Shown here in pieces: positions 1-64,000 of a stretch of 64,000 nt of DNA. Below the pieces are notes generated by a model. It worked only from the letters and a program-made list of their open reading frames with translations, was not told the origin of the DNA and searched no databases. Source of the stretch: Mesorhizobium sp. YM1C-6-2. GTDB lineage: Bacteria; Pseudomonadota; Alphaproteobacteria; Rhizobiales; Rhizobiaceae. The translations under genes and the position numbers were made by a program. The stretch covers positions 62,001-126,000 of the forward strand of contig NZ_RCIZ01000010.1 of NCBI RefSeq assembly GCF_003666685.1. The letters are read 5' to 3'. Within the stretch, counting starts at the first letter, position 1; every line of letters begins with the position of its first letter.

Positions 1-214
1 TCAGCGCGGGAATGGATCGCGCAAGGTTCTCGCCGGCCAGAGTGAGGGATAGTCCGCCATCGCGCCGCGATGCCAGCTTCAGCGCCAGCGTGCTCTCGAA
101 CCGCTCGAAGGCATCAGCGACGCTCGAAGGCGGCCGGCCGAGCAGGACGGCTGCGCCGCGCACCGAGCTTTCCTGCATCACCGCAAGTGCCGTTGCCAGC
201 GTGGCTGTGTCCAT
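1..214 (-). CDS. LysR-family transcriptional regulator, N-terminal part (runs off left edge)
   Basis: Reading the minus strand from an ATG at 214 gives 71 codons with no stop before the window edge. The peptide starts MDTATLATALAVMQES, continues SSVRGAAVLLGRPPSSVADAF and reaches LTLAGENLARSIPAL, which is the spacing of a LysR winged helix-turn-helix (hydrophobic helix 1, S-x-x-AA-x-x-L turn, P-S-S-V recognition helix, then a wing ending L-T-x-A-G). Only this DNA-binding domain is visible; the ligand-binding domain lies outside. The gene is divergent from the ammonia-lyase-like gene starting at 321, the usual arrangement for a LysR protein controlling its neighbour. The recognition region is somewhat atypical (no Q-P-A/S-V-S), so the family call rests on overall pattern. 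Confidence 0.75.
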   Translation of the reverse strand, partial: MDTATLATALAVMQESSVRGAAVLLGRPPSSVADAFERFESTLALKLASRRDGGLSLTLAGENLARSIPAL

Positions 215-284
215 TCCGCCGTCGAACCCCCATACCGCATCGGCATCTGTTGTCCGGTTTTTAGCATATCCTGTTCCACCAACA

Positions 285-297
285 AGCTTACTAAGCT
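285..297. promoter_or_regulatory. 13-bp palindrome in the LysR/ammonia-lyase divergent promoter
   Basis: AGCTTACTAAGCT is a perfect odd palindrome in the 106-bp gap between the LysR start (214) and the lyase start (321). Its position 24 bp before the lyase start codon fits an operator or activator site for the divergent LysR protein. Binding is inferred, not shown; the classic LysR T-N11-A core is only loosely matched. Confidence 0.35.
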
Positions 298-320
298 CGT
301 CACAGAATGAGGGACTGCCG

Positions 321-1817
321 ATGACGCCGATGATCGTTTCCGTGGGCATGAAGCCGCTGACAGTCGACGATGTCGGCGCCATCGCCGACCGCAGGGCGAT
401 CGTCACCCTGTCGACCGATGGCCGCGAGGCGGTCCGCAAGGCGCGCGCCGTGGTCGACCGGCTGGTGGATGGGAAGATCCCCGCTTATGGCATCACGACA
501 GGCGTGGGCAGCCAGAAGGACTTCGCCGTCGATCCCGAGGCGATCGCTCGTTACAACGATCTCATGATCACCGCGCATGCGACGCTTGCGCCCGGCCGCA
601 ACGCGCCGCCGCAGGTGGTGCGTGCGGCGCTCGCCATCCAGCTCTCGCTCTTTGCCCGCGGACGGTCCGGGGTTCGTCTCGAACTGGTCGAGAGCCTCCT
701 GGCGCGGTTGCGGGTCGACGACCTGCCGGGCGCAAGGCTCGGCATGTCCGTGGGGGCCTCCGACATCGTCGCGATGAGCCAGATGGCCGTGCCGCTGATC
801 GGACGGGACGGCGCTCAGGCAGGCGGGCATGGCCCGGAGCCGCTCGACGGCCTTGCTGCCAAGGAGGCGGTGTCGCTGCTCAATTCCAACAGCCTGATGC
901 TGGCCGAGGGCGTTCTGGCCGTCCGTGAGCTGCGCGCGTTGCTCGACGCGGCCACCCTGGCCGGCGCCATGTCGATGGAGGGCCTGCGTGGCAACCTGCG
1001 ATCCTGGAGCGAGAAGGTCGACCTGGCGCGGGGCCAGCCCGGCCAGATCCGTGCGGGCAAGGCGCTGAGGGCGGCGCTGGCCAACAGCAGGCTCTGGCAG
1101 CCAGGCGAGGCGCGCTTCCTGCAGGACCCGCTGAGTTTCCGCTGCATCCCGCAGATCCATGGCGCCGCCGAGGCGGCCTACGACTTTGCCCATGCGATCT
1201 TCGAGACGGAACTGGGCGCGGCCTGCGACAATCCGATGATCGACACCGCCACCGGTGATTTCATCTCGCACGGAAACATGGAGACCACGGCCTGCGCACT
1301 CGCCATGGACACGCTTCGCCAGGCGGTCGCCAAGGTGATCGAGGCTGCCGGGCAGCGCATTCACAAGATTCAGTGGCCGGGTTTCACCGGCCTGCCGACC
1401 AGCCTCGCTGCGGAGCCCGGTGCCATCGGCGGCGTTCAGTTCCTCAATTTCGGCCATATCGCCGGCGCCACTGTCGGCGCGGTGCGCCAGGCCGCCCATC
1501 CCGCCATGCTCAACTATTCCGGACAGCTCGACGACGGGGTCGAGGATGTCGCGGGCAACGCGCCGCAGTCGGTCGCCGAGACGGTGCGCATGCTCGAGCC
1601 GGCCTGGACGGTGGTCGCCATCGAGGCCGCATGCGCGGTCTGGGCCATTCATCGCCGCGCCCTTGACGTCGCGACCCTGGGCGATGGACTGAGGCCGGTT
1701 GTGGAACGCATCCTGCCCGCGCTGCCGATCGGCACGGAAGGCCAGAAGGTCTTCGATCTCGGCGAGATCGTCGGGATGCTGAAGGCGGAGTTCGGCGTCA
1801 CCGGGTCGTTGGCGTGA
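321..1817 (+). CDS. Histidine/aromatic ammonia-lyase (HAL/PAL) family protein with altered MIO motif
   Basis: 498 aa from the ATG at 321, where HAL-family similarity begins (the frame stays open upstream to the window edge, but that part overlaps the LysR gene). Family features: AYGITTGVG with the active-site Tyr56 segment, SVGAS at 143-147, LLNSNS at 186-191, SFRCIPQ, a CDNPMID segment and a VEDVAGN segment. HAL/PAL enzymes deaminate His, Phe or Tyr through an MIO group built from Ala-Ser-Gly. Here the tripeptide is Ala146-Ser147-Asp148: the Gly is missing and Asp, normally next, takes its place. NGT is changed to NSN, and the EDHV loop has also lost a residue. It ends 7 bp before ubiD and is probably co-transcribed with it. 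It may be a lyase with a non-standard prosthetic group, a member with another activity, or inactive. Confidence 0.85.
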   Translation: MTPMIVSVGMKPLTVDDVGAIADRRAIVTLSTDGREAVRKARAVVDRLVDGKIPAYGITTGVGSQKDFAVDPEAIARYNDLMITAHATLAPGRNAPPQVVRAALAIQLSLFARGRSGVRLELVESLLARLRVDDLPGARLGMSVGASDIVAMSQMAVPLIGRDGAQAGGHGPEPLDGLAAKEAVSLLNSNSLMLAEGVLAVRELRALLDAATLAGAMSMEGLRGNLRSWSEKVDLARGQPGQIRAGKALRAALANSRLWQPGEARFLQDPLSFRCIPQIHGAAEAAYDFAHAIFETELGAACDNPMIDTATGDFISHGNMETTACALAMDTLRQAVAKVIEAAGQRIHKIQWPGFTGLPTSLAAEPGAIGGVQFLNFGHIAGATVGAVRQAAHPAMLNYSGQLDDGVEDVAGNAPQSVAETVRMLEPAWTVVAIEAACAVWAIHRRALDVATLGDGLRPVVERILPALPIGTEGQKVFDLGEIVGMLKAEFGVTGSLA

Positions 1818-1824
1818 GGAAAGG

Positions 1825-3195
1825 ATGATGGCGGTAACGGACCAGAGCTTTCGCGGCGTCATCGAACGGCTCAAGGCTGCGGGCGATCTGCACCGCGTCG
1901 AGCGCGGCGTCGATCCACGCTTCGAGCTAGGAGCGGTGCTCTCCCTGCGCGACAGGGAGCAGCCGCAGCTTTTCACCGCGGTGAAGGGCCACGGCATGCC
2001 CGTCGTCGGCAACATCATGAATTCCCGGGAACGCGTCGCGAGACTGCTCGGCGTGGAGAAACCACGCCTCCACCAGGTGATCCTCGAGGCACTGGACAGG
2101 CCTATCCAGCCTGTCCTCGTCGAAAAGGCGCCGGTGCAGGAGGTCGTGCATGAGAACGATATCGACCTTGGCCGCATCCTTCCCGTGCCGACCTGGTTCG
2201 AACACGAAGCCGCCCCCTATGTCACCGCCGGAGTGATTGTCGCCCGCGACCCCGAAACCGGGCGCAGGAATGTCTCGATCGCCAGGCTGCGCCTCGAGGG
2301 CGGCGGCCGCGTCATGGTCGGGATCGCCAAGAACCATCATCTCAACCTGCTGGCCGAGAAGGCACGCAGGCTCGGGCAGAAGCTGCCCATCGCGGTCGCG
2401 ATCGGCAATCACCCGGCCGTCCTGCTCGGTTCGCAGATGTATCTCGGGCTGGGCGACGACGAGTACGATGTCGTTGGCGGGTTGCTTGGCGAGCCGCTCG
2501 AACTCGTACGCTGCAGGACGGTACCGCTCGAAGTGCCCGCAGGCGCCGATATCGTCCTGGAAGGCCATATCGACAATGCCGACCCGATCGAGGAGGGCGA
2601 CGTATCCGAGTTCCACGGCTTCTATGTCCGCTATGGCGCCGGCACGGGAGGCGCCATCACCTGCGTCACTCATCGCCGTGACGCCGCGTACCAGGCAATC
2701 CTGCCCGGATACGCCGCCGAGCACTGCCTGCTCGGCGCGCTGGCGATCGAGGCGGTGGCTTGCCAGGCTTTGCAGCGGGCGATCCCGGCGGTGCGCCGGG
2801 TCTTGGTCACGGATGGCGGCATGGGCCGCTTGCATGCGATCATCAGCATGCACCGGCCGCGGCTCGGCGAAGGCAAGCGCGCCGTCATCCTGGCCATGGG
2901 CCAGGTCAATCTGTTCAAGCTGGTGACCGTCGTGGAGGACGACATCGATCCGGAGGATCCGACCGCGGTCGAGTGGTCTCTCGCTGCGCGTTTCCGCGGG
3001 CACGAGGACATGGTGGTTCTGCCGGGCATGAAGGCCGACCGCTGCGATCCCGTGCATGAAGACCTGACAGTCACCAAGATCGGTCTCGTCGCCTGCACCC
3101 GTCCCGGCGACGGCGACCGAGGCTCGCTCTCCGAATTCGCCCGTGCCCCCGAGGATATCCTGTCGTCAGTTCGCGCGCAGCTTGCGGAGTATTGA
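1825..3195 (+). CDS. UbiD-family decarboxylase (prenylated-FMN dependent)
   Basis: 456 aa; ATG at 1825 behind GAGGAAAGG (a second ATG follows immediately). UbiD enzymes reversibly decarboxylate aromatic or alpha,beta-unsaturated acids using prenylated FMN and a metal. The family layout is intact: N-terminal mixed domain, the R-N-V-S-I-A-R prFMN-binding strand around 148-154, the split-barrel domain, and the EEGDVSEFHGFY segment where Glu257 and Glu262 match the catalytic acid pair; Arg154 matches the catalytic Arg. It sits 7 bp behind the ammonia-lyase-like gene. A lyase making a cinnamate- or urocanate-like acid followed by its decarboxylation is a reasonable reading, but the substrate is unknown. 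prFMN must come from a UbiX encoded elsewhere because the adjacent ubiX is broken. Confidence 0.9.
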   Translation: MMAVTDQSFRGVIERLKAAGDLHRVERGVDPRFELGAVLSLRDREQPQLFTAVKGHGMPVVGNIMNSRERVARLLGVEKPRLHQVILEALDRPIQPVLVEKAPVQEVVHENDIDLGRILPVPTWFEHEAAPYVTAGVIVARDPETGRRNVSIARLRLEGGGRVMVGIAKNHHLNLLAEKARRLGQKLPIAVAIGNHPAVLLGSQMYLGLGDDEYDVVGGLLGEPLELVRCRTVPLEVPAGADIVLEGHIDNADPIEEGDVSEFHGFYVRYGAGTGGAITCVTHRRDAAYQAILPGYAAEHCLLGALAIEAVACQALQRAIPAVRRVLVTDGGMGRLHAIISMHRPRLGEGKRAVILAMGQVNLFKLVTVVEDDIDPEDPTAVEWSLAARFRGHEDMVVLPGMKADRCDPVHEDLTVTKIGLVACTRPGDGDRGSLSEFARAPEDILSSVRAQLAEY

Positions 3196-3197
3196 TC

Positions 3198-3489
3198 GTG
3201 ACGCCCCCACGGTCGGCGTCACCGGTGCATCGGGCTTCGACTGTGCAGTTGCCTTCTCAAGCTGTTGCATCAGCTAGATATCGAAACCCATCTCGTCGTA
3301 TCGCGTGCGGCTAGTACTCTTCCGCGAAACGCCACTGCATCTCGGCCACTGTCACAACATCCTCGGACTGACCGCGATGGGCGGCACCGTCATGCCGCCG
3401 GTTTCCGCTTTCTAGCCAAGGCCGAAAACGATCGAGGAAATGGTGACCTATCCCGTGGCGCGGGCGCGCCCGATCTCTCCGAGATTTGA
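3198..3489 (+). pseudogene. ubiX: Degraded ubiX (flavin prenyltransferase) remnant
   Basis: Directly downstream of ubiD, pieces of UbiX can be read in changing frames. Frame 2 at 3212 gives VGVTGASG, the UbiX N-terminal FMN-binding motif. Frame 1 from 3259 gives KLLHQLDIETHLVVSRAA, the next UbiX segment. Frame 2 from 3308 gives RLVLFRETPLHLGH and then a segment ending MPPVSAF, the C-terminal UbiX signature. A TAG at 3413 then replaces the usual Tyr before PRPKTIEEMV. Frame 1 finally gives APDLSEI and stops at 3489, like the normal ALDLFGI end. Between the second and third pieces some 75 residues of the family are missing, with the junction near 3303-3310. So there is at least one internal deletion, several frameshifts and a nonsense codon. 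It cannot encode an active enzyme. Confidence 0.8.
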
Positions 3490-3660
3490 GATTGAGATCG
3501 ACGATCGATGGAAAGAGAATCAATTCAGACGATAGGGGCTCAACGCCATTGTGGTTTGGCTAGTTTTCGCTTCTATGGCCGCAGCCCCTGGACGTGTATC
3601 GACGTCCAAAATTGCTCAGAGGAATATTCTGTAACCAACCTACTTGGAGCGTGCAGGGCA

Positions 3661-3689
3661 TTGACAATTGCCGATGTAATCGATTTCAT
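3661..3689 (+). promoter_or_regulatory. Promoter with LacI-type operator for the ABC operon at 3749
   Basis: TTGACA at 3661-3666 is a consensus -35 box. ATGTAATCGATTTCAT at 3674-3689 is a 16-bp palindrome (seven of eight pairs, central CG) of the kind bound by LacI-family repressors. Exactly the same 16 bp occurs at 10404-10419. The LacI gene at 9327 is the obvious candidate regulator. The site overlies the expected -10/start region, so binding should repress. The rest of 3490-3748 holds no recognisable gene and is visibly less GC-rich than its surroundings. Confidence 0.65.
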
Positions 3690-3748
3690 GCGCGAGCCTA
3701 GCTCATCAACATGACTTGATCCTCAGCGATTTCGAAAGGCCAAACACA

Positions 3749-4684
3749 ATGAAACTCGGGAACAGACTGCTCGCGGCGCTTGCCGTGTCTTCACTCGCCC
3801 AACTGGGCATGTCCGCCGCCTCACTAGCGCAAGACGCCTACACGATCGGCGCCACCACCTACAGCCGCAGCTTCGAATTCTACCAGGACATCGAGGCCGG
3901 CATGAAGGAAGAGGGCGGCGATCAGGTCACCTTCGACTTCCGCGACCCCAATGGCGATCTCGCGGCACAGACCGCGCAGATGGAGGACTTCGTCGCCAAG
4001 GGCGTGAACCTCGTGACGATGGTGCCGATCGACTCGACCGCCGGCGAGGCCGCTGCCCGCCTGGTGACGTCCGCCGGCATCCCGCTGATCACCGTCGACA
4101 TCGCCGTGACGGCCGATGTCGGCCAGGTCGCCCACATCGCTTCGGACAACCATTTTGGCGGCGAGATCGCCGCGCAGAAGATGGCCGAGCTCCTCGGCAA
4201 CAAGGGCGAGGTGCTGGTCATCAACAACCCGGCCATCGTATCGGTCGTCGACCGCGAGAAGGGTTTTGTCGAAAAGCTCGCCGAGATCGCGCCCGACGTG
4301 AAGGTCGTGGCGAGCCAGAGCGGTGATTCCAAGCGCGAGAAGGCCCAGGCGGTCGCCGAGGACCTGCTGCAGGCGCATCCCAACGCCGTCGGCATTTTCG
4401 CCGTGAACGACGAGATGGCGCTCGGCGCGTTGCAGGCGGTGATCGCCGCCGGTCGTCAGGACACCATGAACATCATCGGCTTCGACGCCAGCAGCGAGGG
4501 CATCTCCGAAATCGCCAAGGGCAATTCCGCCTTCAAGGCGACCGTCGCGCAGGACCCGGTCGGCATGGGCAAGATCGTCACCAGGACCGCGCTTTCGGTG
4601 CTGAAGGGCGAAACCGTGGACAAGTTCATACCGGTGCCGGTCGTGCTGGTGGACAGCTCCAACCATACGGACTACGCCAAGTAA
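3749..4684 (+). CDS. Sugar ABC transporter periplasmic binding protein (RbsB type)
   Basis: 311 aa. The ATG at 3749 follows GAAAGG and opens a typical signal peptide (KLGNRLLAALAVSS... ending ASLAQ before DAYTIGATT). The mature protein is a periplasmic-binding-protein type 1 fold: YSRSFEFYQDIEAGM, a FRDPNGD segment, VTMVPIDSTAG, then ADVGQVAHIASDN and FAVNDEMALG typical of ribose/galactose binding proteins. It should deliver a sugar-like ligand to the ATPase and permease encoded next (33 bp to the ATPase). The flanking M20 hydrolase and amidotransferase-like gene suggest an N-substituted or amide-bearing sugar rather than a plain sugar, but the ligand cannot be read from sequence. Confidence 0.9.
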   Translation: MKLGNRLLAALAVSSLAQLGMSAASLAQDAYTIGATTYSRSFEFYQDIEAGMKEEGGDQVTFDFRDPNGDLAAQTAQMEDFVAKGVNLVTMVPIDSTAGEAAARLVTSAGIPLITVDIAVTADVGQVAHIASDNHFGGEIAAQKMAELLGNKGEVLVINNPAIVSVVDREKGFVEKLAEIAPDVKVVASQSGDSKREKAQAVAEDLLQAHPNAVGIFAVNDEMALGALQAVIAAGRQDTMNIIGFDASSEGISEIAKGNSAFKATVAQDPVGMGKIVTRTALSVLKGETVDKFIPVPVVLVDSSNHTDYAK

Positions 4685-4717
4685 GCAGCCACGCCTGCGC
4701 AGCGGAGCAAAAGACGC

Positions 4718-6204
<1,487 letters not shown>

Positions 6205-6208
<4 letters not shown>

Positions 6209-7197
6209 GCAGCGCCGCCGTCAAGGAAGGCAAGGGCGGGGCGCTCTCGCTCCGTTCGATCCTGGTCAAGAGCGATGCGTTCGGCGGGACGGCGCTTGCG
6301 GCGCTCGTCATCATCTGCCTGGTGCTCGCGGTGATCGAGCCGCAGTTCTTCACCTCCAGCAACCTGCTCAATGTCGGCCGCCAGGCCGCCGTGCTGATCA
6401 TCGTCGCCTGCGGCATGACGATGATCATCCTGTCAGGCAATATCGACCTTTCCGTCGGTTCGGCGCTGGCGCTCTGCGCGGTGGTCGGCGCGAGTCTGGC
6501 CACGGCCGGCGGGCTGGACGCGGTGTCGACGGTCGCAGCCGTTGTCGCGCTCGGCGCCCTGATCGGGGCGGTGAAGGGAGCGCTCGTCGCCTGGGCGGGC
6601 ATCAATTCCTTCATCGTCACGCTCGGCATGATGACGGTGCTGCGCGGCGCCGCGCTTACCTTCACCGGCGGCTATCCGATCGCCGGCGTGCCGGACGACG
6701 TGCGCTACCTGGGCTTCGGCATAGTCGGCGGATTCCCGGTGCCGTTGATCGTCACCGCCATCGTCTTCGTCGTCGTGGCGCTCCTCCTGTCCAAGACGGT
6801 GCTGGGGCGCCACATCTACGCCATTGGCGGCAACGAGACGTCGTCGCACATCGCCGGCGTGCCGGTCGCCTGGACGAAGTTCGCGGTCTTCACCATCAGC
6901 GGGGCGCTCTGCGGGCTTGCCGCCGTGGTGCTGCTCGGCCGGCTCGGCGCCGGCCTGCCGACCTCCTCGCAAGGGCTCGAGCTCGATGCGATCGCCGCGG
7001 TGATCCTCGGCGGCGCGAGCCTGTTCGGGGGCAGGGGCAGCGTGTTCGGCACCCTTTTCGGGGCGCTCATCCTTGCGGTGCTGCAGAACGGGCTGAACCT
7101 CATCGGCGTCAATTCCTTCATCATTCAGATCCTCTCCGGAGCGATCATCATCCTTGCGGTCCTGCTCGACCGCCTACGCGCGAGGTCTTCACGATGA
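6205..7197 (+). CDS. Sugar ABC transporter permease (RbsC type)
   Basis: 330 aa, strongly hydrophobic, about eight to ten membrane segments, of the BPD_transp_2 family. Diagnostic stretches are GNIDLSVGSALALCAVV, INSFIVTLGMMTVLRG, VFGGRGSVFGTLFGA-type glycine-rich text near the C-terminus, and NGLNLIGVNSF. It overlaps the ATPase gene upstream by 4 bp and the M20 hydrolase gene downstream by 4 bp. In CUT2 systems a single permease gene such as this forms a homodimer in the inner membrane. Confidence 0.95.
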
Positions 7198-8408
7198 TCG
7201 GAGATGAGGCATGGATCACGAGCGCGCTCGCCGCGCTCGTCTCGACGGCGTCGCTGTCCGGTAAGGAGGCGGCCGTTCAGGAGATCGTCAAGCGCCTGAT
7301 GGTCGAAGCGGGAGCCGACGACGTGCGTGTCGTCCCGGTCGACGCGGCAAAGCTCGAACAACGCTACGGCTTCAAGACGCCGACGCCGACGGAAGGCATG
7401 TTCGCCGTGGTCGGCTCGTGGGGCGACCCGGCATCGGGACCCTTCGTCGTGCTCAACGGCCATGTCGACACCGTGCCGGCGACGGCCGGCTGGGCGATCG
7501 ATCCGTACGAGCCGCGCATCACCGACGGCTGGATGAACGGCCTCGGCTCGGCGGACATGAAGGCTGGCGTCGTCGGCGCCATAGCGGCCGTGGCGCGGGC
7601 AAGGGCTGCCGGCACGCTCCGAGGATATGTCGAGATCCAGTCGGTTCCCGACGAGGAGGATGGCGGCGGTACCGGCACGCTCGCCTGCGTCGATGAATTG
7701 CTGGACAAGGGACGGATCCCCGATTTCGCTATCGTCTGCGAGCCGACCAAGGTCGAGATCGCGACGGCGCAGGTAGGCAGCCGCGCGATGCACTTCAGCT
7801 TCGGCGGCGTCCAGTCGCATGCGAACATGAAGCATGCCGGCGTCAGCGCTGTCGAGGCGGCGATAGACCTTGCCAACCGCCTCGGCAAATGGGCCGAGAT
7901 GCCACATCGGCAGGTGCATCCGCTGCTCGGGCCAGCCTCGGTCAATATCGGCCTGATGCGGGGCGGGATCGGCGCCACCAGCGTCGCGCCCGACTGCGAG
8001 ATGGAAGTGTGCTTCACCTATCATCCGGTCGACGAGCCTCTGGTCATCCAGGAGATCGACGCGATCATCGCCGATTGGCGCAAGCGGCAGCATCCGGCGA
8101 TCATCATGCAGTACCATGAACTGCACAACGTGCATCCCTTCTCGACCGACCCGGAACTCGGTCCGATCCGGGCGCTTGCCCGCGCCCTCGGCCGGCAGCA
8201 GGTCGACCCGCGTGGCTTTCCGGCCGGCTCGGACGGGCGGCTGATCAGCCGCCTGCTGAAATGCCCGACGGTCATCTTCGGCCCCGGCGACGTCAACCGC
8301 ATCCACAAGATCGACGAGGCAGTGGAAATCGCCGAAGTGGTCGCTCATGCCGGAACGCTGGAGAGGTTCTTGTCCTCCAGCATCGAACTCGACGAAAACG
8401 GGCGATAG
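7194..8408 (+). CDS. M20-family metallohydrolase (ArgE/DapE-like deacylase or peptidase)
   Basis: 404 aa. M20 enzymes are di-zinc hydrolases cleaving N-acyl or peptide bonds. The metal-ligand set is in order: NGHVDT (His, catalytic Asp), SADMKAG (bridging Asp), PDEEDGG (catalytic Glu and ligand Glu), VCEPT (Glu) and NRIHKIDE (C-terminal His). The dimerisation lid lies between, with QSHANMKHAGVSAVEAA. The 4-bp overlap with the permease ties it to the importer, so the imported compound probably bears an amide-linked group removed in the cytoplasm. No signal peptide is present. The closest functional classes are acetylornithine deacetylase/succinyl-diaminopimelate desuccinylase-like proteins; the true substrate is unknown. 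Confidence 0.88.
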   Translation: MIGDEAWITSALAALVSTASLSGKEAAVQEIVKRLMVEAGADDVRVVPVDAAKLEQRYGFKTPTPTEGMFAVVGSWGDPASGPFVVLNGHVDTVPATAGWAIDPYEPRITDGWMNGLGSADMKAGVVGAIAAVARARAAGTLRGYVEIQSVPDEEDGGGTGTLACVDELLDKGRIPDFAIVCEPTKVEIATAQVGSRAMHFSFGGVQSHANMKHAGVSAVEAAIDLANRLGKWAEMPHRQVHPLLGPASVNIGLMRGGIGATSVAPDCEMEVCFTYHPVDEPLVIQEIDAIIADWRKRQHPAIIMQYHELHNVHPFSTDPELGPIRALARALGRQQVDPRGFPAGSDGRLISRLLKCPTVIFGPGDVNRIHKIDEAVEIAEVVAHAGTLERFLSSSIELDENGR

Positions 8409-8464
8409 CCCGGAAGGATTCGGTCGGGTAGATCTCGGCCGACGCGAAACAGAAAGGAATTCAT

Positions 8465-9217
8465 ATGTCCAACAAGCGCATACTCTTCGCCGGCGAAAGC
8501 TGGGCGACCTACGGGATCCATACGAAGGGCGCGGCGTCCTACACGACCTCGGGCTATGAGGAGGGCGCGACGGTGCTGCTCGGCGTGCTCAAGGACGCCG
8601 GTTTCGACGTCACCTATGTGCGCAACCACGAGGCCGTGGAAGGCTTTCCTTACACGACCGAGGAGTTCGCCGACCGCTTCGACCTCGTCGTTTTGAGCGA
8701 CATCCCGGCGGACTCGCTGCTCCTGCCGCATGCGGTGTTCGTCAAGGGCGAGCGCCGCCCGAACCGCCTGCGTTCGCTGGCCAGGTTTGCCGAACAGGGC
8801 GGCGGCCTGCTGATGATCGGCGGCTTCATGTCGTTCGCCGGCTTCGAGGGCCGCGGGCGCTATGCGATGAGCCCGCTCGCCGACGCGCTGCCGGTCGAGA
8901 TCGCCCGCAGCGACGACCGCATCGAGGAGCCCGAAGGCGTCAACCCGATCGTCGCCAAGGACCATGCCGTCCTGAAGGGCATCGACGGCGACTGGCCTTA
9001 TTTCCTCGGCTACAACCAGTTCAAGGCCAAGGCCGGCAGCGACGTGCTGCTGTCGGTCGGCGACGATCCGTTCCTGGTGGTCGGGCAGCACGGCAAGGGG
9101 CGCGTCGGCGCCTTCGCATCGGATTGCTCGCCGCATTGGGGCAGCCCGGAATTCATGGCATGGCGCCACTACGCGACCTTCTGGTCGCAATTGGCCGGGT
9201 GGCTGGCTGACGCCTGA
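8465..9217 (+). CDS. Glutamine amidotransferase-like protein (PF07090 type), no catalytic Cys seen
   Basis: 250 aa; ATG at 8465 after AGAAAGGAATTC. The sequence begins KRILFAGESWATYGIHTKG and has the flavodoxin-like class-1 amidotransferase fold (FDLVVLSDIPADS, GGGLLMIGGFMSFAG, FLVVGQHGKGRVGAFASDC). It lacks a cysteine at the nucleophile elbow (GGFMS), as is usual in this family, which therefore probably binds or hydrolyses another ligand. Such genes are often found next to sugar-catabolic genes. It is 56 bp behind the M20 gene and is the last gene of the operon before a hairpin. Function cannot be assigned further. Confidence 0.8.
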   Translation: MSNKRILFAGESWATYGIHTKGAASYTTSGYEEGATVLLGVLKDAGFDVTYVRNHEAVEGFPYTTEEFADRFDLVVLSDIPADSLLLPHAVFVKGERRPNRLRSLARFAEQGGGLLMIGGFMSFAGFEGRGRYAMSPLADALPVEIARSDDRIEEPEGVNPIVAKDHAVLKGIDGDWPYFLGYNQFKAKAGSDVLLSVGDDPFLVVGQHGKGRVGAFASDCSPHWGSPEFMAWRHYATFWSQLAGWLADA

Positions 9218-9237
9218 CCTCTGTGCTAGTTCCTGCT

Positions 9238-9270
9238 CGAACCAGCCAATCTCAGGTCCTGGCTGGTTCG
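9238..9270. terminator. Strong hairpin after the ABC/M20 operon (possible terminator)
   Basis: An 11-bp perfect stem (CGAACCAGCCA at 9238-9248 with TGGCTGGTTCG at 9260-9270) and an 11-nt loop lie 20 bp past the stop at 9217. No T-tract follows, so it is not a canonical intrinsic terminator. It may act with Rho or as an mRNA 3' end. Confidence 0.45.
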
Positions 9271-9326
9271 GGCGTCCGTTCATCGGTTTTCGGGGGCGCC
9301 GAACGCAGATGCCGGAGTGACATTCA

Positions 9327-10355
9327 GTGGTGACGATGTTGGACGTCTCCCGGGAGGCGGGGGTGTCGTCGGCGACGGTTTCCCGCGTGCTCACCGGTTC
9401 GGCCGAGGTCGATCCGAAGACGCGGATGCTCGTGCTGGCGGCGGTGGAAAAGCTGGGCTACCGCCCCAACCTCGTCGCACGGGGGCTGCGGCGGCAGGCG
9501 AGCCAGGTCATCGCCCTGATCATCACCGATATAGAGAACCCCTTCTATACAGCGGTTTGCCGGGGCGTTGAGGATTCGGCGCGGCTCGCCGGCTATTCGG
9601 TGATCCTGTGCAATGCCGACCGCGACATCGAGAAGGAGCGCGAATATCTCAGGGTCGTCGAGGACCAGAACGCGTCGGGCATCATCATCAGCCCGGCGTC
9701 GGCGCACCGCACCGACATCTCCAACCTGGTCGCGCGCGGCTTGCCCGTCATCGCTGTCGACATGGCGCTCGCCGCGGCGACCGGTTCCGTGCTGGTCGAC
9801 AACAAGGACGCCGGCGCGCTGGCAACCAACCATCTCATCGGCAAGGGCTGCACGCGGATCGCCTGCATCACCGGCCCGGCCGAGAACTCGACCGCGGCGG
9901 ACCGCGTCGAGGGCTATCGCCGGGCTATCGCGGAAGCCGGAATCCAGGAAGAGCCGAAGCTCGTCATCTATGCCAACTACCTCGAGGACGGCGGCTACAA
10001 GGCCACGCGGCGGCTGCTCGGCCTGAAGACGCGGCCGGACGGCCTGTTCGTCACCAACAACCGCATGGCCGTAGGCGCGTTGCGGGCGCTGCAGGAGATG
10101 GGCGTCAGCATCCCTGACGACATCAACATCATAGGGTTCGACGAACTGCCATGGGCGCTCGAACTCCACCCGTACCTGTCCCTCGTCCGGCAGCCGGCCT
10201 ACCGCATCGGGCAGGAGGCGGCACGGCTGCTGATCGCCTGCATCCGCAAGGAAGAGCCCGTCAAGCACGTCATCCTGGATGCCGAGCTCGTCGCGCGCGA
10301 CCGGCGCCCCCTCGCCAAGGCGCGGAAGAAGCCCGCCAAAGCCACCATTACCTGA
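9327..10355 (+). CDS. LacI-family transcriptional regulator
   Basis: 342 aa from a GTG at 9327 (a second GTG and an ATG follow within four codons), with GGAG at 9314-9317. The N-terminus MVTMLDVSREAGVSSATVSRVL is the LacI helix-turn-helix and hinge entry. The rest is a sugar-binding core (IALIITDIENPFYTAV, ASGIIISPAS, TNNRMAVGALRAL, IGFDELPWALEL). It lies downstream of the ABC/M20 operon and upstream of the barrel gene. The identical palindromes at 3674-3689 and 10404-10419 flank its module and are its likely operators. The inducer is presumably the imported compound or a product of it. Confidence 0.92.
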   Translation: MVTMLDVSREAGVSSATVSRVLTGSAEVDPKTRMLVLAAVEKLGYRPNLVARGLRRQASQVIALIITDIENPFYTAVCRGVEDSARLAGYSVILCNADRDIEKEREYLRVVEDQNASGIIISPASAHRTDISNLVARGLPVIAVDMALAAATGSVLVDNKDAGALATNHLIGKGCTRIACITGPAENSTAADRVEGYRRAIAEAGIQEEPKLVIYANYLEDGGYKATRRLLGLKTRPDGLFVTNNRMAVGALRALQEMGVSIPDDINIIGFDELPWALELHPYLSLVRQPAYRIGQEAARLLIACIRKEEPVKHVILDAELVARDRRPLAKARKKPAKATIT

Positions 10356-10371
10356 GCGTCCGCATCATCCG

Positions 10372-10419
10372 TTGACACGCGATGCAGGGTTGCTATTGCT
10401 ATCATGTAATCGATTTCAT
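10372..10419 (+). promoter_or_regulatory. Promoter and second LacI-type operator, upstream of 10434
   Basis: TTGACA at 10372-10377, then two copies of TGCTAT (10391-10396 and 10397-10402) as -10 candidates, then ATGTAATCGATTTCAT at 10404-10419. The operator is identical in all 16 bp to the one at 3674-3689 and would sit on the transcription start, a classic repression layout. Confidence 0.65.
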
Positions 10420-10433
10420 TGGATTTATCAGCA

Positions 10434-10799
10434 ATGCACAAGATGTATGTGATGTACAATCTCAAGCCAGGCGTGACGATGGAGCAGTACCGGCTCTGGT
10501 CGAAGGAGATCGACCAGCGGATCACGCCCGGCCAGCCCGGCATGATACGTTTCGAGATCTACGAAATGCTTGGCTCGGAGACCGGCGGCGAACCGTTTCT
10601 CCAGATCGTCGAGGACATCGAGGTGGAGGATTTCGACGCCTGGATGGAGACGACGAGGCAGCAAGGCATGGCCTATGTGGAATCCACGCTGCCAAGCCTG
10701 ATCGACGAATCCTCGCGGAAGATCATGTACGGCAAGCGGATCGTTGCAGACCTGCCGCACGGATCGCGCCCGCCGGTCCCCAGCCTCGGATTCAAGTAA
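10434..10799 (+). CDS. Small dimeric alpha/beta-barrel protein (EthD/ABM-like)
   Basis: 121 aa from the ATG at 10434; another ATG at 10443 is possible and neither has a clear SD. The text YVMYNLKPGVTMEQYRLW, then a phenylalanine-rich stretch and VEDFDAWMETTRQQG, has the beta-alpha-beta-beta-alpha-beta pattern of ferredoxin-like dimeric barrels (EthD, antibiotic monooxygenase, mutarotase-like). No active-site motif is evident. It is a single-gene transcript under its own LacI-type operator, so it belongs functionally to the ABC/M20 module, perhaps as an epimerase/mutarotase-like or degradative helper. The family call is by pattern only. Confidence 0.7.
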   Translation: MHKMYVMYNLKPGVTMEQYRLWSKEIDQRITPGQPGMIRFEIYEMLGSETGGEPFLQIVEDIEVEDFDAWMETTRQQGMAYVESTLPSLIDESSRKIMYGKRIVADLPHGSRPPVPSLGFK

Positions 10800-10835
10800 G
10801 CGAAAAGGGACCGCCAGGACCGCCCGTTCAAACCG

Positions 10836-12269
10836 TCAAATTGGCTTCGGGCGGCGGTCCTGCCAGCGGATTTCATGCTCAAGCTGTTGCGCGAGCTGCA
10901 GCAAGGTCGCTTCGTCGCCGTGGCGGCCGACGAGCTGGAGCCCGACCGGCACCGTGTCGTTCGTCAGCGCGACCGGCACCGACATTGCCGGCAGGCCGGA
11001 AAGGTTGAAGCAGAACATGTAGCCGGCGTCGGACCATCGATCCAAGTAGCGGTCGAGGTCCGTCTCCTCCATCGACCAATAGCCGACAGGCCTGGGTTTC
11101 TGGGTTAATGTCGGGGTGATGAAGACATCATAGCCGGCAATGTCGTTGGCGATTTGATGGCTGGCCAGCCGGATGGCGGCGATGCCCCGCGAATAGTCGC
11201 GGGCCGAAAGCGCGCGGCCTTTCTCGATCAGCGCCCCGTTCACCGGAGCCAGCTCGTCCTCGCGTACGGGACGTCCGAACAGCACCGCGAGCCGGTCGAA
11301 GTCCGTCGCCATTTCGACCGCGTTTATGGTGTTGTACTGCGCCCAGGCCGCATTGAGATCCGCGCCAAGGTCATGTTCTTCCACGTCATGGCCGAGCGAT
11401 TGCAGGCGCTTCAGCGTCGCCTGCATGGCCGCGGCGACGTCGGGATCGAATTGGTCGTTCCACGCCGGCTTCATCGTATAGCCGATGCGCAGGCGTGCGG
11501 GCGCCTGGGCGCTCAGTTCTAGCCAGGATTCTTTCGGCCGCGACGCGACATAGGCGTCGCCCGGCAGCGTGCCCGCGACTGCATCGAGATAAGCGGCCGT
11601 GTCGCGAACGGTGCGCGTCACGCAGAAGGTCGAGACGCTGCCCATCCAGACATCGGGAACCTGTGGGCCGTAGGTGATCCTGCCGCGCGACGGCTTCAGG
11701 CCGACAAGGCCGCAGCACGAGGCAGGCACGCGGATGGAGCCGCCCCCGTCGGACGCCTCGGCCAGCGGAACCATGCGCGAGGCGACGGCCGCCGCCGCCC
11801 CGCCGCTCGAACCGCCCGGCGTCACGGCCGCATTCCAGGGATTTCGCGCCGGGCCATAGAGCCTCGGTTCGGTCGCGATGCACCAGCCGCCTTCGGGCGT
11901 GTTGGTCCGCCCGAGAAGCAGGAAGCCTGCGTCCTTGATCTTGCGGACCATCTCCGTGTCGTAGTCGCAGACATAGTCCTTCATGTAGGAGAAGCCGTTG
12001 GTCAGCGGCGTTCCCTCCCACATCGAACCGATGTTCTTGAGCAGGAATGGCACGCCTGCAAAAGCACCGCCCGTGGGACTTTTCGCGGCAGCCCGACCGA
12101 TCTCGTAGGTCTTGATCACCACCGCGTTGAGGTCGCCGTTGCGCTCCTCTATCGCCGTGATCGCGGCCTCCACCAGTTCCGCCGCGGTCACGTCTCCGGC
12201 GCGGACGTGAGCCGCAAGCTGGAGGGCGTCGCTCTCTTCGTAGAGCGATTTCAGGTCGGACGTCACCAT
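10836..12269 (-). CDS. Amidase signature family hydrolase
   Basis: 477 aa from the ATG at 12269 (upstream AAAGGAG); the longer open frame overlaps the BtpA-like gene and is not used. The Ser-cisSer-Lys triad is visible: Lys in GVPFLLKNIG, the two serines in TPGGSSGGAAAAVASRM and ASDGGGSIRVPASCCGLVGLKPS. These enzymes hydrolyse carboxamides, some aryl amides and carbamoyl groups in the cytoplasm. It is the last gene of a seven-gene minus-strand operon headed by a sugar-type ABC importer, 17 bp behind the BtpA-family gene. It presumably removes an amide nitrogen from an intermediate of the pathway. Confidence 0.9.
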   Translation of the reverse strand: MVTSDLKSLYEESDALQLAAHVRAGDVTAAELVEAAITAIEERNGDLNAVVIKTYEIGRAAAKSPTGGAFAGVPFLLKNIGSMWEGTPLTNGFSYMKDYVCDYDTEMVRKIKDAGFLLLGRTNTPEGGWCIATEPRLYGPARNPWNAAVTPGGSSGGAAAAVASRMVPLAEASDGGGSIRVPASCCGLVGLKPSRGRITYGPQVPDVWMGSVSTFCVTRTVRDTAAYLDAVAGTLPGDAYVASRPKESWLELSAQAPARLRIGYTMKPAWNDQFDPDVAAAMQATLKRLQSLGHDVEEHDLGADLNAAWAQYNTINAVEMATDFDRLAVLFGRPVREDELAPVNGALIEKGRALSARDYSRGIAAIRLASHQIANDIAGYDVFITPTLTQKPRPVGYWSMEETDLDRYLDRWSDAGYMFCFNLSGLPAMSVPVALTNDTVPVGLQLVGRHGDEATLLQLAQQLEHEIRWQDRRPKPI

Positions 12270-12286
12270 CGAGCGGCTTGCTCCTT

Positions 12287-13129
12287 TCAGCGGCTTTCGC
12301 GCAGCGGCTTCACAGCCTCCACGAGCGCCTTGACCCTTTCGAGCTCGACCGGGTTCCACCACACGCCACCCTCTTTGAGGCTTGAGCCGACGATGGCGCC
12401 GTCGAGCAACGGCAGCACCCTCGGCGCGTTGGCGGGAGTGATGCCGCTGCCGGCGATGACGGGCAGGCGGGTTCCCTCGCGGATCGAAGAGATCTCACGC
12501 TCGGGTACTTCATCGCCCGTCCGGTTGCCCGTGGCAATCGCAACATCGGCGTCATAGAACTCGACATCGCTGGCCTGCTCGCTGACCGGCCTGTCGGCGA
12601 CGATCGCATGCGACCCATGCTTGACGTGCACGTCGGCGAAGATGGCTACATCAGTGGCGTCGATCTGCTTGCGAAAGCGCAAGGCGCGCGCGCTTTCGCC
12701 TTCGACCAGCCCCTCATTCGCGATGTAGGCGTTCACCCACTGATTGACGCGGATGAAACGCGCGCCGCCCGCCTTGGCGATGGCGAGCGCGCCGATCGCC
12801 GCGTTGGCGAGCAGGTTTACGCCTATCGGTACGCCTGCCGCATCGACGATGCGCGCGGTGATCGCCGACATGGCGGCAATGATCTCGGGTCCGATCTCGT
12901 CCGGTTTCAGGAACGGGATGTCGCCGTGGTTCTCGATGATGATGCCGTCCACGCCGCCCTTTTCGAAAGCCTCCGCATCGCGAAGCGCCTGATCCACGAT
13001 GGACGCCATGCTCTCGCCGCGATAGCGCGGCGTTCCCGGAAGAGGCGGCAGATGGATATCGCCGATCAGCGGTATCTTGGTTTCGAAGATCGTGTCGAGC
13101 GCCGAGGGGCGGCTGCCGGAAATCTGCAT
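12287..13129 (-). CDS. BtpA/SgcQ-family protein (TIM-barrel, function unknown)
   Basis: 280 aa from the ATG at 13129; a TTG at 13153, overlapping the kinase stop, is an alternative. Family marks: IGDIHLPPLPGTPRY near the N-terminus, EKGGVDGIIIENHGD, GVNLLANAA, FIRVNQWVNA, FADVHVKHGSHA and VIAGSGITPANA. BtpA was named for a role in photosystem I stability in cyanobacteria, while SgcQ-type homologues sit in sugar operons, so the family is thought to act as a TIM-barrel enzyme on sugars or nucleoside-like compounds. Between a PfkB kinase and an amidase in an ABC-importer operon, an aldolase-, lyase- or glycosidase-like step is plausible but unproven. Confidence 0.85.
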   Translation of the reverse strand: MQISGSRPSALDTIFETKIPLIGDIHLPPLPGTPRYRGESMASIVDQALRDAEAFEKGGVDGIIIENHGDIPFLKPDEIGPEIIAAMSAITARIVDAAGVPIGVNLLANAAIGALAIAKAGGARFIRVNQWVNAYIANEGLVEGESARALRFRKQIDATDVAIFADVHVKHGSHAIVADRPVSEQASDVEFYDADVAIATGNRTGDEVPEREISSIREGTRLPVIAGSGITPANAPRVLPLLDGAIVGSSLKEGGVWWNPVELERVKALVEAVKPLRESR

Positions 13130-13149
13130 TCTTTTCTGTCCAGTTTGCT

Positions 13150-14076
13150 TCAATAGGAAATCGCCCGCGTTCCCGCTCTCACATGATCCAGCCTTGCTTT
13201 GCGCTGGTCATCGGTCGGAATGCAGGTCTCGAGGGCGCCGTAGGTTTCCACCACGTAGGATGCCGAGACGGTTCCCATGGCGGCGGCGGTGACGGGGCTT
13301 TCTCCGGCGACAAGTCCTGCGACGAAACCACCGCAAAAGCCGTCGCCCGCGCCAGTGGTGTCGATGACGGTGGCGGGAAACGCAGGAACGTGCGTCAGAA
13401 CGCCGGTGGCGGCTTCGCAGACCAGCGCGCCGCGCTCGCCGAGCTTGGCGACCATATGGCAGCGATGCCGCACGGCGTTCTCCTTCAGCCAGCCTTCAAT
13501 GGAGTTTGGCCGCCAGATTCGGGCGATCTCCATCTCGCTCGGCAGGAATGCCGTCAGGTGTTCCAGGAAGTCGAGGTCGCGGTAAAGCGAGGCGTTGACG
13601 AAGCCGTCCGCCAGGATGTCCATCGTCACGATCGGCTTCTGCGGGAAGGCGGCTATCTGGCGTGCGTTCGCAACGCCGCTTTCGGGGCCCTGCGGAGCAA
13701 GATGGAATCCCTTCGCTTCCGCATTCGGACCCCGGACCGGCCCGCGTTCCGTGTCGAGGCCAAGCGCGTTCGACGAGGACAGTTTCGGGACCTGCTGCTT
13801 GTGGATTTCGCTTTCGTGAAGCAGCCAGAGCTCGAGCCCGTTGCCTTCGGAGCGCACGATGCTGGTCGCATCTATCCCGCGCGCCTCGATCTGGCTCAGC
13901 GTTTCCTCATAGTACGGTCGCCCGGCGACCGAGTGGATCCCGACTTTCGGGTTCCACATATGCGCGCCGACCGCCGAATAGAGCGCGCCGCCGCCGCGAG
14001 AGCCGAGCTTGCACGTGCCGTTGGTGAGGACGATGTCGTCGATCGTCAGCCAGCCGATCGTGGTGATTTCAATCAC
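13150..14076 (-). CDS. PfkB-family carbohydrate/nucleoside kinase
   Basis: 308 aa; GTG start at 14076 overlapping the upstream stop (GTGA). PfkB features: an N-terminal GWLTIDDIV strand with glycine-rich SRGGGALYSAVGAHMW, and the C-terminal signature VIDTTGAGDGFCGGFVAG with the catalytic Asp in GAGDG. PfkB kinases phosphorylate ribose, fructose, adenosine and related sugars. It is fifth in the operon, after the importer and a metallohydrolase and before the BtpA-family gene. This order suggests import, trimming, phosphorylation, then BtpA-type chemistry. Confidence 0.92.
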   Translation of the reverse strand: MIEITTIGWLTIDDIVLTNGTCKLGSRGGGALYSAVGAHMWNPKVGIHSVAGRPYYEETLSQIEARGIDATSIVRSEGNGLELWLLHESEIHKQQVPKLSSSNALGLDTERGPVRGPNAEAKGFHLAPQGPESGVANARQIAAFPQKPIVTMDILADGFVNASLYRDLDFLEHLTAFLPSEMEIARIWRPNSIEGWLKENAVRHRCHMVAKLGERGALVCEAATGVLTHVPAFPATVIDTTGAGDGFCGGFVAGLVAGESPVTAAAMGTVSASYVVETYGALETCIPTDDQRKARLDHVRAGTRAISY

Positions 14077-15278
14077 TGGCCGCTCCCCGGTTGGTCGGAC
14101 ATGGCGCGGATGATGGGACGCAGCAGGGCCGTGTAGACCAGCGCCTTGGACAGATTGACGATGTCTTCAAGATTGGCCTTCGGCAGGCCCGCGTCGAAAT
14201 GGCGGTCCAGGCCGGGAAAGCCGAGAAGAAGAATGTTCGGCGTCTTCAGCATCACGCTGATGTCGTCGCTGCGGGATGTGTAGCTGTTCTGCGGCTCCTG
14301 CACCTTCACGCCGCACTTGTCGATCAGGCGAACCAGGTGGCGGGCGAGGCCGAGAAGGTGAGGGGGCGTCACCGCGCCCCTGCCCAGGCTCGAGAATTCG
14401 CTGAGGACGGCGCCTTTCCCGAGCCGCACGGTATTGTCCTTCGCATCGACAGGGCGGGCGTCGTCGCCCGATTGCTGCATGTCGGCGATCATGGCGAGGT
14501 CGGGAGGCGGCAGGCGGTCGATGATGCGCGAGCCGCCCCTGCCGATGACCTGGTTGCCCGAACCCTGCGGTCCCTCCTCCTCGTCCGGGAAGGCGAGCAT
14601 GGCGTCGAAGCCGGCATCGGCGAGAACGGGAGCTGCGACAGCCAGCGCCGCGACGCCTCCCGCATTGTCGAAATGGCCGGTCCAGTGTCCGTCGGCGCCC
14701 GGCGCGCTGGAGGTGACGGGCACGACGCGGTCGCCGCTGCGCAGCCTGAACGACGGATTGGTCGGCCGGAAATAGGGCCGGCCGGCCTCGGACTCGAGGA
14801 AGCCGTCAGCGGCTACCATATAGCGGGCGCTCTGAAGGTCGAAGCGATAGCAGAGCGCGTCGCGCCGGCCCTCCTGGGTCAAATGATAGCAGAAGGGTAT
14901 CAGCGGCTGCCGCTCGCCGTCCGCTGGGCCGGCAAGATAGCTGATCGTGTCGAGATGGGCGAAATACCAGATCGGCTTCGCGCCGGCATCCGCGCCCGTC
15001 AGGATGACGGTGCTGCCGGTGTTCGCATAGTTGGCGTCCAGCGCGAGCCGGCTGCCCAGCGCCTTGTCGGCTTCGAGAAGTTCCCGCAACACGGGCGCGC
15101 GCATGGCGCTCGCGGCCGTCGAGGGTGCTGGCGTGTCGGCGATCGCCTTGAGATAGCGGGCCATCCGCTCGCCGGTGATGTATGCGTCGACGATTGGCCG
15201 AAGCCTTTCGACATCGGCATCGAGCTTCGACAGCAGGTCAGCCAGCGGAAGCGGAGAAGTCGCCGGTGTGTCCAGCAT
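14073..15278 (-). CDS. Putative di-metal hydrolase of the M20/M28/M42 clan
   Basis: 401 aa. Metal-site pattern: WYFAHLDTISY (His, Asp), GHFDNAGGVAAL (bridging Asp), AFPDEEEGPQGSGN (catalytic and ligand Glu), MIADMQ (Asp) and LDRHFDAG (C-terminal His). This order is shared by M20, M28 and M42 aminopeptidases and aminoacylases. An insert with long polar stretches between the HLDT and HFDN motifs is unusual. No signal peptide is present. The gene lies 2 bp behind the ABC permease and overlaps the kinase by 4 bp, so it likely cleaves an amide bond in the imported compound. The subfamily is not certain. Confidence 0.7.
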   Translation of the reverse strand: MLDTPATSPLPLADLLSKLDADVERLRPIVDAYITGERMARYLKAIADTPAPSTAASAMRAPVLRELLEADKALGSRLALDANYANTGSTVILTGADAGAKPIWYFAHLDTISYLAGPADGERQPLIPFCYHLTQEGRRDALCYRFDLQSARYMVAADGFLESEAGRPYFRPTNPSFRLRSGDRVVPVTSSAPGADGHWTGHFDNAGGVAALAVAAPVLADAGFDAMLAFPDEEEGPQGSGNQVIGRGGSRIIDRLPPPDLAMIADMQQSGDDARPVDAKDNTVRLGKGAVLSEFSSLGRGAVTPPHLLGLARHLVRLIDKCGVKVQEPQNSYTSRSDDISVMLKTPNILLLGFPGLDRHFDAGLPKANLEDIVNLSKALVYTALLRPIIRAMSDQPGSGQ

Positions 15279-15280
15279 GC

Positions 15281-16234
15281 TCAGGCTCTGTCGGTTCGGG
15301 ACATGACGTAGACGGCGACGACGATCAGCGCGCCCTTGAAGAGCTGCTGCACATAGGGATCGACGCCGGTCAGGTTGAGGATGTTCGCCAGCACGCCGAT
15401 GATGAGCGTGCCGATGAAGGTGCCCGCGACGGTGCCCTTGCCGCCGAAGAGGGAGGTGCCGCCGACGACCACTGCCGCGATCGCGTCGAGTTCATAGCCC
15501 TGTCCGGCGATCGGCGTTCCGATGCTGAGCTGCGATGCGTAGACAAGACCGGCAAGGCCCGAGACCAGCCCGGAGATCACGTAGACGATGACCTTGTAGA
15601 GGTTGACGGGAACGCCGGACAGGCGCGCCGCCTCCTCGTTGGAGCCGATGCCGTAGACGCTGCGGCCGAAGGGAGTGAGCGACAGGATGACCGCGCTGAC
15701 GGCGACCACCGCAAGCAGGATCAGCGACGGGATCGGGATGCCGGCTATGTAGCCGTTGCCGAGGCTGTAGAAGTTCTCGTTGAGGATCGGGATCGGGGTG
15801 CCGCCCGTGTAGATGAAGGCAAGGCCTCGGGCGAAGGACAGCATGCCGAGCGTCATGATGAATGGCGGGATGCGCGCGAAGGCGACGCCGATGCCGTTGA
15901 CCAGGCCCGCCAGCATGGCTGCGCCGAGCCCGAGCGGGATGGCGACCGCCATGCTGTAGTTCTCAAGCAGGCCGGCATAGAGCACGACCGAGATGCCGAG
16001 CAGCGAGCCGACCGAGAGGTCTATGCCCTTGGTCAGGATCACGAAGGTCATGCCGATCGCCAGGATGCCGACGATCGCCACCTGCCGCAGGATGTTCAGC
16101 AGGTTGGGAACCGACAGGAAGCGGTCGGACAGCATGGATGCGGCGATGATCAGCAGGATGAGCGCGGCGAAGACGCCGACGCGCCGCCAGATCCTGGCGA
16201 AGGACGCCACGTTCGAGGAAAAAGCAGTCGTCAT
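15281..16234 (-). CDS. Sugar ABC transporter permease (RbsC type)
   Basis: 317 aa inner-membrane protein of the BPD_transp_2 family. Typical stretches are TKGIDLSVGSLLGISVV, PPFIMTLGMLSFARGLAF, YGIGSNEEAARLSGVPV and SLFGGKGTVAGTFIGTLI. It is 21 bp behind the ATPase gene and 2 bp before the metallohydrolase. It pairs with the ATPase at 16256-17755 and the binding protein at 17810-18913. Confidence 0.95.
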   Translation of the reverse strand: MTTAFSSNVASFARIWRRVGVFAALILLIIAASMLSDRFLSVPNLLNILRQVAIVGILAIGMTFVILTKGIDLSVGSLLGISVVLYAGLLENYSMAVAIPLGLGAAMLAGLVNGIGVAFARIPPFIMTLGMLSFARGLAFIYTGGTPIPILNENFYSLGNGYIAGIPIPSLILLAVVAVSAVILSLTPFGRSVYGIGSNEEAARLSGVPVNLYKVIVYVISGLVSGLAGLVYASQLSIGTPIAGQGYELDAIAAVVVGGTSLFGGKGTVAGTFIGTLIIGVLANILNLTGVDPYVQQLFKGALIVVAVYVMSRTDRA

Positions 16235-16255
16235 CGAATACCGTCCGCTCGTTGT

Positions 16256-17755
16256 TCAACCCGCAAGGGCGGCTGCATGCATGATGGTGGATTCACTTGC
16301 TTCGTCGCGGCTGAGCGTGGTCGCAATGCGTCCGCGCCGCAGCACCACGACCTTGTCGGACAGGCGGAGGATCTCCTCCAGTTCCGACGAGATCAGGATC
16401 ACGCAGATCCCCTTGGAGACCAGCTCCTCCATGATCGCGTAGATCTCGCTCTTGGCGCCGATGTCGACGCCGCGTGTGGGTTCGTCGAAGATCAGTATCC
16501 GGGGATCGATGGCAAGAGCGCGGCCGATCAGGACCTTCTGCTGATTGCCCCCGCTGAGGGTGCGGATCTCGACGTTCATTCCGGCCAGGCGGATGTCGAG
16601 CTTGCGGATCATCTCGCCGACATAGGCGCGTTCCTTGCCCAGTCGGAGGAAGCCGAAGCGCCGGAAGCGTGAGAGTTTCGATATCGTCGCGTTTTCCCTG
16701 ACCGGGCGATTTGGAAGCAGTCCGAGCGCCTTGCGGTCCTCGCTGACGTACGCCATCGCCAGCCGTGTCGCAGCCTTGGGATTGCGCAGCCGCACCTTGC
16801 GTCCAAAGATGCGGATTTCTCCCGAACTGGGCTGCGTGACGCCACAGATCGCCTGCGCGACTTCCGTCCGGCCGGCGCCGACAAGCCCGGCCAGGCCGAC
16901 GATCTCGCCCTTGTGGGCGGTGAAGGTGATGTCCTCGAAGACACCAGGCAGCGTCAGGCCCTTCACTTCCAGCGCGGGCTCGCCGATCTTGCGCATGCCC
17001 GCCGAGAACTCCGGAAAGTCGCGGCCGATCATCTTGGACACGAGCCAGTTCTGGTCGATGTCCGCCACCGCGCTGACGCCGGTGAGTTTCCCGTCGCGAA
17101 GCACCGTCACCGTGTCCGCGATCCGGAATATCTCCTCGAGGTGATGGGATATGAAGATGATCCCCAGCCCTTCCGCCTTCAGCTTGGCGATGAGGTCGAA
17201 GAGCGTGTCGACCATGGATTCGTCGAGCACTGCCGTCGGCTCGTCGAGGATCAGCACCTTGGCGTTGAAGGAGATCGCCTTGGCGATCTCGATCATCTGC
17301 TGCTGTGCGATGGACAGGTCGACGGCAAGCGTCTGCGGGTCGATGTCGATGTTGAGGCGTTGAAGCAGGCTGCGCGTTTCGCTGCGCATCCTGCGTCGAT
17401 CGACGAAGCCGAGCCGCGTGCGCGGGAAATGTCCGAGGAAGATGTTTTCGGCCACCGAGAGGTGAGGGGCGAGCGACAGCTCCTGGTGGATGACCACGAT
17501 GCCGCGGCCGATCGCGTCGGCGGGCGAGCGAAGGACCGTATCCTGTCCGTCGAGCAAAAGCTTGCCGGCCTCAGGGCGATGCACGCCGCCGAGCGTCTTG
17601 ATGAGCGTCGATTTCCCGGCTCCGTTCTCGCCGACGATCGCGTGCACTTCGCCGGCATGAAGCGTCAAATCGACGTCCTTGAGCACCACGTTGCGGTCGA
17701 AGGCCTTGGTCAAGCCTTGCGCCTCGAGCAGCAGCCTGTCGCGGTCGAACGGCAT
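16256..17755 (-). CDS. Sugar ABC transporter ATPase, two ABC domains (RbsA/MglA type)
   Basis: 499 aa, ATG at 17755 behind GGGAGGAG. Domain 1 has Walker A GENGAGKST, a weak signature LSIAQQQMIEIAKA and Walker B VLILDEPTAVLDES. Domain 2 has the degenerate GLVGAGRTE, the full LSGGNQQKVLIGRAL signature and ILIFDEPTRGVDIGAK. The leader between the binding-protein gene and this one carries a very strong hairpin. It energises the same importer as the neighbouring permease. Confidence 0.95.
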   Translation of the reverse strand: MPFDRDRLLLEAQGLTKAFDRNVVLKDVDLTLHAGEVHAIVGENGAGKSTLIKTLGGVHRPEAGKLLLDGQDTVLRSPADAIGRGIVVIHQELSLAPHLSVAENIFLGHFPRTRLGFVDRRRMRSETRSLLQRLNIDIDPQTLAVDLSIAQQQMIEIAKAISFNAKVLILDEPTAVLDESMVDTLFDLIAKLKAEGLGIIFISHHLEEIFRIADTVTVLRDGKLTGVSAVADIDQNWLVSKMIGRDFPEFSAGMRKIGEPALEVKGLTLPGVFEDITFTAHKGEIVGLAGLVGAGRTEVAQAICGVTQPSSGEIRIFGRKVRLRNPKAATRLAMAYVSEDRKALGLLPNRPVRENATISKLSRFRRFGFLRLGKERAYVGEMIRKLDIRLAGMNVEIRTLSGGNQQKVLIGRALAIDPRILIFDEPTRGVDIGAKSEIYAIMEELVSKGICVILISSELEEILRLSDKVVVLRRGRIATTLSRDEASESTIMHAAALAG

Positions 17756-17775
17756 GAGCTCCTCCCTGGAAAGGG

Positions 17776-17805
17776 AGATGCCTGCCCGATCGGGCAGGCA
17801 TCTCG
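17776..17805. repeat. Perfect 30-bp palindrome between binding-protein and ATPase genes
   Basis: Two 15-bp arms (17776-17790 and 17791-17805) are exact reverse complements, GC-rich, and fill the 54-bp space between the binding-protein stop (17810) and the SD of the ATPase gene. As RNA it forms a very stable hairpin. Such intercistronic hairpins typically stabilise the upstream message or attenuate the downstream one, giving more binding protein than membrane parts. Confidence 0.75.
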
Positions 17806-17809
17806 ATGC

Positions 17810-18913
17810 TCACTTCTTGCACGGATCGGGGGTCGGCTCGAAATCGCCCCAGCCGCGGCCGATCCACTCGTCGGCATTGGCCGCAACCACCGTCGGGGAA
17901 TCGGGCAGCAGGAGGCGGCTGCCGGGTGCGTCATACGCGGTGGCGCCGGGAATCTCCTTGCCGGTCAACTGGTAGAGCGCGGCGCGCAGGCCGATGTCGG
18001 CGATAAACGGCGTGTAGTTGCCATCGGCGCCGAAGGTGCCTTCCTTGACCGCCTTGAAGCCCGCGTTCGACCCGTCGAACGTATAGTGGCGGATGCCGTC
18101 GGCGCAGCGATTGGCGCGTGCGACTGCCAACTGGGCGCCCCAGGACGATTCTTCGGCGTGCGAGAAGACCGCGTCGATGTCGGAATGTGCCGTCAGGTAG
18201 TCCTCCATGAGCGGCACGGCCGGCTCGCGGATCCACTGGGCGTCGCCGACGGCGAGCACCTTGATGTCAGGATATTTCGCCAGCACGTTCTCCATGCCCT
18301 TGTTGCGGTCGACCGCGGGGGAGGAGCCCTTGAGGCCGGTGAGGACGACGATGTTGCCCTTGCCGCCGAGGTCTTCGGCCATCTTCTCAGCCACCTGCTC
18401 GGCCATCGTGACGTTGCTCTGTCCAATGAAGAGGGTCTTTTCGGCGGGGACGTCGCGATCCATGACGATGAGCGGGATGCCGGCGTCGGTGACCGCACGG
18501 GCGGCAGGAACGAGAGCGGCCGACTCGACCGGGCTCAGCAGGACCGCATCGACGCCGCGCACCAGGAGGTCACGGACGTCGTTGCTCTGCTTGGCGACGT
18601 CGACATTGCCGTCGAGGACGACAAGCGAGACGTTGGGATGGCGGCAGGCTTCGGCCTGCAGCGATTCCAGCATGGAGACGCGCCACGGATGGTTGAAGGC
18701 CGTCTGCGAGAAGCCGATGGTGATGTCCTTCGCCTCGCCGTCGATGGCGACCGGACCCTCGTCGAGTGGAAGGATGTCGGTGAAGGGCAGTTGCTTGTAC
18801 TGGACGAGCAGCTCTTCGCAGGTCTTGCCGGAGATCGGCTGCTTTTCCTGCGCCTGCGCAGCAACGGGCGCGAGCGCCGCAACCGACAGGGTCAACAATA
18901 ATCTGGCTAGCAT
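17810..18913 (-). CDS. Sugar-type ABC transporter periplasmic binding protein
   Basis: 367 aa, ATG at 18913 after AAAGGGAACC. Signal peptide LARLLLTLSVAALAPVAAQAQ, then a long N-terminal extension (EKQPISGKTCEELLVQYKQ...) before the type-1 binding fold begins at DITIGFSQTAFNHPWR. Family text includes VDAVLLSPVESAALVPA, LIVMDRDVPAEKT, IGQSNVTMAEQVAEKMA and AVFSHAEESSWGAQLA. It is longer than RbsB-type proteins because of that extension and a C-terminal tail with a Cys (DPCKK), which may pair with Cys in GKTCEE. It heads the seven-gene operon and defines its unknown substrate. Confidence 0.9.
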   Translation of the reverse strand: MLARLLLTLSVAALAPVAAQAQEKQPISGKTCEELLVQYKQLPFTDILPLDEGPVAIDGEAKDITIGFSQTAFNHPWRVSMLESLQAEACRHPNVSLVVLDGNVDVAKQSNDVRDLLVRGVDAVLLSPVESAALVPAARAVTDAGIPLIVMDRDVPAEKTLFIGQSNVTMAEQVAEKMAEDLGGKGNIVVLTGLKGSSPAVDRNKGMENVLAKYPDIKVLAVGDAQWIREPAVPLMEDYLTAHSDIDAVFSHAEESSWGAQLAVARANRCADGIRHYTFDGSNAGFKAVKEGTFGADGNYTPFIADIGLRAALYQLTGKEIPGATAYDAPGSRLLLPDSPTVVAANADEWIGRGWGDFEPTPDPCKK

Positions 18914-19134
18914 GGATGGTTCCCTTTCTGTGGACAGGTTTCAGTCGAGGCGTTGGCCGCCTTCTGTTCTGGTGTGAAGATGGTGAGCAGGTCGGCTTTG
19001 CCGCCATGCCCGACCGGAATTCATGATCGCCTTTCTGCGTGGCCGCGGTCGCCTTTCATCCGGTTGCGATCTGCGTTATTGCTCGTTGCAGACGGAAGCG
19101 ATGACGGGGTTAGTCTGTCTTGCCTCTTTAAATG

Positions 19135-19156
19135 TCATGACGTTCGTACGATATGA
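19135..19156. promoter_or_regulatory. Imperfect 22-bp palindrome at the GntR/HutC start (probable autoregulatory operator)
   Basis: The half-sites TCAT..CGT..CG and CG..ACG..ATGA are symmetric at 16 of 22 positions. The site overlaps the ATG at 19153 and lies in the 239-bp divergent gap 18914-19152, from which both the regulator and the ABC operon must be transcribed. Nothing else recognisable is in that gap. Direct binding by the HutC-type protein is inferred from position and symmetry. Confidence 0.5.
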
Positions 19157-19920
19157 CGGATATGTGGAACAAACCGCTGCAAGAGTCCAGCCCCCTTCCG
19201 CTCTGGTTCCAGATCGCGGAGCGGCTGCGTCAGGCCATCGCCGCCGGGATTTTCACGGCCGGGGATGTGCTGCCCTCCGAAAGCCAGCTCAACGAGACGT
19301 TCGGCATCAGCCGCGCGACCTCGCGCTCGGCATTGGACAGCCTCGAGCAGGAAGGCCTGATCGTCCGAAAGTCCGGCAAGGGCTCGATCGTGCTGGGGCC
19401 TCGCGTCGAGCAGCCGGCCATTGAGATGTACGGCTTCTCCGATGACATGCGGCGCAGGGGATTGCGGCCGTCATACCATACGGTGTTTGCCGGCCGGGGA
19501 AGGGCCAGCCGCGAGACCGGCGACGCGCTTGGTATTGGGGTCAATTCGCCGGTCTATCATTCGCGCCGCATACTGAAAGCTGACGATCAGCCGATAGGAG
19601 TCGCGCTGTCGTGGATACCGTTGAGTATTTTCGAAGGCACGACCTTGCCGACGGCAGAGGACCTCAGCCGCAATTCCCTGTATCGCTGGCTGAACGATAC
19701 ATGCGGTGTGAAGCTCACAGGCGCGCGCGAGACGATCGAAGCGGCGCTAGCGGAAGGTGACATGGCCGCGGAGCTTGAAGTGCCCGCGGCGGCCGCCGTC
19801 CTTGTCGTTCGGCGCCGATCGGAGAATGCCGACGGCACGCCGATCGAATATGCCGTCCTGCATTTCCGGGCCGACCGCTACCGGCTGCATCTAGAAACAG
19901 GCGTTGTGGTGCGCCGCTAG
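19153..19920 (+). CDS. GntR-family regulator, HutC subfamily
   Basis: 255 aa from the ATG at 19153; an ATG at 19162 is an alternative. Residues ~10-75 are the GntR winged helix (PLWFQIAERLRQAIAAG, LPSESQLNETFGISRATSRSALD, LIVRKSGKGSIV). The C-terminal part (EMYGFSDDMRRRGLRPS, VYHSRRILKADDQPIGVALSW, EYAVLHFRADRYRLHLETGVV) is the UTRA ligand-binding domain that binds sugar phosphates, carboxylates or similar effectors. It is divergent from the seven-gene ABC/PfkB/BtpA operon and most likely represses it until a pathway intermediate, perhaps the kinase product, accumulates. Confidence 0.92.
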   Translation: MTDMWNKPLQESSPLPLWFQIAERLRQAIAAGIFTAGDVLPSESQLNETFGISRATSRSALDSLEQEGLIVRKSGKGSIVLGPRVEQPAIEMYGFSDDMRRRGLRPSYHTVFAGRGRASRETGDALGIGVNSPVYHSRRILKADDQPIGVALSWIPLSIFEGTTLPTAEDLSRNSLYRWLNDTCGVKLTGARETIEAALAEGDMAAELEVPAAAAVLVVRRRSENADGTPIEYAVLHFRADRYRLHLETGVVVRR

Positions 19921-19983
19921 GAAGGCCAGCCGCTCAGACGGGTGCAGGCCGCACACTGACCTTCCGTGCCGCGTTCTTATCGA

Positions 19984-21168
19984 TTATCGAACGATCTCCA
20001 GCGAAGCCCGGTCGGCCAGCGTCATGCCGAAGCCCGGCGCGTCGGAGAGCTTGAGCCTGCCGTTCTCGGGCATCTCCTCGCCTTCGAACAGGTCGCCGAA
20101 GACGGGCATGATCGTCTTGCCGTCCGGGCTAGCCGCCACGTATTCGCAGAAGGCCGGGCCGGTCTGGCTGGCGATGAAGTGATAGGAGTAGGGCCCGCTG
20201 CCATGCGGCACGACCGGCAGGTCGTGGGCCGAGGCATGCGCCGCGATCCTGAGCGTCTCGGTGAGTCCGCCGACCCACATCACGTCCGGCTGCAGGATAT
20301 CGAGCGACCCTTGCTCGATCAGCGCGCGGAAGCCGTAGCGGGTGTATTCGTGCTCGCCGGTGGTCCACTTCAGATAGGGGTGCGCGGCCTTTATGGCGCG
20401 ATAGCCGTCGACGTCCTCGGGCGACAGAACCTCTTCCCACCAGTGGATGTTCAGGTGCTCGGCCGCCTTGGCGAGGCGGATGGCGTAACCAGCGGTCAGC
20501 GACATGTAGCAGTCGACCATCAGCGGATAGTCGGGGCCGACATCGGCGCGGTGCCTGGCGAGGAACTCGACATTCTTCCTCAGCCCCTCCTCGCCCTCGA
20601 AATGGCTGTGCGGCAGCGGCACCTTGGCGCCCCAGAAACCGAGCGCCTTGATCGCCGCCGGTTCGGGCGTCGTGCAGTAGAAGGTGATCTCGTCGCGCGC
20701 CATGCCGCCGATCAAATTGTAGACCGGCTCGCCGCGCACCTTGCCGATCAGGTCCCAGAGCGCGAGGTCGACGCAGCTTATCGCCATGACCGGCAGGCCC
20801 TTGCGTCCATAGGGTAGCGACGAGCGGTAGAGCTGGTCCCACAGCATGTTGGTCTTGCGCGCATCCTCGCCGATCAGGAAGCGGCGGAAATGATGATGGA
20901 TCATCCACGCCGCCGGGGCACCGCCCGAACCGGTGGCGACGCCGACGGTCCCGTCCTCCGTCTCGATCTCGACCACGATGGCGCCGAGCACGCCGATGCC
21001 CCAGCTCGAGCGCTTCTCGCGATAGCGCGCATAGCCCGACATCGGGTTGGCGATCAGCGTGTCTACCAGCCAGTGCTTGCTCTCGCCCGGCTTGAAATAG
21101 GTGCCGGCCTTGTCGCTCGGCTTCACCGTGTAGGCGCGGACATCCTTGATGCGGAACGCGGTGCTCAC
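19984..21168 (-). CDS. rhmD: L-rhamnonate dehydratase-like enolase-superfamily enzyme
   Basis: 394 aa from a GTG at 21168 that overlaps the mutarotase stop (GTGA). The sequence follows the rhamnonate dehydratase pattern: IKDVRAYTV at the N-terminus, KHWLVDTLIANPMSGY, ISCVDLALWDLIGKVRGEPVY, VDCYMSLTAGYA (metal Asp), WWEEVLSPEDVDGYR (Glu), TTGEHEYTRYGFR (Glu) and VVPHGSGPYSYHFI (catalytic His). The enzyme removes water from L-rhamnonate to give 2-keto-3-deoxy-L-rhamnonate, a step of the non-phosphorylative pathway. Its neighbours (mutarotase, lactonase, aldo/keto reductase, ABC importer) supply the preceding steps. A closely related sugar acid (for example L-fuconate-type) cannot be excluded. 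Confidence 0.85.
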   Translation of the reverse strand: MSTAFRIKDVRAYTVKPSDKAGTYFKPGESKHWLVDTLIANPMSGYARYREKRSSWGIGVLGAIVVEIETEDGTVGVATGSGGAPAAWMIHHHFRRFLIGEDARKTNMLWDQLYRSSLPYGRKGLPVMAISCVDLALWDLIGKVRGEPVYNLIGGMARDEITFYCTTPEPAAIKALGFWGAKVPLPHSHFEGEEGLRKNVEFLARHRADVGPDYPLMVDCYMSLTAGYAIRLAKAAEHLNIHWWEEVLSPEDVDGYRAIKAAHPYLKWTTGEHEYTRYGFRALIEQGSLDILQPDVMWVGGLTETLRIAAHASAHDLPVVPHGSGPYSYHFIASQTGPAFCEYVAASPDGKTIMPVFGDLFEGEEMPENGRLKLSDAPGFGMTLADRASLEIVR

Positions 21169-21482
21169 GGTAGATAGAACACGCGCTTGAGCGGCACCTG
21201 CACCGGCACGTTGTCGGGGTGCGTCTCCATGATGTCGGCCATGTGCTTCCACCAGCGCTTCATCACTTCCGTGTCCGGCAGTGCGGCCATGGTGTGGTCG
21301 TCGGTGCGGGTCAGGATGCCGAACAGGTGGTTCGATTCCGGATCGAGCCAGATCGTGTAGTCGGAGACGCCGGCATCCTTCAGCGCCTGGGCGAGGTCGG
21401 GGAATATCTCGTCGTGCCGCTTCTCGTATTCGGCGGCTTGCCCAGGAAAGAGGTTCATGCGGAAGGCGATGCGTTCAGCCAT
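21165..21482 (-). CDS. rhaM: L-rhamnose mutarotase
   Basis: 105 aa, the standard family length. RIAFRMNLFPGQAAEYEKRHDEIFPDL contains the conserved His of the YxxxHxxxWP-like motif, followed by VSDYTIWLDPESNHLFGILTR and MKRWWKHMADIMETHPDN. Mutarotases interconvert the alpha and beta anomers of L-rhamnose (or L-fucose) so that the next enzyme receives the right anomer. It overlaps the GntR gene upstream by 8 bp and the dehydratase downstream by 4 bp. Its presence is the best single indicator of substrate for this module. Confidence 0.9.
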   Translation of the reverse strand: MAERIAFRMNLFPGQAAEYEKRHDEIFPDLAQALKDAGVSDYTIWLDPESNHLFGILTRTDDHTMAALPDTEVMKRWWKHMADIMETHPDNVPVQVPLKRVFYLP

Positions 21483-22263
21483 GTGTCAGTTCCCGTGATC
21501 GCTTGGCAATGGCCATGATGGTGGTGTCCCTCACATGTTCGAGATGGGCGCGGTAGGCTGCGACCGCAGCAAGTGTGTCGCCGCTCAGGATCGCGTCGGC
21601 GACCTCGACATGCTGCCCGACGCTCTTGTCGATGACGCCGGGGACCTCGCTGGCGGCGCGGCGTACGTCGAGCCCGAGGTCGTAGAGCACATGCGCGAGC
21701 GCCGCCAGGAGCGCATTTCCGGCGCCGTCGTTGATCGCCTGGTGGAATTCGATGTCCAGCAGCCGGAAAGCCACCGGGTCGTGCTCGAAGGCGCGGCCGT
21801 CCACGGCGAGCTTGTGGATGCGTTGTCGCTGTTCGAGGCTGGCCCGCTCGCAGCAAAGCCGGACAAGCTCCAGGTCGACCACGATACGCGTCTCGAACTG
21901 CTGGTGAACGTCGTAGTCGGCGACTGCCAGCACCGAATTGAACGGCGCGGCCAGCCGGCTCGGCGACAGGTCGGTTATGGTATAGCGCCCGCCTTGCCGG
22001 CTCGACAGCACGCCCATCAGCGTCAGCGCCTTCAGGGCCTCGCGCAAAGGCGGCCGCGAGATGCCGAAGGCGATCGTCATCTGCTGCTCTGTCGGCAGGC
22101 GGTCGCCGGGCTTCAGATTGCCCGACTTGATCATGCCCATGATGCGGTCCGCCACTTGCTCGCTGATCGAGCGGCGTTCCAGCGTGCCGCCGCCAAAACT
22201 CCCGGTGTCCTCGGCCAGATCGGCGAACGTCCTGTCGGGCTCTTCTTTGGCTGGCTTGCTCAC
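21475..22263 (-). CDS. GntR-family regulator, FadR/FCD subfamily
   Basis: 262 aa from a GTG at 22263 with an AGGA-rich leader; the open frame extends into the lactonase gene but that part is not used. An N-terminal tail of ~30 residues precedes the winged helix (SISEQVADRIMGMIKSG, LPTEQQMTIAFGISRPPLREALKAL). The C-terminal all-helical FCD domain follows, with metal ligands in DIEFHQAI and HVEVADAI and a final YRAHLEHVRDT. Sugar acids are common effectors. It is co-transcribed with the lactonase and dehydratase, and the palindrome at 23229-23260 in the divergent promoter is its probable operator. Confidence 0.9.
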   Translation of the reverse strand: MSKPAKEEPDRTFADLAEDTGSFGGGTLERRSISEQVADRIMGMIKSGNLKPGDRLPTEQQMTIAFGISRPPLREALKALTLMGVLSSRQGGRYTITDLSPSRLAAPFNSVLAVADYDVHQQFETRIVVDLELVRLCCERASLEQRQRIHKLAVDGRAFEHDPVAFRLLDIEFHQAINDGAGNALLAALAHVLYDLGLDVRRAASEVPGVIDKSVGQHVEVADAILSGDTLAAVAAYRAHLEHVRDTTIMAIAKRSRELTHG

Positions 22264-22274
22264 GCGTTCCTGTC

Positions 22275-23153
22275 CTAAAGATCCAGGCGATAGAACTTGA
22301 TGGCGTTGTCGCGGTAGATTTTTCGCGTCTCCGCCTCCGAAAGGCCGAGGTCGGCGAAGGCATTGTCCAGCACCTGCACCCATTCGGGGATGCTGGTCGA
22401 CTGCAGAAGGATCGGGTAGTCGCCCGCGTAGATGGTGCGGTCGGGCCCGAAGGCGTCGAGCGTCGCCTCGATATAGGGGCGGAGCTGCTTCTCGCTCCAG
22501 TTCTCGCCGGCATAGGGCGGCAGGTCGGAGAGCTTCACCCACATGTCGGGGTGCCTGGCGAGATCGTTCATGTCCTCGCGGAACTGCTCTATCCTGCCTT
22601 GCTTGATGCCCGGCTTGCCGCAATGGTCGAGGATCATCGGCACGCCGTGGATGAGCTTCACCCATTCGCGGATGAAATCCATCTGCGTGTAGTTGGGATT
22701 GATGTCGAAGGTCCAGCCGAACTCTGCCAGCAGGTTGGTGCCCTCGATGAAACCTTCGCTCATGGTGAGGCCGCGCGGGTCCTCGTCGAACTCCATGATG
22801 CGGCGGATGCCGCGCACATCAGGATGTTCGTCGCGCATCTTCTCCAGCATGGGCCGGACCTTGGCGCCCCACTCGAGCGGCGCCATCGGGATGATCGCCT
22901 TGATGCGCGGGTCGCGTCGCTGCTCATCCTCGACGAATTCGATCTCCTCGATATACTGGCCGCCGCCCTCCCAGAAATCCGCGTAGCATTCGAGGAACAC
23001 CATCGCCTCCACCTCGACGGCGCCGCAGTCCCGGCGATAATCCTCGACATGGTAGGGATGGCCGAAAAGCGGGCTTCCCTCGAACGCGCTGTATTTGAGC
23101 CGGGTCTGGTCCCAGACGTGCAGGTGCGTGTCGATGATCGGAAAGGCTGGCAT
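22275..23153 (-). CDS. Amidohydrolase-family sugar lactonase (rhamnono-/fuconolactonase-like)
   Basis: 292 aa, amidohydrolase_2 fold. Starts FPIIDTHLHVWDQ with the HxH metal motif; later GVPMILDHCGKPG (His), VKLSDLPPY and IYAGDYPILLQ (Asp). Proteins of this kind hydrolyse the sugar lactones made by aldose 1-dehydrogenases, here presumably L-rhamnono-lactone to L-rhamnonate for the dehydratase gene in the same operon. It is the first gene of the minus-strand operon, divergent from the aldo/keto reductase that would form the lactone. Confidence 0.85.
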   Translation of the reverse strand: MPAFPIIDTHLHVWDQTRLKYSAFEGSPLFGHPYHVEDYRRDCGAVEVEAMVFLECYADFWEGGGQYIEEIEFVEDEQRRDPRIKAIIPMAPLEWGAKVRPMLEKMRDEHPDVRGIRRIMEFDEDPRGLTMSEGFIEGTNLLAEFGWTFDINPNYTQMDFIREWVKLIHGVPMILDHCGKPGIKQGRIEQFREDMNDLARHPDMWVKLSDLPPYAGENWSEKQLRPYIEATLDAFGPDRTIYAGDYPILLQSTSIPEWVQVLDNAFADLGLSEAETRKIYRDNAIKFYRLDL

Positions 23154-23228
23154 CTTTCTCCCTCTTATCGGGCTCCAACTCTGCCGGTCGGTTGCTCCTG
23201 CGATGCCTACGAATGGCCATCGGGTAAA

Positions 23229-23260
23229 AACTTGTCAAACTAATTTTTGTCTGACAAGTT
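23229..23260. promoter_or_regulatory. GntR/FCD-type operator in the lactonase/aldo-keto reductase divergent promoter
   Basis: AACTTGTCA (23229-23237) and TGACAAGTT (23252-23260) are exact 9-bp inverted repeats. Inside lies the 11-bp palindrome TTGTCTGACAA (23247-23257), the symmetric TTGT-N-ACAA type bound by FadR/FCD regulators. It is the only such site between the two transcripts, so the regulator at 21475-22263 can control both arms. Confidence 0.65.
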
Positions 23261-23318
23261 GCACTCGAACGAGAGCGAGTGCCTGTCTCGCCGCGTCGCT
23301 TTGGGAGGAGCTACCGCC

Positions 23319-24344
23319 GTGACCGTCACCGTTGCCAGTCGCCGTCGTGTCGGAAAAACCTCCCTTGAACTTCCCGTTTTCGGGCTAGGCACCGCGCATC
23401 TGGGCGAACTCTATGGCAAGGTCGACGAAGCCGAGTCCCGCGCCACCATGGATGCCGCCTGGGCAGCCGGCGTGCGCTATTACGACACCGCGCCGTGGTA
23501 TGGCCGCGGCCTCTCCGAACACCGGCTTGGCGGATTCCTGCGGACCAAACCGCGCGGCGATTTCCAGGTGACCACCAAGGTCGGACGCACCCTCCACCGC
23601 CCGGCCGACCCGAAGACCTTCGACCGCGCGCCGTGGACTGGCGGGCTGAATTTCGAGGTTAACTTCGACTACACCTATGACGGCGTCATGCGCTCCTACG
23701 AGCAAGCGCTGCAGCGTCTCGCTCTCGACACGGTGGACGCGCTGGTCATCCACGACCTCGACGCCGGTTTCCACGGCGACAGGCAGGCGGGCTACGAGAA
23801 GCAGCTCATCGAGTCCGGCGCCAGGGCGCTGGTCGAGCTGAAGAAGTCCGGCGATATCCAGGCATACGGCATGGGCATCAACAACAACGAGGCGCTGGAA
23901 GGCATCGCGACAAAGGTCGATCTCGACTTCTGCATCGTCGCCATGCCCTACACGCTGATAGACCAGGACAGCCTGACGCGCGGCATGAAGGCCCTGCACG
24001 ACCGCAACGTCTCGGTGATCATCGGCGCTCCCTTCGCCTCGGGCATCCTCGTCACCGGCTCGGGCGCCGGCGCGAAATACGCCTACGGCGCGGCATCGCC
24101 CGAGGTGCAGGCGCGGGTGCGCGGCATCGAGGCGGCGTGCAAGGCGCACGCCGTCAGCATGCCGGTCGCGGCGCTGCAGTTCGTGCTGGCCCACCCGGCC
24201 GTCGTCTCGGTCATACCTGGGGCGGCGAAGCCGAGCGAGGTCGAGGCCAATGTCGCGGCGCTGGGCGTGAAGATCCCGGCTGCGTTCTGGGCCGAGCTGA
24301 AGGCGCAGAAGCTGATCCATCCCGATGCGCCGGTGCCTGCATGA
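23319..24344 (+). CDS. Aldo/keto reductase, aldose 1-dehydrogenase (L-fucose/L-rhamnose dehydrogenase) type
   Basis: 341 aa from a GTG at 23319 with GGGAGGAG nine bases upstream; the longer open frame has no SD and runs over the operator. Catalytic tetrad: Asp and Tyr in YYDTAPWYGRGLSEHRLG, Lys in TTKVGRT, His in LVIHDLD. The family includes L-fucose, L-galactose and D-threo-aldose 1-dehydrogenases, which oxidise the anomeric carbon to a lactone with NAD(P)+. This is the expected first step before the divergently encoded lactonase. The stop overlaps the ABC ATPase start by 4 bp. Confidence 0.88.
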   Translation: MTVTVASRRRVGKTSLELPVFGLGTAHLGELYGKVDEAESRATMDAAWAAGVRYYDTAPWYGRGLSEHRLGGFLRTKPRGDFQVTTKVGRTLHRPADPKTFDRAPWTGGLNFEVNFDYTYDGVMRSYEQALQRLALDTVDALVIHDLDAGFHGDRQAGYEKQLIESGARALVELKKSGDIQAYGMGINNNEALEGIATKVDLDFCIVAMPYTLIDQDSLTRGMKALHDRNVSVIIGAPFASGILVTGSGAGAKYAYGAASPEVQARVRGIEAACKAHAVSMPVAALQFVLAHPAVVSVIPGAAKPSEVEANVAALGVKIPAAFWAELKAQKLIHPDAPVPA

Positions 24345-25864
24345 GCGAAGCCGACGCCACTCCGCTGATCTCGGCGCGCGACATCTCGAAATCCTTCGCG
24401 GGTGTCGAGGTGCTGCGCGGCGTCGATCTCGACCTGATGAAGGGCGAGATCCATGCGCTGCTGGGTGAGAACGGCGCCGGCAAGTCGACCTTCGCGAAGA
24501 TCCTCGCCGGCGTCCACCTCCCGACGCGCGGCACGCTGGCGCTCAATGGCCAGCCGGTCGAGGTAACCAATCCCGTGGTGGCGCAGAAGCTCGGCATCAC
24601 GCTGATCCACCAGGAGCCGATCTCCTTCCCCGACCTGTCGGTGGCCGAAAATCTCGTGCTCGGGCGTTCAGAGGATGGCTGGTTCTCCAAGGTGCCGTGG
24701 GCCGAGATGACGCGAGAGGCGCATCGCTACATGGACTTGCTCGGCGTCCACATCGATGTGACGCGTCCGATGCGCGGCCTGTCCATCGCCGACCAGCAGA
24801 TGGTGGAGATCGCCCGCGCGCTTGCCTCCGACAGCCGGCTGATCATCATGGACGAGCCGACCGCGCCGCTCACGCCGCGCGAGGTCGAGACGCTGTTCGG
24901 CATAGCTCGGCGCCTGCGTGACGAAGGCCGCACCATCATCTTCATCTCGCACCGGCTCGAGGAAGTGCGCGCATTGTGCGACCGCGTCACCATCTTCCGT
25001 GACGGCGACAAGATCGCCACCGATACGATCGGAAATCTCAGCGACGCCGACATCATCCGGCTGATGATCGGTCGGCCGCTCAAGGAATATATGCACAAGC
25101 ACTCGGCCACGATCGGCGACGTGGCGCTCGAGGTGCAGGGTCTCACTTTGCCTGGCGTCTTCTACGATATCGGCTTCTCTGTCAGGCACGGCGAGATTGT
25201 CGGGCTTGGCGGCCTGGTCGGCGCCGGCCGCACCGATGTCGCCCGCGCCATCTTCGGTGTCGCGCCGGCCGAAAGCGGCACGGTGAAGGTCAACGGCAAG
25301 GCTGCCGAGATCGAAAAGCCGGAGGATGCGATCGCGCTAGGCCTTGCCTTCGTGCCCGAGGACCGGGCCGTCGCGGGCATCTTTCGCACCTTGCCGGTCG
25401 AGCAGAACATCACCGCCGCGATCCCGGGCAAGATAGCTCCGGCCGGCATAATCCGCCGGGCGGTCGAAAAGAGCCTGGCGCAGGACGCAGTGAAGAAGCT
25501 CCGCATCCGGCTTGCCTCGGTGAAACAGCCGATCGGCGAACTCTCGGGCGGCAACCAGCAGAAGGCGATCCTTGCCCGCTGGCTGCTCGCCGACCCGTCC
25601 ATCCTCATCCTCGACGAGCCGACCCGCGGCATCGACATCGGCGTCAAGGCAGAGTTCTACGACATGATCGGCGAACTGGCCGCGCAGGGCAGGGCGATCC
25701 TCCTCATCTCCTCCGAGATGCCCGAGCTTCTGGCGCTCTGCGACCGTATCCTGGTGATGGCCGAAGGCCGGCTCACGGCCGAGCTTTCGCGCGCCGAAGC
25801 GAACCAGGAGAAGATCATGAGCGCCGCCGTGCCGCGCAGCCAGCGCGTGGAGGAGGCAGCGTGA
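24341..25864 (+). CDS. Sugar ABC transporter ATPase, two ABC domains (rhamnose-importer type)
   Basis: 507 aa from the ATG at 24341. Domain 1: Walker A GENGAGKST, degenerate signature LSIADQQMVEIARA, Walker B LIIMDEPT. Domain 2: degenerate GLVGAGRTD, full LSGGNQQKAILARWL signature and ILILDEPTRGIDIGVK. The arrangement ATPase-permease-permease-binding protein resembles rhizobial rhamnose importers (RhaT, RhaP, RhaQ, RhaS), and the neighbouring mutarotase supports a deoxysugar ligand. It overlaps the second following gene (first permease) by 4 bp. Confidence 0.93.
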   Translation: MSEADATPLISARDISKSFAGVEVLRGVDLDLMKGEIHALLGENGAGKSTFAKILAGVHLPTRGTLALNGQPVEVTNPVVAQKLGITLIHQEPISFPDLSVAENLVLGRSEDGWFSKVPWAEMTREAHRYMDLLGVHIDVTRPMRGLSIADQQMVEIARALASDSRLIIMDEPTAPLTPREVETLFGIARRLRDEGRTIIFISHRLEEVRALCDRVTIFRDGDKIATDTIGNLSDADIIRLMIGRPLKEYMHKHSATIGDVALEVQGLTLPGVFYDIGFSVRHGEIVGLGGLVGAGRTDVARAIFGVAPAESGTVKVNGKAAEIEKPEDAIALGLAFVPEDRAVAGIFRTLPVEQNITAAIPGKIAPAGIIRRAVEKSLAQDAVKKLRIRLASVKQPIGELSGGNQQKAILARWLLADPSILILDEPTRGIDIGVKAEFYDMIGELAAQGRAILLISSEMPELLALCDRILVMAEGRLTAELSRAEANQEKIMSAAVPRSQRVEEAA

Positions 25865-26847
25865 ACGCGCTCCGCTCGATCCTCGTCCGCCGCGAGACCG
25901 GAATCGCGGTGATGATCGTGCTCTTCACTGTCGTAGTCAGCCTCTACAAGCCTCAGTTCTTTACCCTCAACAGCTTGCGTGTCATCCTGCTCCTGACCCC
26001 GCTGGTGATGATCGCCGCCATGGGCCAGATGCTGGTGCTGGTCGCCCGCCATGTCGACCTTTCGATCGGCTCGATGCTCGGCCTCTCGGCCATGGTGACC
26101 GGCATGATGTTCCGCGACATGCCCGGCATCCCCTGGGGACTCGGCTTCGTCGTCGCCATCGGCATCGGCGCACTGCTCGGGCTGGTCAACGGTGCGCTCG
26201 TCACCCTGTTCCGGCTGCCGGCGATCATCGTGACCCTGGGAACGCTCAACCTCTATCGCGGGCTGACCTTCATCGTCTCGAACGCGCGCCAGGTCGATCG
26301 CCAGTTCATCCCGAGCGAACTGAAGGCGATGAGCCAGACCTCGCCGATCCTGGGGATTCCGTGGATCATCTTCATGGCCTTCGCGGTGGCGCTCGCGACC
26401 TACTGGTTCGTCATGCATACCCGCGTCGGGCGGCAGATCTTCGCGCTCGGCTCCAACCCGGTGGCGGCGCCGCTGCGCGGCATCAAGGTCACGCAGGTCA
26501 CGCTCCTCGTCTTCGCCATTTCCGGCGCGCTCTCCGGGCTCGCCGGCATCATGTATGCGAGCCGCTGGGGCTTCGTGAACCCATCCAACACCGGCTTCGG
26601 CTTCGAGTTCCAGGTGATAGCAGCGGTGGTCATCGGCGGCGTCTCGATCAATGGCGGTGTCGGCTCGGTGCTCGGCGTCGTGCTGGGCGTGCTGCTGATG
26701 GGCTGCGTCGCTGCCGCACTGCCGTTGCTTGGTATTCCCGGCACCGCACAAGGCGCCATCTACGGCGCCGTGATCCTCGTCGCGCTGCTGATCGACCGCT
26801 CGGTGCGCCAGCAGGGCATCGCCGGTCTCAGGATCGCCCGAGCATGA
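25861..26847 (+). CDS. Sugar ABC transporter permease 1 (RhaP-like)
   Basis: 328 aa, GTG start at 25861 overlapping the ATPase stop. BPD_transp_2 family: ARHVDLSIGSMLGLSAMV, LPAIIVTLGTLNLYRGLTF, IFALGSNPVAAPLRGIKV and INGGVGSVLGVVLGVLL. It forms the inner-membrane channel together with the second permease 13 bp downstream. Two different permease genes imply a heterodimer, unlike the single-permease systems at 6205 and 15281. Confidence 0.93.
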   Translation: MNALRSILVRRETGIAVMIVLFTVVVSLYKPQFFTLNSLRVILLLTPLVMIAAMGQMLVLVARHVDLSIGSMLGLSAMVTGMMFRDMPGIPWGLGFVVAIGIGALLGLVNGALVTLFRLPAIIVTLGTLNLYRGLTFIVSNARQVDRQFIPSELKAMSQTSPILGIPWIIFMAFAVALATYWFVMHTRVGRQIFALGSNPVAAPLRGIKVTQVTLLVFAISGALSGLAGIMYASRWGFVNPSNTGFGFEFQVIAAVVIGGVSINGGVGSVLGVVLGVLLMGCVAAALPLLGIPGTAQGAIYGAVILVALLIDRSVRQQGIAGLRIARA

Positions 26848-26860
26848 GGATTCCAGGGGC

Positions 26861-27859
26861 ATGAGCGCGGCCGACACCACACGGAATATCGCCGGCCGCG
26901 AGGCGGCGCCGCCGCGTCCGCTCCTGCATGTCATCCTCGTGCGCCCCGAGACGATGACGCTCGCCCTGCTTATCCTGGCCGTCATCGTCGCCAGCCAGCT
27001 GTCGCCGTTCTTCCTCGACATCAACTACATTCTCAGGAGCTTCACCCTCTCGGCCGAGTTCGCCATCGTCGCGCTGGTGTTCACCATGGTGATCATCGCC
27101 GGCGAGATCGATCTTTCGCCGGCGGCCAACATGGCGCTCTCGGCCTGCCTGTTCGCCTGGGCGCAGGCGTCGGGCATCCCGATGCCGGTCGCCATCCTGA
27201 TCGGTCTGGCCGCCGGCCTTGCCATGGGCGCGCTCAACGCCTTCATGGTGATCGCGCTGCAACTGCCCTCCATCATCGTCACCATCGGCACGCTGACTCT
27301 GTATCGCGGGCTCGCGCAGATCATCGCCGGCGACAAGTCGATCCGCGTGCCGGACTGGTTCATCGGCATCGACAAGGTGCTGGTTCTCGGCATCCCCGTG
27401 CCGGTGGTGATCTTCGTCGTCGTCTCACTCCTGCTTGGGCTGATCCTGGCCGGCACCATCTTCGGCAGGCAAATCTATCAAATCGGCACCAACGAAGTGG
27501 CGGCCCGCTATGCCGGCATCCGCACCCGGCGCATAAAGCTCGTCCTGTTCCTGCTCATGGGGCTGGTCGCTGCTGTCGCCGGCATGATGACCGCTTCGCG
27601 CCTCGGCTCGGTGCGCTACGATCTCGGCCTTGGCGGCGAGCTGCAGATGGTGCTGATGGCGATGCTGGGCGGCACCTACATCTTCGGCGGCCGGGGCACC
27701 ATTCTCGGTACTTTCCTTGCCGCCTGGCTGCTGGTCGTCGTCTCAACCGGTATGACGGTCGCCAACCTGCTGCCTGCCATTCAACTGACGGTGCTGGGCG
27801 TTCTGCTCATCGTCGCCATCATCGCCACCAATTTCATCTATTCCCGCACGCAAAGGTAG
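26861..27859 (+). CDS. Sugar ABC transporter permease 2 (RhaQ-like)
   Basis: 332 aa. Same family as permease 1 but with its own variants: AGEIDLSPAANMALSACLF, LPSIIVTIGTLTLYRGLAQ, YQIGTNEVAARYAGIRT and YIFGGRGTILGTFLAAWL. It has a polar N-terminal tail of ~25 residues before the first membrane segment. Presumed heterodimer partner of the preceding permease. Confidence 0.93.
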   Translation: MSAADTTRNIAGREAAPPRPLLHVILVRPETMTLALLILAVIVASQLSPFFLDINYILRSFTLSAEFAIVALVFTMVIIAGEIDLSPAANMALSACLFAWAQASGIPMPVAILIGLAAGLAMGALNAFMVIALQLPSIIVTIGTLTLYRGLAQIIAGDKSIRVPDWFIGIDKVLVLGIPVPVVIFVVVSLLLGLILAGTIFGRQIYQIGTNEVAARYAGIRTRRIKLVLFLLMGLVAAVAGMMTASRLGSVRYDLGLGGELQMVLMAMLGGTYIFGGRGTILGTFLAAWLLVVVSTGMTVANLLPAIQLTVLGVLLIVAIIATNFIYSRTQR

Positions 27860-27922
27860 CGGGCAATGATCCCGGATCCACCGGGTTAATTTCAACAGGA
27901 CTTTCAACAAGGAGGATTTGAA

Positions 27923-28915
27923 GTGCTGAAGAAATCACTGATAGCTCTGGCGGCAGGCCTCGCGCTCTCCACCGGCGCCCTTGCCCAGGACAAGATCGAC
28001 ATCGTGTTCATCGGCAAGAACACGGGCAACCCGTATTTCGACTCCCTGACCAAGGGCTTCGTCGAGGCTTGCCAGAAGATCGCCTGCAACTTCGAGTTCG
28101 TCGCGCCGGCGACCGCCGAAGCCACCTCGCAGATCCCCTTCATCGAAGCCCAGATACAGCGTGGCGTGGACGTCATCGCCATTTCGCCCAACAGCCCCGA
28201 CGCGTTGAACCAGGTGTTCGACGCGGCGCGCGCCAAGGGCATCATCGTGATGACCGTGAACGGCGACATCACCGGGAACGAATCGCACCGCGATCTGACC
28301 ATCCTGCCGACCGACTTCACCAAGGTCGGCGCGGACCAGATCGAGATGGTCGGCTCGCTGATCGGCTACGAGGGCGAGATCGCCATCCTCTCGGCCACCA
28401 CCGAGGCTCCCGACCAGAACTTCTGGATCAAGGGCATGAACGAGGCGATCAAGGACCCGAAATACGCCAAGATGAAGCTGGTGGCGACCGTCTACGGCGA
28501 CGACCAGCCGGAGAAGTCGACCAGCGAGATGGAAGCGCTGCTGGCCAACTACCCCGACCTCAAGGGCGTCATCGCGCCGACGACGGTCGGCGTTGCGGCG
28601 GCCGCCCAGGTGGTGCAGTCGCGCGGCGTCGCCGAGCAGGTCAACGTGACCGGCCTCGGACTGCCGAGCGAAATGCGCGACTTCGTCAAGGACGGCACGG
28701 TCAAGGCCTTCCAGCTGTGGTCGCCCTACAATGAAGGCTGGCTCGCCGCGCACCTCGCAGTCGACCTGAAGGCCGGCAAGGCCAAGAATGAGGTGGGCTC
28801 CACCTTCGAGGTGCCTGATCTCGGCACCATCACCATCAACGAGGGCAATTCGATCAACACGCAGTCCTCGCTGACCACCTTTACCGCCGAGAACATCGAC
28901 CAGTTCGATTTCTGA
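27923..28915 (+). CDS. Sugar ABC transporter periplasmic binding protein (RhaS-like)
   Basis: 330 aa from a GTG at 27923 with a perfect AAGGAGG upstream. Signal peptide LKKSLIALAAGLALSTGALAQ, then DKIDIVFIGKNTGNPYFDS, VIAISPNSPDALNQVFDAA, GEIAILSATTEAPDQNFW and LKGVIAPTTVGVAAAAQVV, a type-1 periplasmic binding fold like rhamnose/autoinducer binding proteins. It is the last gene of the operon, followed at once by an intrinsic terminator. L-rhamnose is the best guess for the ligand, from context only. Confidence 0.92.
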   Translation: MLKKSLIALAAGLALSTGALAQDKIDIVFIGKNTGNPYFDSLTKGFVEACQKIACNFEFVAPATAEATSQIPFIEAQIQRGVDVIAISPNSPDALNQVFDAARAKGIIVMTVNGDITGNESHRDLTILPTDFTKVGADQIEMVGSLIGYEGEIAILSATTEAPDQNFWIKGMNEAIKDPKYAKMKLVATVYGDDQPEKSTSEMEALLANYPDLKGVIAPTTVGVAAAAQVVQSRGVAEQVNVTGLGLPSEMRDFVKDGTVKAFQLWSPYNEGWLAAHLAVDLKAGKAKNEVGSTFEVPDLGTITINEGNSINTQSSLTTFTAENIDQFDF

Positions 28916-28934
28916 GCGGCTATTCAATTTGGGG

Positions 28935-28965
28935 GCGCCGGCCGATAGGCCGGCGCTTTTCTTTT
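28935..28965 (+). terminator. Intrinsic terminator of the deoxysugar ABC operon
   Basis: GCGCCGGCC (28935-28943), loop GATA, GGCCGGCGC (28948-28956), then TTTTCTTTT. A 9-bp perfect GC stem with a T-tract, 20 bp past the stop at 28915. Confidence 0.92.
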
Positions 28966-29078
28966 CTCCAGCAATCTATCGAGTACTACCGCGGAATGAT
29001 TTGGCCGTTCCGCCGCCACCCGCTTCAGAGCAGTTTCGCGACGGCCGCCCGTGCGGTCGCCCGGCATGGGCGTGGGGA

Positions 29079-30125
29079 TCAGTCCCGGCTCAGCATGACC
29101 TTGACGCTCCTCGACCGGTCGAGGGCCAGCGTGAAGGCCGCCGGCGCCGATGACAGCGCCTGCTCGGCGGTGACGAGCTTGAGCACGTCCACCGCGCCGG
29201 CCGCGATCAGGCTTACTGCCTCGTCGAACTCTGCGCCGAACCGGAACGTGCCCCTGAAGTCGAGTTCCTTGGCCATGATGGCGTTGGCTGCGACGGGGAT
29301 CTGGCCGCCGGGGAGGTTTCCGATCTGCACCAGCGTGCCGCCGCGCCGCACGCTTGAGATCGCCGAGGCGAGCCCGGCCGCCGTTCCCGTCACCTCGAAC
29401 GCCACGTCGAAGGGGTATTCCCTGGCGGCGGTCCTCAATTCGTCGTCGCCGGCGCCCGCATTGATGACGCGGTTGGCTCCAAGGCGTTCCGCGAAGGTCA
29501 GCGGCGCTGCCGCGACGTCCACCATCGTGGCGCGGCCGCAGCCCTTCAGCTTCGCCGCCAGCATCGTCAGCAGCCCGATCGGTCCGGCGCCGAACAGGAC
29601 GACGCTCTTGCCGCCGATATCTCCGGCGCGCGCCACCGCATGCAGGCAGACCGCCAGCGGCTCCGCCAGCGCCGCCGCCGCATAGGGCACGCTGTCGGGA
29701 ACCTTGACGCATTGCGCGGGCGTGGCGTCGAACAGGCTGGCGAAGCCGCCCTGCATGTGCGGCGTCTTCGACGCCGAGCCCATGAAATAGATGTTCTCGC
29801 ACAGATTGGGCCGGTCCTCGCGGCAGTAGCGGCAATGGCCGCACCAGCGCGACGGGTTGACGGCGACACGGTCTCCGAACGACAGGCCCGGTGCTTCGCC
29901 GTTGATCTCGACGACATCGCCGGCGACCTCGTGGCCGAGCACCAGCGGCGAGGTGACCACGAAATCCCCGGTGCGCGCATGGCGGAAATAGTGGAGGTCG
30001 GAGCCGCATATGCCGCCGGCGCCGAAGCGGATGCGCACCATGCCTTCTGCCAGCGGCGGCAGCTCCGCCGCGACGAGCCGGAGGTCCTCCGGGCCGAACA
30101 GCGTGGCGGAAAGGGCCTCGCTCAT
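29079..30125 (-). CDS. Zinc-dependent alcohol/polyol dehydrogenase (L-idonate 5-dehydrogenase-like)
   Basis: 348 aa from the ATG at 30125, overlapping the TRAP permease stop by 4 bp; the much longer open frame above it is a shadow of the TRAP genes. Medium-chain dehydrogenase marks: GICGSDLHYFRHARTG (catalytic zinc Cys), LGHEVAGDV (His, Glu), structural zinc cysteines in CGHCRYCREDRPNLC, and the Rossmann motif VLFGAGPIGLLTML. Relatives oxidise L-idonate, sorbitol or other polyols at an inner carbon. Coupled to a TRAP importer it probably oxidises the imported sugar acid. Confidence 0.88.
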   Translation of the reverse strand: MSEALSATLFGPEDLRLVAAELPPLAEGMVRIRFGAGGICGSDLHYFRHARTGDFVVTSPLVLGHEVAGDVVEINGEAPGLSFGDRVAVNPSRWCGHCRYCREDRPNLCENIYFMGSASKTPHMQGGFASLFDATPAQCVKVPDSVPYAAAALAEPLAVCLHAVARAGDIGGKSVVLFGAGPIGLLTMLAAKLKGCGRATMVDVAAAPLTFAERLGANRVINAGAGDDELRTAAREYPFDVAFEVTGTAAGLASAISSVRRGGTLVQIGNLPGGQIPVAANAIMAKELDFRGTFRFGAEFDEAVSLIAAGAVDVLKLVTAEQALSSAPAAFTLALDRSRSVKVMLSRD

Positions 30126-31528
30126 CTGATCAGGCCCATCTGCGTCGGCAGCCACAGCGAGACGGCCGGCACGAAGGTGATGATCACCAGGGCGATGAGC
30201 AGCGGCACCATCCAGGGCAGGATCGCCATGGTGGTGCGCTCGACCGACAGGCCCGATATCCGCGACAGCACGAACATGACCACGCCGACCGGCGGCGTCA
30301 GCAGCCCGATCATCAGGTTGAGCGTCAGGATCAGGCCGAAATGCACGGGGTCGACGTCGAAACGGGCGAGGATCGGCATCAGGATCGGCACCAGGATGGT
30401 GATCGCGGCGATCGTGTCGAGGAAGCAGCCGACGATGAGCAGCAGGATGTTCACCAGGATCAGGAACATCCATTTGTTGTCGGTTAGCGAGAACATGGCG
30501 TCGGAGAAGAGCTGCGCGGCCTGGCTGACGGTAAGCAGCCAGGCGAAGATCGACGCGGCGGTGACGATGAACAGCACCGAGGCCGTCGTCTCGATCGTGT
30601 CGAAGCTGGCCTTGGCGAGCGAGCGCAGCGTCATCGAGCGGTAGCGCACCAGGCCGAGGAACAGCGACCAGATGACGGCCGCAACCGCTGCCTCGGTCGG
30701 CGTGAACCAGCCCATCGTCATGCCGCCGATCAGGATGACCGGCGTCATCAGCGCCATCACCGCCGAGAAATCGAAATACCAGTCGAGCACGATCAGCACG
30801 ACCAGCGCGACCAGCACCGAGAGATTGATGGACAGGCCGGTGAGCGTCAGCAGGTAGACGGCGACCGGGAAGGCCGCGACGACGAGCACCTCGGCCGAGG
30901 CGGCGAACAGCCGGCGCCAGCTGAACGGGGTGTCGGAACCCCAGCCGTAGCGATAGGCGAAGATGGCGACCGTGATCATCATCAGCACCATCATGACGAT
31001 GCCCGGCAGGATGCCGGCCATGAACAGCGCGCCGATCGAGACGTTGGCCATCATGCCGTAGATGACGAAGGGTATCGACGGCGGGAAGATCGGCCCGACC
31101 GTGGAAGAGGCCGCCGTCACGCCGACGGCGGCGTCGATCGGATAGCCGTGGTCGCGCATCGCCTTGATCTCGATCGTGCCGATGCCGGCGGCGTCGGCGA
31201 GCGCCGCGCCCGACATGCCGGCGAAAACGACCGAGCCGATGATGTTGACCTGGGCGAGGCCGCCCTTCATCCAGCCGACCACCGCCAGCGCGAAGCTGTA
31301 GATGCGGCCGGTCACGCCGGCCGTGTTCATCAGGTTGCCGGCGAGGATGAAGAAGGGCACCGCCAGCAGCGGGAAGCTCTCGACGCCGGCGATCATCCGC
31401 TGCGCGGCGATGATGTCGGGGGCCACGCCGTAGAAGATCAGGTAAAGCAGCGAGGCGGTGGCCATCGACACCGCCACAGGCGCGCCGACGAGCATGAGCA
31501 GCAGGAACGAACCGATGAGCAGAAGCAT
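30122..31528 (-). CDS. TRAP transporter large membrane subunit (DctM)
   Basis: 468 aa with about a dozen hydrophobic segments. DctM family text: ESFPLLAVPFFILAGNLMN, VFAGMSGAALADAAGIG, ASSTVGPIFPPSIPFVIYG, MTMGWFTPTEAAVAAV and LMIGLLTPPVGVVMFV. It carries the Na+-coupled transport path for an organic acid delivered by the DctP protein. It is 3 bp behind DctQ and overlaps the dehydrogenase gene by 4 bp. Confidence 0.95.
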   Translation of the reverse strand: MLLLIGSFLLLMLVGAPVAVSMATASLLYLIFYGVAPDIIAAQRMIAGVESFPLLAVPFFILAGNLMNTAGVTGRIYSFALAVVGWMKGGLAQVNIIGSVVFAGMSGAALADAAGIGTIEIKAMRDHGYPIDAAVGVTAASSTVGPIFPPSIPFVIYGMMANVSIGALFMAGILPGIVMMVLMMITVAIFAYRYGWGSDTPFSWRRLFAASAEVLVVAAFPVAVYLLTLTGLSINLSVLVALVVLIVLDWYFDFSAVMALMTPVILIGGMTMGWFTPTEAAVAAVIWSLFLGLVRYRSMTLRSLAKASFDTIETTASVLFIVTAASIFAWLLTVSQAAQLFSDAMFSLTDNKWMFLILVNILLLIVGCFLDTIAAITILVPILMPILARFDVDPVHFGLILTLNLMIGLLTPPVGVVMFVLSRISGLSVERTTMAILPWMVPLLIALVIITFVPAVSLWLPTQMGLIR

Positions 31529-31531
31529 GTT

Positions 31532-32104
31532 TCAGATCCCCTGGGTCTCGAAGGCTTCCGGACGTTCCAGCACGGAATAGCCGCGCCGGAGATCGGCGAA
31601 GAAGACCTGGATCTGCCTCAGCATCATCAGGAAGAAGCTGGCGAAGACGGTATAGAAGACGAGGTTGCGCGGCAGGTCGATGGTCACCATCCGCTCGCGG
31701 TGGACGATGCCGGCATAGCGCCACAAGAGCCACGACATGTAGGCGAAGAAGCCGATGCTGATCAGGCTGACGGCAAGGGCGAGGACCCGGCCGACGTGGG
31801 CCGGCAGATAGCGGTAGAGCATGTCGACATGGATATGGCGGGTCATCCGGGTACACATGACCGAGCCGAGGAAGACCACCACCACCAGGCAGTTGATGGC
31901 GATCTCCTCCGTCCAGGCCAGGCTGTCGTTGAGTGCGTAGCGGGTGAAGAACTGCAGGAAGACGCAGAGCCCCATGCCCCAGAACACCGCCATCGTCACC
32001 CAGTCCTCCACCGCATAGATCGACAGGTCGGCCGGAGGCGGCTCCTCGTCGAAGACCTGTGCGATCTCCTCGGCGGTGATCTGGGTATGGATCTCTTGCG
32101 TCAT
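31532..32104 (-). CDS. TRAP transporter small membrane subunit (DctQ)
   Basis: 190 aa, four hydrophobic segments (VTMAVFWGMGLCVFLQFFTRY with the conserved aromatic end, AINCLVVVVFLGSVM, VLALAVSLISIGFFAYMS, LVFYTVFASFFLMM). The sequence LAWTEEIAINCLVV matches the DctQ core. A ~30-residue polar N-terminus (TQEIHTQITAEEIAQVFDEE) is unusually long. It pairs with DctM. Confidence 0.92.
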   Translation of the reverse strand: MTQEIHTQITAEEIAQVFDEEPPPADLSIYAVEDWVTMAVFWGMGLCVFLQFFTRYALNDSLAWTEEIAINCLVVVVFLGSVMCTRMTRHIHVDMLYRYLPAHVGRVLALAVSLISIGFFAYMSWLLWRYAGIVHRERMVTIDLPRNLVFYTVFASFFLMMLRQIQVFFADLRRGYSVLERPEAFETQGI

Positions 32105-32142
32105 CGGTAGCTTCCGCGCTTGGCTTGTCGGAGGGACGTGGA

Positions 32143-32161
32143 CCCGGCGGCAGGCGCCGGG
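32143..32161. repeat. GC-rich hairpin between dctP and dctQ
   Basis: CCCGGCG (32143-32149), 5-nt loop, CGCCGGG (32155-32161) in the 71-bp gap between the binding-protein stop (32176) and DctQ start (32104). No T-tract on the minus strand. Likely an mRNA-stabilising or attenuating hairpin, as at 17776-17805 and 51633-51665. Confidence 0.6.
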
Positions 32162-32175
32162 CCCGGTCGGCTGGG

Positions 32176-33141
32176 CTACTGGATGGCGCGGATCGCTTCC
32201 CAGTCGGCCTTTTCGTAGCCGAATTCCTCGAAGGTCGCCTTCTCGAGCACGTTCTTCTCGAAATCGGACGTGTCGGATTCGACGACGGTCAGGCCCTTCT
32301 CCTTGAACTCCTGCACGAGTTCCTTCTCGCGCGCGACGATCTTCTGCGTCGCCCTGGCTGCGGCCTCCTGCATCACTTCGGTGAAGATCGCCTTGTCCTC
32401 GTCAGACAGGGAGGCCCAGCGCGACTGCGAGACGACGGTGTTCAGATGATCGACGATGTGGCCGGTCAGGTTGATGTGCGTCTGCACCTCGTAGAACTTC
32501 TTCGCCTCGATCGTGGTCAGCGGGTTCTCCTGCCCCTCGACCGTGCCCTGCTGGAGCGCCAGGTAGACTTCCGCGAAGGCGATCGGTGCCGTGTTGGCGC
32601 CGCAGGCGCGCGGCATCGCCAGATAGGCGGGCACATCGGGCACTCGGATCTTCAGGCCTTCCATGTCGGCGCATTTCTCGATCGCCTTGTTCGCCGTCGC
32701 ATGGCGCGTGCCGTAGTAGGTCGTCGCCGTGATGTGATGGCCCGAGGCCTCCTCGTAGCCCTTGGTGAGCTCCTTGTAGATGTCGCTCTTGGCATAGGCG
32801 AGCAGGTGGTCGGCGCCGCGGAAGATGTAGGGATAGTAGGTCACGCCGATGCGCGGGAACTCACGCGCCGCGAAGCTCGATCCGGAGATGATGATGTCTA
32901 CGGTGCCGAGCGTCAGGCCCTGGTTGATGTCGGTTTCCTTGCCGAGCTGCGAGGCGGGGAACACGTCGATCTTGTAGCGGCCGTCGGTGCGCTTTGCGAT
33001 CTCCTCGGCCGCCCACACCGACTCCGTATGGAAAGGTTCGGACGTTTCGTACACATGCGCCCATTTGAGCGTCGTCTGGGCCGTAGCCGGGGTAACCAGC
33101 GCGGCGAGCGCGCCGGCAATGATCGCGTATTTCCTGAGCAT
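32176..33141 (-). CDS. TRAP transporter periplasmic binding protein (DctP family)
   Basis: 321 aa. Signal peptide LRKYAIIAGALAALVTPATAQ, then TTLKWAHVYETSEPFHTESVW, VFPASQLGKETDINQGLTLG, LKIRVPDVPAYL containing the conserved Arg that binds the ligand carboxylate, and AFAEVYLALQQGTVEGQENPL, all hallmarks of DctP. Ligands of this group are sugar acids or other carboxylates. SD GGAGGAGG is clear. It follows the GntR gene by 69 bp in the same direction and is probably in the same transcript. Confidence 0.94.
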   Translation of the reverse strand: MLRKYAIIAGALAALVTPATAQTTLKWAHVYETSEPFHTESVWAAEEIAKRTDGRYKIDVFPASQLGKETDINQGLTLGTVDIIISGSSFAAREFPRIGVTYYPYIFRGADHLLAYAKSDIYKELTKGYEEASGHHITATTYYGTRHATANKAIEKCADMEGLKIRVPDVPAYLAMPRACGANTAPIAFAEVYLALQQGTVEGQENPLTTIEAKKFYEVQTHINLTGHIVDHLNTVVSQSRWASLSDEDKAIFTEVMQEAAARATQKIVAREKELVQEFKEKGLTVVESDTSDFEKNVLEKATFEEFGYEKADWEAIRAIQ

Positions 33142-33210
33142 GATTTCCTCCTCCTTGATTTGACGATCAGGCCGAACTCCTCCCGGCCTCGCCTGTCTCC
33201 ATTGCCGAAC

Positions 33211-33921
33211 TCATTGCCCCAGTTTGTCACCGAAATTGCGCGAGAATCTCTGCTGCGATAGTCGCAGATGCTCCTGCATCGCCGCCTTGGCCCGTGCCGG
33301 ATCCCGCCCGGCGATGGCGTCGCGCACCGCGACATGCTCCTCCAGCGCCGACTGCCACGACTGACGGTTCTCGAAATAGCTCGAAAGGCGCTGGAAATAG
33401 GGATTGAGGCGCTGGTCGAACATCTCGCCGATGAAGCGGACGAGCACTGCGTTGCCCAGAATGCTCGCCACGCTGGTGTGGAACTCGCGGTCGAGGCCGA
33501 TCGTCGCTTCCGACGGGTGGTCGCTGCTCTTCATGCGGTCGAGCACGTCGTCGATCGTCTTGATGTCGTGCGGGCTGGCCAGAAGCGCGGCTTCGGCCGC
33601 GATCGCGCCTTCGACGAATTCGCGCGCCCTCAGCAGCTCGAACGGTCCCTCGTCATTGGTGGCCTGGGATGGTGGCGGTACGTTCTCGGCCATGGCCCGG
33701 ACATAGATGCCCGAACCCACGCGGATGCGGATGCGCCCTTCCACTTCGAGCGCTATGAGCGCCTCGCGGATGGTCGGCCGGGAAAGGCCGAACTGTTCGG
33801 CGAGTTCCCGCTCTGCCGGCAGACGCGCTCCGACGGCGTACTCGCCGCTGTCGATCATCTGCCTCAACTGATCGGCCACCTGACGATAAAGTCGCGGCGG
33901 TTCGATGGCATGGATCGGCAC
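33211..33921 (-). CDS. GntR-family regulator, FadR/FCD subfamily
   Basis: 236 aa, GTG start at 33921 with GGGGGAAG upstream. Winged helix: LYRQVADQLRQMIDSG, LPAERELAEQFGLSRPTIREALIAL, RIRVGSGIYV. FCD domain: LLRAREFVEGAIAAEAALLA, GLDREFHTSVASILGN, ALEEHVAVRDAIAGRDP. The type resembles UxuR/ExuR-like regulators of hexuronate and sugar-acid genes. It is the promoter-proximal gene of the TRAP-dehydrogenase operon with a palindromic operator just upstream, so it should repress its own operon until the acid is present. Confidence 0.92.
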   Translation of the reverse strand: MPIHAIEPPRLYRQVADQLRQMIDSGEYAVGARLPAERELAEQFGLSRPTIREALIALEVEGRIRIRVGSGIYVRAMAENVPPPSQATNDEGPFELLRAREFVEGAIAAEAALLASPHDIKTIDDVLDRMKSSDHPSEATIGLDREFHTSVASILGNAVLVRFIGEMFDQRLNPYFQRLSSYFENRQSWQSALEEHVAVRDAIAGRDPARAKAAMQEHLRLSQQRFSRNFGDKLGQ

Positions 33922-33951
33922 GCTTCCCCCCGCTTCGGACCGGAAATCGGT

Positions 33952-33969
33952 AAATTGGTCTGACCATTT
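33952..33969. promoter_or_regulatory. GntR operator upstream of the TRAP operon
   Basis: AAATTGGTCTGACCATTT is centred on the perfect 11-bp palindrome TGGTCTGACCA (33956-33966), 35 bp upstream of the GntR start codon. The TGGTCNGACCA form is typical of FadR/FCD-family sites. It is the only obvious symmetric element before the operon. Confidence 0.7.
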
Positions 33970-34052
33970 CGAGCGTGCAGCGATCGTGCGGTCGAGTCAA
34001 GCCGCTGATTCGGTCTTTGGGGCGTGAGTGGATTTTGGTGTGCGCGCGACGA

Positions 34053-34616
34053 CTACGGGCGCGCCAACCCTTTGCATTTCACGATATCGTGAAGTTTCTC
34101 GATGACCAGATGGCGTTCCTCCTGGGTCAGCACGTCGATATCGAGCAGGGGGAGGCAGCGCAGCCCTTCCAGCGCCATGAAGGCGACGAGGGCCGCGGAC
34201 TGGTCGGAAGCGTTCGAGCGTATATTGTCGATCAGCCTTCGGCTCACCTCGCGGACAGGAAGCAGAAGATCTGGGTTTTCGACAAGCGCCGCAAGAAAGC
34301 CGGAAGCCGGGGGCAGCCCTTTCTTGCAGTCCATCTCGTAAAGAGCCACGCAGGCCGCAATAACGCTGTCGGGCTTGCCGCGATCCACCTCGGTTCTTTC
34401 GGCAAGCGCACTTTCGAACTTCTCCAGATGATAGGAGACGATCGCTTCCAGGAGCTTTTTCTTCGACGGGAAGTTGTAGAGCAGCCCGCCCTTCGATACT
34501 CCGGCGCGATGCGCGACGGCGTCGAGCGAGACGTGTCCCGGTCCGACCTCCTTCGCCAGGTCGACGGCGGCCGCTACAATCTTGTCGCGCGAACTGGGCC
34601 TGCCTACTTTTGTCAT
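34053..34616 (-). CDS. TetR-family transcriptional regulator (AcrR-like)
   Basis: 187 aa. N-terminal helix-turn-helix SSRDKIVAAAVDLAKEVGPGH, LDAVAHRAGVSKGGLLYNFPSKKKLLEAI is the TetR signature. The C-terminal helical domain (SALAERTEVDRG onward) matches the TetR_C group of multidrug regulators and contains two Cys (AACVALYEMDCKKG). It is divergent from the RND efflux operon, and the palindrome at 34643-34658 between them is its likely operator. Confidence 0.93.
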   Translation of the reverse strand: MTKVGRPSSRDKIVAAAVDLAKEVGPGHVSLDAVAHRAGVSKGGLLYNFPSKKKLLEAIVSYHLEKFESALAERTEVDRGKPDSVIAACVALYEMDCKKGLPPASGFLAALVENPDLLLPVREVSRRLIDNIRSNASDQSAALVAFMALEGLRCLPLLDIDVLTQEERHLVIEKLHDIVKCKGLARP

Positions 34617-34635
34617 GAAGCCTATCTAGCGCGGA

Positions 34636-34664
34636 TTGACATTACCGTCCAGACGGTACAGTAA
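34636..34664 (+). promoter_or_regulatory. RND promoter with TetR operator in the -35/-10 spacer
   Basis: TTGACA at 34636-34641 is followed by the palindrome TACCGTCCAGACGGTA (34643-34658, 7-bp perfect arms) and then a weak -10 (CAGTAA, 34659-34664; 17-bp spacer). A repressor bound here would block RNA polymerase outright. Confidence 0.75.
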
Positions 34665-34755
34665 TGCGCGCCAGGTGACCGGCGCCAGGGGTGGCTCTGC
34701 TGGCGGCGCCTGTAACGATTCCCTCCAACCTCAAATAATCTGCCCGGTCGGAACC

Positions 34756-35961
34756 ATGATCCTCCGCTTCATCATCGCATTTGTGCTCGTTGTCCTGGTT
34801 TGCGGGGGCATCGTCGGCTTCAACATGTTCCGCGACCAGGCGATCCAGGACTTTTTCGCCAACATGCCGGTCGCTCCGGTCACAGTGTCGACGATCAAGG
34901 TCGAGCCGATCGAGTGGACGCCCGGCATTGAGGCGATCGGTACGGTTGCTGCCGCGCGCGGCGTCGATCTGACGGTCGAGGCTGCCGGCGTGGTCAAGGA
35001 AATCCGCTTCAAGTCAAACCAGCGGGTGACGCAGGGCGACGTGCTGGTGCAGCTGGACGACGCCGTGCAGCGGGCCGACCTCGAAGCGGCCAAGACGCAG
35101 GCGGCGCTCGACCAGCAGCGGCTCGAACGGGCCATGGAACTGCAGAAGAGGCGCGTCGGCTCCGACGTCGCCGTCGACGAGGCGCAGGCCGCGTCCTCGG
35201 CTTCGAAGTCGCAGGTGGCGAAGCTGCAGGCGGTGCTTGACCAGCGCCAGCTCAGGGCGCCGTTCAGCGGCACCATCGGCATTCCGCGCATCGACGTCGG
35301 CCAGTACCTCTCGCCCTCGCAGGTCGTGGCGACGCTCCAGGATCTCGAGACGATGCGGGCCGACTTCTCCGTGCCCGAGCAGCGGCTCGCCCAACTGGAG
35401 ATCGGTCAACCGGTCCGTTTCGGCGTGACCACCAACGACATGCCCTTCACGGGCTCCATCGTCGGCATCGATCCCAAGGTGGATCCCGCGACCAGGCTGG
35501 TGGCCGTCCGCGCCGAGATCACCAACCCGCAGGGGCTTCTCAGCCCCGGCCAGTATGTGCAGGCTCGCGTCCAGCTGCCCGCCGAGAGCGACGTGATCGC
35601 ATTGCCGCAGACCGCCTTGGTCAGCAGCCTTTACGGCGACTACATCTATGTCGTCCGCCCGAAGGAAGGCGCGGCTGCCGCTGGATCGGCGGGCGAGGCC
35701 GCCGGGCAGGCGGCAGGACAGGAAGGAGAGGCCGCACCGGAGAAAGCCGAGGGTGAACAGGCTCCCGTGCTCGTCGCGCGGCAGATATTCGTCAAGCCGG
35801 GACGCCGGAACCAGAACCGGGTTGAGGTCACCGAAGGCGTGAAGCCGGGCGACGAGGTCGTCACCGCCGGCCAGAACCGCCTGTCCAACGGCGCCGTAGT
35901 CGTCATCGACAACACGATCGACCCGACGACGCGCGCGACCCAGGCGGCGATGCTGCCATGA
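34756..35961 (+). CDS. RND efflux periplasmic adaptor (membrane fusion protein)
   Basis: 401 aa from the ATG at 34756, which opens a signal-anchor (ILRFIIAFVLVVLVCGGIVGF). HlyD-type layout: GIEAIGTVAAARGVDLTVEAAGVV lipoyl half, a coiled coil (AALDQQRLERAMELQKRRV... to SKSQVAKLQAVLDQR), then APFSGTIGIPRIDVGQYLSPS and GSIVGIDPKVDPATRLVAVRAE. Unusually, the membrane-proximal domain is interrupted near residues 305-345 by a low-complexity Ala/Gly/Glu insert (AAAAGSAGEAAGQAAGQEGE and on). It overlaps the RND pump gene by 4 bp. Confidence 0.93.
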   Translation: MILRFIIAFVLVVLVCGGIVGFNMFRDQAIQDFFANMPVAPVTVSTIKVEPIEWTPGIEAIGTVAAARGVDLTVEAAGVVKEIRFKSNQRVTQGDVLVQLDDAVQRADLEAAKTQAALDQQRLERAMELQKRRVGSDVAVDEAQAASSASKSQVAKLQAVLDQRQLRAPFSGTIGIPRIDVGQYLSPSQVVATLQDLETMRADFSVPEQRLAQLEIGQPVRFGVTTNDMPFTGSIVGIDPKVDPATRLVAVRAEITNPQGLLSPGQYVQARVQLPAESDVIALPQTALVSSLYGDYIYVVRPKEGAAAAGSAGEAAGQAAGQEGEAAPEKAEGEQAPVLVARQIFVKPGRRNQNRVEVTEGVKPGDEVVTAGQNRLSNGAVVVIDNTIDPTTRATQAAMLP

Positions 35962-38900
35962 GTCCGTCCGATATCTTCATCCGTCGACCGGTGCTGTCGA
36001 CGGTCCTGGCCCTTATGATCCTGCTGCTGGGCTTCCAGGGGCTGTTCAACCTGACCGTGCGCCAATATCCGGAGGTCGAGGAGACTGTCGTCACCATCAC
36101 GACGCCCTATCCGGGCGCCGCGGCCGACCTCATCCAGGGCTTCATCACGGCGCCGATCGCGGCTGCCGTCGCCACCACCGAGAACATCGACTACGTGACC
36201 TCGCAGAGCCGTCCCTCGGCCAGCGTCGTGACCGTGCAGATGCAGCTCGGTTCCGACCCCGACGCGGCGCTGACGGAAGTCATGTCCAAGGTGCAGCAGG
36301 TGCGCAGCGAGTTGCCGCCGGACGCCGAGGACCCGACCATCGTCAAGGGCACCGGCCAGCAGTTCGCGATCATGTATCTCGCGATGCAGAACCCGAACAT
36401 GACGGCCGAGCAGCTGACCGAATATATCGAGCGCGTCATCCGGCCGCGCCTCTCGACCGTCGAGGGCGTCGCCGAGGTGCAGGTGCTCGGCGCCGCCAAC
36501 TATTCGATGCGCATCTGGATCGATCCCATCCGGCTCGCCGCGCGTGGCATCACGGCGTCCGAGGTGCTGGCCTCGCTCAAATCGGCCAACTTCCTGTCGG
36601 CGCCGGGCAAGACCAAGAACGAATACGTCACCTATTCCGTCACCATGCAGTCGACGCTGCAGACGCCGGAAAGCTTCGGCGCGCTGCCGCTGAAGTCGGC
36701 GGACGGCAAGGTGATCCGCCTGCGCGAGGTCGCCGAGATCGAGCTCGCCGCCGAGAGCACCGACACGGTCGTCAAGTTCAACGGCGAGCCCGGTACCTTC
36801 ATCGGCATCTTCCCGACGCCCTCGGCCAATCCGCTCGACACGGCCGCCGCCGTGATCGCGGAACTCCCGGCGGTGCAGGAATCGCTGCCCGAGGGTATGA
36901 CGATCACGCTCGTCTACGATTCGACCGAGACGATCAGCGCCTCGATCGAGGAAGTGTTCAAGACGATCGCCGAGGCGGTCGCCATCGTCGTCGTCATCAT
37001 CCTCCTGTTCCTCGGCTCGTTCCGTTCGGTGCTGATGCCGATCGTGACCATCCCGCTGTCGCTGATCGGCGTCTTGTTCATCCTTTTCCTGATGGGCTAC
37101 TCGATCAACCTGTTGACGCTGCTCGCCATGGTGCTGGCGATCGGCCTCGTGGTCGACGACGCCATCGTGGTGGTCGAGAACATCCAGCGCCATATCGAGG
37201 AAGGCATGTCGCCCATGCAGGCGGCGTTCCAGGGCATGCGCGAGATCTTCGCGCCGGTCGTCGCCATGACGATCACGCTTGCCGCCGTTTTCGCACCGCT
37301 TGCCTTCACCGGCGGTCTCACCGGTTCGCTCTTCCGCGAATTCGCGCTGACGCTTGCCGGCGCCGTCGTGATCTCCGGCCTCGTCGCCGTCACCATCACG
37401 CCGATGATGGCCGCGCGCATCCTGAAGGGCGGCGAGCATGGCCGCTTCCAGCGGATCGTCGATCGCACGTTCGACAGGGTCGCCAGCCGCTACGAGCGGC
37501 TCGTGTCAGGCTCGCTGAAATACCGGCCGGTGACGCTGATGATCGTCATTGCCCTGATTTCGGTGACCGGCTTCATGTTCCTGAAGACGTCGAGCGAGCT
37601 CGCCCCGGAAGAGGATTCCGGCGCGCTCTTCTCGCTGGTGACGGCGCCGCGCTACGCGACCACCGAATACACCTCACTCTATGCCGACCAGATGATGGAG
37701 CTGACCAAGGAGATCGAGGAGCTGCGGGCCTACTTCACGGTCGTCGGCTTCGGCGGCCAGACCAACAGCGGCATCGCGCTCTGGGCCTTCAAGGACTGGG
37801 GAGAACGCGGCCGCTCGCAGAAGGAACTGCAGCAGGACATCCAGGGCCGGCTCTCGAAGGTTGCCGGCGTCGAGGCGCTCGTCTTCGCGCCGCCCTCGCT
37901 GCCGGGCGCCGGCGGCGGCCTGCCGATCTCGATGGTGATCCAGTCGACCAGCGATCCGAGCCAGGTCTACGAGATCGCCGAGCAGGTCAAGCAGAAGGCG
38001 CAGGAATCCGGCCGCTTCATCGTCGTGCAGAACACGCTCGCCTTCGACGCACCGCAGGTCACGCTGAGCATCGACCGCGACCGGGCGGCGGCGCTCAACC
38101 TGCCGATCAGCGAGATCGGCTCGACGCTCAGCCTGCTCGTCGGCGGCGGTGCCGTCGCGCAGTTCGACCGCGATTCCAACAGCTACGACATCATCATGCA
38201 GGTGCCCGAAAAGCTGCGCGGCAATCCCGAGCATCTCGGCAGCTACTACGTGCGGTCGGTCACCGGGGACATGGTGCCGCTCTCGGCGGTGGTTTCCGTC
38301 TCGACCAACGCCTCGCCGGCCGCGATCGAGCAGTTCAACCAGCTGAACTCGGCGACCATCTCGGCGCTGCCGGTTCCGGGCGTCACCACCGGCGACGGGT
38401 TGCAGACTATCGAGGACATCGCGCGGCCGCTGCTGCCGGCCGGCTTCTTCATCGACTATTCTGGCCAGTCGCGTCTCGAGAAGGAGCAGGGCAACACGAT
38501 TGCCATCGCCTTCGTTCTGGCGGTCGTCGTCATCTATCTCGTGCTAGCCGCCCAGTTCGAGAGCTTCCGCGATCCGCTCATCATCATGATGTCGGTGCCG
38601 CTGTCGATCTTCGGCGCGCTCCTGCCGCTCAACCTCGGCCTGGGTACGCTGAACATCTACACGCAGGTCGGCCTGATCACGCTGATAGGCCTGATCACCA
38701 AGCACGGCATCCTCATGGTCGAGTTCGCCAACCAGTTGCGCGAGGAGCAGGGCCTCTCCCGCCGCGATGCCATCATCGCCTCGGCCAAGACTCGGCTTCG
38801 CCCCATCCTGATGACGACGGCCGCCATGGCGCTCGGCGTCGTGCCGCTCATCATCGCGGCCGGCGCGGGCGCTGCGGCGCGCTACTCGATGGGTCTGGTG

Positions 38901-39032
38901 ATCTTCTCCGGCATCCTCATCGGCACGCTGTTCACGCTCTTCGTGGTGCCGATGTTCTACACCTTCATCTCCCGCAAGGAGTTGAAGCCCCACGTCGAGG
39001 CAGCGCCGCCTGCCGTGGCGCCGGCACACTGA
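35958..39032 (+). CDS. RND multidrug efflux transporter (HAE1 family inner-membrane pump)
   Basis: 1024 aa, full length for the AcrB/MexB type. Starts SPSDIFIRRPVLSTVLALMI; the proton-relay Asp pair is in GLVVDDAIVVVENIQRH. Two large periplasmic loops and twelve membrane segments are evident, ending LFTLFVVPMFYTFISR. It exports hydrophobic or amphiphilic compounds together with the adaptor encoded just upstream. No outer-membrane channel gene lies nearby, so a TolC-like protein from elsewhere must serve. It is controlled by the divergent TetR protein. Confidence 0.95.
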   Translation: MSPSDIFIRRPVLSTVLALMILLLGFQGLFNLTVRQYPEVEETVVTITTPYPGAAADLIQGFITAPIAAAVATTENIDYVTSQSRPSASVVTVQMQLGSDPDAALTEVMSKVQQVRSELPPDAEDPTIVKGTGQQFAIMYLAMQNPNMTAEQLTEYIERVIRPRLSTVEGVAEVQVLGAANYSMRIWIDPIRLAARGITASEVLASLKSANFLSAPGKTKNEYVTYSVTMQSTLQTPESFGALPLKSADGKVIRLREVAEIELAAESTDTVVKFNGEPGTFIGIFPTPSANPLDTAAAVIAELPAVQESLPEGMTITLVYDSTETISASIEEVFKTIAEAVAIVVVIILLFLGSFRSVLMPIVTIPLSLIGVLFILFLMGYSINLLTLLAMVLAIGLVVDDAIVVVENIQRHIEEGMSPMQAAFQGMREIFAPVVAMTITLAAVFAPLAFTGGLTGSLFREFALTLAGAVVISGLVAVTITPMMAARILKGGEHGRFQRIVDRTFDRVASRYERLVSGSLKYRPVTLMIVIALISVTGFMFLKTSSELAPEEDSGALFSLVTAPRYATTEYTSLYADQMMELTKEIEELRAYFTVVGFGGQTNSGIALWAFKDWGERGRSQKELQQDIQGRLSKVAGVEALVFAPPSLPGAGGGLPISMVIQSTSDPSQVYEIAEQVKQKAQESGRFIVVQNTLAFDAPQVTLSIDRDRAAALNLPISEIGSTLSLLVGGGAVAQFDRDSNSYDIIMQVPEKLRGNPEHLGSYYVRSVTGDMVPLSAVVSVSTNASPAAIEQFNQLNSATISALPVPGVTTGDGLQTIEDIARPLLPAGFFIDYSGQSRLEKEQGNTIAIAFVLAVVVIYLVLAAQFESFRDPLIIMMSVPLSIFGALLPLNLGLGTLNIYTQVGLITLIGLITKHGILMVEFANQLREEQGLSRRDAIIASAKTRLRPILMTTAAMALGVVPLIIAAGAGAAARYSMGLVIFSGILIGTLFTLFVVPMFYTFISRKELKPHVEAAPPAVAPAH

Positions 39033-39038
39033 TCGAAG

Positions 39039-39070
39039 AAAGGGCGGCCTCGGAGCCGCCCTTTCTGTTT
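39039..39070 (+). terminator. Intrinsic terminator after the RND operon
   Basis: AAAGGGCGGC (39039-39048), loop CTCGGA, GCCGCCCTTT (39055-39064), then CTGTTT. A 10-bp perfect stem 6 bp past the stop. The remaining gap to 39206 shows nothing further that I recognise. Confidence 0.88.
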
Positions 39071-39206
39071 GGACGGCGGGCATGTCCCGCGAACGCCCGT
39101 TCGCGCCGTCGCATTCCGCCCGTATTGACGAGCGAGCGCCGCCACAGCACTATTTCCAGGAACGGGGCCACGAGAACACAAGCCACGAAGCCCTGGGAGG
39201 AAGCAG

Positions 39207-40031
39207 ATGGCCACCTCGATCCGCCTCTTTCGCGGAGCATTCGGGCATGTGTCCGTGCTCAATGTCGCCAGCGATTTCGTCACCCATGCCCATGCGGAGG
39301 CGCACATCATCCTCTGGCTCGACGGCGCCGCCGGCGAGATGACGGTCGGCAGCGTGAAGGTGCTGCTCGGTCCGGACGTCGCCGCCGGCATAAACTCGCT
39401 CCAGCCGCACAGCCACGCGCTTTCGGCCGACGGCCGCCCTGGAAAGTTCCTTGCCTTCTACATCGATCCGGAATGGTTCTATCGCCGCCGCGGCATCCCG
39501 CGCGGGCAGACGATTTTCGCGTCCGCGGCGATCCCGATCGACCCGTGGCTGCACCGCGCCGCCGTCATGCTCTACGAGGAGCTCAGCAATGGCGAGGTGG
39601 ACGAACTCGCGCTCTACGAGATCGAGCGGCTGATCGACAGCCTGGCCGACGCCGCCGATCAGGTCCGCCCGCGCCGCGTCCGCGTTTCCGGCCATGACGG
39701 CATCGACCACCGCGTGCTCAAGGCCATCGATCTGATGAAGGCCAACGTCTGCGAGCGCATCTGCTTCGACGAGGTGGCGAAGAACGTCGGCCTGTCGCGG
39801 CCGCACTTCTTCGCGCTGTTCAAGGAGCAGACCAGCCTCACGCCCAACGTCTATTGGAACACGCTGCGCATGGAGGAGGCGCTCAGGCAACTGCAATGGT
39901 CGCGCGAGCCGCTGACCTCGGTCGCCTGGAATCTCGGCTTCACCACGCAGGGCAATTTCACGCGTTTCTTCCGCGATCATGCCGGCGTGCCGCCGACGCT
40001 TTACCGCGAGGCGATGCAGAGCGCCGTCTAG
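39207..40031 (+). CDS. AraC-family transcriptional regulator
   Basis: 274 aa, SD GGAGGAAG. The N-terminal cupin-type sensor (FVTHAHAEAHIILWLDG, LQPHSHALSADG) carries several His and would bind a small ligand. The C-terminal double helix-turn-helix spans ~165-270: ERICFDEVAKNVGLSRPHFFALFK and TSVAWNLGFTTQGNFTRFFRDHAGVPPTLYR. It precedes the molybdenum-hydroxylase operon in the same direction, 199 bp away, and is its most likely activator. The 3' end runs into a dispersed repeat that supplies its TAG stop. Confidence 0.92.
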   Translation: MATSIRLFRGAFGHVSVLNVASDFVTHAHAEAHIILWLDGAAGEMTVGSVKVLLGPDVAAGINSLQPHSHALSADGRPGKFLAFYIDPEWFYRRRGIPRGQTIFASAAIPIDPWLHRAAVMLYEELSNGEVDELALYEIERLIDSLADAADQVRPRRVRVSGHDGIDHRVLKAIDLMKANVCERICFDEVAKNVGLSRPHFFALFKEQTSLTPNVYWNTLRMEEALRQLQWSREPLTSVAWNLGFTTQGNFTRFFRDHAGVPPTLYREAMQSAV

Positions 40032-40079
40032 AGCAATTCCAGCAAAAGTGCGCAGCGGTTTTGCGTCCGGAATTGCGTA
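40030..40079 (+). repeat. Dispersed ~50-bp palindromic repeat, copy 1
   Basis: Begins AGAGCAATTCCAGCAAAAGT and ends CGGAATTGCGTA; the ends GCAATTCC/GGAATTGC form a stem. Nearly identical to 54862-54911 and, inverted, 53809-53855. The remainder of the gap 40080-40230 is AT-richer and has no gene; it should contain the operon promoter. Confidence 0.8.
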
Positions 40080-40230
40080 AAAACAAATCAATAGAGCGGT
40101 TCCGCGATTCTGAGAAAGCTGGAAACGCTCCCGTACAAATTCAGACGGATCGATAAGCGATCGAGACGCATTGATAAGCGGCGTCTGAAGCGGGGCGTTA
40201 TTCTCCTGACGAAGATCGAGGGAGGATTGC

Positions 40231-40674
40231 GTGCCGAAAATCAGGATTTCGAGCGTCATCGACGCGCCGATCGAGAAGGTCTGGGCGCGCATACGCGACT
40301 TCAACGGGCTGCCGGGCTGGCATCCCCGCATGGTGGAAAGCGAAATCGAGGACGGCAGAAAGGCGACGGATATCGGCTGCGTGCGCAAGTTCAAGGTCGC
40401 CTCCGGCGCGACCATCCGCGAGAAGCTGACCGCCTTTTCCGACGATGATTTCCTGACCACCTATTCGATCATCGGTCATCCCGCGCCGATCTCGAACCAC
40501 AGCTCGACCCTGAAGCTCGAGCGCGTCACCGACGGCGACCGGACCTATGCCGTGTGGACGGCGGACTTCGACGCCCCGGCCGACAAGGGCGACGAGATCG
40601 CCAAGGGCATGGGCGAGAACGTGTTTCAGGGCGGCTTCAACGCACTGAAGAGCCATTTTTCGGGCCAGAGCTGA
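40231..40674 (+). CDS. SRPBCC-fold protein (CoxG/polyketide-cyclase-like)
   Basis: 147 aa, GTG start at 40231 after GAGGGAGGA. START-domain-like text: ISSVIDAPIEKVWARIRDFNGLPGWHP near the N-terminus, IREKLTAFSDDDFLTTYSI, ERVTDGDRTYAVWTADFDAP, and a final amphipathic helix. Such proteins bind hydrophobic ligands; in carbon-monoxide-dehydrogenase-like operons CoxG is thought to help anchor or mature the enzyme. It is the first gene of the molybdenum-hydroxylase operon, 18 bp before the FAD subunit. Confidence 0.85.
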   Translation: MPKIRISSVIDAPIEKVWARIRDFNGLPGWHPRMVESEIEDGRKATDIGCVRKFKVASGATIREKLTAFSDDDFLTTYSIIGHPAPISNHSSTLKLERVTDGDRTYAVWTADFDAPADKGDEIAKGMGENVFQGGFNALKSHFSGQS

Positions 40675-40692
40675 TTTAGCCGGGAGGCTGCA

Positions 40693-41478
40693 ATGCCGCT
40701 TGCCCTGAAGACCTATCCGACGCTCGCCGAAGCCGGTTCCGCATTGTCGGATGCCGGAGCGCGCTACATCGGCGGCGGTACGCTTGTCGTCCGCGCGGCG
40801 AACGAAGGCGACGTCTCGCTGTCGACCTTCGTGCGCTCGACCGATCCGGAACTGTCCGTGATCAAGGTCGAGGGCGGCCGCGCGACCATCGGCGCGTCCG
40901 TCGCCATGTCGGCGGTTGCCCGCCATCCCGACCTGTCGGCAATCGCGAAGGCCGCCAGGGCGGTTGGCGGTCCCGCGATCCGCAACATGGCGACCGTCGG
41001 GGGCAACCTTTTCGCCGCCGCGCCCTATGGCGATTTCGCGGTTGCGCTGCTGGCGCTCGATGCGACGGTCCACACGACGGCGGGCGACCTCGGCATCGAG
41101 GAGTTCCTGGCCGGCCGCGACGGCAGGGTCGTCGCCGGCGTCAGCTTTGCCGTGCCGCCGGCCGAAAACTTCCGCTTCGTCAAAGTGTCTCGCGTCAAGC
41201 CGAAGGGCGTCGCGGTGCTGAGCATCGCAGCCGTCATCGAGGCCGACGCCGGCAAGGTGAGGAGCGCGAGGATCGCGCTCGGCTGCATGGCTGATCGTCC
41301 GATCCGCGCCAGGTCTGCCGAGAAGGCGCTCGCCGGCGCAACGCTCAGGGAGGAGGACGTTGCGCCGGCGGTGGCCGCCATAGGCGAAGGCGTGCATCCG
41401 ATCACCGATGCGATCGCCAGCGCATGGTATCGCGCAGAGGTGCTTCCGGTGCATTTCCGCCGCCTGCTTCTGGAGTAG
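40693..41478 (+). CDS. Molybdenum hydroxylase FAD-binding (medium) subunit, CoxM-like
   Basis: 261 aa. FAD-binding PCMH domain: ARYIGGGTLVVRAANEGD, then the second FAD motif AVGGPAIRNMATVGGNLFAAAPYGD. The C-terminal CO_deh_flav_C domain follows (FRFVKVSRVKPKGVAVLSIAA). It carries electrons from the 2Fe-2S subunit to an external acceptor. Shorter than CoxM by ~25 residues, mainly at the N-terminal FAD strand. Encoded between the SRPBCC gene and the iron-sulfur subunit. Confidence 0.92.
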   Translation: MPLALKTYPTLAEAGSALSDAGARYIGGGTLVVRAANEGDVSLSTFVRSTDPELSVIKVEGGRATIGASVAMSAVARHPDLSAIAKAARAVGGPAIRNMATVGGNLFAAAPYGDFAVALLALDATVHTTAGDLGIEEFLAGRDGRVVAGVSFAVPPAENFRFVKVSRVKPKGVAVLSIAAVIEADAGKVRSARIALGCMADRPIRARSAEKALAGATLREEDVAPAVAAIGEGVHPITDAIASAWYRAEVLPVHFRRLLLE

Positions 41479-41522
41479 CGCGGCCGACGAGCGATCCGGT
41501 TGGAGAACGCCAGGGAGGAAAG

Positions 41523-42005
41523 ATGGCGAAGGTTCCGGTCCAGTTTACCCTCAATGGCGAGGAGAAAGCCGAGTTCGTCGACGCCGGCGCGACCCTCATC
41601 AAGGTGCTGCGCGACAAGCTCGGCGACACGTCACCCAAGGGCGGCTGCAATCAGGGCACATGCGGCTCCTGCTCGGTCATCATCGACGGCGAATTGAGGC
41701 TTTCCTGCCTGACGCTCGCCGAGACCTGCAACGGCGCCGACATCCTCACCACCGGCGGCCTCGCCAGGGACGGTGTACTGCATCCGCTGCAGCGGGCCTT
41801 CATGGACGAGTTCGCTGCGCAATGCGGCTTCTGCACGCCGGGCATGATCATGGCCGCCAAGGCGCTGCTCGACAGCAACCCGAAGCCGACGCGCGAGGAC
41901 GTCATCGACGCGCTCTCCGGCAACATCTGTCGCTGCACCGGCTACGAGCCGATCATCCGCGCGGTGCTGACCGCCGCCCGCTCCAATTCCCAGAACGCTG
42001 CGTGA
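41523..42005 (+). CDS. Molybdenum hydroxylase 2Fe-2S (small) subunit, CoxS-like
   Basis: 160 aa from the ATG at 41523 (SD GGGAGGAA). The N-terminal plant-ferredoxin-type cluster uses Cys42, Cys47, Cys50 and Cys62 (GGCNQGTCGSC...LSCL). The C-terminal four-helix domain holds the second cluster with Cys101, Cys104, Cys136 and Cys138 (QCGFCTPGM, ICRCTGYEP). Both clusters are complete. It relays electrons from the molybdenum site to FAD. Confidence 0.95.
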   Translation: MAKVPVQFTLNGEEKAEFVDAGATLIKVLRDKLGDTSPKGGCNQGTCGSCSVIIDGELRLSCLTLAETCNGADILTTGGLARDGVLHPLQRAFMDEFAAQCGFCTPGMIMAAKALLDSNPKPTREDVIDALSGNICRCTGYEPIIRAVLTAARSNSQNAA

Positions 42006-42013
42006 GGCTTCAG

Positions 42014-43378
42014 ATGAAACTCGCCAAGAGCTATTTCGCCGACCAGCGCAAGGACGACCTCAAGGAACTCGGCCAGGGTCTGCAGCGTGCCGATGTGCCC
42101 GGCCACGTCACTGGCAAGACGACCTATTTCGCCGACCGGCATTTCCCGGGCACGCTCTATCTCAAGATGGTGCGCAGCCCGCATCACCACGCCCGCATCA
42201 GGAAGGTCGACCTGTCCGAGGCGGAAAAGCATCCGGGCGTGCATCGCATCCTCACCCACAAGGACATACCGCACAACCTCTACACCATCCTCATCCTCAT
42301 CCAGGTCGGACCGGAGGACGAGCATGTGCTGGCCGAGGACAAGGTGCGCTGGAAGGGCGAGGCCATCGTCGCCGTGCTCGCCGACAGCGAGCGTGCGGCC
42401 AACGAGGCAGCCGCCAAGGTGAAGATCGACTACGAGGTGCTGCCGGCCGTCCTCGACATCGAGTCGGCACTTGCCCCGGATGCGCCCATCGTCAACGAGC
42501 ACCACGGCCAGAATTTTTACATGTACGACAGCGGGCCGTCGCGAAAGGTGCGCTTCGGCGATGTCGAGAAGGGATTTGCCGAGGCCGACCACATCCTCGA
42601 ACAGACCTACTTCTCCTCGCCGATCGAGCAGGCGCCGATGGAGACGACGGGCTGCATCGTCGTGCCTGAAGGCAACGACCGCTTCACCTGCTACACCAAC
42701 ACGCAGGCGATGTTCTTCACGCTCGACAACACCTCGATCATCCTGCAGATGCCGGGCCATAAGCTGCACATGGTGGGCGGCACGGTCGGCGGCGGTTTCG
42801 GCGGCAAGGTAGACGTGACAGTCGAGCCGATCGCCATCCTCGCCGCAAAGATGACGGGCCGGCCCGTCTCCTTCGTCTACAGCCGCTACGAGGAGATGCA
42901 GATTTCCTCGCCGCGCGCCGCCGAGAAGATCGTGCTCAAGGACGGCGTCATGAAGGACGGCCGCATCGTCGCGCGGCAGGTGTGGGGCTACACCGACGCC
43001 GGCGCCTATTCGCGCCACTCGCCCTACGGCGCGCAGAAAGGCGCGGCGCATTATCCCGGCCCCTACACCATACCCAACGTCTGGGTGGACACCTGGTGCG
43101 TCTACACCAACCGCACGCCGTCCTCGGCCATGCGCGGCTTCGGCGTTACCATCGCCGACTTCGCGCTCGAGGTGCAGATGGACAAGCTGGCGCGCCTGAT
43201 CGGCATGGACCCGCTCGAGTTCCGCTTCATCAACGCCTATCGCGACGGCGACATGAAGGCACACCGCCAGGAAACCACGGGCGCGGCGCTGATCGAATGC
43301 ATGCAGGAGGCGTCGCGTGTAGCCAATTGGCCGGTTGCGGAAAAGTACCTGAAGATGTCGTCCTACGGGGAGGCCTGA
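42014..43378 (+). CDS. Molybdenum hydroxylase large subunit, N-terminal half (separate gene)
   Basis: 454 aa from the ATG at 42014. Contains the a/b-hammerhead domain (VPGHVTGKTTYFADRHFPG) and the first molybdopterin-binding domain (PIEQAPMETTGCIVV, QMPGHKLHMVGGTVGGGFGGK, PSSAMRGFGVTIADFALEVQ). The GGTVGGGFGGK and AMRGFG motifs resemble xanthine-dehydrogenase-like rather than CO-dehydrogenase enzymes. The frame ends with TGA at 43376-43378; the second molybdopterin domain is encoded by the next gene, in the same frame, after 3 bp. Together they total 791 residues, the normal length of one CoxL/XdhB chain. GGGGAGG just before this stop is the SD of the next gene. Confidence 0.9.
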   Translation: MKLAKSYFADQRKDDLKELGQGLQRADVPGHVTGKTTYFADRHFPGTLYLKMVRSPHHHARIRKVDLSEAEKHPGVHRILTHKDIPHNLYTILILIQVGPEDEHVLAEDKVRWKGEAIVAVLADSERAANEAAAKVKIDYEVLPAVLDIESALAPDAPIVNEHHGQNFYMYDSGPSRKVRFGDVEKGFAEADHILEQTYFSSPIEQAPMETTGCIVVPEGNDRFTCYTNTQAMFFTLDNTSIILQMPGHKLHMVGGTVGGGFGGKVDVTVEPIAILAAKMTGRPVSFVYSRYEEMQISSPRAAEKIVLKDGVMKDGRIVARQVWGYTDAGAYSRHSPYGAQKGAAHYPGPYTIPNVWVDTWCVYTNRTPSSAMRGFGVTIADFALEVQMDKLARLIGMDPLEFRFINAYRDGDMKAHRQETTGAALIECMQEASRVANWPVAEKYLKMSSYGEA

Positions 43379-43381
43379 GCG

Positions 43382-44395
43382 ATGACGATCCGGCGCGGCC
43401 GCGGCGTTGCGGCGATCAACTATCCGACCGGCATGAATCTCGGCGGCGACCCCAGCCAGGCGCTCGTCCACTCGACCCCAACAGGCAATTTCATGGTCAC
43501 GCTCTCCTCGGTCGACCTGGGGCAGGGGTTGAAGCAGGTGATGGCGCAGATCTGCGCCGAAACCATAGGTGTGAAGACCGACCAGGTCATCATCGACACC
43601 GCCGACACAGATACCGGCCCGCACTGCATGGGCACTTTCGCCTCGCGCGGCACGCACCGTATCGGCAACGCCGTCATTCAGGCGGCGAAGGAAGCGCGAC
43701 AGGTGATGCTGGAAGTCGCGGCGGAAGCGCTGGAAGTCGATGCCGGCGACCTCGATACGGACGGCGAGGGCAACATCCACGTCAAGGGCGCGCCGCAGAA
43801 ATCGATCTCGATCTTCGACACTGCGCTGATGGCACATTTCAAGCTCGGCCGTTCGATCTCCGGCCGTGGCATGTTTTTGGTGCCGCGCTCCTATCCGGAG
43901 GTGGAGACCGGCGCGATGAAGCCCTCCACCTGCTATGCGCATGCCTGCACGGTGGCCGAGGTCGACGTCGACGACGAGACCGGCGAGGTGACCGTCGTCT
44001 CCGTGAAGAACGTCTTCGAGATCGGCCGCGCGCTGAACCCGAAAATGGTCGAACAGCAGCTGGTCGGCGGTTCGTGGATGGGTATGTCCCATGCGCTCTA
44101 CGAGACCACCGAGCCCTATTATCCGAAGCGCGACCACGCCGGCACCGACTTCAACGAATATCTGATGCCGGGTCCTGGCGACATCGCGCCGACCGAGATC
44201 GTGGTGCTGGAGCGTCCCGCCGCCGACGGCCCCTATGGAGCGAAAGGGCCGGGCGAGATGTGCGCCAACCCGCAGATTCCGGCGCTCGCCAACGCCATCT
44301 TCGACGCGGTCGGGGTGCGCATCGACATGATGCCGATCACGCCCGAGCGCATTCTCCGGGCGCTGAAGGAACAGCGCGCCGCAGGCACGCATTAG
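43382..44395 (+). CDS. Molybdenum hydroxylase large subunit, C-terminal half (separate gene)
   Basis: 337 aa, ATG at 43382 with GGGGAGG (43367-43373) at ideal spacing. This is the second molybdopterin-binding domain: SSVDLGQGLKQVMAQICAE (GQG motif), TADTDTGPHCMGTFASRGTH, VEVDDETGEV-type beta text, NPKMVEQQLVGGSWMGM, and the catalytic-Glu loop GAKGPGEMCANPQIPALANAI. It completes the active site begun by the preceding gene, with which it is in frame across one TGA and one Ala codon. Coupled re-initiation should give two chains that assemble. The substrate is probably an N-heterocycle or aldehyde but is not determined. Confidence 0.9.
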   Translation: MTIRRGRGVAAINYPTGMNLGGDPSQALVHSTPTGNFMVTLSSVDLGQGLKQVMAQICAETIGVKTDQVIIDTADTDTGPHCMGTFASRGTHRIGNAVIQAAKEARQVMLEVAAEALEVDAGDLDTDGEGNIHVKGAPQKSISIFDTALMAHFKLGRSISGRGMFLVPRSYPEVETGAMKPSTCYAHACTVAEVDVDDETGEVTVVSVKNVFEIGRALNPKMVEQQLVGGSWMGMSHALYETTEPYYPKRDHAGTDFNEYLMPGPGDIAPTEIVVLERPAADGPYGAKGPGEMCANPQIPALANAIFDAVGVRIDMMPITPERILRALKEQRAAGTH

Positions 44396-44400
44396 GCGAG

Positions 44401-45282
44401 ATGCCGGACATCGCGAAGAATGGCATCGCGGAGTCGCCGGAGGCGCTGGCCTCCGGCCTCGCCGAAATGCGCTATCTCGCCGACGACGGTCTCGCGACCG
44501 CCATCTTCCTCGCCATCCGGCTCGGCAAGCCGTTGCTCCTGGAGGGTGCGCCGGGCGTCGGCAAGACGGAAGCCGCCAAGGCCATCGCTTCGCTTCTCTC
44601 GCGCGATCTCGTCCGCCTGCAATGCTACGAGGGCATCGACGCTGCCCACGCGCTCTATGAATGGAACTATCAGCGCCAGCTTCTCGCCATCCGCCAGGCG
44701 GGCGAGCGCGAGGTCGATATCTACGACGACCGTTTCCTGATCGCGCGCCCTTTGCTGCAGGTTCTGCAGGATCCCGAGCGCAGGGTGCTGCTTGTGGACG
44801 AAATCGACCGGTCCGATCACGAATTCGAAGCCTTGCTGCTTGAATTCCTTTCGGATTTCCAGATCACCATTCCCGAGCGCGGCACAATTTGTTCACGCAG
44901 CCAGCCGCTGGTGGTGCTCACCTCCAACCGCACGCGCGAGCTTGCCGAGGCGCTGCGCCGCCGCTGCGTCTATCACTGGATCGCCTACCCGGATGCCGAA
45001 CGCGAGGCTGATATCATCATGTTGCGCGCCGGCGAGGTCGCCGAGGCAACCGCGCGCGCCGTGGCAAAAGCCGTCGGCGAGATCCGCACAAGACCGCTGG
45101 CAAAACCGCCCGGCATCGCCGAGGCAGTCGAATGGGCGAACGCCGCGACCGTGCTCGAAAAGGGCGGCAGCCCCTGGCCGGAAGCCTTCCGCCGCGCGCT
45201 CGGCGTGCTGGTCAAGGACGAGGAGGACATGCGTTTCCTCGATCCCGAGCTCGACCGCATCCTCGAAAGGGCGCTGGCGTGA
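44401..45282 (+). CDS. AAA+ ATPase, MoxR/CoxD-like
   Basis: 293 aa from the ATG at 44401; the long open frame upstream is a shadow of the large-subunit genes. Walker A LLLEGAPGVGKTEAAKA, Walker B VLLVDEIDRSD, sensor-1 VVLTSNRTRELAEALRRR with arginine fingers. In CO-dehydrogenase operons CoxD is a chaperone that helps install the sulfur/metal of the active site; the pairing with a VWA-domain gene right after it is the standard MoxR-CoxE arrangement. It overlaps the VWA gene by 4 bp. Confidence 0.92.
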   Translation: MPDIAKNGIAESPEALASGLAEMRYLADDGLATAIFLAIRLGKPLLLEGAPGVGKTEAAKAIASLLSRDLVRLQCYEGIDAAHALYEWNYQRQLLAIRQAGEREVDIYDDRFLIARPLLQVLQDPERRVLLVDEIDRSDHEFEALLLEFLSDFQITIPERGTICSRSQPLVVLTSNRTRELAEALRRRCVYHWIAYPDAEREADIIMLRAGEVAEATARAVAKAVGEIRTRPLAKPPGIAEAVEWANAATVLEKGGSPWPEAFRRALGVLVKDEEDMRFLDPELDRILERALA

Positions 45283-46409
45283 CCGCGCTCCCGCCCGCCG
45301 CGCGCCCCTTCGCCGGTTTTGCCAGGCATCTCAGGCGTTTCGGCTTTCCAGTGGCGGGCGAGCAGGCGATTGCCTTCATGCAGGGCGTCACCCTGCTCGG
45401 ACCCCGCTCGATGGAGGACATCAGGCAGGCGGCCCTGGCGACGCTCGGGCCCCCGCACGACCGCATCGCCGAATTCGATGCATTGTTCCGTAGCTTCTTC
45501 TACGGCGAGACGACCGTCACGGTGGATGCCGAGGGCGACGAGGATACCGAGACCAAGGACGACTCGGGCGTCGAGCGGGAAGGGGAGCAGCCGGAACTCA
45601 GGCAGGAGGAGAGCGGCGAATCCGCCTCGGTGCTGGAGCAGCTTGGCTGCCGGACGTTCCGCAGCGACCAAGAGACACTCAACAGCTTCCGCAAGGCGCT
45701 TCCCTCTGCCCTGCCGCAACGCCGCTCCTTGCGCTCGGTGCGAACGAATTCCCGCGGCTCGCCTGATCTCCGGCGCGCGCTCCGCGCCATCGTGCGGGCG
45801 GACGGCGACGTGCCTGCGCCGCCGTTCCGCCGCCGTTCGACAGTCTCGCGTGGGCTGCTGATCCTGATCGACATCTCCGGCTCGATGAAGCTCCATACCG
45901 GCGACTACCTGAAGCTCGCGCACAGCGCCGTGCAGGCGACCGACCGCGTCGAGGTCTTCACGCTCGGCACGCGGCTGACCCGCATCACCCGCGCCCTCAA
46001 GCTCCGCGACGTCGACGCCGCGCTCGGCCGTACTGCCGCGCTGGTCGAGGACTGGGACGGTGGCACACGCATCGGCCCGACCTTGCTCGCCTTCCTGTCG
46101 GTGCCGCGCTTCGCCGCCTTCGCGCGTGGGGCGGCGGTTCTTCTCCTCTCGGACGGACTGGAGCGCGGCGACTATGCCGAGATGGAGACGGCGATCCGCC
46201 GGCTAGGCGCGCGCGCCTTCCGCCTGTCGCTCGCCACGCCGCTCGCCGGCGATCCCCGTTTCTCGCCAGAGACAGCGGCGCTGAAGGCGATCCTGCCCTC
46301 GCTCGACGATCTGGTCGACGGCTCGTCGCTGGCCGATCTCGCCGATTTCATGCTGACGCTCGCCCGGGCCGCACCATCGGCCGAAACGATCTGGAGGAGA
46401 ACCCTCTGA
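45279..46409 (+). CDS. VWA-domain protein, CoxE-like
   Basis: 376 aa from a GTG at 45279 (GTGA overlap). N-terminal helical region with an acidic linker (DAEGDEDTETKDDSGVEREG), then a von Willebrand A domain with the MIDAS motif LLILIDISGSMKLHTGDYL and later WDGGTRIGPTLLAFL and VLLLSDGLERGDY. CoxE works with CoxD in maturing molybdenum hydroxylases in the cytoplasm. Its stop shares a base with the next start (TGATG). Confidence 0.92.
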   Translation: MTALPPAARPFAGFARHLRRFGFPVAGEQAIAFMQGVTLLGPRSMEDIRQAALATLGPPHDRIAEFDALFRSFFYGETTVTVDAEGDEDTETKDDSGVEREGEQPELRQEESGESASVLEQLGCRTFRSDQETLNSFRKALPSALPQRRSLRSVRTNSRGSPDLRRALRAIVRADGDVPAPPFRRRSTVSRGLLILIDISGSMKLHTGDYLKLAHSAVQATDRVEVFTLGTRLTRITRALKLRDVDAALGRTAALVEDWDGGTRIGPTLLAFLSVPRFAAFARGAAVLLLSDGLERGDYAEMETAIRRLGARAFRLSLATPLAGDPRFSPETAALKAILPSLDDLVDGSSLADLADFMLTLARAAPSAETIWRRTL

Positions 46410-47296
46410 TGCAGAAAGCCATCGACTCGCATTTCCACATCTGGCGCCAGCAGGACCAGCCCTGGCTGGTCGGGCCGATGGTGCCGCGCATCTTCGGACC
46501 CTACGAGCCGATCCGCCGCGACTATCCGATCGAGGAGTTTCTTGCCGACCAGCAAGGTTCCGGGGTCGAGAAGGCGGTCTACGTCCAGACCAACTGGGCG
46601 AAGGAGGATTTCGAGAAGGAGGTCGCCTTCCTCAGCGACACTGCCAAGGCGAGCGGCTGGCCGCATGCGATCGTCGGTTATGCCGACATGACGGTGGATG
46701 ACGTCAGGCCGCAGATCGACCGGCTGGTGAAATACCCGCTGCTGCGCGGCGTGCGCATGCAGCTCCACTGGCACGAGACACCGGCCTTCCGCTTCGCGAA
46801 ATCTGCCGACCAGGTCATCGACCCGGTGGTGAAGAAAAATGTCGCGCGGCTGAAGGACTACGGGCTCTCTTTCGACCTCCAGCTCTTTCCGGCACAGATG
46901 AAGGACGGGCTGCAACTCGTTGGAGAGAATCCGGAAACCGATTTTATCCTCACCCACACCGGCATGCTGACCGACCTCGCCGAGCCGGTCGTGGAGGAGT
47001 GGAAGGCAGGATTGCGCACCCTGGTCAAGGCGCCCAATCTCTACGCCAAACTCTCCGGCCTCGGCACCTTCGTGCACCGCAACGACCCGCAAGTGATTGG
47101 CACGGTTGTCGACAATGCGATCGAAATCCTCGGCAGCGACCGGCTGATGTTCGGCTCGAATTTTCCGATCGAGAAGCTCTGGACCACGCATGCCGAGCTG
47201 ATCGCGGCGCACCGCAAGGCCGTCGCCAGGCATGGGGCGAAGGCCGAGGCCGACATCTTCTGGAACACGGCCGAGCGCGTCTATCGACCGGTCTAG
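46409..47296 (+). CDS. Amidohydrolase_2 family hydrolase
   Basis: 295 aa. Begins KAIDSHFHIWRQQDQPWLVG with the HxH metal pair; then VEKAVYVQTNW, YPLLRGVRMQLHWHET, DFILTHTGMLT (His) and RLMFGSNFPIEKLW (Asp replaced by Asn in the usual GSDFP motif). The family hydrolyses lactones, dicarboxylate lactones or decarboxylates aromatic acids. Translationally coupled to coxE-like, so it belongs to the molybdenum-enzyme pathway and likely acts on its product. The Asn in place of the final acidic ligand occurs in some active lactonases, so activity is uncertain. Confidence 0.85.
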   Translation: MQKAIDSHFHIWRQQDQPWLVGPMVPRIFGPYEPIRRDYPIEEFLADQQGSGVEKAVYVQTNWAKEDFEKEVAFLSDTAKASGWPHAIVGYADMTVDDVRPQIDRLVKYPLLRGVRMQLHWHETPAFRFAKSADQVIDPVVKKNVARLKDYGLSFDLQLFPAQMKDGLQLVGENPETDFILTHTGMLTDLAEPVVEEWKAGLRTLVKAPNLYAKLSGLGTFVHRNDPQVIGTVVDNAIEILGSDRLMFGSNFPIEKLWTTHAELIAAHRKAVARHGAKAEADIFWNTAERVYRPV

Positions 47297-47415
47297 CCCG
47301 CAGTCCGGTCGAGTTGCCGCGCCTGGACAATGAGGGTCACTTCCGTGGCTGTTGTGCAGGCTGCGCTTCTTCGTGTTAAGTCCATCCCGAAGATGATCGA
47401 AGAGGTGAGTAATCC

Positions 47416-48843
47416 ATGAGCAACCATCAGAAATTCTACATCGACGGCAAATGGGTGGACCCGGTGAAGCCGGCGCTTCTCGACGTCATCGACCCCTCGA
47501 CCGAAGAGGCCTACACGCAGATTTCCGTCGGCACGAAGGCCGATGTCGACCGCGCCGTCGCCGCGGCAAAGGCGGCGTTCCCGTCCTTCTCGCTGACCAG
47601 CAAGGAGGAGCGGCTGGCGCTCTTGCGGCGCATCCTCGAAGTCTACAACGAGCGCTACGAGGATATCGCGCAGGCCGTCAGCTACGAAAACGGTTCGCCC
47701 ATCAGCTGGGCGCGCGAGGCGCAGGCCTGGGCGGGCAGGGCGCATATGGAATCGACGATCAAGGCGCTCGAGGACTACGAGTTCAGCGAACGTCGCGGCG
47801 GAACCATGGTGGTCAAGGAACCGATCGGCGTCTGCGCGCTGATCACTCCGTGGAACTGGCCGCTCAACCAGATCGTCTGCAAGGTGGCTCCGGCGATCGC
47901 CGCCGGCTGTACCGTGGTGCTGAAGCCTTCCGAGGTCGCGCCGATCTCCGGCATCGTCTTCTCCGAGGTGATGGACGCCGCGGGTACGCCGAAGGGCGTC
48001 TACAACATGATCAACGGCACCGGGCCGGATGTCGGCCAGATCATGGCCGGCCATCCCGACGTCGACATGGTGTCTTTCACCGGCTCGACCCGCGCCGGCA
48101 TCATCGTTGCCGAGACCGCCGCGAAGACGGTCAAGCGCGTGGCACAGGAACTCGGTGGCAAGTCGGCCAACATCATCCTGTCCGACGCCGATTTCGAGCG
48201 CGCGGTCAGGAAGGGCGTCAACGCCTGCTTCGGCAACAGCGGCCAGTCCTGCGATGCGCCGACCCGCATGCTGGTGCCGGCCGCGCGCCATGACGAGGCG
48301 CTTGAAGTTGCCAAGAAGGCGGCTGAAGCCCACAGCGTCGGTGACCCGCGCTCGGAGGACACCCAACTTGGCCCGGTGGTCAGCCAGATCCAGTTCGACA
48401 AGATCCAGGGCCTGATCGAGAAGGGCATCAAGGAGGGCGCTACGCTGGTGACCGGTGGGCTCGGCCGTCCCGAGCATCTGAACCGCGGCTACTACATCCG
48501 CCCGACCGTCTTCGGCCATGTGAAGCCCGGCATGTCGATCGAGAAGGAGGAGATCTTCGGACCGGTGCTGTCGGTCGTCTCCTATGAGGACGACGACGAC
48601 GCTGTGAAGATCGCCAACGACACGGTCTACGGGCTCGCCGCCTATGTCCAGTCGAAGAACCTCGACCATGCGCGTTCGGTCGCGGCGCGGCTCCGCGCCG
48701 GCCAGGTCTCGATCAACTATCCCGAATGGGACACCTTCGCCCCGTTCGGCGGCTACAAGCAGTCCGGCAACGGCCGCGAATATGCCGACTGGGCGATCCA
48801 CGACTTCCTCGAGGTCAAGGGCATCATCGGCTACGGGGAGTAG
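47416..48843 (+). CDS. NAD(P)-dependent aldehyde dehydrogenase
   Basis: 475 aa. Catalytic set complete: Asn147 in TPWNWPL, Lys170 in VLKPSE, Glu245 in QELGGKS, Cys279 in NSGQSC. The C-terminal EEIFGPVLSVVSYE and the dimerisation end (GYKQSGNGREYADWAIHDF) are standard. It oxidises an aldehyde to an acid in the cytoplasm. It follows the amidohydrolase by 119 bp in the same direction and may end the molybdenum-enzyme pathway; a palindromic repeat immediately after it can terminate the transcript. Confidence 0.93.
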   Translation: MSNHQKFYIDGKWVDPVKPALLDVIDPSTEEAYTQISVGTKADVDRAVAAAKAAFPSFSLTSKEERLALLRRILEVYNERYEDIAQAVSYENGSPISWAREAQAWAGRAHMESTIKALEDYEFSERRGGTMVVKEPIGVCALITPWNWPLNQIVCKVAPAIAAGCTVVLKPSEVAPISGIVFSEVMDAAGTPKGVYNMINGTGPDVGQIMAGHPDVDMVSFTGSTRAGIIVAETAAKTVKRVAQELGGKSANIILSDADFERAVRKGVNACFGNSGQSCDAPTRMLVPAARHDEALEVAKKAAEAHSVGDPRSEDTQLGPVVSQIQFDKIQGLIEKGIKEGATLVTGGLGRPEHLNRGYYIRPTVFGHVKPGMSIEKEEIFGPVLSVVSYEDDDDAVKIANDTVYGLAAYVQSKNLDHARSVAARLRAGQVSINYPEWDTFAPFGGYKQSGNGREYADWAIHDFLEVKGIIGYGE

Positions 48844-48852
48844 GCATTCTTC

Positions 48853-48885
48853 CACCTTCTCCCCGCATTGTGCGGGGAGAAGGTG
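48853..48885. repeat. Palindromic intergenic repeat / terminator hairpin
   Basis: 15-bp perfect arms (48853-48867, CACCTTCTCCCCGCA; 48871-48885) with a 3-nt loop, 10 bp after the aldehyde dehydrogenase stop. This sequence type (CTTCTCCCC...GGGGAGAAG) is a common intergenic palindrome in rhizobia. The following ~100 bp up to hicA has no gene. Confidence 0.7.
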
Positions 48886-48994
48886 TCATGAAGTGACGGA
48901 CGAGGGGACGGTGCGGGCATCCGCAATTAGCGTGTCGAACAAGGGGAAGATGGTCGGCTGCTGGGGGCGCTGTTCCCCGAATTTTTGAGGTTTG

Positions 48995-49189
48995 ATGCTC
49001 AAGGATAGCCGCGATATCATACGCAGATTGAAGTCGGATGGCTTCGAACTGATGTCTGTGCGCGGTTCGCATCACAAGTTCAGGCATTCCGCGAGCGGCA
49101 GGATCGTCATCGTGACGCATCCGCGCAGAGACATACCGCTCGGCACCGTCCGTTCTATCTATGCGCAGGCCGGCTGGGCAAAGGATTGA
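48995..49189 (+). CDS. hicA: HicA-type mRNA interferase toxin
   Basis: 64 aa from the ATG at 48995 (GAGG upstream). The dsRBD-like HicA pattern is clear: DSRDIIRRLKSDGFELMSVRGSHH (catalytic His in GSHHKF), RIVIVTHPRRDIPLGTVRSIYAQAG. It cleaves mRNA when released from HicB. It precedes the antitoxin by 2 bp, the common hicA-hicB order. Confidence 0.92.
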   Translation: MLKDSRDIIRRLKSDGFELMSVRGSHHKFRHSASGRIVIVTHPRRDIPLGTVRSIYAQAGWAKD

Positions 49190-49191
49190 CG

Positions 49192-49470
49192 ATGACGCAC
49201 TATATCGCCCTGATACACAAGGAAGCCGACAGCGGTTACGGCGTTTCGTTCCCGGATGTTCCGGGTGTGATCGCCGTTGGCGACACGTTGGACTCCGCCT
49301 TGCACGAGGCTGGTGTAGCTCTCGGTTTCGCTTTCGAGGACTGGGCGGGCGAGCGGCCCATGCCGCGCACTCTGGACGAGTTGCGCAAGGATGCCGAATT
49401 TCTGGAATGGTCGGCAGATGCGGTTGTCGCGGCCGTCACGCCCGCGAGCGGGATAGCCGAGGCAGCTTAA
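49192..49470 (+). CDS. hicB: HicB-type antitoxin (short form, no DNA-binding domain seen)
   Basis: 92 aa from the ATG at 49192, AAGGA upstream. HicB partial RNase-H fold: YIALIHKEADSGYGVSFPDVPGVIAVGDTLDSALHEA. After the conserved core the protein ends in TLDELRKDAEFLEWSADAVVAAV with no ribbon-helix-helix or HTH, so it should neutralise HicA but may not bind its own promoter unaided. The last segment may form the helix that packs on the toxin. Confidence 0.88.
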   Translation: MTHYIALIHKEADSGYGVSFPDVPGVIAVGDTLDSALHEAGVALGFAFEDWAGERPMPRTLDELRKDAEFLEWSADAVVAAVTPASGIAEAA

Positions 49471-49527
49471 GACCCGAGCCCGCGTCGGAAACCGACCCGC
49501 ACCGGGCGATGGCAGGCGTCACGAGGC

Positions 49528-50802
49528 TCACCTCAGCTTGGCGATCACCGCCTTCAGCGCCTCGCCGAAGCGGCGGACCTCGTCCAGCGTGTTGTAGTGG
49601 ACGAGCGAGGCGCGGATGGCGCCGGAATCCATCGAGAGGTTGAGGCGGTTCATCAGGCGCGGCGCGTACATGTGGCCGTCACGGATGCCGATATCGCGCT
49701 TCGCCATCTCTTCGACGATTTGCTGCGGCGACAGTTTTCCGATGTTGAAGCAGAAGGTCGGTACGCGCTCGTCGAGCCTGGCCTCGTCGGCGACGCCGTA
49801 GATCGTCGCCCCGCAATCCTTCAGCACCTTCATCATGGCCCGCGCCAGCACAAGCTCGTATTGCCGGATGGCGCCCATGCCGGCGACGATGTTCTCGCGC
49901 CGCGTGCGGTTGTTCGACGGCGCGAAGTTGCGGCCGATCGATTCCAGATAGCGCACCGCGGCGTCCATGCCGGCGACGTTCTCGTAGATGAAGGTGCCGG
50001 CCTCGACCTTATAGGGCGGCTCGTCGGGAATGAAGTCCTCGCGGAAGGTGGGCAGGCGCTTCAGGAGATCGAAGCGGCCCCAGAGGAAGCCCATATGCGG
50101 CGAGAAATTCTTGTAGCCGGAGCAGACGAGGTAATCGCACTCCCAGGCCTGCACGTCGATCAGCCCGTGCGGGCCGTAATGCACGCAGTCGAGGAAGACC
50201 TCCGCGCCGGCCGCATGCGCGATCTTCGCCACTGAGGCGACGTCGACGATCGAGCCGATCGAATGCGCCGTCACCGTACAGGCGATGAGCCGCGTGCGGT
50301 CGCCGACCAGCGGCTTCAGGTCGTCGACATGCAGGTTGCCGTCCTCGCGCATGCGCCACCAGATGAACTTCGCGCCCTGCGCCTCCAGCGCCAGCCACGT
50401 CGCGATGTTGGCGTCGTGATCCATGTCTGTGACGACGATCTCGTCGCGCGTCCGGTCGCGGGAGATCATCTGGCCGATGCCGAGGCTGACCAGGCGGATG
50501 AAGGACGTCGCGTTCATGCCGAAACAGATCTCGGCCGGGCTGTATGCGTTGATCAGGGTCGCCACGCTCTCGCGCGCCTCGTCGATGACGCGGTCGACGG
50601 TGACGCTGCGGCCGTAGCGGCCGCCGCGCTGCACATTGTGCGAGACGAGATGGTCGGTCACCGCGTCGAGCACGCTTTGCGGGATCTGCGCGCCTGCGGC
50701 ATTGTCCAGGAAGATGAAGTCGCCGGCCTTCTGGAGCGCCGGGAACATCGCCCTGATCTTCTCGACGGGAAAGGCTTCGGCGGCGGATTGATGCTGGTTC
50801 AT
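49528..50802 (-). CDS. Class V aminotransferase family PLP enzyme (cysteine-desulfurase-like)
   Basis: 424 aa from the ATG at 50802. Class V features: [13 protein letters not shown], the TDMDHDANI segment with the PLP-stacking His, [12 protein letters not shown] (PLP Asp) and the Schiff-base lysine K231 in [13 protein letters not shown]. The insertion-rich middle and C-terminal [16 protein letters not shown] resemble the group of class V enzymes annotated as cysteine desulfurases or kynureninase-like proteins of unclear substrate. It is the last gene of an operon with an aminotransferase, a binding protein and an amino-acid ABC permease, so an amino-acid substrate is likely. Confidence 0.87.
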
Positions 50803-50836
50803 TGGATTTCTCGAATCTGCTTTTCTTGGATGCGGG

Positions 50837-51511
50837 TCAGCGCGCTGCAGCGGCCTTGCTGCGCTTCTCGACATAGCCGACCAGGCGCACCATCGGCCAA
50901 AGGAAGGCGAGGTAGACAAGTGCGGCACCGATCAGCGGTGAGGGGTTGGCGTAAAGCGCCTGCGCGTCGTTGGCCTCTTTCAGGAGCTCGGGAAGCGCCA
51001 CCGCGGAGGCGAGCGACGTGTCCTTGAACATCGACACGCAATTGCTGGTGGTCGGCGGAATGACGAGCTTCACCGCCTGCGGCAGGATCACCTTGCGCAG
51101 CGTCAGCACGAAGGGCAGGCCGAGCGCCTGCGCGGCCTCGAACTGGCCCTTCGGGATGCTTTCGATGCCCGAGCGGAACACCTCGGCCGAATAAGCCGAC
51201 ATGATGAACACGAAGGCGAGCGTCGCCGACACCATGGACGAGAAGCGGATGCCGACGAAGGGCAGCGCGTAGTAGATCAGGATCAGCACCACCAGCACCG
51301 GCATGGCGCGGAAGATGTCGATGTAGCCGATTGCGAGCCAGCGGAACGGCGCCGGCGCGTAGAGGCGGACCAGGCTGATCAGCAGGCCGAGCGGAATGCC
51401 GATGCCGATGGCAAGCAATCCGAGCTTCAGCGTGTTGATGAGGCCGCGCAGCAGCGCCGGCAAAGCTGAGACGAGGACATCGACGTTGAAGAAGGTATCG
51501 ACAAGGGTCAT
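50837..51511 (-). CDS. Polar amino-acid ABC transporter permease (HisM/GlnP type)
   Basis: 224 aa, five hydrophobic segments. Signature text [43 protein letters not shown], and the EAA loop [24 protein letters not shown]. It is the only permease in this operon and there is no ATPase gene in the vicinity, so it must form a homodimer with an ATPase from elsewhere. Confidence 0.92.
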
Positions 51512-51632
51512 CGGCGGGCGCCCGGGAAGTGGGGGTTGAGACTGGTTCTATCGTCTTGTCGGAGCGTCGGATTCGTCTGAAGCCGCTTCACGCTTTTCGC
51601 TCACGCGGCCCGGTCCGATGCTCCGGAATTGC

Positions 51633-51665
51633 GCCGGCCCCAGAATGCGTCACTCTGGGGCCGGC
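51633..51665. repeat. GC-rich hairpin between amino-acid binding-protein and permease genes
   Basis: 12-bp perfect arms (GCCGGCCCCAGA 51633-51644; TCTGGGGCCGGC 51654-51665), 9-nt loop, in the 186-bp gap between the binding-protein stop (51698) and the permease start (51511). No T-tract on the minus strand. Nothing else is recognisable in this gap. Confidence 0.65.
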
Positions 51666-51697
51666 ACGATCCGTCAAACCGGTTGGTCAAGCGGCTG

Positions 51698-52495
51698 TCA
51701 GGCCTTCGGCAGCGGCGCTTCCTTGACGGTCGAGGAGTCGGCCGGCGCTTCGGTGCCGAACCACTTCTTGTGGATCGCCTGCATGGTGCCGTCCTTCTTC
51801 ATCTCGGTCATTGCGTTGTTGATCTTGTCGAGCAGCGGAGAATCCTTGGTCATCATCAGACCGTATTGCTCGCCGGTCTTGATGCGCTCGACGACGCCCA
51901 GCCCCTTCATCTTGGTGAAGGCGTATTCCATGCCGGGGATGTCGCTGACCACGCCGTCGACGCGGCCGGCGGCGAGGTCGAGCAGCACTTCCTGCTGGGT
52001 GTTGTAGCCCTTGATCTCGCTGAAGCCGTACTTCTCCTGGTTCTCCTTCGACCACTTGTCGCCGGTCGAGCCCGAGAGCACGCCGACGACCTTGCCCTTG
52101 AGGTCGGCGAGACCCTTCACCGCGCCGTCGACCGTGGCGGCGACGCCCATGTCGGAATCGTAGTAGGGTTGCGTGAAGGACTGCGAGCCGAGGCGCTCGG
52201 GCGTGATGGTGATCGATGAGATCGCAGCGTCGATGCGCTTCGAACTGGTGGCCGCGAACAGCGGCTGGAAGTCGTAGCCCTCGATGTTGACGCTCATGCC
52301 GGCGCGCTTGGCGGCTTCGGTGACGATGTCGACCTCAAACCCTTCGAAATTGCCGCTCTCGGCCTTGAACTCGAAGGGCGGGTTGTTCGGATAGGAGCCG
52401 ACGTTGAGCACGTCCTGCGCGACGGCGGCGGCAGGCGCGGCGGCGACGCCGACCGCGGCGGCGAGTATGAGCAGACTGCGACGGGTGAAGTTCAT
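51698..52495 (-). CDS. Amino-acid ABC transporter periplasmic binding protein (SBP_bac_3)
   Basis: 265 aa. Signal sequence with a twin-Arg-like start (MNFTRRSLLILAAAVGVAAAP) ending AVAQ before DVLNVGSYPNNPPFEF. Family text: FEGFEVDIVTEAAKRAG, IDAAISSITITPERLGSQSFT (ligand Arg and Thr), LKGKVVGVLSGSTGDKW, LLDLAAGRVDGVVSDIPG, and the final MQAIHKKWFG. It binds a polar amino acid or similar for the permease at 50837-51511. Confidence 0.93.
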   Translation of the reverse strand: MNFTRRSLLILAAAVGVAAAPAAAVAQDVLNVGSYPNNPPFEFKAESGNFEGFEVDIVTEAAKRAGMSVNIEGYDFQPLFAATSSKRIDAAISSITITPERLGSQSFTQPYYDSDMGVAATVDGAVKGLADLKGKVVGVLSGSTGDKWSKENQEKYGFSEIKGYNTQQEVLLDLAAGRVDGVVSDIPGMEYAFTKMKGLGVVERIKTGEQYGLMMTKDSPLLDKINNAMTEMKKDGTMQAIHKKWFGTEAPADSSTVKEAPLPKA

Positions 52496-52570
52496 CTTGT
52501 CTTTCCCTCTGGTTGGTCCGGACGAGTCCTCCCCTTCCGGTTCTGTGGACGCCGCGCTTGCGGGCAGGCG

Positions 52571-53776
52571 TCAATTCTTCATGGCGAGCATGCGCTCGAG
52601 CGCGGTCTCGATCTGGCCGGCGTCGCGATAGACGCACATCCGCACGAACGCGGCTGATGCGTCGCCGAACAGATAGCCCGGCGCCAGTCCTACATGCGCC
52701 TTTTCCAGTATGTCTGCGCAGAGCTTGCGAGAGTCGCTTTCGCCTTGCATGGCGAAGAATGCGTACATGCCGCCCTTCGGCTTGGTGGGCAGGATGATGC
52801 CGGGGATTTTCGCCAGCCGGTCATAGGCGAGGTCGAGACCGGTCCTGATGCGCTGGCGGATTTCCTCGACCAGCGGCTCGCCCTGGCGGAGCGCCGCGAC
52901 CGCGCCGGCCTGGAGCGGGCCGGCGGTGCCGCTGTTGATGTACTGGGTCATCGCGCCGAGCTGGTCGGCGACGCCGGACGGATGCGTCAGCCAGCCGACG
53001 CGCCAGCCGGTCATCGCCCAGGCCTTGGAGAAGCTGTTGACCGACAGGACGCGGTCGCCATCGTCGGCGATCTGCAGGATGGAAGGTGCGCACTGGCCAT
53101 CGAAATAGAGGCGGTTGTAGACCTCGTCGGAGATGATCCAGACGCCGGTGCGGCGGCTGAAGTCGAGCAGCGCCTCCATCTCGGCGCGGGTCGCGGTCCA
53201 ACCGGTCGGGTTCGACGGCGTGGAGAGGAAGATGGCGCGGGTACGCGCGTCGCAGCTCGCGAACAGCCGGTCGAGGTCAAGCTTCCAGTCGCCGTCGAAA
53301 TCGAGCGCGAAGGGACGCGGCTCGCCGCCGATCAGGTGGATGGCGTTGTGGATGTTTGGCCATTGCGGCGCGATGTAGACGACGTTGGTGCCGACATCGA
53401 CGAGGAGCTCCAGCGCCATGTAGAGCGCCTGCATGCCGCTCGGGGCGACGGTGGTCCGGGTCACGGGGATAGGCTGGCCGTGCAGCCGGCTCTGGTACTC
53501 GGACAGCGCCTCGTTGAGCGGGCCGTAGCCGCGCATGTTGGGGATGTAGAAGGTGAGGCCTTCGTCGAAGGCGGCCTTCGCCGCGTCGCGGATGAAGGCC
53601 GGCGTCACCATGTCGCCTTCACCGTACCACAGCGCGATGACGTCGCCGAGTTCCTGCGCCCGCACGGCGAGGTTGGCGATGTTTTCGGTGTGGAGGTCGC
53701 GGATCTGCGCGCGGATGCCGTCGAAGGCATAGCGGGCCTTTGCCGCGGAGGACGACTGGGGTGGCAGGAAGGACAA
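52571..53776 (-). CDS. Class I/II pyridoxal-phosphate aminotransferase
   Basis: 401 aa from a TTG at 53776, the only start available before an in-frame TAG upstream, with AAAGGG as a weak SD. Fold-type I marks: YIPNMRGYGPLNEALSEY, VAPSGMQALYMAL, STPSNPTGWTATR, IISDEVYNRL, and K251 in VNSFSKAWAMTGWRVGW as the PLP lysine. It probably removes the amino group of the imported amino acid. First gene of the operon leading to the binding protein, permease and class V enzyme. A repeat element lies only 32 bp upstream, so expression signals are crowded. Confidence 0.9.
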   Translation of the reverse strand: MSFLPPQSSSAAKARYAFDGIRAQIRDLHTENIANLAVRAQELGDVIALWYGEGDMVTPAFIRDAAKAAFDEGLTFYIPNMRGYGPLNEALSEYQSRLHGQPIPVTRTTVAPSGMQALYMALELLVDVGTNVVYIAPQWPNIHNAIHLIGGEPRPFALDFDGDWKLDLDRLFASCDARTRAIFLSTPSNPTGWTATRAEMEALLDFSRRTGVWIISDEVYNRLYFDGQCAPSILQIADDGDRVLSVNSFSKAWAMTGWRVGWLTHPSGVADQLGAMTQYINSGTAGPLQAGAVAALRQGEPLVEEIRQRIRTGLDLAYDRLAKIPGIILPTKPKGGMYAFFAMQGESDSRKLCADILEKAHVGLAPGYLFGDASAAFVRMCVYRDAGQIETALERMLAMKN

Positions 53777-53808
53777 GTGACCGGACCCTTTGCGCGACTA
53801 AGGTTTCC

Positions 53809-53855
53809 ACGCAATTCCGGACGCAAAACCGCGGTGCACTTTTGCTGGAATTGCT
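53809..53855 (-). repeat. Dispersed ~50-bp palindromic repeat, copy 2 (inverted)
   Basis: Reverse-oriented copy of the element at 40030-40079 with a slightly changed centre (ACGCAATTCC at 53809 to GGAATTGCT at 53855). It lies in the 198-bp gap between the aminotransferase and the HpcH/HpaI gene. A 14-bp AT palindrome, TTTTAAGCTTAAAA, also occurs at 53959-53972 next to the HpcH stop. Confidence 0.78.
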
Positions 53856-53974
53856 TCAGGCTTACGCGGACCGCCCCAAGCTCCACTCCCGGGCCACTGT
53901 CCCACGCGATTTCTGGCCAAAGATGCTATCCGAACCCGAGCGCTTTTCAAGGCAAAAGTTTTAAGCTTAAAAAA

Positions 53975-54766
53975 TTAGCCCTTCGCGCTCCGCTTTCGTT
54001 TCGCGGGCTTGAAACCGGTCTTGGCCTCGGCGAGGCCGGCGGCGGTGGCGGCGCCGAGGAACATGGTGTCGCTGGCGAGGATGAAGAAACTCGCGCCCTT
54101 CTCCGCCCATCGGGCGACGTCCTCCGGACGGCCGCAGAAGATGCCGGCGGCCTTGCCGTGCTTCAGCGTCGCGGCGATGATCTTCTCTATGGCTTTCGCG
54201 AGCTTCTGCGCGCCCTCGGGCCGCCAGGCGTCGAGCGAGACGGAAAGGTCGCCCGGCCCGATGAAGACGACGTCGACGCCCTCCACGGCTGCGATCTTGT
54301 CGACATTGGCAAGGCCTTCGGCGGTTTCGACCTGCACGGCCACCACGATTGAGGCGTTGGCGTCGGCTAGGTAGTCGAAGATGCCGTAGCCGTAATTGGT
54401 GGCGCGGCTCGGGCCGACGCCGCGCTCGCCCTGAGGCGGATAACGCGAGGCTTTCACGATCGCCGCGGCCTGCGCGGCGGTGGAGACGCGCGGCGCCAGG
54501 ATACCGCGCGCGCCGCCGTCGAGCGCGGCGGCGATCTCCTCCGGCGCGTGGCCGGGCACGCGAACCATGGCCGGGATGCGGTGGATGTCGGAGGCGCGGA
54601 CGAGGTTCTCGATCTGGTCGCGGGCGATCTGGCTGTGCTCCCAGTCGATGCAGATGAAGTCGGGCTTCGCCAGCGCCGTTACCTCGACCGCTACCGGGTG
54701 CGGGATCTCGGCGAAGACGCCGACGAGCGGCGCGTTGCCGATGGTCCTGTCGCGGAATTCCTTCAT
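53975..54766 (-). CDS. HpcH/HpaI-family class II aldolase
   Basis: 263 aa from the ATG at 54766 (GGGAGG upstream). Family text: GVFAEIPHPVAVEVTALA, DFICIDWEHSQ (catalytic-region His), MVRVPGHAPEEIAAALDGGARGILAPRVST, AVQVETAEGLANVDKIAAV (Glu metal ligand), DVVFIGPGDLSVSLDAW (Asp ligand). These metal-dependent aldolases split 2-keto-3-deoxy sugar acids or related 2-keto acids into pyruvate and an aldehyde. It could supply the terminal cleavage for the rhamnonate route in this window, but it is 30 kb away and bracketed by repeats, so that link is only a guess. Confidence 0.9.
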   Translation of the reverse strand: MKEFRDRTIGNAPLVGVFAEIPHPVAVEVTALAKPDFICIDWEHSQIARDQIENLVRASDIHRIPAMVRVPGHAPEEIAAALDGGARGILAPRVSTAAQAAAIVKASRYPPQGERGVGPSRATNYGYGIFDYLADANASIVVAVQVETAEGLANVDKIAAVEGVDVVFIGPGDLSVSLDAWRPEGAQKLAKAIEKIIAATLKHGKAAGIFCGRPEDVARWAEKGASFFILASDTMFLGAATAAGLAEAKTGFKPAKRKRSAKG

Positions 54767-54861
54767 ACCGACCTCCCTGTGGATGCCAAGGCATAGCGGC
54801 AAACGCGACTGCTGCGAAGCGCTATTTCAGGCTTGAAATATTTTCACCCGGCCGTAGCGTC

Positions 54862-54911
54862 AGAGCAATTCCAGCAAAAGTGCGCAGCGGTTTTGCGCCC
54901 GGAATTGCGTA
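54862..54911 (+). repeat. Dispersed ~50-bp palindromic repeat, copy 3
   Basis: Differs from 40030-40079 at a single position over 50 bp (GCGCCCGG for GCGTCCGG). With the inverted copy at 53809-53855 it brackets the HpcH/HpaI gene. It ends 35 bp before the monooxygenase start at 54946. Confidence 0.8.
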
Positions 54912-54945
54912 CAGCAAAGAAGAACGCAGGTCGGGAGGACCGCGC

Positions 54946-56037
54946 ATGATCAAGCAACATCCCCTGAAGGGGTCGAACCGGCTGAAGCTCGGCGTCTTCT
55001 CGGCCAACGCCGATGGCGGGCTCGCCATCACCGACGTGCCGGAACGCTGGCAGGCCGGCTGGGACGACAATCTCAGCGCAGCGCAGATCGCCGACCGCGC
55101 CGGGCTGGAGTTCTTCCTGCCGATCGCCCGCTGGAAAGGGTTTGGCGGCAAGAACCGCGTGCGCGAGCATTCCTTCGAGACATTCACCTGGGCCGCTGGC
55201 CTGGCGGCGGCGACCGAGCGCATCGGCCTGTTCATGACGGTGCACGTGCCGCTGGTGCATCCGCTCTATGCGGCGAAGGCGCTGGCGACCGTCGACCACA
55301 TCAGCCATGGCCGCGCAGGCCTCAACATCGTCTGCGGCTGGAACCCGAAGGAGTTCGGCATGTTCGGCACGCCGCTGGTCGAGAAGGGCTACGACCAGGC
55401 CACCGAATGGATCGACATCGTCGAAAGGCTCTATGCGTCCGACGAGCCGATCGACTTCGATGGCGAGTATTATCACCTGAAGGAGGCGGTCAGCCGCCCG
55501 GCGAGCCTGCAGGCGCCGCGCCCGGTGACGATGAACGCTGCCTTCGGCGGGCCGGGCCGCGATTTCGCCGCCGCGCATTGCGACTATCTGTTCACCACCT
55601 TCTCGGAAATCGCGGAAGCCGGAAAGCACGTCGCCGACATCGCCGGGCGCGCGCAAAAGATCGGCCGCACGGTCGGCTGCTACACCGTTGCGCATGTCGT
55701 CTGCCGCGAGACGGATGCGGAGGCCGAGGCCTATTACACGCGCTATGCCGTGACCATGGCCGACCACGCGGCGGTCGACCAGCACATGGCAGGCAAGAAG
55801 GAGTTCTCGCAGTCGCACGACGCGCATGCCTATGACCGCTACCGCCAGCGCTTCGCCGGCGGGGCGGGCTCCTATCCGCTGGTCGGATCACCGGAAAAGA
55901 TCGCCGAAGAGATGATCGCGATCTCCGCGCAGGGCTACGAGGGGATCGCGCTCTCCTTCGTCAACTACACGCAGGAACTGCCCTTCTTCAGCGACCGCGT
56001 GCTGCCGCTGCTGAGGCAAGCGGGGTTGAGGGAGTAG
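54946..56037 (+). CDS. Luciferase-like (LLM class) flavin-dependent monooxygenase 1
   Basis: 363 aa from the ATG at 54946 (GGGAGGA). Bacterial-luciferase fold: LKLGVFSANADGGLAITDVPERW, LEFFLPIARWKGFGG, HISHGRAGLNIVCGWNPKEF, and a C-terminal VGSPEKIAEEMIAI. The group includes RutA and sulfone/sulfonate monooxygenases, which use reduced flavin and O2 to open rings or split C-S or C-N bonds. It shares the PERW and LPIARW signatures with the paralogue at 57162, which is paired with a flavin reductase. A MarR-cupin pair lies between them on the other strand. Confidence 0.9.
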   Translation: MIKQHPLKGSNRLKLGVFSANADGGLAITDVPERWQAGWDDNLSAAQIADRAGLEFFLPIARWKGFGGKNRVREHSFETFTWAAGLAAATERIGLFMTVHVPLVHPLYAAKALATVDHISHGRAGLNIVCGWNPKEFGMFGTPLVEKGYDQATEWIDIVERLYASDEPIDFDGEYYHLKEAVSRPASLQAPRPVTMNAAFGGPGRDFAAAHCDYLFTTFSEIAEAGKHVADIAGRAQKIGRTVGCYTVAHVVCRETDAEAEAYYTRYAVTMADHAAVDQHMAGKKEFSQSHDAHAYDRYRQRFAGGAGSYPLVGSPEKIAEEMIAISAQGYEGIALSFVNYTQELPFFSDRVLPLLRQAGLRE

Positions 56038-56038
56038 G

Positions 56039-56440
56039 CTACTTCGCCGGGCTTGCCAGTGGCTTCGTCTTGTCGACCACGAACACGCTGACGGCCTTCG
56101 CCGGCACGCTGCCGACGCTCTTCACGTCGTGCGCCGCTCCGGGTGGGATGACGAAGGAGTCGCCCGCTTTCAGCCTGCGGTCGGGCTGGCCCTCGACGAT
56201 CATCAGCACCTCGCCGTCGAGCACATAGCCGGTCTCGATGCCCGGATGCGTGTGCATGCCCGAGGCATGGCCGGGCGCGACTTCGGCGAGCCCCGTCACG
56301 GTCTTGTAGCCCTCGGGAAAGTCGATCGCCTGGAGCGGCGTCCGCTTGATGCCCGAAGGCGCCTGTTCGGCCATCGTGGGAGAAGCCAGCGCCGCCAGCG
56401 ACAGGATGGCGGCGATCCGCATTGCGCCAAGATTTCGCAT
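56039..56440 (-). CDS. Secreted cupin-domain protein
   Basis: 133 aa from the ATG at 56440 (AAGGAGG). N-terminal signal peptide (MRIAAILSLAALASPTMAE). The cupin core has the metal motif GHASGMHTHPGIETGYVLDGE and later IPPGAAHDVKSVG. Small periplasmic cupins like this may be enzymes or binding proteins; no function can be named. It starts 2 bp after the MarR gene ends and is translated from the same message. Confidence 0.88.
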   Translation of the reverse strand: MRNLGAMRIAAILSLAALASPTMAEQAPSGIKRTPLQAIDFPEGYKTVTGLAEVAPGHASGMHTHPGIETGYVLDGEVLMIVEGQPDRRLKAGDSFVIPPGAAHDVKSVGSVPAKAVSVFVVDKTKPLASPAK

Positions 56441-56442
56441 GT

Positions 56443-57042
56443 TTACGTCCTCCTTCGCGATGTCCCTTTTTCTGCTCCGGCAGGCGGTTGCGAGCCGGGC
56501 CTGTGCCGGTGCGTTGCCGCTTCACGCGCGGCCTGCTCGTAGATACCGGTCATCAGGTCGAGCGCATGCGCGGCGTCCGGCAGCCGCTTCGCCAGTTCGG
56601 GCAGCCGCGCGATCGACTGGACGAGAAGCTCCGCGCGCACGTCGGCGAAGCGGTCGCAGACGTCGCGGCCGACTTCGGTGGCCTCGTAGGTGACGCCGGA
56701 TCGTCCGCTGCCGCTCTTCGCCACCAGTCCGCCCTTGATCAGCTTGCGCAGGCTGTACTGGATGTTGGGCACGTCCTGGCGGTTCGCCATATGCGCGAGG
56801 TCGCGCACGCTCTTCGGTCGGTCGTTGGCGCGGATCATGTGAAGCAGTGCGTTTTCCGGCCCGCTGGCGGAGAACTCGGCGACCGAGGCGAGGCACTCGG
56901 CCTGCCAGTGCCCGAATGCCTCGAAGCATCGGATCAGCGCGTATTCGATGCCGGCGACGTTCATCTCCTCAGGCGTCCGGGCCAGATGCCACGATCGATC
57001 GAGCGACTTCGGTGCGTCGGGCTGCTGCCTGCGGTTCGACAT
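56443..57042 (-). CDS. MarR-type winged-helix regulator
   Basis: 199 aa from the ATG at 57042 (GGAGGAG). Helices plus winged helix: ENALLHMIRANDRPKSVRDLAHMANR, DVPNIQYSLRKLIKGGLVAKSGSGRSGVTYEATEVG, then a long C-terminal dimerisation helix and a basic tail (HRHRPGSQPPAG). The SKxGxGRSGV wing is typical of the predicted MarR subgroup (HTH_27). It is divergent from the monooxygenase/flavin reductase pair at 57162. The 119-bp gap is AT-rich with a repeated ATCATAAA (57114 and 57126), a possible binding region. Confidence 0.82.
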   Translation of the reverse strand: MSNRRQQPDAPKSLDRSWHLARTPEEMNVAGIEYALIRCFEAFGHWQAECLASVAEFSASGPENALLHMIRANDRPKSVRDLAHMANRQDVPNIQYSLRKLIKGGLVAKSGSGRSGVTYEATEVGRDVCDRFADVRAELLVQSIARLPELAKRLPDAAHALDLMTGIYEQAAREAATHRHRPGSQPPAGAEKGTSRRRT

Positions 57043-57161
57043 GAAACTCCTCCGCGGGCGAAACTGCATCAGGGGACCGCTTGCGTCCACATCGATCTTC
57101 AAATAGACTTTCTATCATAAAATAAATCATAAATCGGGGTGCAACTTTGGAGGAGAATGCG

Positions 57162-58286
57162 ATGGTTTCGCCACGCAACCGCATGTTCAATCGTGACCAG
57201 TTCCTGCTCGGCACGTTCGCGTCCAACTGCTCGGGCGGCATGACCGTCACCAAGCTGCCGGAGCGCTGGAAAAGCTCCTGGGACAACAATCTGAAACTGG
57301 CAAAACTGCTCGATGCCGCCGGCATCGACTTCATGCTGCCGATCGCCCGCTGGATCGGCTATGGCGGCGAGACCAACTTCCACGGCAGCGTGCTTGAGAC
57401 GATCACCTGGGCCGCCGGCCTCCTGGCGCACACCAACGATATCACCGTCTTCGCCACGACGCACACCGCAGCCAATCATCCGGTCGTCGTTGCCAAGCAA
57501 CTCGCCACGATCGACCAGATCAGCGGCGGCCGCATCGGCCTCAACATCGTCGCCGGCTGGAACAAGCCGGAATACCGGGCGCTCGGGCTGACGCTGCCCG
57601 ACGACCACGAGACGCGCTACGGCTATGCGCAGGAATGGTTCGACATCGTCAAGGCGCTGTGGAGCCGCGAGGAGGCCTTCGACTGGGACGGCAAGTTCTT
57701 CCAGCTCAAGAACGTGCTCGGCGACCCCCGCCCTTCAGCGCCGCTGCCGATCCTCAACGCCGCCGGCTCGGCGCAGGGGCGGGAATTCGCGGTGCGCAAC
57801 GCCGACTTCCTGTTCACACCGGCGATCGATCTCTCCCGCTCGGGCGAGGAGATCGCCGCGCTGAAGGCACAGGGCAAGGCGGCAGGCCGCGACATCGACG
57901 TGCTGACCTTCTGCCACGTCGTCTGCCGGCCCACGGAGAAGGAGGCAAAAGACTACCTCCAGCATTTCGGCCAGACCAATGCCGACTGGGAGGCGGTCGA
58001 CAATCTGGTGCGGCTGCAGTTCGCGCACGCCCAGTCCTTTCCGCACGATCTCCTGGCGCTGATCCGCGACCGGATGGCGGCCGGCCATGGCGGCTTCCCG
58101 CTCACCGGCACGCCGGAGCAGGTGGCCGACGGCATCGCCTCGCTGCATGCGGCGGGCTTCCGCGGCACGACGCTTTCCTTCGTCGACTATGTCGAGGAGT
58201 TCCCCTACTTCCGGGACAACGTGCTGCCGCTGCTCGAGGAACGCGGCATCCGCATCCCTCAGCCGGCCTCGGCGGTTGCGGCATAG
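57162..58286 (+). CDS. Luciferase-like (LLM class) flavin-dependent monooxygenase 2
   Basis: 374 aa from the ATG at 57162, SD GGAGGAG. Same fold and motifs as the protein at 54946: LLGTFASNCSGGMTVTKLPERW, IDFMLPIARWIGYGG, QISGGRIGLNIVAGWNKPEY, PILNAAGSAQGREFAVR, TGTPEQVADGIASLH. This RutA/sulfone-monooxygenase-like group needs reduced FMN, supplied by the flavin reductase encoded 9 bp downstream. Probably regulated by the divergent MarR protein. Confidence 0.92.
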   Translation: MVSPRNRMFNRDQFLLGTFASNCSGGMTVTKLPERWKSSWDNNLKLAKLLDAAGIDFMLPIARWIGYGGETNFHGSVLETITWAAGLLAHTNDITVFATTHTAANHPVVVAKQLATIDQISGGRIGLNIVAGWNKPEYRALGLTLPDDHETRYGYAQEWFDIVKALWSREEAFDWDGKFFQLKNVLGDPRPSAPLPILNAAGSAQGREFAVRNADFLFTPAIDLSRSGEEIAALKAQGKAAGRDIDVLTFCHVVCRPTEKEAKDYLQHFGQTNADWEAVDNLVRLQFAHAQSFPHDLLALIRDRMAAGHGGFPLTGTPEQVADGIASLHAAGFRGTTLSFVDYVEEFPYFRDNVLPLLEERGIRIPQPASAVAA

Positions 58287-58295
58287 GCGGCGGCT

Positions 58296-58811
58296 ATGAC
58301 CGACGCTTCGCAGGGACCGACAGTCGACGTCGCCGACTTCCGTGCGGCGATGCGCATGATCGTCGGTAATGTCAGCGTAATCACCGCGGGCGTCGGCGAC
58401 GACCGCACGGGCCTGGTGGTGATCTCGCTGGTGTCGCTGTCGGCCAGCCCGCCCAAGGTGATCGCCTGCGTGAACCGCTCGTCCTCCACCTGGCCGGTGA
58501 TCGAGAAGTACCGCCATTTCGGCGTCAGCTCGCTCGCCGCCGACCATCAGGCGGTGGCCGAGCGCTTTTCCGGCTTCGGCGGCGTCAAGGGCGTTGACCG
58601 CTATTCGAATGCCGAATGGTTCACGCTGGAAACCGGCGCATCGCTGCTGAAGGGCGCGACGGCGGTGTTCGACTGCCGGCTGGACGAGATGATCGACCGC
58701 GGCTCGCATTCGATCATCGTGGGCTCGGTCGCGGCGGTGCGCACCAACGATATCGGCGAAGCCATGCTTTACTGGCGCGGGGCCTACCGGCCAATGCGCT
58801 TCGACGCCTGA
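58296..58811 (+). CDS. Flavin reductase domain protein (RutF/HpaC-like)
   Basis: 171 aa. Flavin_Reduct fold: DFRAAMRMIVGNVSVITAGV, LVVISLVSLSASPPKVIACVNRSS, HFGVSSLAADHQAVAERFSG, and a final YWRGAYRPM. It reduces FMN with NAD(P)H and hands it to the monooxygenase encoded 9 bp upstream, forming a two-component oxygenase. It ends at a shared terminator. Confidence 0.92.
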   Translation: MTDASQGPTVDVADFRAAMRMIVGNVSVITAGVGDDRTGLVVISLVSLSASPPKVIACVNRSSSTWPVIEKYRHFGVSSLAADHQAVAERFSGFGGVKGVDRYSNAEWFTLETGASLLKGATAVFDCRLDEMIDRGSHSIIVGSVAAVRTNDIGEAMLYWRGAYRPMRFDA

Positions 58812-58850
58812 AAAAAAGCCGGCCGTCTCGCGACGACCGGCTTCTTTTTC
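58811..58850. terminator. Bidirectional intrinsic terminator
   Basis: AAAAAAAGCCGG...CCGGCTTCTTTTT: an 11-12-bp stem with one mismatch, A-tract on one side and T-tract on the other. It lies between the convergent flavin reductase (+) and binding-protein (-) genes and can stop both. Confidence 0.9.
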
Positions 58851-58866
58851 GGCAGATTCGGCGATC

Positions 58867-60138
58867 TTACTTCGTCAGTTCGGCCTTCACCTTGTCGACC
58901 TCCGCCGCGCTCATCTCGCCGATCGTCGTCACCGCGCCATCCTTGATTTGCCAGAGGCGGAACGGGCCGGTGATGTCGCCATACTGGTCGAAGCTGACTG
59001 GGCCGATGACGCCTTCATACTTGATCGGCTTGCCTTCCTTGATCAGGCCGAGCGCCTTGGCGAACTCGTCCTTGCCCGCATGGATCGGCTCGCCGTCGGC
59101 GGCGACGACTTGCGGTATCGCAGCCTTGATGGCTGCTGCGTCGCCGCTGCCGGCCTTGGCGATGGCGAGCGCCACGATCGCGCCCGCGTCGTAGGAACGG
59201 TCAGCCGCCGGCGCGTCCGGCTTGATGCCGTCGGAGAAGGCCTCGTAATTGCCGTAGAAATACTCGGTCGAGGCGGTCTTCGAGGTGCCCGACGAGGTGC
59301 CGTAGGCCTCGTTGAGATATTGCGCGCCGACGGCGTCGATGAACTCCTGCGCGTTCATGCCATCATTGAGCAGGAACTTCGCTGCCCCGCCGCCGGAAAT
59401 CCAGGCGCGGGCGATGGTGGCGCCGTCGACCGGATAGCTGACGAGATAGAGCCCTTCCGGTTCGCCGGCCATGGCGGCACTTGCCTCCGACGAATAGCTG
59501 GCCTGCTTCTCGTTGTAGGGGGTGGTCGAGGTGATCGTGCCGCCGAGCTTCTCGAAGGCGGCCGAGAACTCCTTCACCATGTTCACGCCGAAATCGTTGT
59601 TGACGTGGATGATGGCGAGCTTCTTCAGGCCCTGGTCGATGGCGTATTTCGCCGCCGCCGTGCCCTGCAGCGCGTCCGACGTGATGGTGCGGAAGAAGAC
59701 GCCGTTGGTCTTGCCGTCGCGGGCGAGCGCGGTGAGCGTCGGCGAGGACGAGGCGGGCGACACCTGCACCACGCCGGCCGGCGCCGTCACCGAGGTCAGG
59801 ATCGGGATCGAGATCGGCGAGATGATGCCGCCGATGATGACCGGCACCTTCTTGATGTTGACGAGCTGCGTCGCCTGGTCGACGGCGACCGTGCCCTGGC
59901 TCTGGCTGTCGCGCGTGTCGGTCGAAATCTTGCAACCGTCGGCGCCGGAGGCTTCGTTGAAGTCGCGGAACGCCATCTCGACGGATTTCGCGCCGGCCTG
60001 GCCATAGGCGCCGGCCGGGCCGGTCAGTTCCATCACCACGCCGACGGTGACGTTGCAGTCCTGCGCGGCGGCGGGCAGCGCGAAGGCGGCGGTCGCTGCG
60101 AGAAGCGTTGATGCGAGCAGAAGTCTTTTCATGTCCAT
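58867..60138 (-). CDS. Branched-chain amino-acid-type ABC transporter binding protein (LivJ family)
   Basis: 423 aa from the ATG at 60138; a second ATG two codons later (60132) has better spacing to AAGGGGA. Signal peptide KRLLLASTLLAATAAFALPAAAQ, then DCNVTVGVVMELTGPAGAYG, KVPVIIGGIISPISIPI, VVQVSPASSSPTLTA, LAIIHVNNDFGVNMVKEF, the Peripla_BP_6 pattern. Two mature Cys (DC near the start and GC at the DGC segment) may form a disulfide. It probably feeds the ATPases encoded at 62477 and 63274 and may bind an amide, urea or aromatic compound. Confidence 0.92.
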   Translation of the reverse strand: MDMKRLLLASTLLAATAAFALPAAAQDCNVTVGVVMELTGPAGAYGQAGAKSVEMAFRDFNEASGADGCKISTDTRDSQSQGTVAVDQATQLVNIKKVPVIIGGIISPISIPILTSVTAPAGVVQVSPASSSPTLTALARDGKTNGVFFRTITSDALQGTAAAKYAIDQGLKKLAIIHVNNDFGVNMVKEFSAAFEKLGGTITSTTPYNEKQASYSSEASAAMAGEPEGLYLVSYPVDGATIARAWISGGGAAKFLLNDGMNAQEFIDAVGAQYLNEAYGTSSGTSKTASTEYFYGNYEAFSDGIKPDAPAADRSYDAGAIVALAIAKAGSGDAAAIKAAIPQVVAADGEPIHAGKDEFAKALGLIKEGKPIKYEGVIGPVSFDQYGDITGPFRLWQIKDGAVTTIGEMSAAEVDKVKAELTK

Positions 60139-60209
60139 TCCCCTTGTGGTTTCGACGCTCTCCCGGAGCGGCTTAGGTTATGTGTCAGGCTGTGAAGGCT
60201 GGCGGGAAC

Positions 60210-61277
60210 TCACGCGGCTCCCTTGTTGAGATTGTATTTCATGATCGACCCGTGGCGGCCGTGGCGGTCACGCTCGAGCGTATAGACATCGCCGTCGAGT
60301 TCTCCCGCCTGGCCGAGCACGGCGTCGATCTCGGCCCGGTCCTGCGGCGTCAGCGAGACGCCGGAGATGGCGAGGTTGGAGGCGAGGTGGTCTCGGTTGC
60401 GCGCCCCAACGATGACGGCGGCCACCGCCTTTTTCGGCAGCATGGCGGCGCTGGCGATCGTGGCGATGTCGACGCCGTGGCGGTCGGCGATGCGGCGCAG
60501 GGCTCCGAGCAGCGCCTGGAACAGATCCCAGCCGCCGAGGTCGTCGATGACGAGCTTGTACTTGATCAGCGAGCGGTTCTCGAAATCCTCCGGCTCCGGC
60601 TGGCCGAGCCAGCGGTCGCCGAGGAAGCCCCCGGCCACCGTGCCGTAGCAGAACAGCGCGACGCCGTTTTCGGTCGCCGCCTCGGCCATGCGCTTGGCGG
60701 GCCTGGAATCGAGCAGCGAATACTGCACCTGCATCGAGGTCAGCGGGACGCCGGCGCGCACCATATGCAGCATGCGCTCGGTGTCGAAATTGGTGCCGCT
60801 GACCTTGTGGATCTTGCCGGCGAGCCTCAGCTCGTTGAGCCACTGGGCGGTTTCCAGCCACATCGGCGCGGCGTAGTCCCACCAGTGGAACTGCACGAGG
60901 TCGAGCCGCTCCAGGTTCAGCCGCCGCAGCGACTGGTCGATGACGCCCTCGACATAGCTCTTGGTGATGCGCCTGAGCACGTCGAGATCCGGCACGAATT
61001 TGGTGTGCACCTTGATGCGGGACAGCGCCTCGGTTCCGCGCACGTCGCGGTAGCGCAGGCGGAAGCGGCCGATCAGCTCCTCGACGCCGGTGTAGATATC
61101 GGCGCAGTCGAAGGTGGTGATGCCGGCGTCGGCGAAGGCGATCATATCGGTGACGGGATCGTCGCTCCTGAGCTGGCCGTGGCCGCTGGCGAGCTGCCAG
61201 CCGCCGCGGATGACGCGGGAAATCTCGTAGTCGGGCGCGAGCTTTATGCGTTGCATGCGGGAAGGGTCACTTGTCAT
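60210..61277 (-). CDS. Aldo/keto reductase
   Basis: 355 aa from the ATG at 61277, overlapping the TIGR04076 gene by 11 bp (an ATG at 61256 is an alternative). AKR tetrad: Asp and Tyr in TTFDCADIYTGVEELIG, Lys in IKVHTKFVPD, His in DLVQFHWWDYA. Cofactor region VIVGARNRDHLASN. It reduces an aldehyde or ketone, or the reverse, with NADPH. It sits in the operon GntR - TIGR04076 - AKR - binding protein; the substrate is not evident. Confidence 0.88.
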   Translation of the reverse strand: MTSDPSRMQRIKLAPDYEISRVIRGGWQLASGHGQLRSDDPVTDMIAFADAGITTFDCADIYTGVEELIGRFRLRYRDVRGTEALSRIKVHTKFVPDLDVLRRITKSYVEGVIDQSLRRLNLERLDLVQFHWWDYAAPMWLETAQWLNELRLAGKIHKVSGTNFDTERMLHMVRAGVPLTSMQVQYSLLDSRPAKRMAEAATENGVALFCYGTVAGGFLGDRWLGQPEPEDFENRSLIKYKLVIDDLGGWDLFQALLGALRRIADRHGVDIATIASAAMLPKKAVAAVIVGARNRDHLASNLAISGVSLTPQDRAEIDAVLGQAGELDGDVYTLERDRHGRHGSIMKYNLNKGAA

Positions 61278-61617
61278 CGAGAGGCACTGCTGTCGTTTCC
61301 GCGTGGCTGAATTTCCGCAAGCCGAGCCGCGTGATCCTGAGCCGCGAGCCGCAATGCGGGTCGGGGCAGGCGATCTCGGCGTCGGTGGTCATCCAGTCGT
61401 TCCTGTGGGTCGGGCGCTGCTTGGCCGCGAGCAGCGGCAGCACCGAGGCCAACGAATAGATCGAGATGCCCTGTCCCGGCGGCAGGTGCAGCATCTCGCC
61501 GCGTAGCTCGAAATGGTCGCCGACCCTGGCGCCGCAATAGATTTTCGCGCCTTCGTCGGCGACGACCTCGACGCGCAGGTCGAACAGCTCAAACGTGTCG
61601 TCCTTCGTCTCAGCCAT
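61267..61617 (-). CDS. TIGR04076-family protein of unknown function
   Basis: 116 aa. The text DLRVEVVADEGAKIYCGARVGDHFEL, PPGQGISIYSLASVLPLLAAKQRP, NDWMTTDAEIACPDPHCGSRLRI is that of TIGR04076, a small family with conserved Cys (Cys28 and CPDPHC) often encoded with aldo/keto reductases and hydrolases. The Cys pattern may bind a metal. It overlaps the GntR gene by 8 bp and the AKR gene by 11 bp, indicating tight co-translation. Confidence 0.85.
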   Translation of the reverse strand: MAETKDDTFELFDLRVEVVADEGAKIYCGARVGDHFELRGEMLHLPPGQGISIYSLASVLPLLAAKQRPTHRNDWMTTDAEIACPDPHCGSRLRITRLGLRKFSHAETTAVPLDDK

Positions 61618-62326
61618 AGGCGCGCGCCTCCTCGCCGTTTCCCGCGTCGGCCAGCTTGCGGCGGACGAGGTTGAAGGAACGGGTTATGTCGTTCTTCAGC
61701 GCCTTCACCGCCTGCGCCCTGTCGCCGCGCTCCAGCGCCTCGATCAGCGCCCAGTGATGATGCGTGCCCGACATGTCGCGCAGCTCGTCATGGATCTGCG
61801 CGGCGGCGCGCACATAGGGGCCGGATTGCAGCCACAGGCTCTCGACGACAGGGATCAGCACCGCCGAGCCCGCCGCGCGATAGATGTGGAAGTGGAAGGC
61901 GTGGTTGAGCTCGGAGGTGCGGTGCGGCTTGTCCGGATCGTCTCCGGTGAAGGCCGCCTCGCATTCCCTGGTCAGTTCCCGCAACTTTCCGAAATCGTCC
62001 GAGGTGAGTGTTGGGAGTGCCAACGCCACCAGCTCGCCTTCGATCAGGCAGCGCGCGCGAGCGAGGTCGTCGAGTTTCTCGCGGGTGATGAGGGGCACGC
62101 GCACGGTGCGGTTGGGCATCGATTCGAGCGCCTGCTCGGAAACCAGCCGGCCGAGCGCCTCGCGCACCGGCATGGTGCTGGTCTGCAGGGTTTCGGCGAG
62201 CTCCTGCATGCGCAGCGAGGCGCCGGCGTCGAACATGCCGTGGATAAGCGAGCGGCGGAGTTCGGCGTAGACGCGGTCATGCAGCGTTTCGCGGCCGACC
62301 GGCGACAGGACGCCGTTCCGGGTCAC
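61610..62326 (-). CDS. GntR-family regulator, FCD subfamily
   Basis: 238 aa from a GTG at 62326 with GGGAGG upstream; the longer frame has no SD. Winged helix: ETLHDRVYAELRRSLIHGMFDAG, QELAETLQTSTMPVREALGRLV, RTVRVPLITREKL. FCD domain with ARCLIEGELVALAL, SELNHAFHFHIYRAAGS, HHHWALIEALERGD containing metal-type His. It is divergent from livG, and the palindrome at 62443-62454 lies between. It likely controls both the operon it heads and the livGF operon. Confidence 0.9.
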   Translation of the reverse strand: MTRNGVLSPVGRETLHDRVYAELRRSLIHGMFDAGASLRMQELAETLQTSTMPVREALGRLVSEQALESMPNRTVRVPLITREKLDDLARARCLIEGELVALALPTLTSDDFGKLRELTRECEAAFTGDDPDKPHRTSELNHAFHFHIYRAAGSAVLIPVVESLWLQSGPYVRAAAQIHDELRDMSGTHHHWALIEALERGDRAQAVKALKNDITRSFNLVRRKLADAGNGEEARAYG

Positions 62327-62442
62327 CGAGGAACCTCCCGGAGACGTGCCGCGAACTCTGCCCTCGATACCGACATCCAACGCCAAATCCTGCTGTCGCC
62401 AGCGTATGGAAATTTTGTAGTTGCAAAGAGCGGGGCTGTAAA

Positions 62443-62454
62443 GTTTGATCAAAC
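62443..62454. promoter_or_regulatory. Perfect 12-bp palindrome between GntR and livG (probable operator)
   Basis: GTTTGATCAAAC, with a nearby half copy GATCAA (62459-62465), in the 150-bp AT-richer divergent gap 62327-62476. Position fits control of both transcripts by the GntR/FCD protein. Confidence 0.5.
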
Positions 62455-62476
62455 ATCATCGATCAAGATTGTGCGC

Positions 62477-63274
62477 ATGCAGCCTGCTTCGGACCTTGCC
62501 CATACGCTCGCCACCTCGCCGCTTGAAGCCCGCGGCGTGACGAAGGTATTCGGCGGGCTCAGCGCCGTCGACGGCATGTCGATCTCGCTTCAGCGCGGCG
62601 AGTTGCTCGGGCTGATCGGGCCGAACGGCGCCGGCAAGACGACGCTGTTCAACCTTTTGGCCGGGAGTCTCAGGTCGAACGGAGGCACGATCGTCGTCAA
62701 CGGCACGGACATGACGCGCGCCGGGCCGGAAGCGCGGATCGCCAACGGCGTCGGCCGCACCTTCCAGATTCCGCGCCCCTTCGCCGAGATGACCGTGCTG
62801 GAGAACGTGCTGACCGGCGGCCAGCGCCAGTCGGGCGAGCGCGCCTGGATGAACATCGTCAGGCCCGGCCGCGTCGCTGCGGAGGAGCGCGCGGCGGTCG
62901 AGAAGGCGAGGGCGCTGCTCGATTTCGTGACGCTCTCCAGGCTCGAAGGCGAACCGGCGCGGGTGCTTTCGGGCGGCCAGCGCAAGCTGCTCGAGATTGC
63001 GCGTGTGCTGATGGCCGATCCGGACACCATCCTGCTCGACGAGCCGGCGGCCGGCGTCAACCCGACGCTCCTGGAACTGATCATCGACCGCGTGCTCGAT
63101 CTCAACGCGCAAGGCACGTCGATCCTGCTCATCGAGCACAATATGGAGATGGTGTCGCGGCTCTGCTCGCGTGTCGTGGTGATGGCCGGCGGCCGCTATT
63201 TGACCGAAGGGACGCCCGACGACATCGCCAGGAATCCGACCGTGGTCGACGCCTATCTCGGCGGGGTGGCGTGA
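62477..63274 (+). CDS. livG: Branched-chain amino-acid-type ABC transporter ATPase (LivG)
   Basis: 265 aa from the ATG at 62477; a GTG at 62471 is an alternative and no strong SD is visible. Walker A GLIGPNGAGKTTLFN, LivG-type GVGRTFQIPRPFAEMTVLENV, signature LSGGQRKLLEIARVLM, Walker B TILLDEPAAGVNP, switch His in LIEHNMEMV. It pairs with LivF, whose start shares a base with this stop (TGATG). The permease genes presumably lie beyond the right edge. Confidence 0.93.
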   Translation: MQPASDLAHTLATSPLEARGVTKVFGGLSAVDGMSISLQRGELLGLIGPNGAGKTTLFNLLAGSLRSNGGTIVVNGTDMTRAGPEARIANGVGRTFQIPRPFAEMTVLENVLTGGQRQSGERAWMNIVRPGRVAAEERAAVEKARALLDFVTLSRLEGEPARVLSGGQRKLLEIARVLMADPDTILLDEPAAGVNPTLLELIIDRVLDLNAQGTSILLIEHNMEMVSRLCSRVVVMAGGRYLTEGTPDDIARNPTVVDAYLGGVA

Positions 63275-64000
63275 TGGCGGCCGCGTCCACCGTGCTGTCG
63301 ACGACGGCGCTGGTCGCCGGCTACGAGCGCGACCTGCCGATCGTGCGCGGCGTCGATTTCCAGGTGACCGACGGCGAACTCGTGCTCATCCTGGGACCCA
63401 ACGGCGCCGGAAAATCCACCTTCGTCAAGGCGATATCAGGGCTGGTGCCGGTGCATTCGGGCAAGGCCGCCCTCGGCGACTTCGACATCACCGGCGTGCC
63501 GGCGCATGAGAAGATCAGGCACGGCCTCGCCTTCGTCCCGCAGACCGAGAACATCTTCGCGACGCTCTCGATCCACGACAATCTGCTGCTCGCCGCCGAT
63601 ATCCTGCCGAAGGAGAAGCGGGGGACACGCATCGCCGCGCTCTACGCCATGTTTCCTGACCTTGCCGAGCGCCCGTCGCGCCGCGCCGGCGCGCTGTCTG
63701 GCGGCCAGCGGCAGATGCTGGCGGTGGCGCGCGCGCTGATCGTCGAGCCGAGGGTCCTGATCCTCGACGAGCCCAGCGCCGGCCTGTCGCCGAAGATCGT
63801 GTCGGAGGTTTTTGCGCGGCTGAAGGAGATCAACGGCCGCGGCGTCACCATCGTGCTGGTCGAGCAGAACGTGAAGGCAGCGCTCGCGATTGCCGATCGC
63901 GCCATCATCCTCGTCGAGGGCCGCGTCGCGCATGAGGGCACGGCGGCCGGCCTCGCCGACGATCCTGTGATCGGCGAGCTCTATCTCGGCGCACGCCACC
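63274..64000 (+). CDS. livF: Branched-chain amino-acid-type ABC transporter ATPase (LivF), runs off right edge
   Basis: 242 complete codons visible from the ATG at 63274 with no stop, already the usual LivF length (~235-245), so only the extreme C-terminus is missing. Walker A LILGPNGAGKSTFVKAI, LivF-type FVPQTENIFATLSIHDNLLL, signature LSGGQRQMLAVARALI, Walker B VLILDEPSAGLSP, and VEQNVKAALAIADRA. It forms the ATPase heterodimer with LivG for the uptake system whose binding protein is probably at 58867-60138. Confidence 0.93.
   Translation, partial: MAAASTVLSTTALVAGYERDLPIVRGVDFQVTDGELVLILGPNGAGKSTFVKAISGLVPVHSGKAALGDFDITGVPAHEKIRHGLAFVPQTENIFATLSIHDNLLLAADILPKEKRGTRIAALYAMFPDLAERPSRRAGALSGGQRQMLAVARALIVEPRVLILDEPSAGLSPKIVSEVFARLKEINGRGVTIVLVEQNVKAALAIADRAIILVEGRVAHEGTAAGLADDPVIGELYLGARH

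Follow-up and report, generated by a model that had tools for sequence, protein, structure and literature searches.

A conserved aromatic amino acid lyase homologue without the MIO-forming glycine, encoded beside UbiD, ErtD and ErtE genes in Mesorhizobium sp. YM1C-6-2

Background

What can an enzyme of the histidine and phenylalanine ammonia-lyase (HAL/PAL) fold still do once its gene has lost the glycine codon of the Ala-Ser-Gly (ASG) triad that forms the MIO cofactor? This question is raised by a gene of Mesorhizobium sp. YM1C-6-2, located in a stretch of 64,000 nucleotides (positions 62,001 to 126,000 of contig NZ_RCIZ01000010.1), hereafter the window; its product is referred to as P0001. 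A PAL unable to form MIO is reported to have practically lost the deamination of L-Phe (PMC3903478), and another MIO-deficient PAL is described as having lost the hydroamination of two aryl acrylates (PMC12535398). A MIO-independent route has been claimed for electron-poor substrates (PMC7247363), and was ruled out in the system of the second study (PMC12535398). A gene conserved without MIO is therefore unlikely to encode an ordinary ammonia-lyase. MIO-less lyases are already known in kind: ergothionase, which splits off trimethylamine, is reported to lack MIO (PMC13405746), and it was the only naturally MIO-less member that we found described in the open-access literature, while subscription literature might hold others. 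The present gene likewise separates the fold of HAL and PAL from their MIO cofactor, although the two are commonly regarded as one.

Results and Discussion

The glycine of the triad is missing and one active-site tyrosine is replaced

The reading frame of the lyase gene (Table 1) contains no internal stops over its 498 residues, and the PF00221 Lyase_aromatic profile matches residues 13-449 of P0001 with 322.4 bits (cut-off 27.3; E = 6.1e-96), which bears out an earlier, sequence-only reading of this DNA that had called it an ammonia-lyase homologue with an intact frame. The motif of P0001 is SVGASDIVAMSQ, with GCC TCC GAC as its codons in place of the triad. When P0001 was aligned with four ASG-type HALs, AS-D stood against ASGD; judging from this alignment, the Gly codon of the triad is deleted and the next Asp is retained, so that the replacement of Ala-Ser-Gly by Ala-Ser-Asp had been read correctly. 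No ASG occurs elsewhere in the whole translated protein, and this translation, together with the alignments, rules out an ASG hidden by a shifted alignment, a possibility that the same reading had raised. It had also pointed out the altered NGT and EDHV motifs, which are NSN (first Asn retained) and EDVA (Glu and Asp retained), respectively. Its statement that the active-site Tyr is kept holds for the Tyr of YGxTTG; the Tyr of QDPYS, in contrast, has become Leu (L271), which had been missed.

Table 1. Features of the left end of the window
Feature	Coordinates	Strand	Basis
LysR-type regulator start, divergent, two HTH_1 matches; remainder left of the window (L003:11024-12214)	1..214	-	Profile match
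MIO-less lyase, aromatic amino acid lyase family (P0001), 498 aa	321..1817	+	Translation, PF00221, structure matches
Ala-Ser-Asp codons, residues 146-148; Gly codon of Ala-Ser-Gly-Asp missing	756..764	+	Alignment
Leu271 codon, where the second active-site Tyr would be	1131..1133	+	Alignment
UbiD family decarboxylase, 7 bases behind the lyase	1825..3195	+	UbiD domains, nearest solved structures 6H6V/6H6X
ubiX remains, pieces in different frames; boundaries approximate	3196..3466	+	Match at 3311-3466, interrupted by one TAG

Among 16 aligned sequences, 12 of ASD/MSD type and four of ASG type, Ser147 and Asp148 are invariant, and the Gly column is empty in all 12 ASD/MSD-type rows. Tyr56, His86, Asn188, Arg274, Glu408 and Asp409 are invariant in the ASG and the ASG-less rows alike; the first five are presumably Tyr53, His83, Asn195, Arg283 and Glu414 of P. 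putida HAL, and the position of Leu271 we take to be that of Tyr280, the second active-site Tyr of the same enzyme.

P0001 has the fold of HutH and ergothionase

P0001 has the same fold as HutH (1B8F and its mutants), and Tyr56, His86, Asn188, Arg274 and Glu408 are common to it and the ASG-type HALs. Unlike HutH, it has no MIO triad, carries Leu for the second Tyr, and scores below the cut-off of the hutH equivalog profile (234.6 bits against 539.15). A PDB sequence search returned ergothionase 6S7J as the best match (6.2e-47; next best 5.5e-36). This enzyme is the ergothioneine trimethylamine-lyase of Treponema denticola. The AlphaFold2 model of P0001 has a mean pLDDT of 85.0 and a pTM of 0.89; pLDDT falls below 50 at loop residues 144-146, so the geometry of the loop cannot be read from it. 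With this model, Foldseek likewise placed 6S7J first (1.9e-25), narrowly above HAL 1B8F (5.2e-25), and in VIA-align 6S7J tied with HAL 1GKJ at Z 39.1 (for 6S7J, rmsd 2.5 over 474 residues), 1B8F having Z 38.7. Both ergothionase and P0001 lack the ASG triad and have LQDPLSFRC in place of VQDPYS, although they are only 26-27% identical and the triad is EGD in the former and ASD in the latter. The different electrophile that had been proposed for P0001 has no support: the sequence shows the electrophile and the second Tyr to be lost, which is the pattern of ergothionase, an enzyme described as MIO-less (PMC13405746).

Tyrosine and triad change together across the family

Homologues were gathered through their similarity to P0001 and its relatives; once duplicates, stop-containing frames and matches shorter than 900 bases had been excluded, 85 sequences remained, which are interrelated and so do not amount to 85 independent cases (the genes of L135 and L136 are not among them). 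ASG is absent in 68 of the 85, which, along with ergothionase, described as MIO-free (PMC13405746), makes the earlier statement that enzymes of the HAL/PAL fold all need MIO too strong. The Tyr of QDxY is kept in all 17 ASG sequences, and in the 68 ASG-less ones its position is occupied by Leu (66), Ile (one) or Val (one); this co-change provides a sequence rule separating MIO-less from MIO lyases.

A first tree was built from 66 rows of the collection (less than 88% mutual identity, at least 460 aa), and a second one with the long-branched L110_7635 and L018_1579 left out and the motif and Tyr columns removed. In the second tree, the 11 rows with (A/M/S)SD, written xSD below, fall on one side of a single branch with support 100/100. 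Other ASG-less branches carry AAD, AGD, TGD, (C/T/A)ADIG or GSxGYL. On the tree topology MIO needs two changes, but forcing the 14 MIO rows into one group lowers the likelihood by only 0.38 log units (p-AU 0.50), so that MIO may have been lost once or more often. The xSD rows and the T. denticola ergothionase are not grouped in the unconstrained tree; holding them together gave a p-AU of 0.0907, and holding the xSD rows with the ASG (MIO) lyases one of 0.07, neither grouping being rejected.

The GSxGYL branch is large, including L109:16224-17717, L071:9367-10929 and relatives. On an A. tumefaciens plasmid its gene occurs with an S-methyl-thiourocanate hydratase and an S-methyl thiohydantoin desulfurase, and in L071 it lies near an ASG lyase and apparent hut genes.

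The xSD clade is rare, scattered and conserved

All 18 relatives that are at least 43% identical to P0001 (L034-L045, L047-L050, L135 and L136, of which L042 and L043 are near-copies and L045 is a fragment) have (A/M/S)SD without the Gly; none of these close homologues carries the ASG that the sequence-only reading had named as evidence for a one-off mutation. A scan of genome contigs gave 13 loci, 12 with ASD or MSD and one, L046, with a normal ASG HAL. Across the order (397 genomes, E <= 1e-50), 14 genomes, the window's own among them, contained a match: ASD or SSD was found in relatives at 43-80% identity (G199, G235, G393 and G514), and AAD or MAD in matches at 32-36% identity. Across the class (E <= 1e-75), three of 385 genomes matched, including the window's own, and both new ones have GASD. 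Within the family, 128 of 151 genomes have some lyase match at E <= 0.001, of which, among the matches listed and the window's own gene aside, none exceeds 35% identity; the motif was examined in the fetched loci only. In plasmid records, each of the 855 with a lyase match is less than 60% identical to P0001, so there is no close plasmid ortholog among them. The xSD clade is therefore rare and scattered, and almost every named record with an xSD lyase belongs to the Alphaproteobacteria; Acetobacteraceae, Acidiphilium and Inquilinus are among them. We found no description of the clade, or of its partnership with UbiD (see below), in the open-access literature.

The ASD codons differ synonymously among seven orthologs, all of which have the motif. 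This recurrence in independent assemblies, together with the 100/100 clade, rules out a sequencing error or a recent single-strain mutation, to which we give a negligible probability. The dN/dS ratio of the lyase gene is 0.022 and 0.035 against two 93% orthologs (YN00), and 0.13-0.25 against the other five (NG86, there being no YN00 estimate for them), values that indicate strong purifying selection on the gene. A well-supported single clade of ASD type under such selection supports the earlier suggestion of a lineage with a different reaction. P0001 might instead be a catalytically dead relative kept for binding or regulation, since MIO and one catalytic Tyr are lost and the window's genome has a broken ubiX at this locus; the two low dN/dS values, the invariance of the remaining active-site residues and the recurrence of catabolic partner genes speak against this idea, which we regard as very improbable.

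The lyase gene lies with UbiD, ErtD and ErtE genes

The UbiD protein encoded behind the lyase matches the N-terminal, middle and C-terminal UbiD domains above the gathering score (187.3, 79.4 and 68.9 bits, respectively). In addition to the ubiX remains, the window's genome encodes elsewhere (G000:C13) a UbiX that exceeds the family cut-off and whose frame has no stops. Upstream of and divergent from the lyase gene are the LysR gene, whose start codon was inferred from homologue matches that begin at residue 75-76 of the long ORF, and genes for ErtD (783.6 bits, cut-off 600) and ErtE (586.2 bits, cut-off 520), which convert hydantoin-5-propionate to glutamate.

The group at 74% identity or more comprises eight loci (the window, L034-L038, L062 and L063), and within the stretches covered UbiD adjoins the lyase in seven of them and LysR is nearby in seven, L036 being the exception for both. 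ErtD is present in five, ErtE in four, and a near full-length UbiX match in five (L034, L035, L037, L038 and L062). G235 (L062) carries a single run of genes on one strand, in the order ErtD, lyase, UbiD, UbiX and ErtE-like (46%). None of the searched-for partners was found near the lyase in L036, L039, L040 or L135. The LysR relatives, with two HTH_1 domains in one protein, adjoin the lyase or ErtD in seven of the eight close loci.

The transporter nearest to the P0001 gene is of the sugar type and not of the betaine type. Its ABC genes start at 3716, and have no high-identity counterpart beside the lyase in related loci, only matches of 26-39% in L035, so that we do not count them as part of the system. 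A choline/betaine-type transporter is encoded near the lyase of L038, a 93% ortholog.

UbiD proteins 64-70% identical to that of the window occur on four plasmids, on which any lyase match is below 60% identity to P0001. On an Ensifer canadensis plasmid (L107), ErtD, ErtE, UbiD and UbiX genes stand together with no lyase near. On a Thalassospira marina plasmid (L106), the UbiD gene follows those for thiourocanate hydratase and thiohydantoin desulfurase; ErtD, ErtE and a TRAP transporter are encoded there too, and no lyase was found nearby, so that UbiD is part of a thiourocanate-type locus as well. UbiD thus goes with the ErtD/ErtE part of the route and not with this lyase alone. Furthermore, an ASG (MIO) lyase accompanies ErtD, ErtE, UbiD and UbiX in L125, L128 and L131, and hence these partners alone are no proof of a quaternary substrate. 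The ASG lyases of these three loci form a small branch of their own, and may serve a free-amino version of the same route. A highly divergent Lyase_aromatic gene on a plasmid of Rhizobium jaguaris (L110:7632-9080; GGAGEI, YQAPVSYR) adjoins ErtD-ErtE-UbiD-UbiX genes and those for a betaine-type transporter.

The UbiD partner points to a five-membered heteroaromatic acid

The nearest solved structures to the window's UbiD are 6H6V and 6H6X (279 bits), which we take to be furandicarboxylate decarboxylase HmfF. H297 of HmfF is reported to be key for furan-type substrates (PMC7976604). The His at position 296 of 6H6V, by our own count, is taken to be HmfF H297, and the UbiD sequences compared, eight in number, all have a His in the same alignment column. 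The window's UbiD thus resembles 6H6V/6H6X in keeping this substrate-site His and a further Arg, and differs from HmfF in having Ile for Arg304 (numbered by count). The comparison suggests a five-membered heteroaromatic acid as its substrate. Three roles were considered for UbiD, namely to decarboxylate the acrylate, to take a carboxylate off the ring or to remove a sulfonate, and none is well enough supported to be proposed.

With UbiD adjacent to the lyase in seven of the eight close loci, resembling heteroaromatic decarboxylases and keeping the His reported as key for furan-type substrates in HmfF (PMC7976604), P0001 could also catalyse a different reaction, such as an isomerisation, a hydration or another elimination, on a ring-carboxylated imidazole, UbiD acting on its substrate or its product. 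We hold this to be rather improbable, as Tyr56, Asn188, Arg274 and Glu408 are kept in all 16 aligned ASG and ASG-less sequences and no UbiD match was seen in the stretches covered at the hutU-linked loci described below.

Probably only the last two steps are shared with ergothioneine utilisation

Ergothionase being the best match of P0001, and ErtD and ErtE being encoded beside its gene, P0001 may be thought to be the organism's ergothionase, releasing trimethylamine from ergothioneine in a route finished by ErtD/ErtE. Ergothioneine-utilisation loci are indeed like the window locus in having ErtD and ErtE over the cut-off beside a lyase; the window locus is unlike them in having UbiD instead, in most close loci with UbiX. 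From 35 ErtD matches listed, 20 were fetched as L111-L130 (17 over the ErtD cut-off), and those of G000, G199 and G235 were examined in L003, L063 and L062. A DUF917 protein and a urocanate-hydratase relative are encoded in 14 of the 20 loci, a MIO-less lyase of (C/T/A)ADIG type in 11, and UbiD with an ASG lyase in two (L125 and L128). All three plasmid-locus hydratases scanned exceed an NCBIfam cut-off as thiourocanate (or S-methyl-thiourocanate) hydratase, and both plasmid-locus DUF917 proteins exceed that for thiohydantoin (or S-methyl thiohydantoin) desulfurase.

In the window's genome, the best thiourocanate hydratase match reaches 680.3 against a cut-off of 930, and the thiohydantoin desulfurase profile has no match. 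As in this genome (G000), neither enzyme is over the cut-off in G235, in G199 or in that of L034; both are below it in the genome of L038, which lacks HutU too and is maybe incomplete. The genomes of L035 and L037 (G539 and G541), on the other hand, combine the xSD-UbiD-UbiX locus with a second one of ergothioneine type, which has ErtD, ErtE, its own MIO-less lyase (CAD or CGD), and a hydratase and a desulfurase that pass their cut-offs. Given the missing thiourocanate genes and the genomes with both loci, the xSD enzyme of the window branch most likely serves a compound other than ergothioneine, with only the last two steps shared, and we consider P0001 unlikely to be an ergothionase.

A probable betaine lyase feeding UbiD and ErtD/ErtE

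From these comparisons, P0001 is probably a MIO-independent catabolic C-N lyase, and we propose that it eliminates trimethylamine from a histidine-derived betaine and feeds UbiD/UbiX and ErtD/ErtE. Binding of the betaine would resemble that of histidine by HAL. A base that is still present would remove the side-chain (beta) proton, and the leaving group, most likely trimethylamine, would depart from the alpha carbon to give a urocanate-type acrylate. Quaternary amines leave readily, which is a simple reason to expect elimination from P0001 as well; with no covalent activation required, the enzyme could have dispensed with MIO, through the Gly deletion, and with the second Tyr, through its change to Leu. 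Such a self-departing leaving group would explain several of the MIO-less branches. In the window branch, the lyase product would then pass to the UbiD/UbiX decarboxylase, and thereafter to ErtD and ErtE to yield L-glutamate. The UbiD-linked branch points to a catabolic route that most likely starts from a compound other than ergothioneine.

More broadly, and with somewhat less than even confidence, the whole xSD clade can be proposed as a new family of MIO-independent histidine-betaine lyases, consisting of a hercynine-to-urocanate sub-branch and the UbiD/ErtD/ErtE route. In the latter, a quaternary imidazole, probably with an extra ring carboxylate, would lose its amine without MIO, followed by prFMN-dependent decarboxylation by UbiD and conversion to glutamate by ErtD/ErtE, with no sulfur step. 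The occurrence of UbiD without this lyase, and the lack of a betaine transporter at some hutU-linked loci, count slightly against both the proposal for P0001 and that for the clade; the broken local ubiX and the sugar type of the nearest transporter also speak against the former.

A sub-branch linked to hutU

The xSD gene lies directly 3' of hutU in five loci (L042, L043, L064, L065 and L136, the first two being near-copies), four of which have a separate normal ASG HutH, while L065 is cut at the contig end. L042 and L064 also encode a sarcosine-oxidase-like protein and an ABC transporter of the choline/betaine type. The transporters near the lyases of L038 and L042, with a permease over the TIGR03416 cut-off, have homologues in L043 and L064, and no betaine permease match was found in the L065 and L136 loci. 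Because the gene follows hutU in histidine operons, the product of this sister sub-branch is probably urocanate and its substrate would then be hercynine; for a second, MIO-less urocanate-making enzyme beside HutH, hercynine is the best-fitting substrate. The gene order suggests that these enzymes are hercynine lyases, a clear prediction for this branch.

Public plasmid records label some ASG-less genes as histidine ammonia-lyase (L108 and L109, the latter as hutH for its GSxGYL gene), and histidine catabolism is consequently over-called. hutU and hutH are also nearby in L041 and L044. L041, from a record named Mycobacterium sp. KBS0706, has the motif and the order lyase, hutU, hutH like L044 of Inquilinus limosus, and the record may be misnamed.
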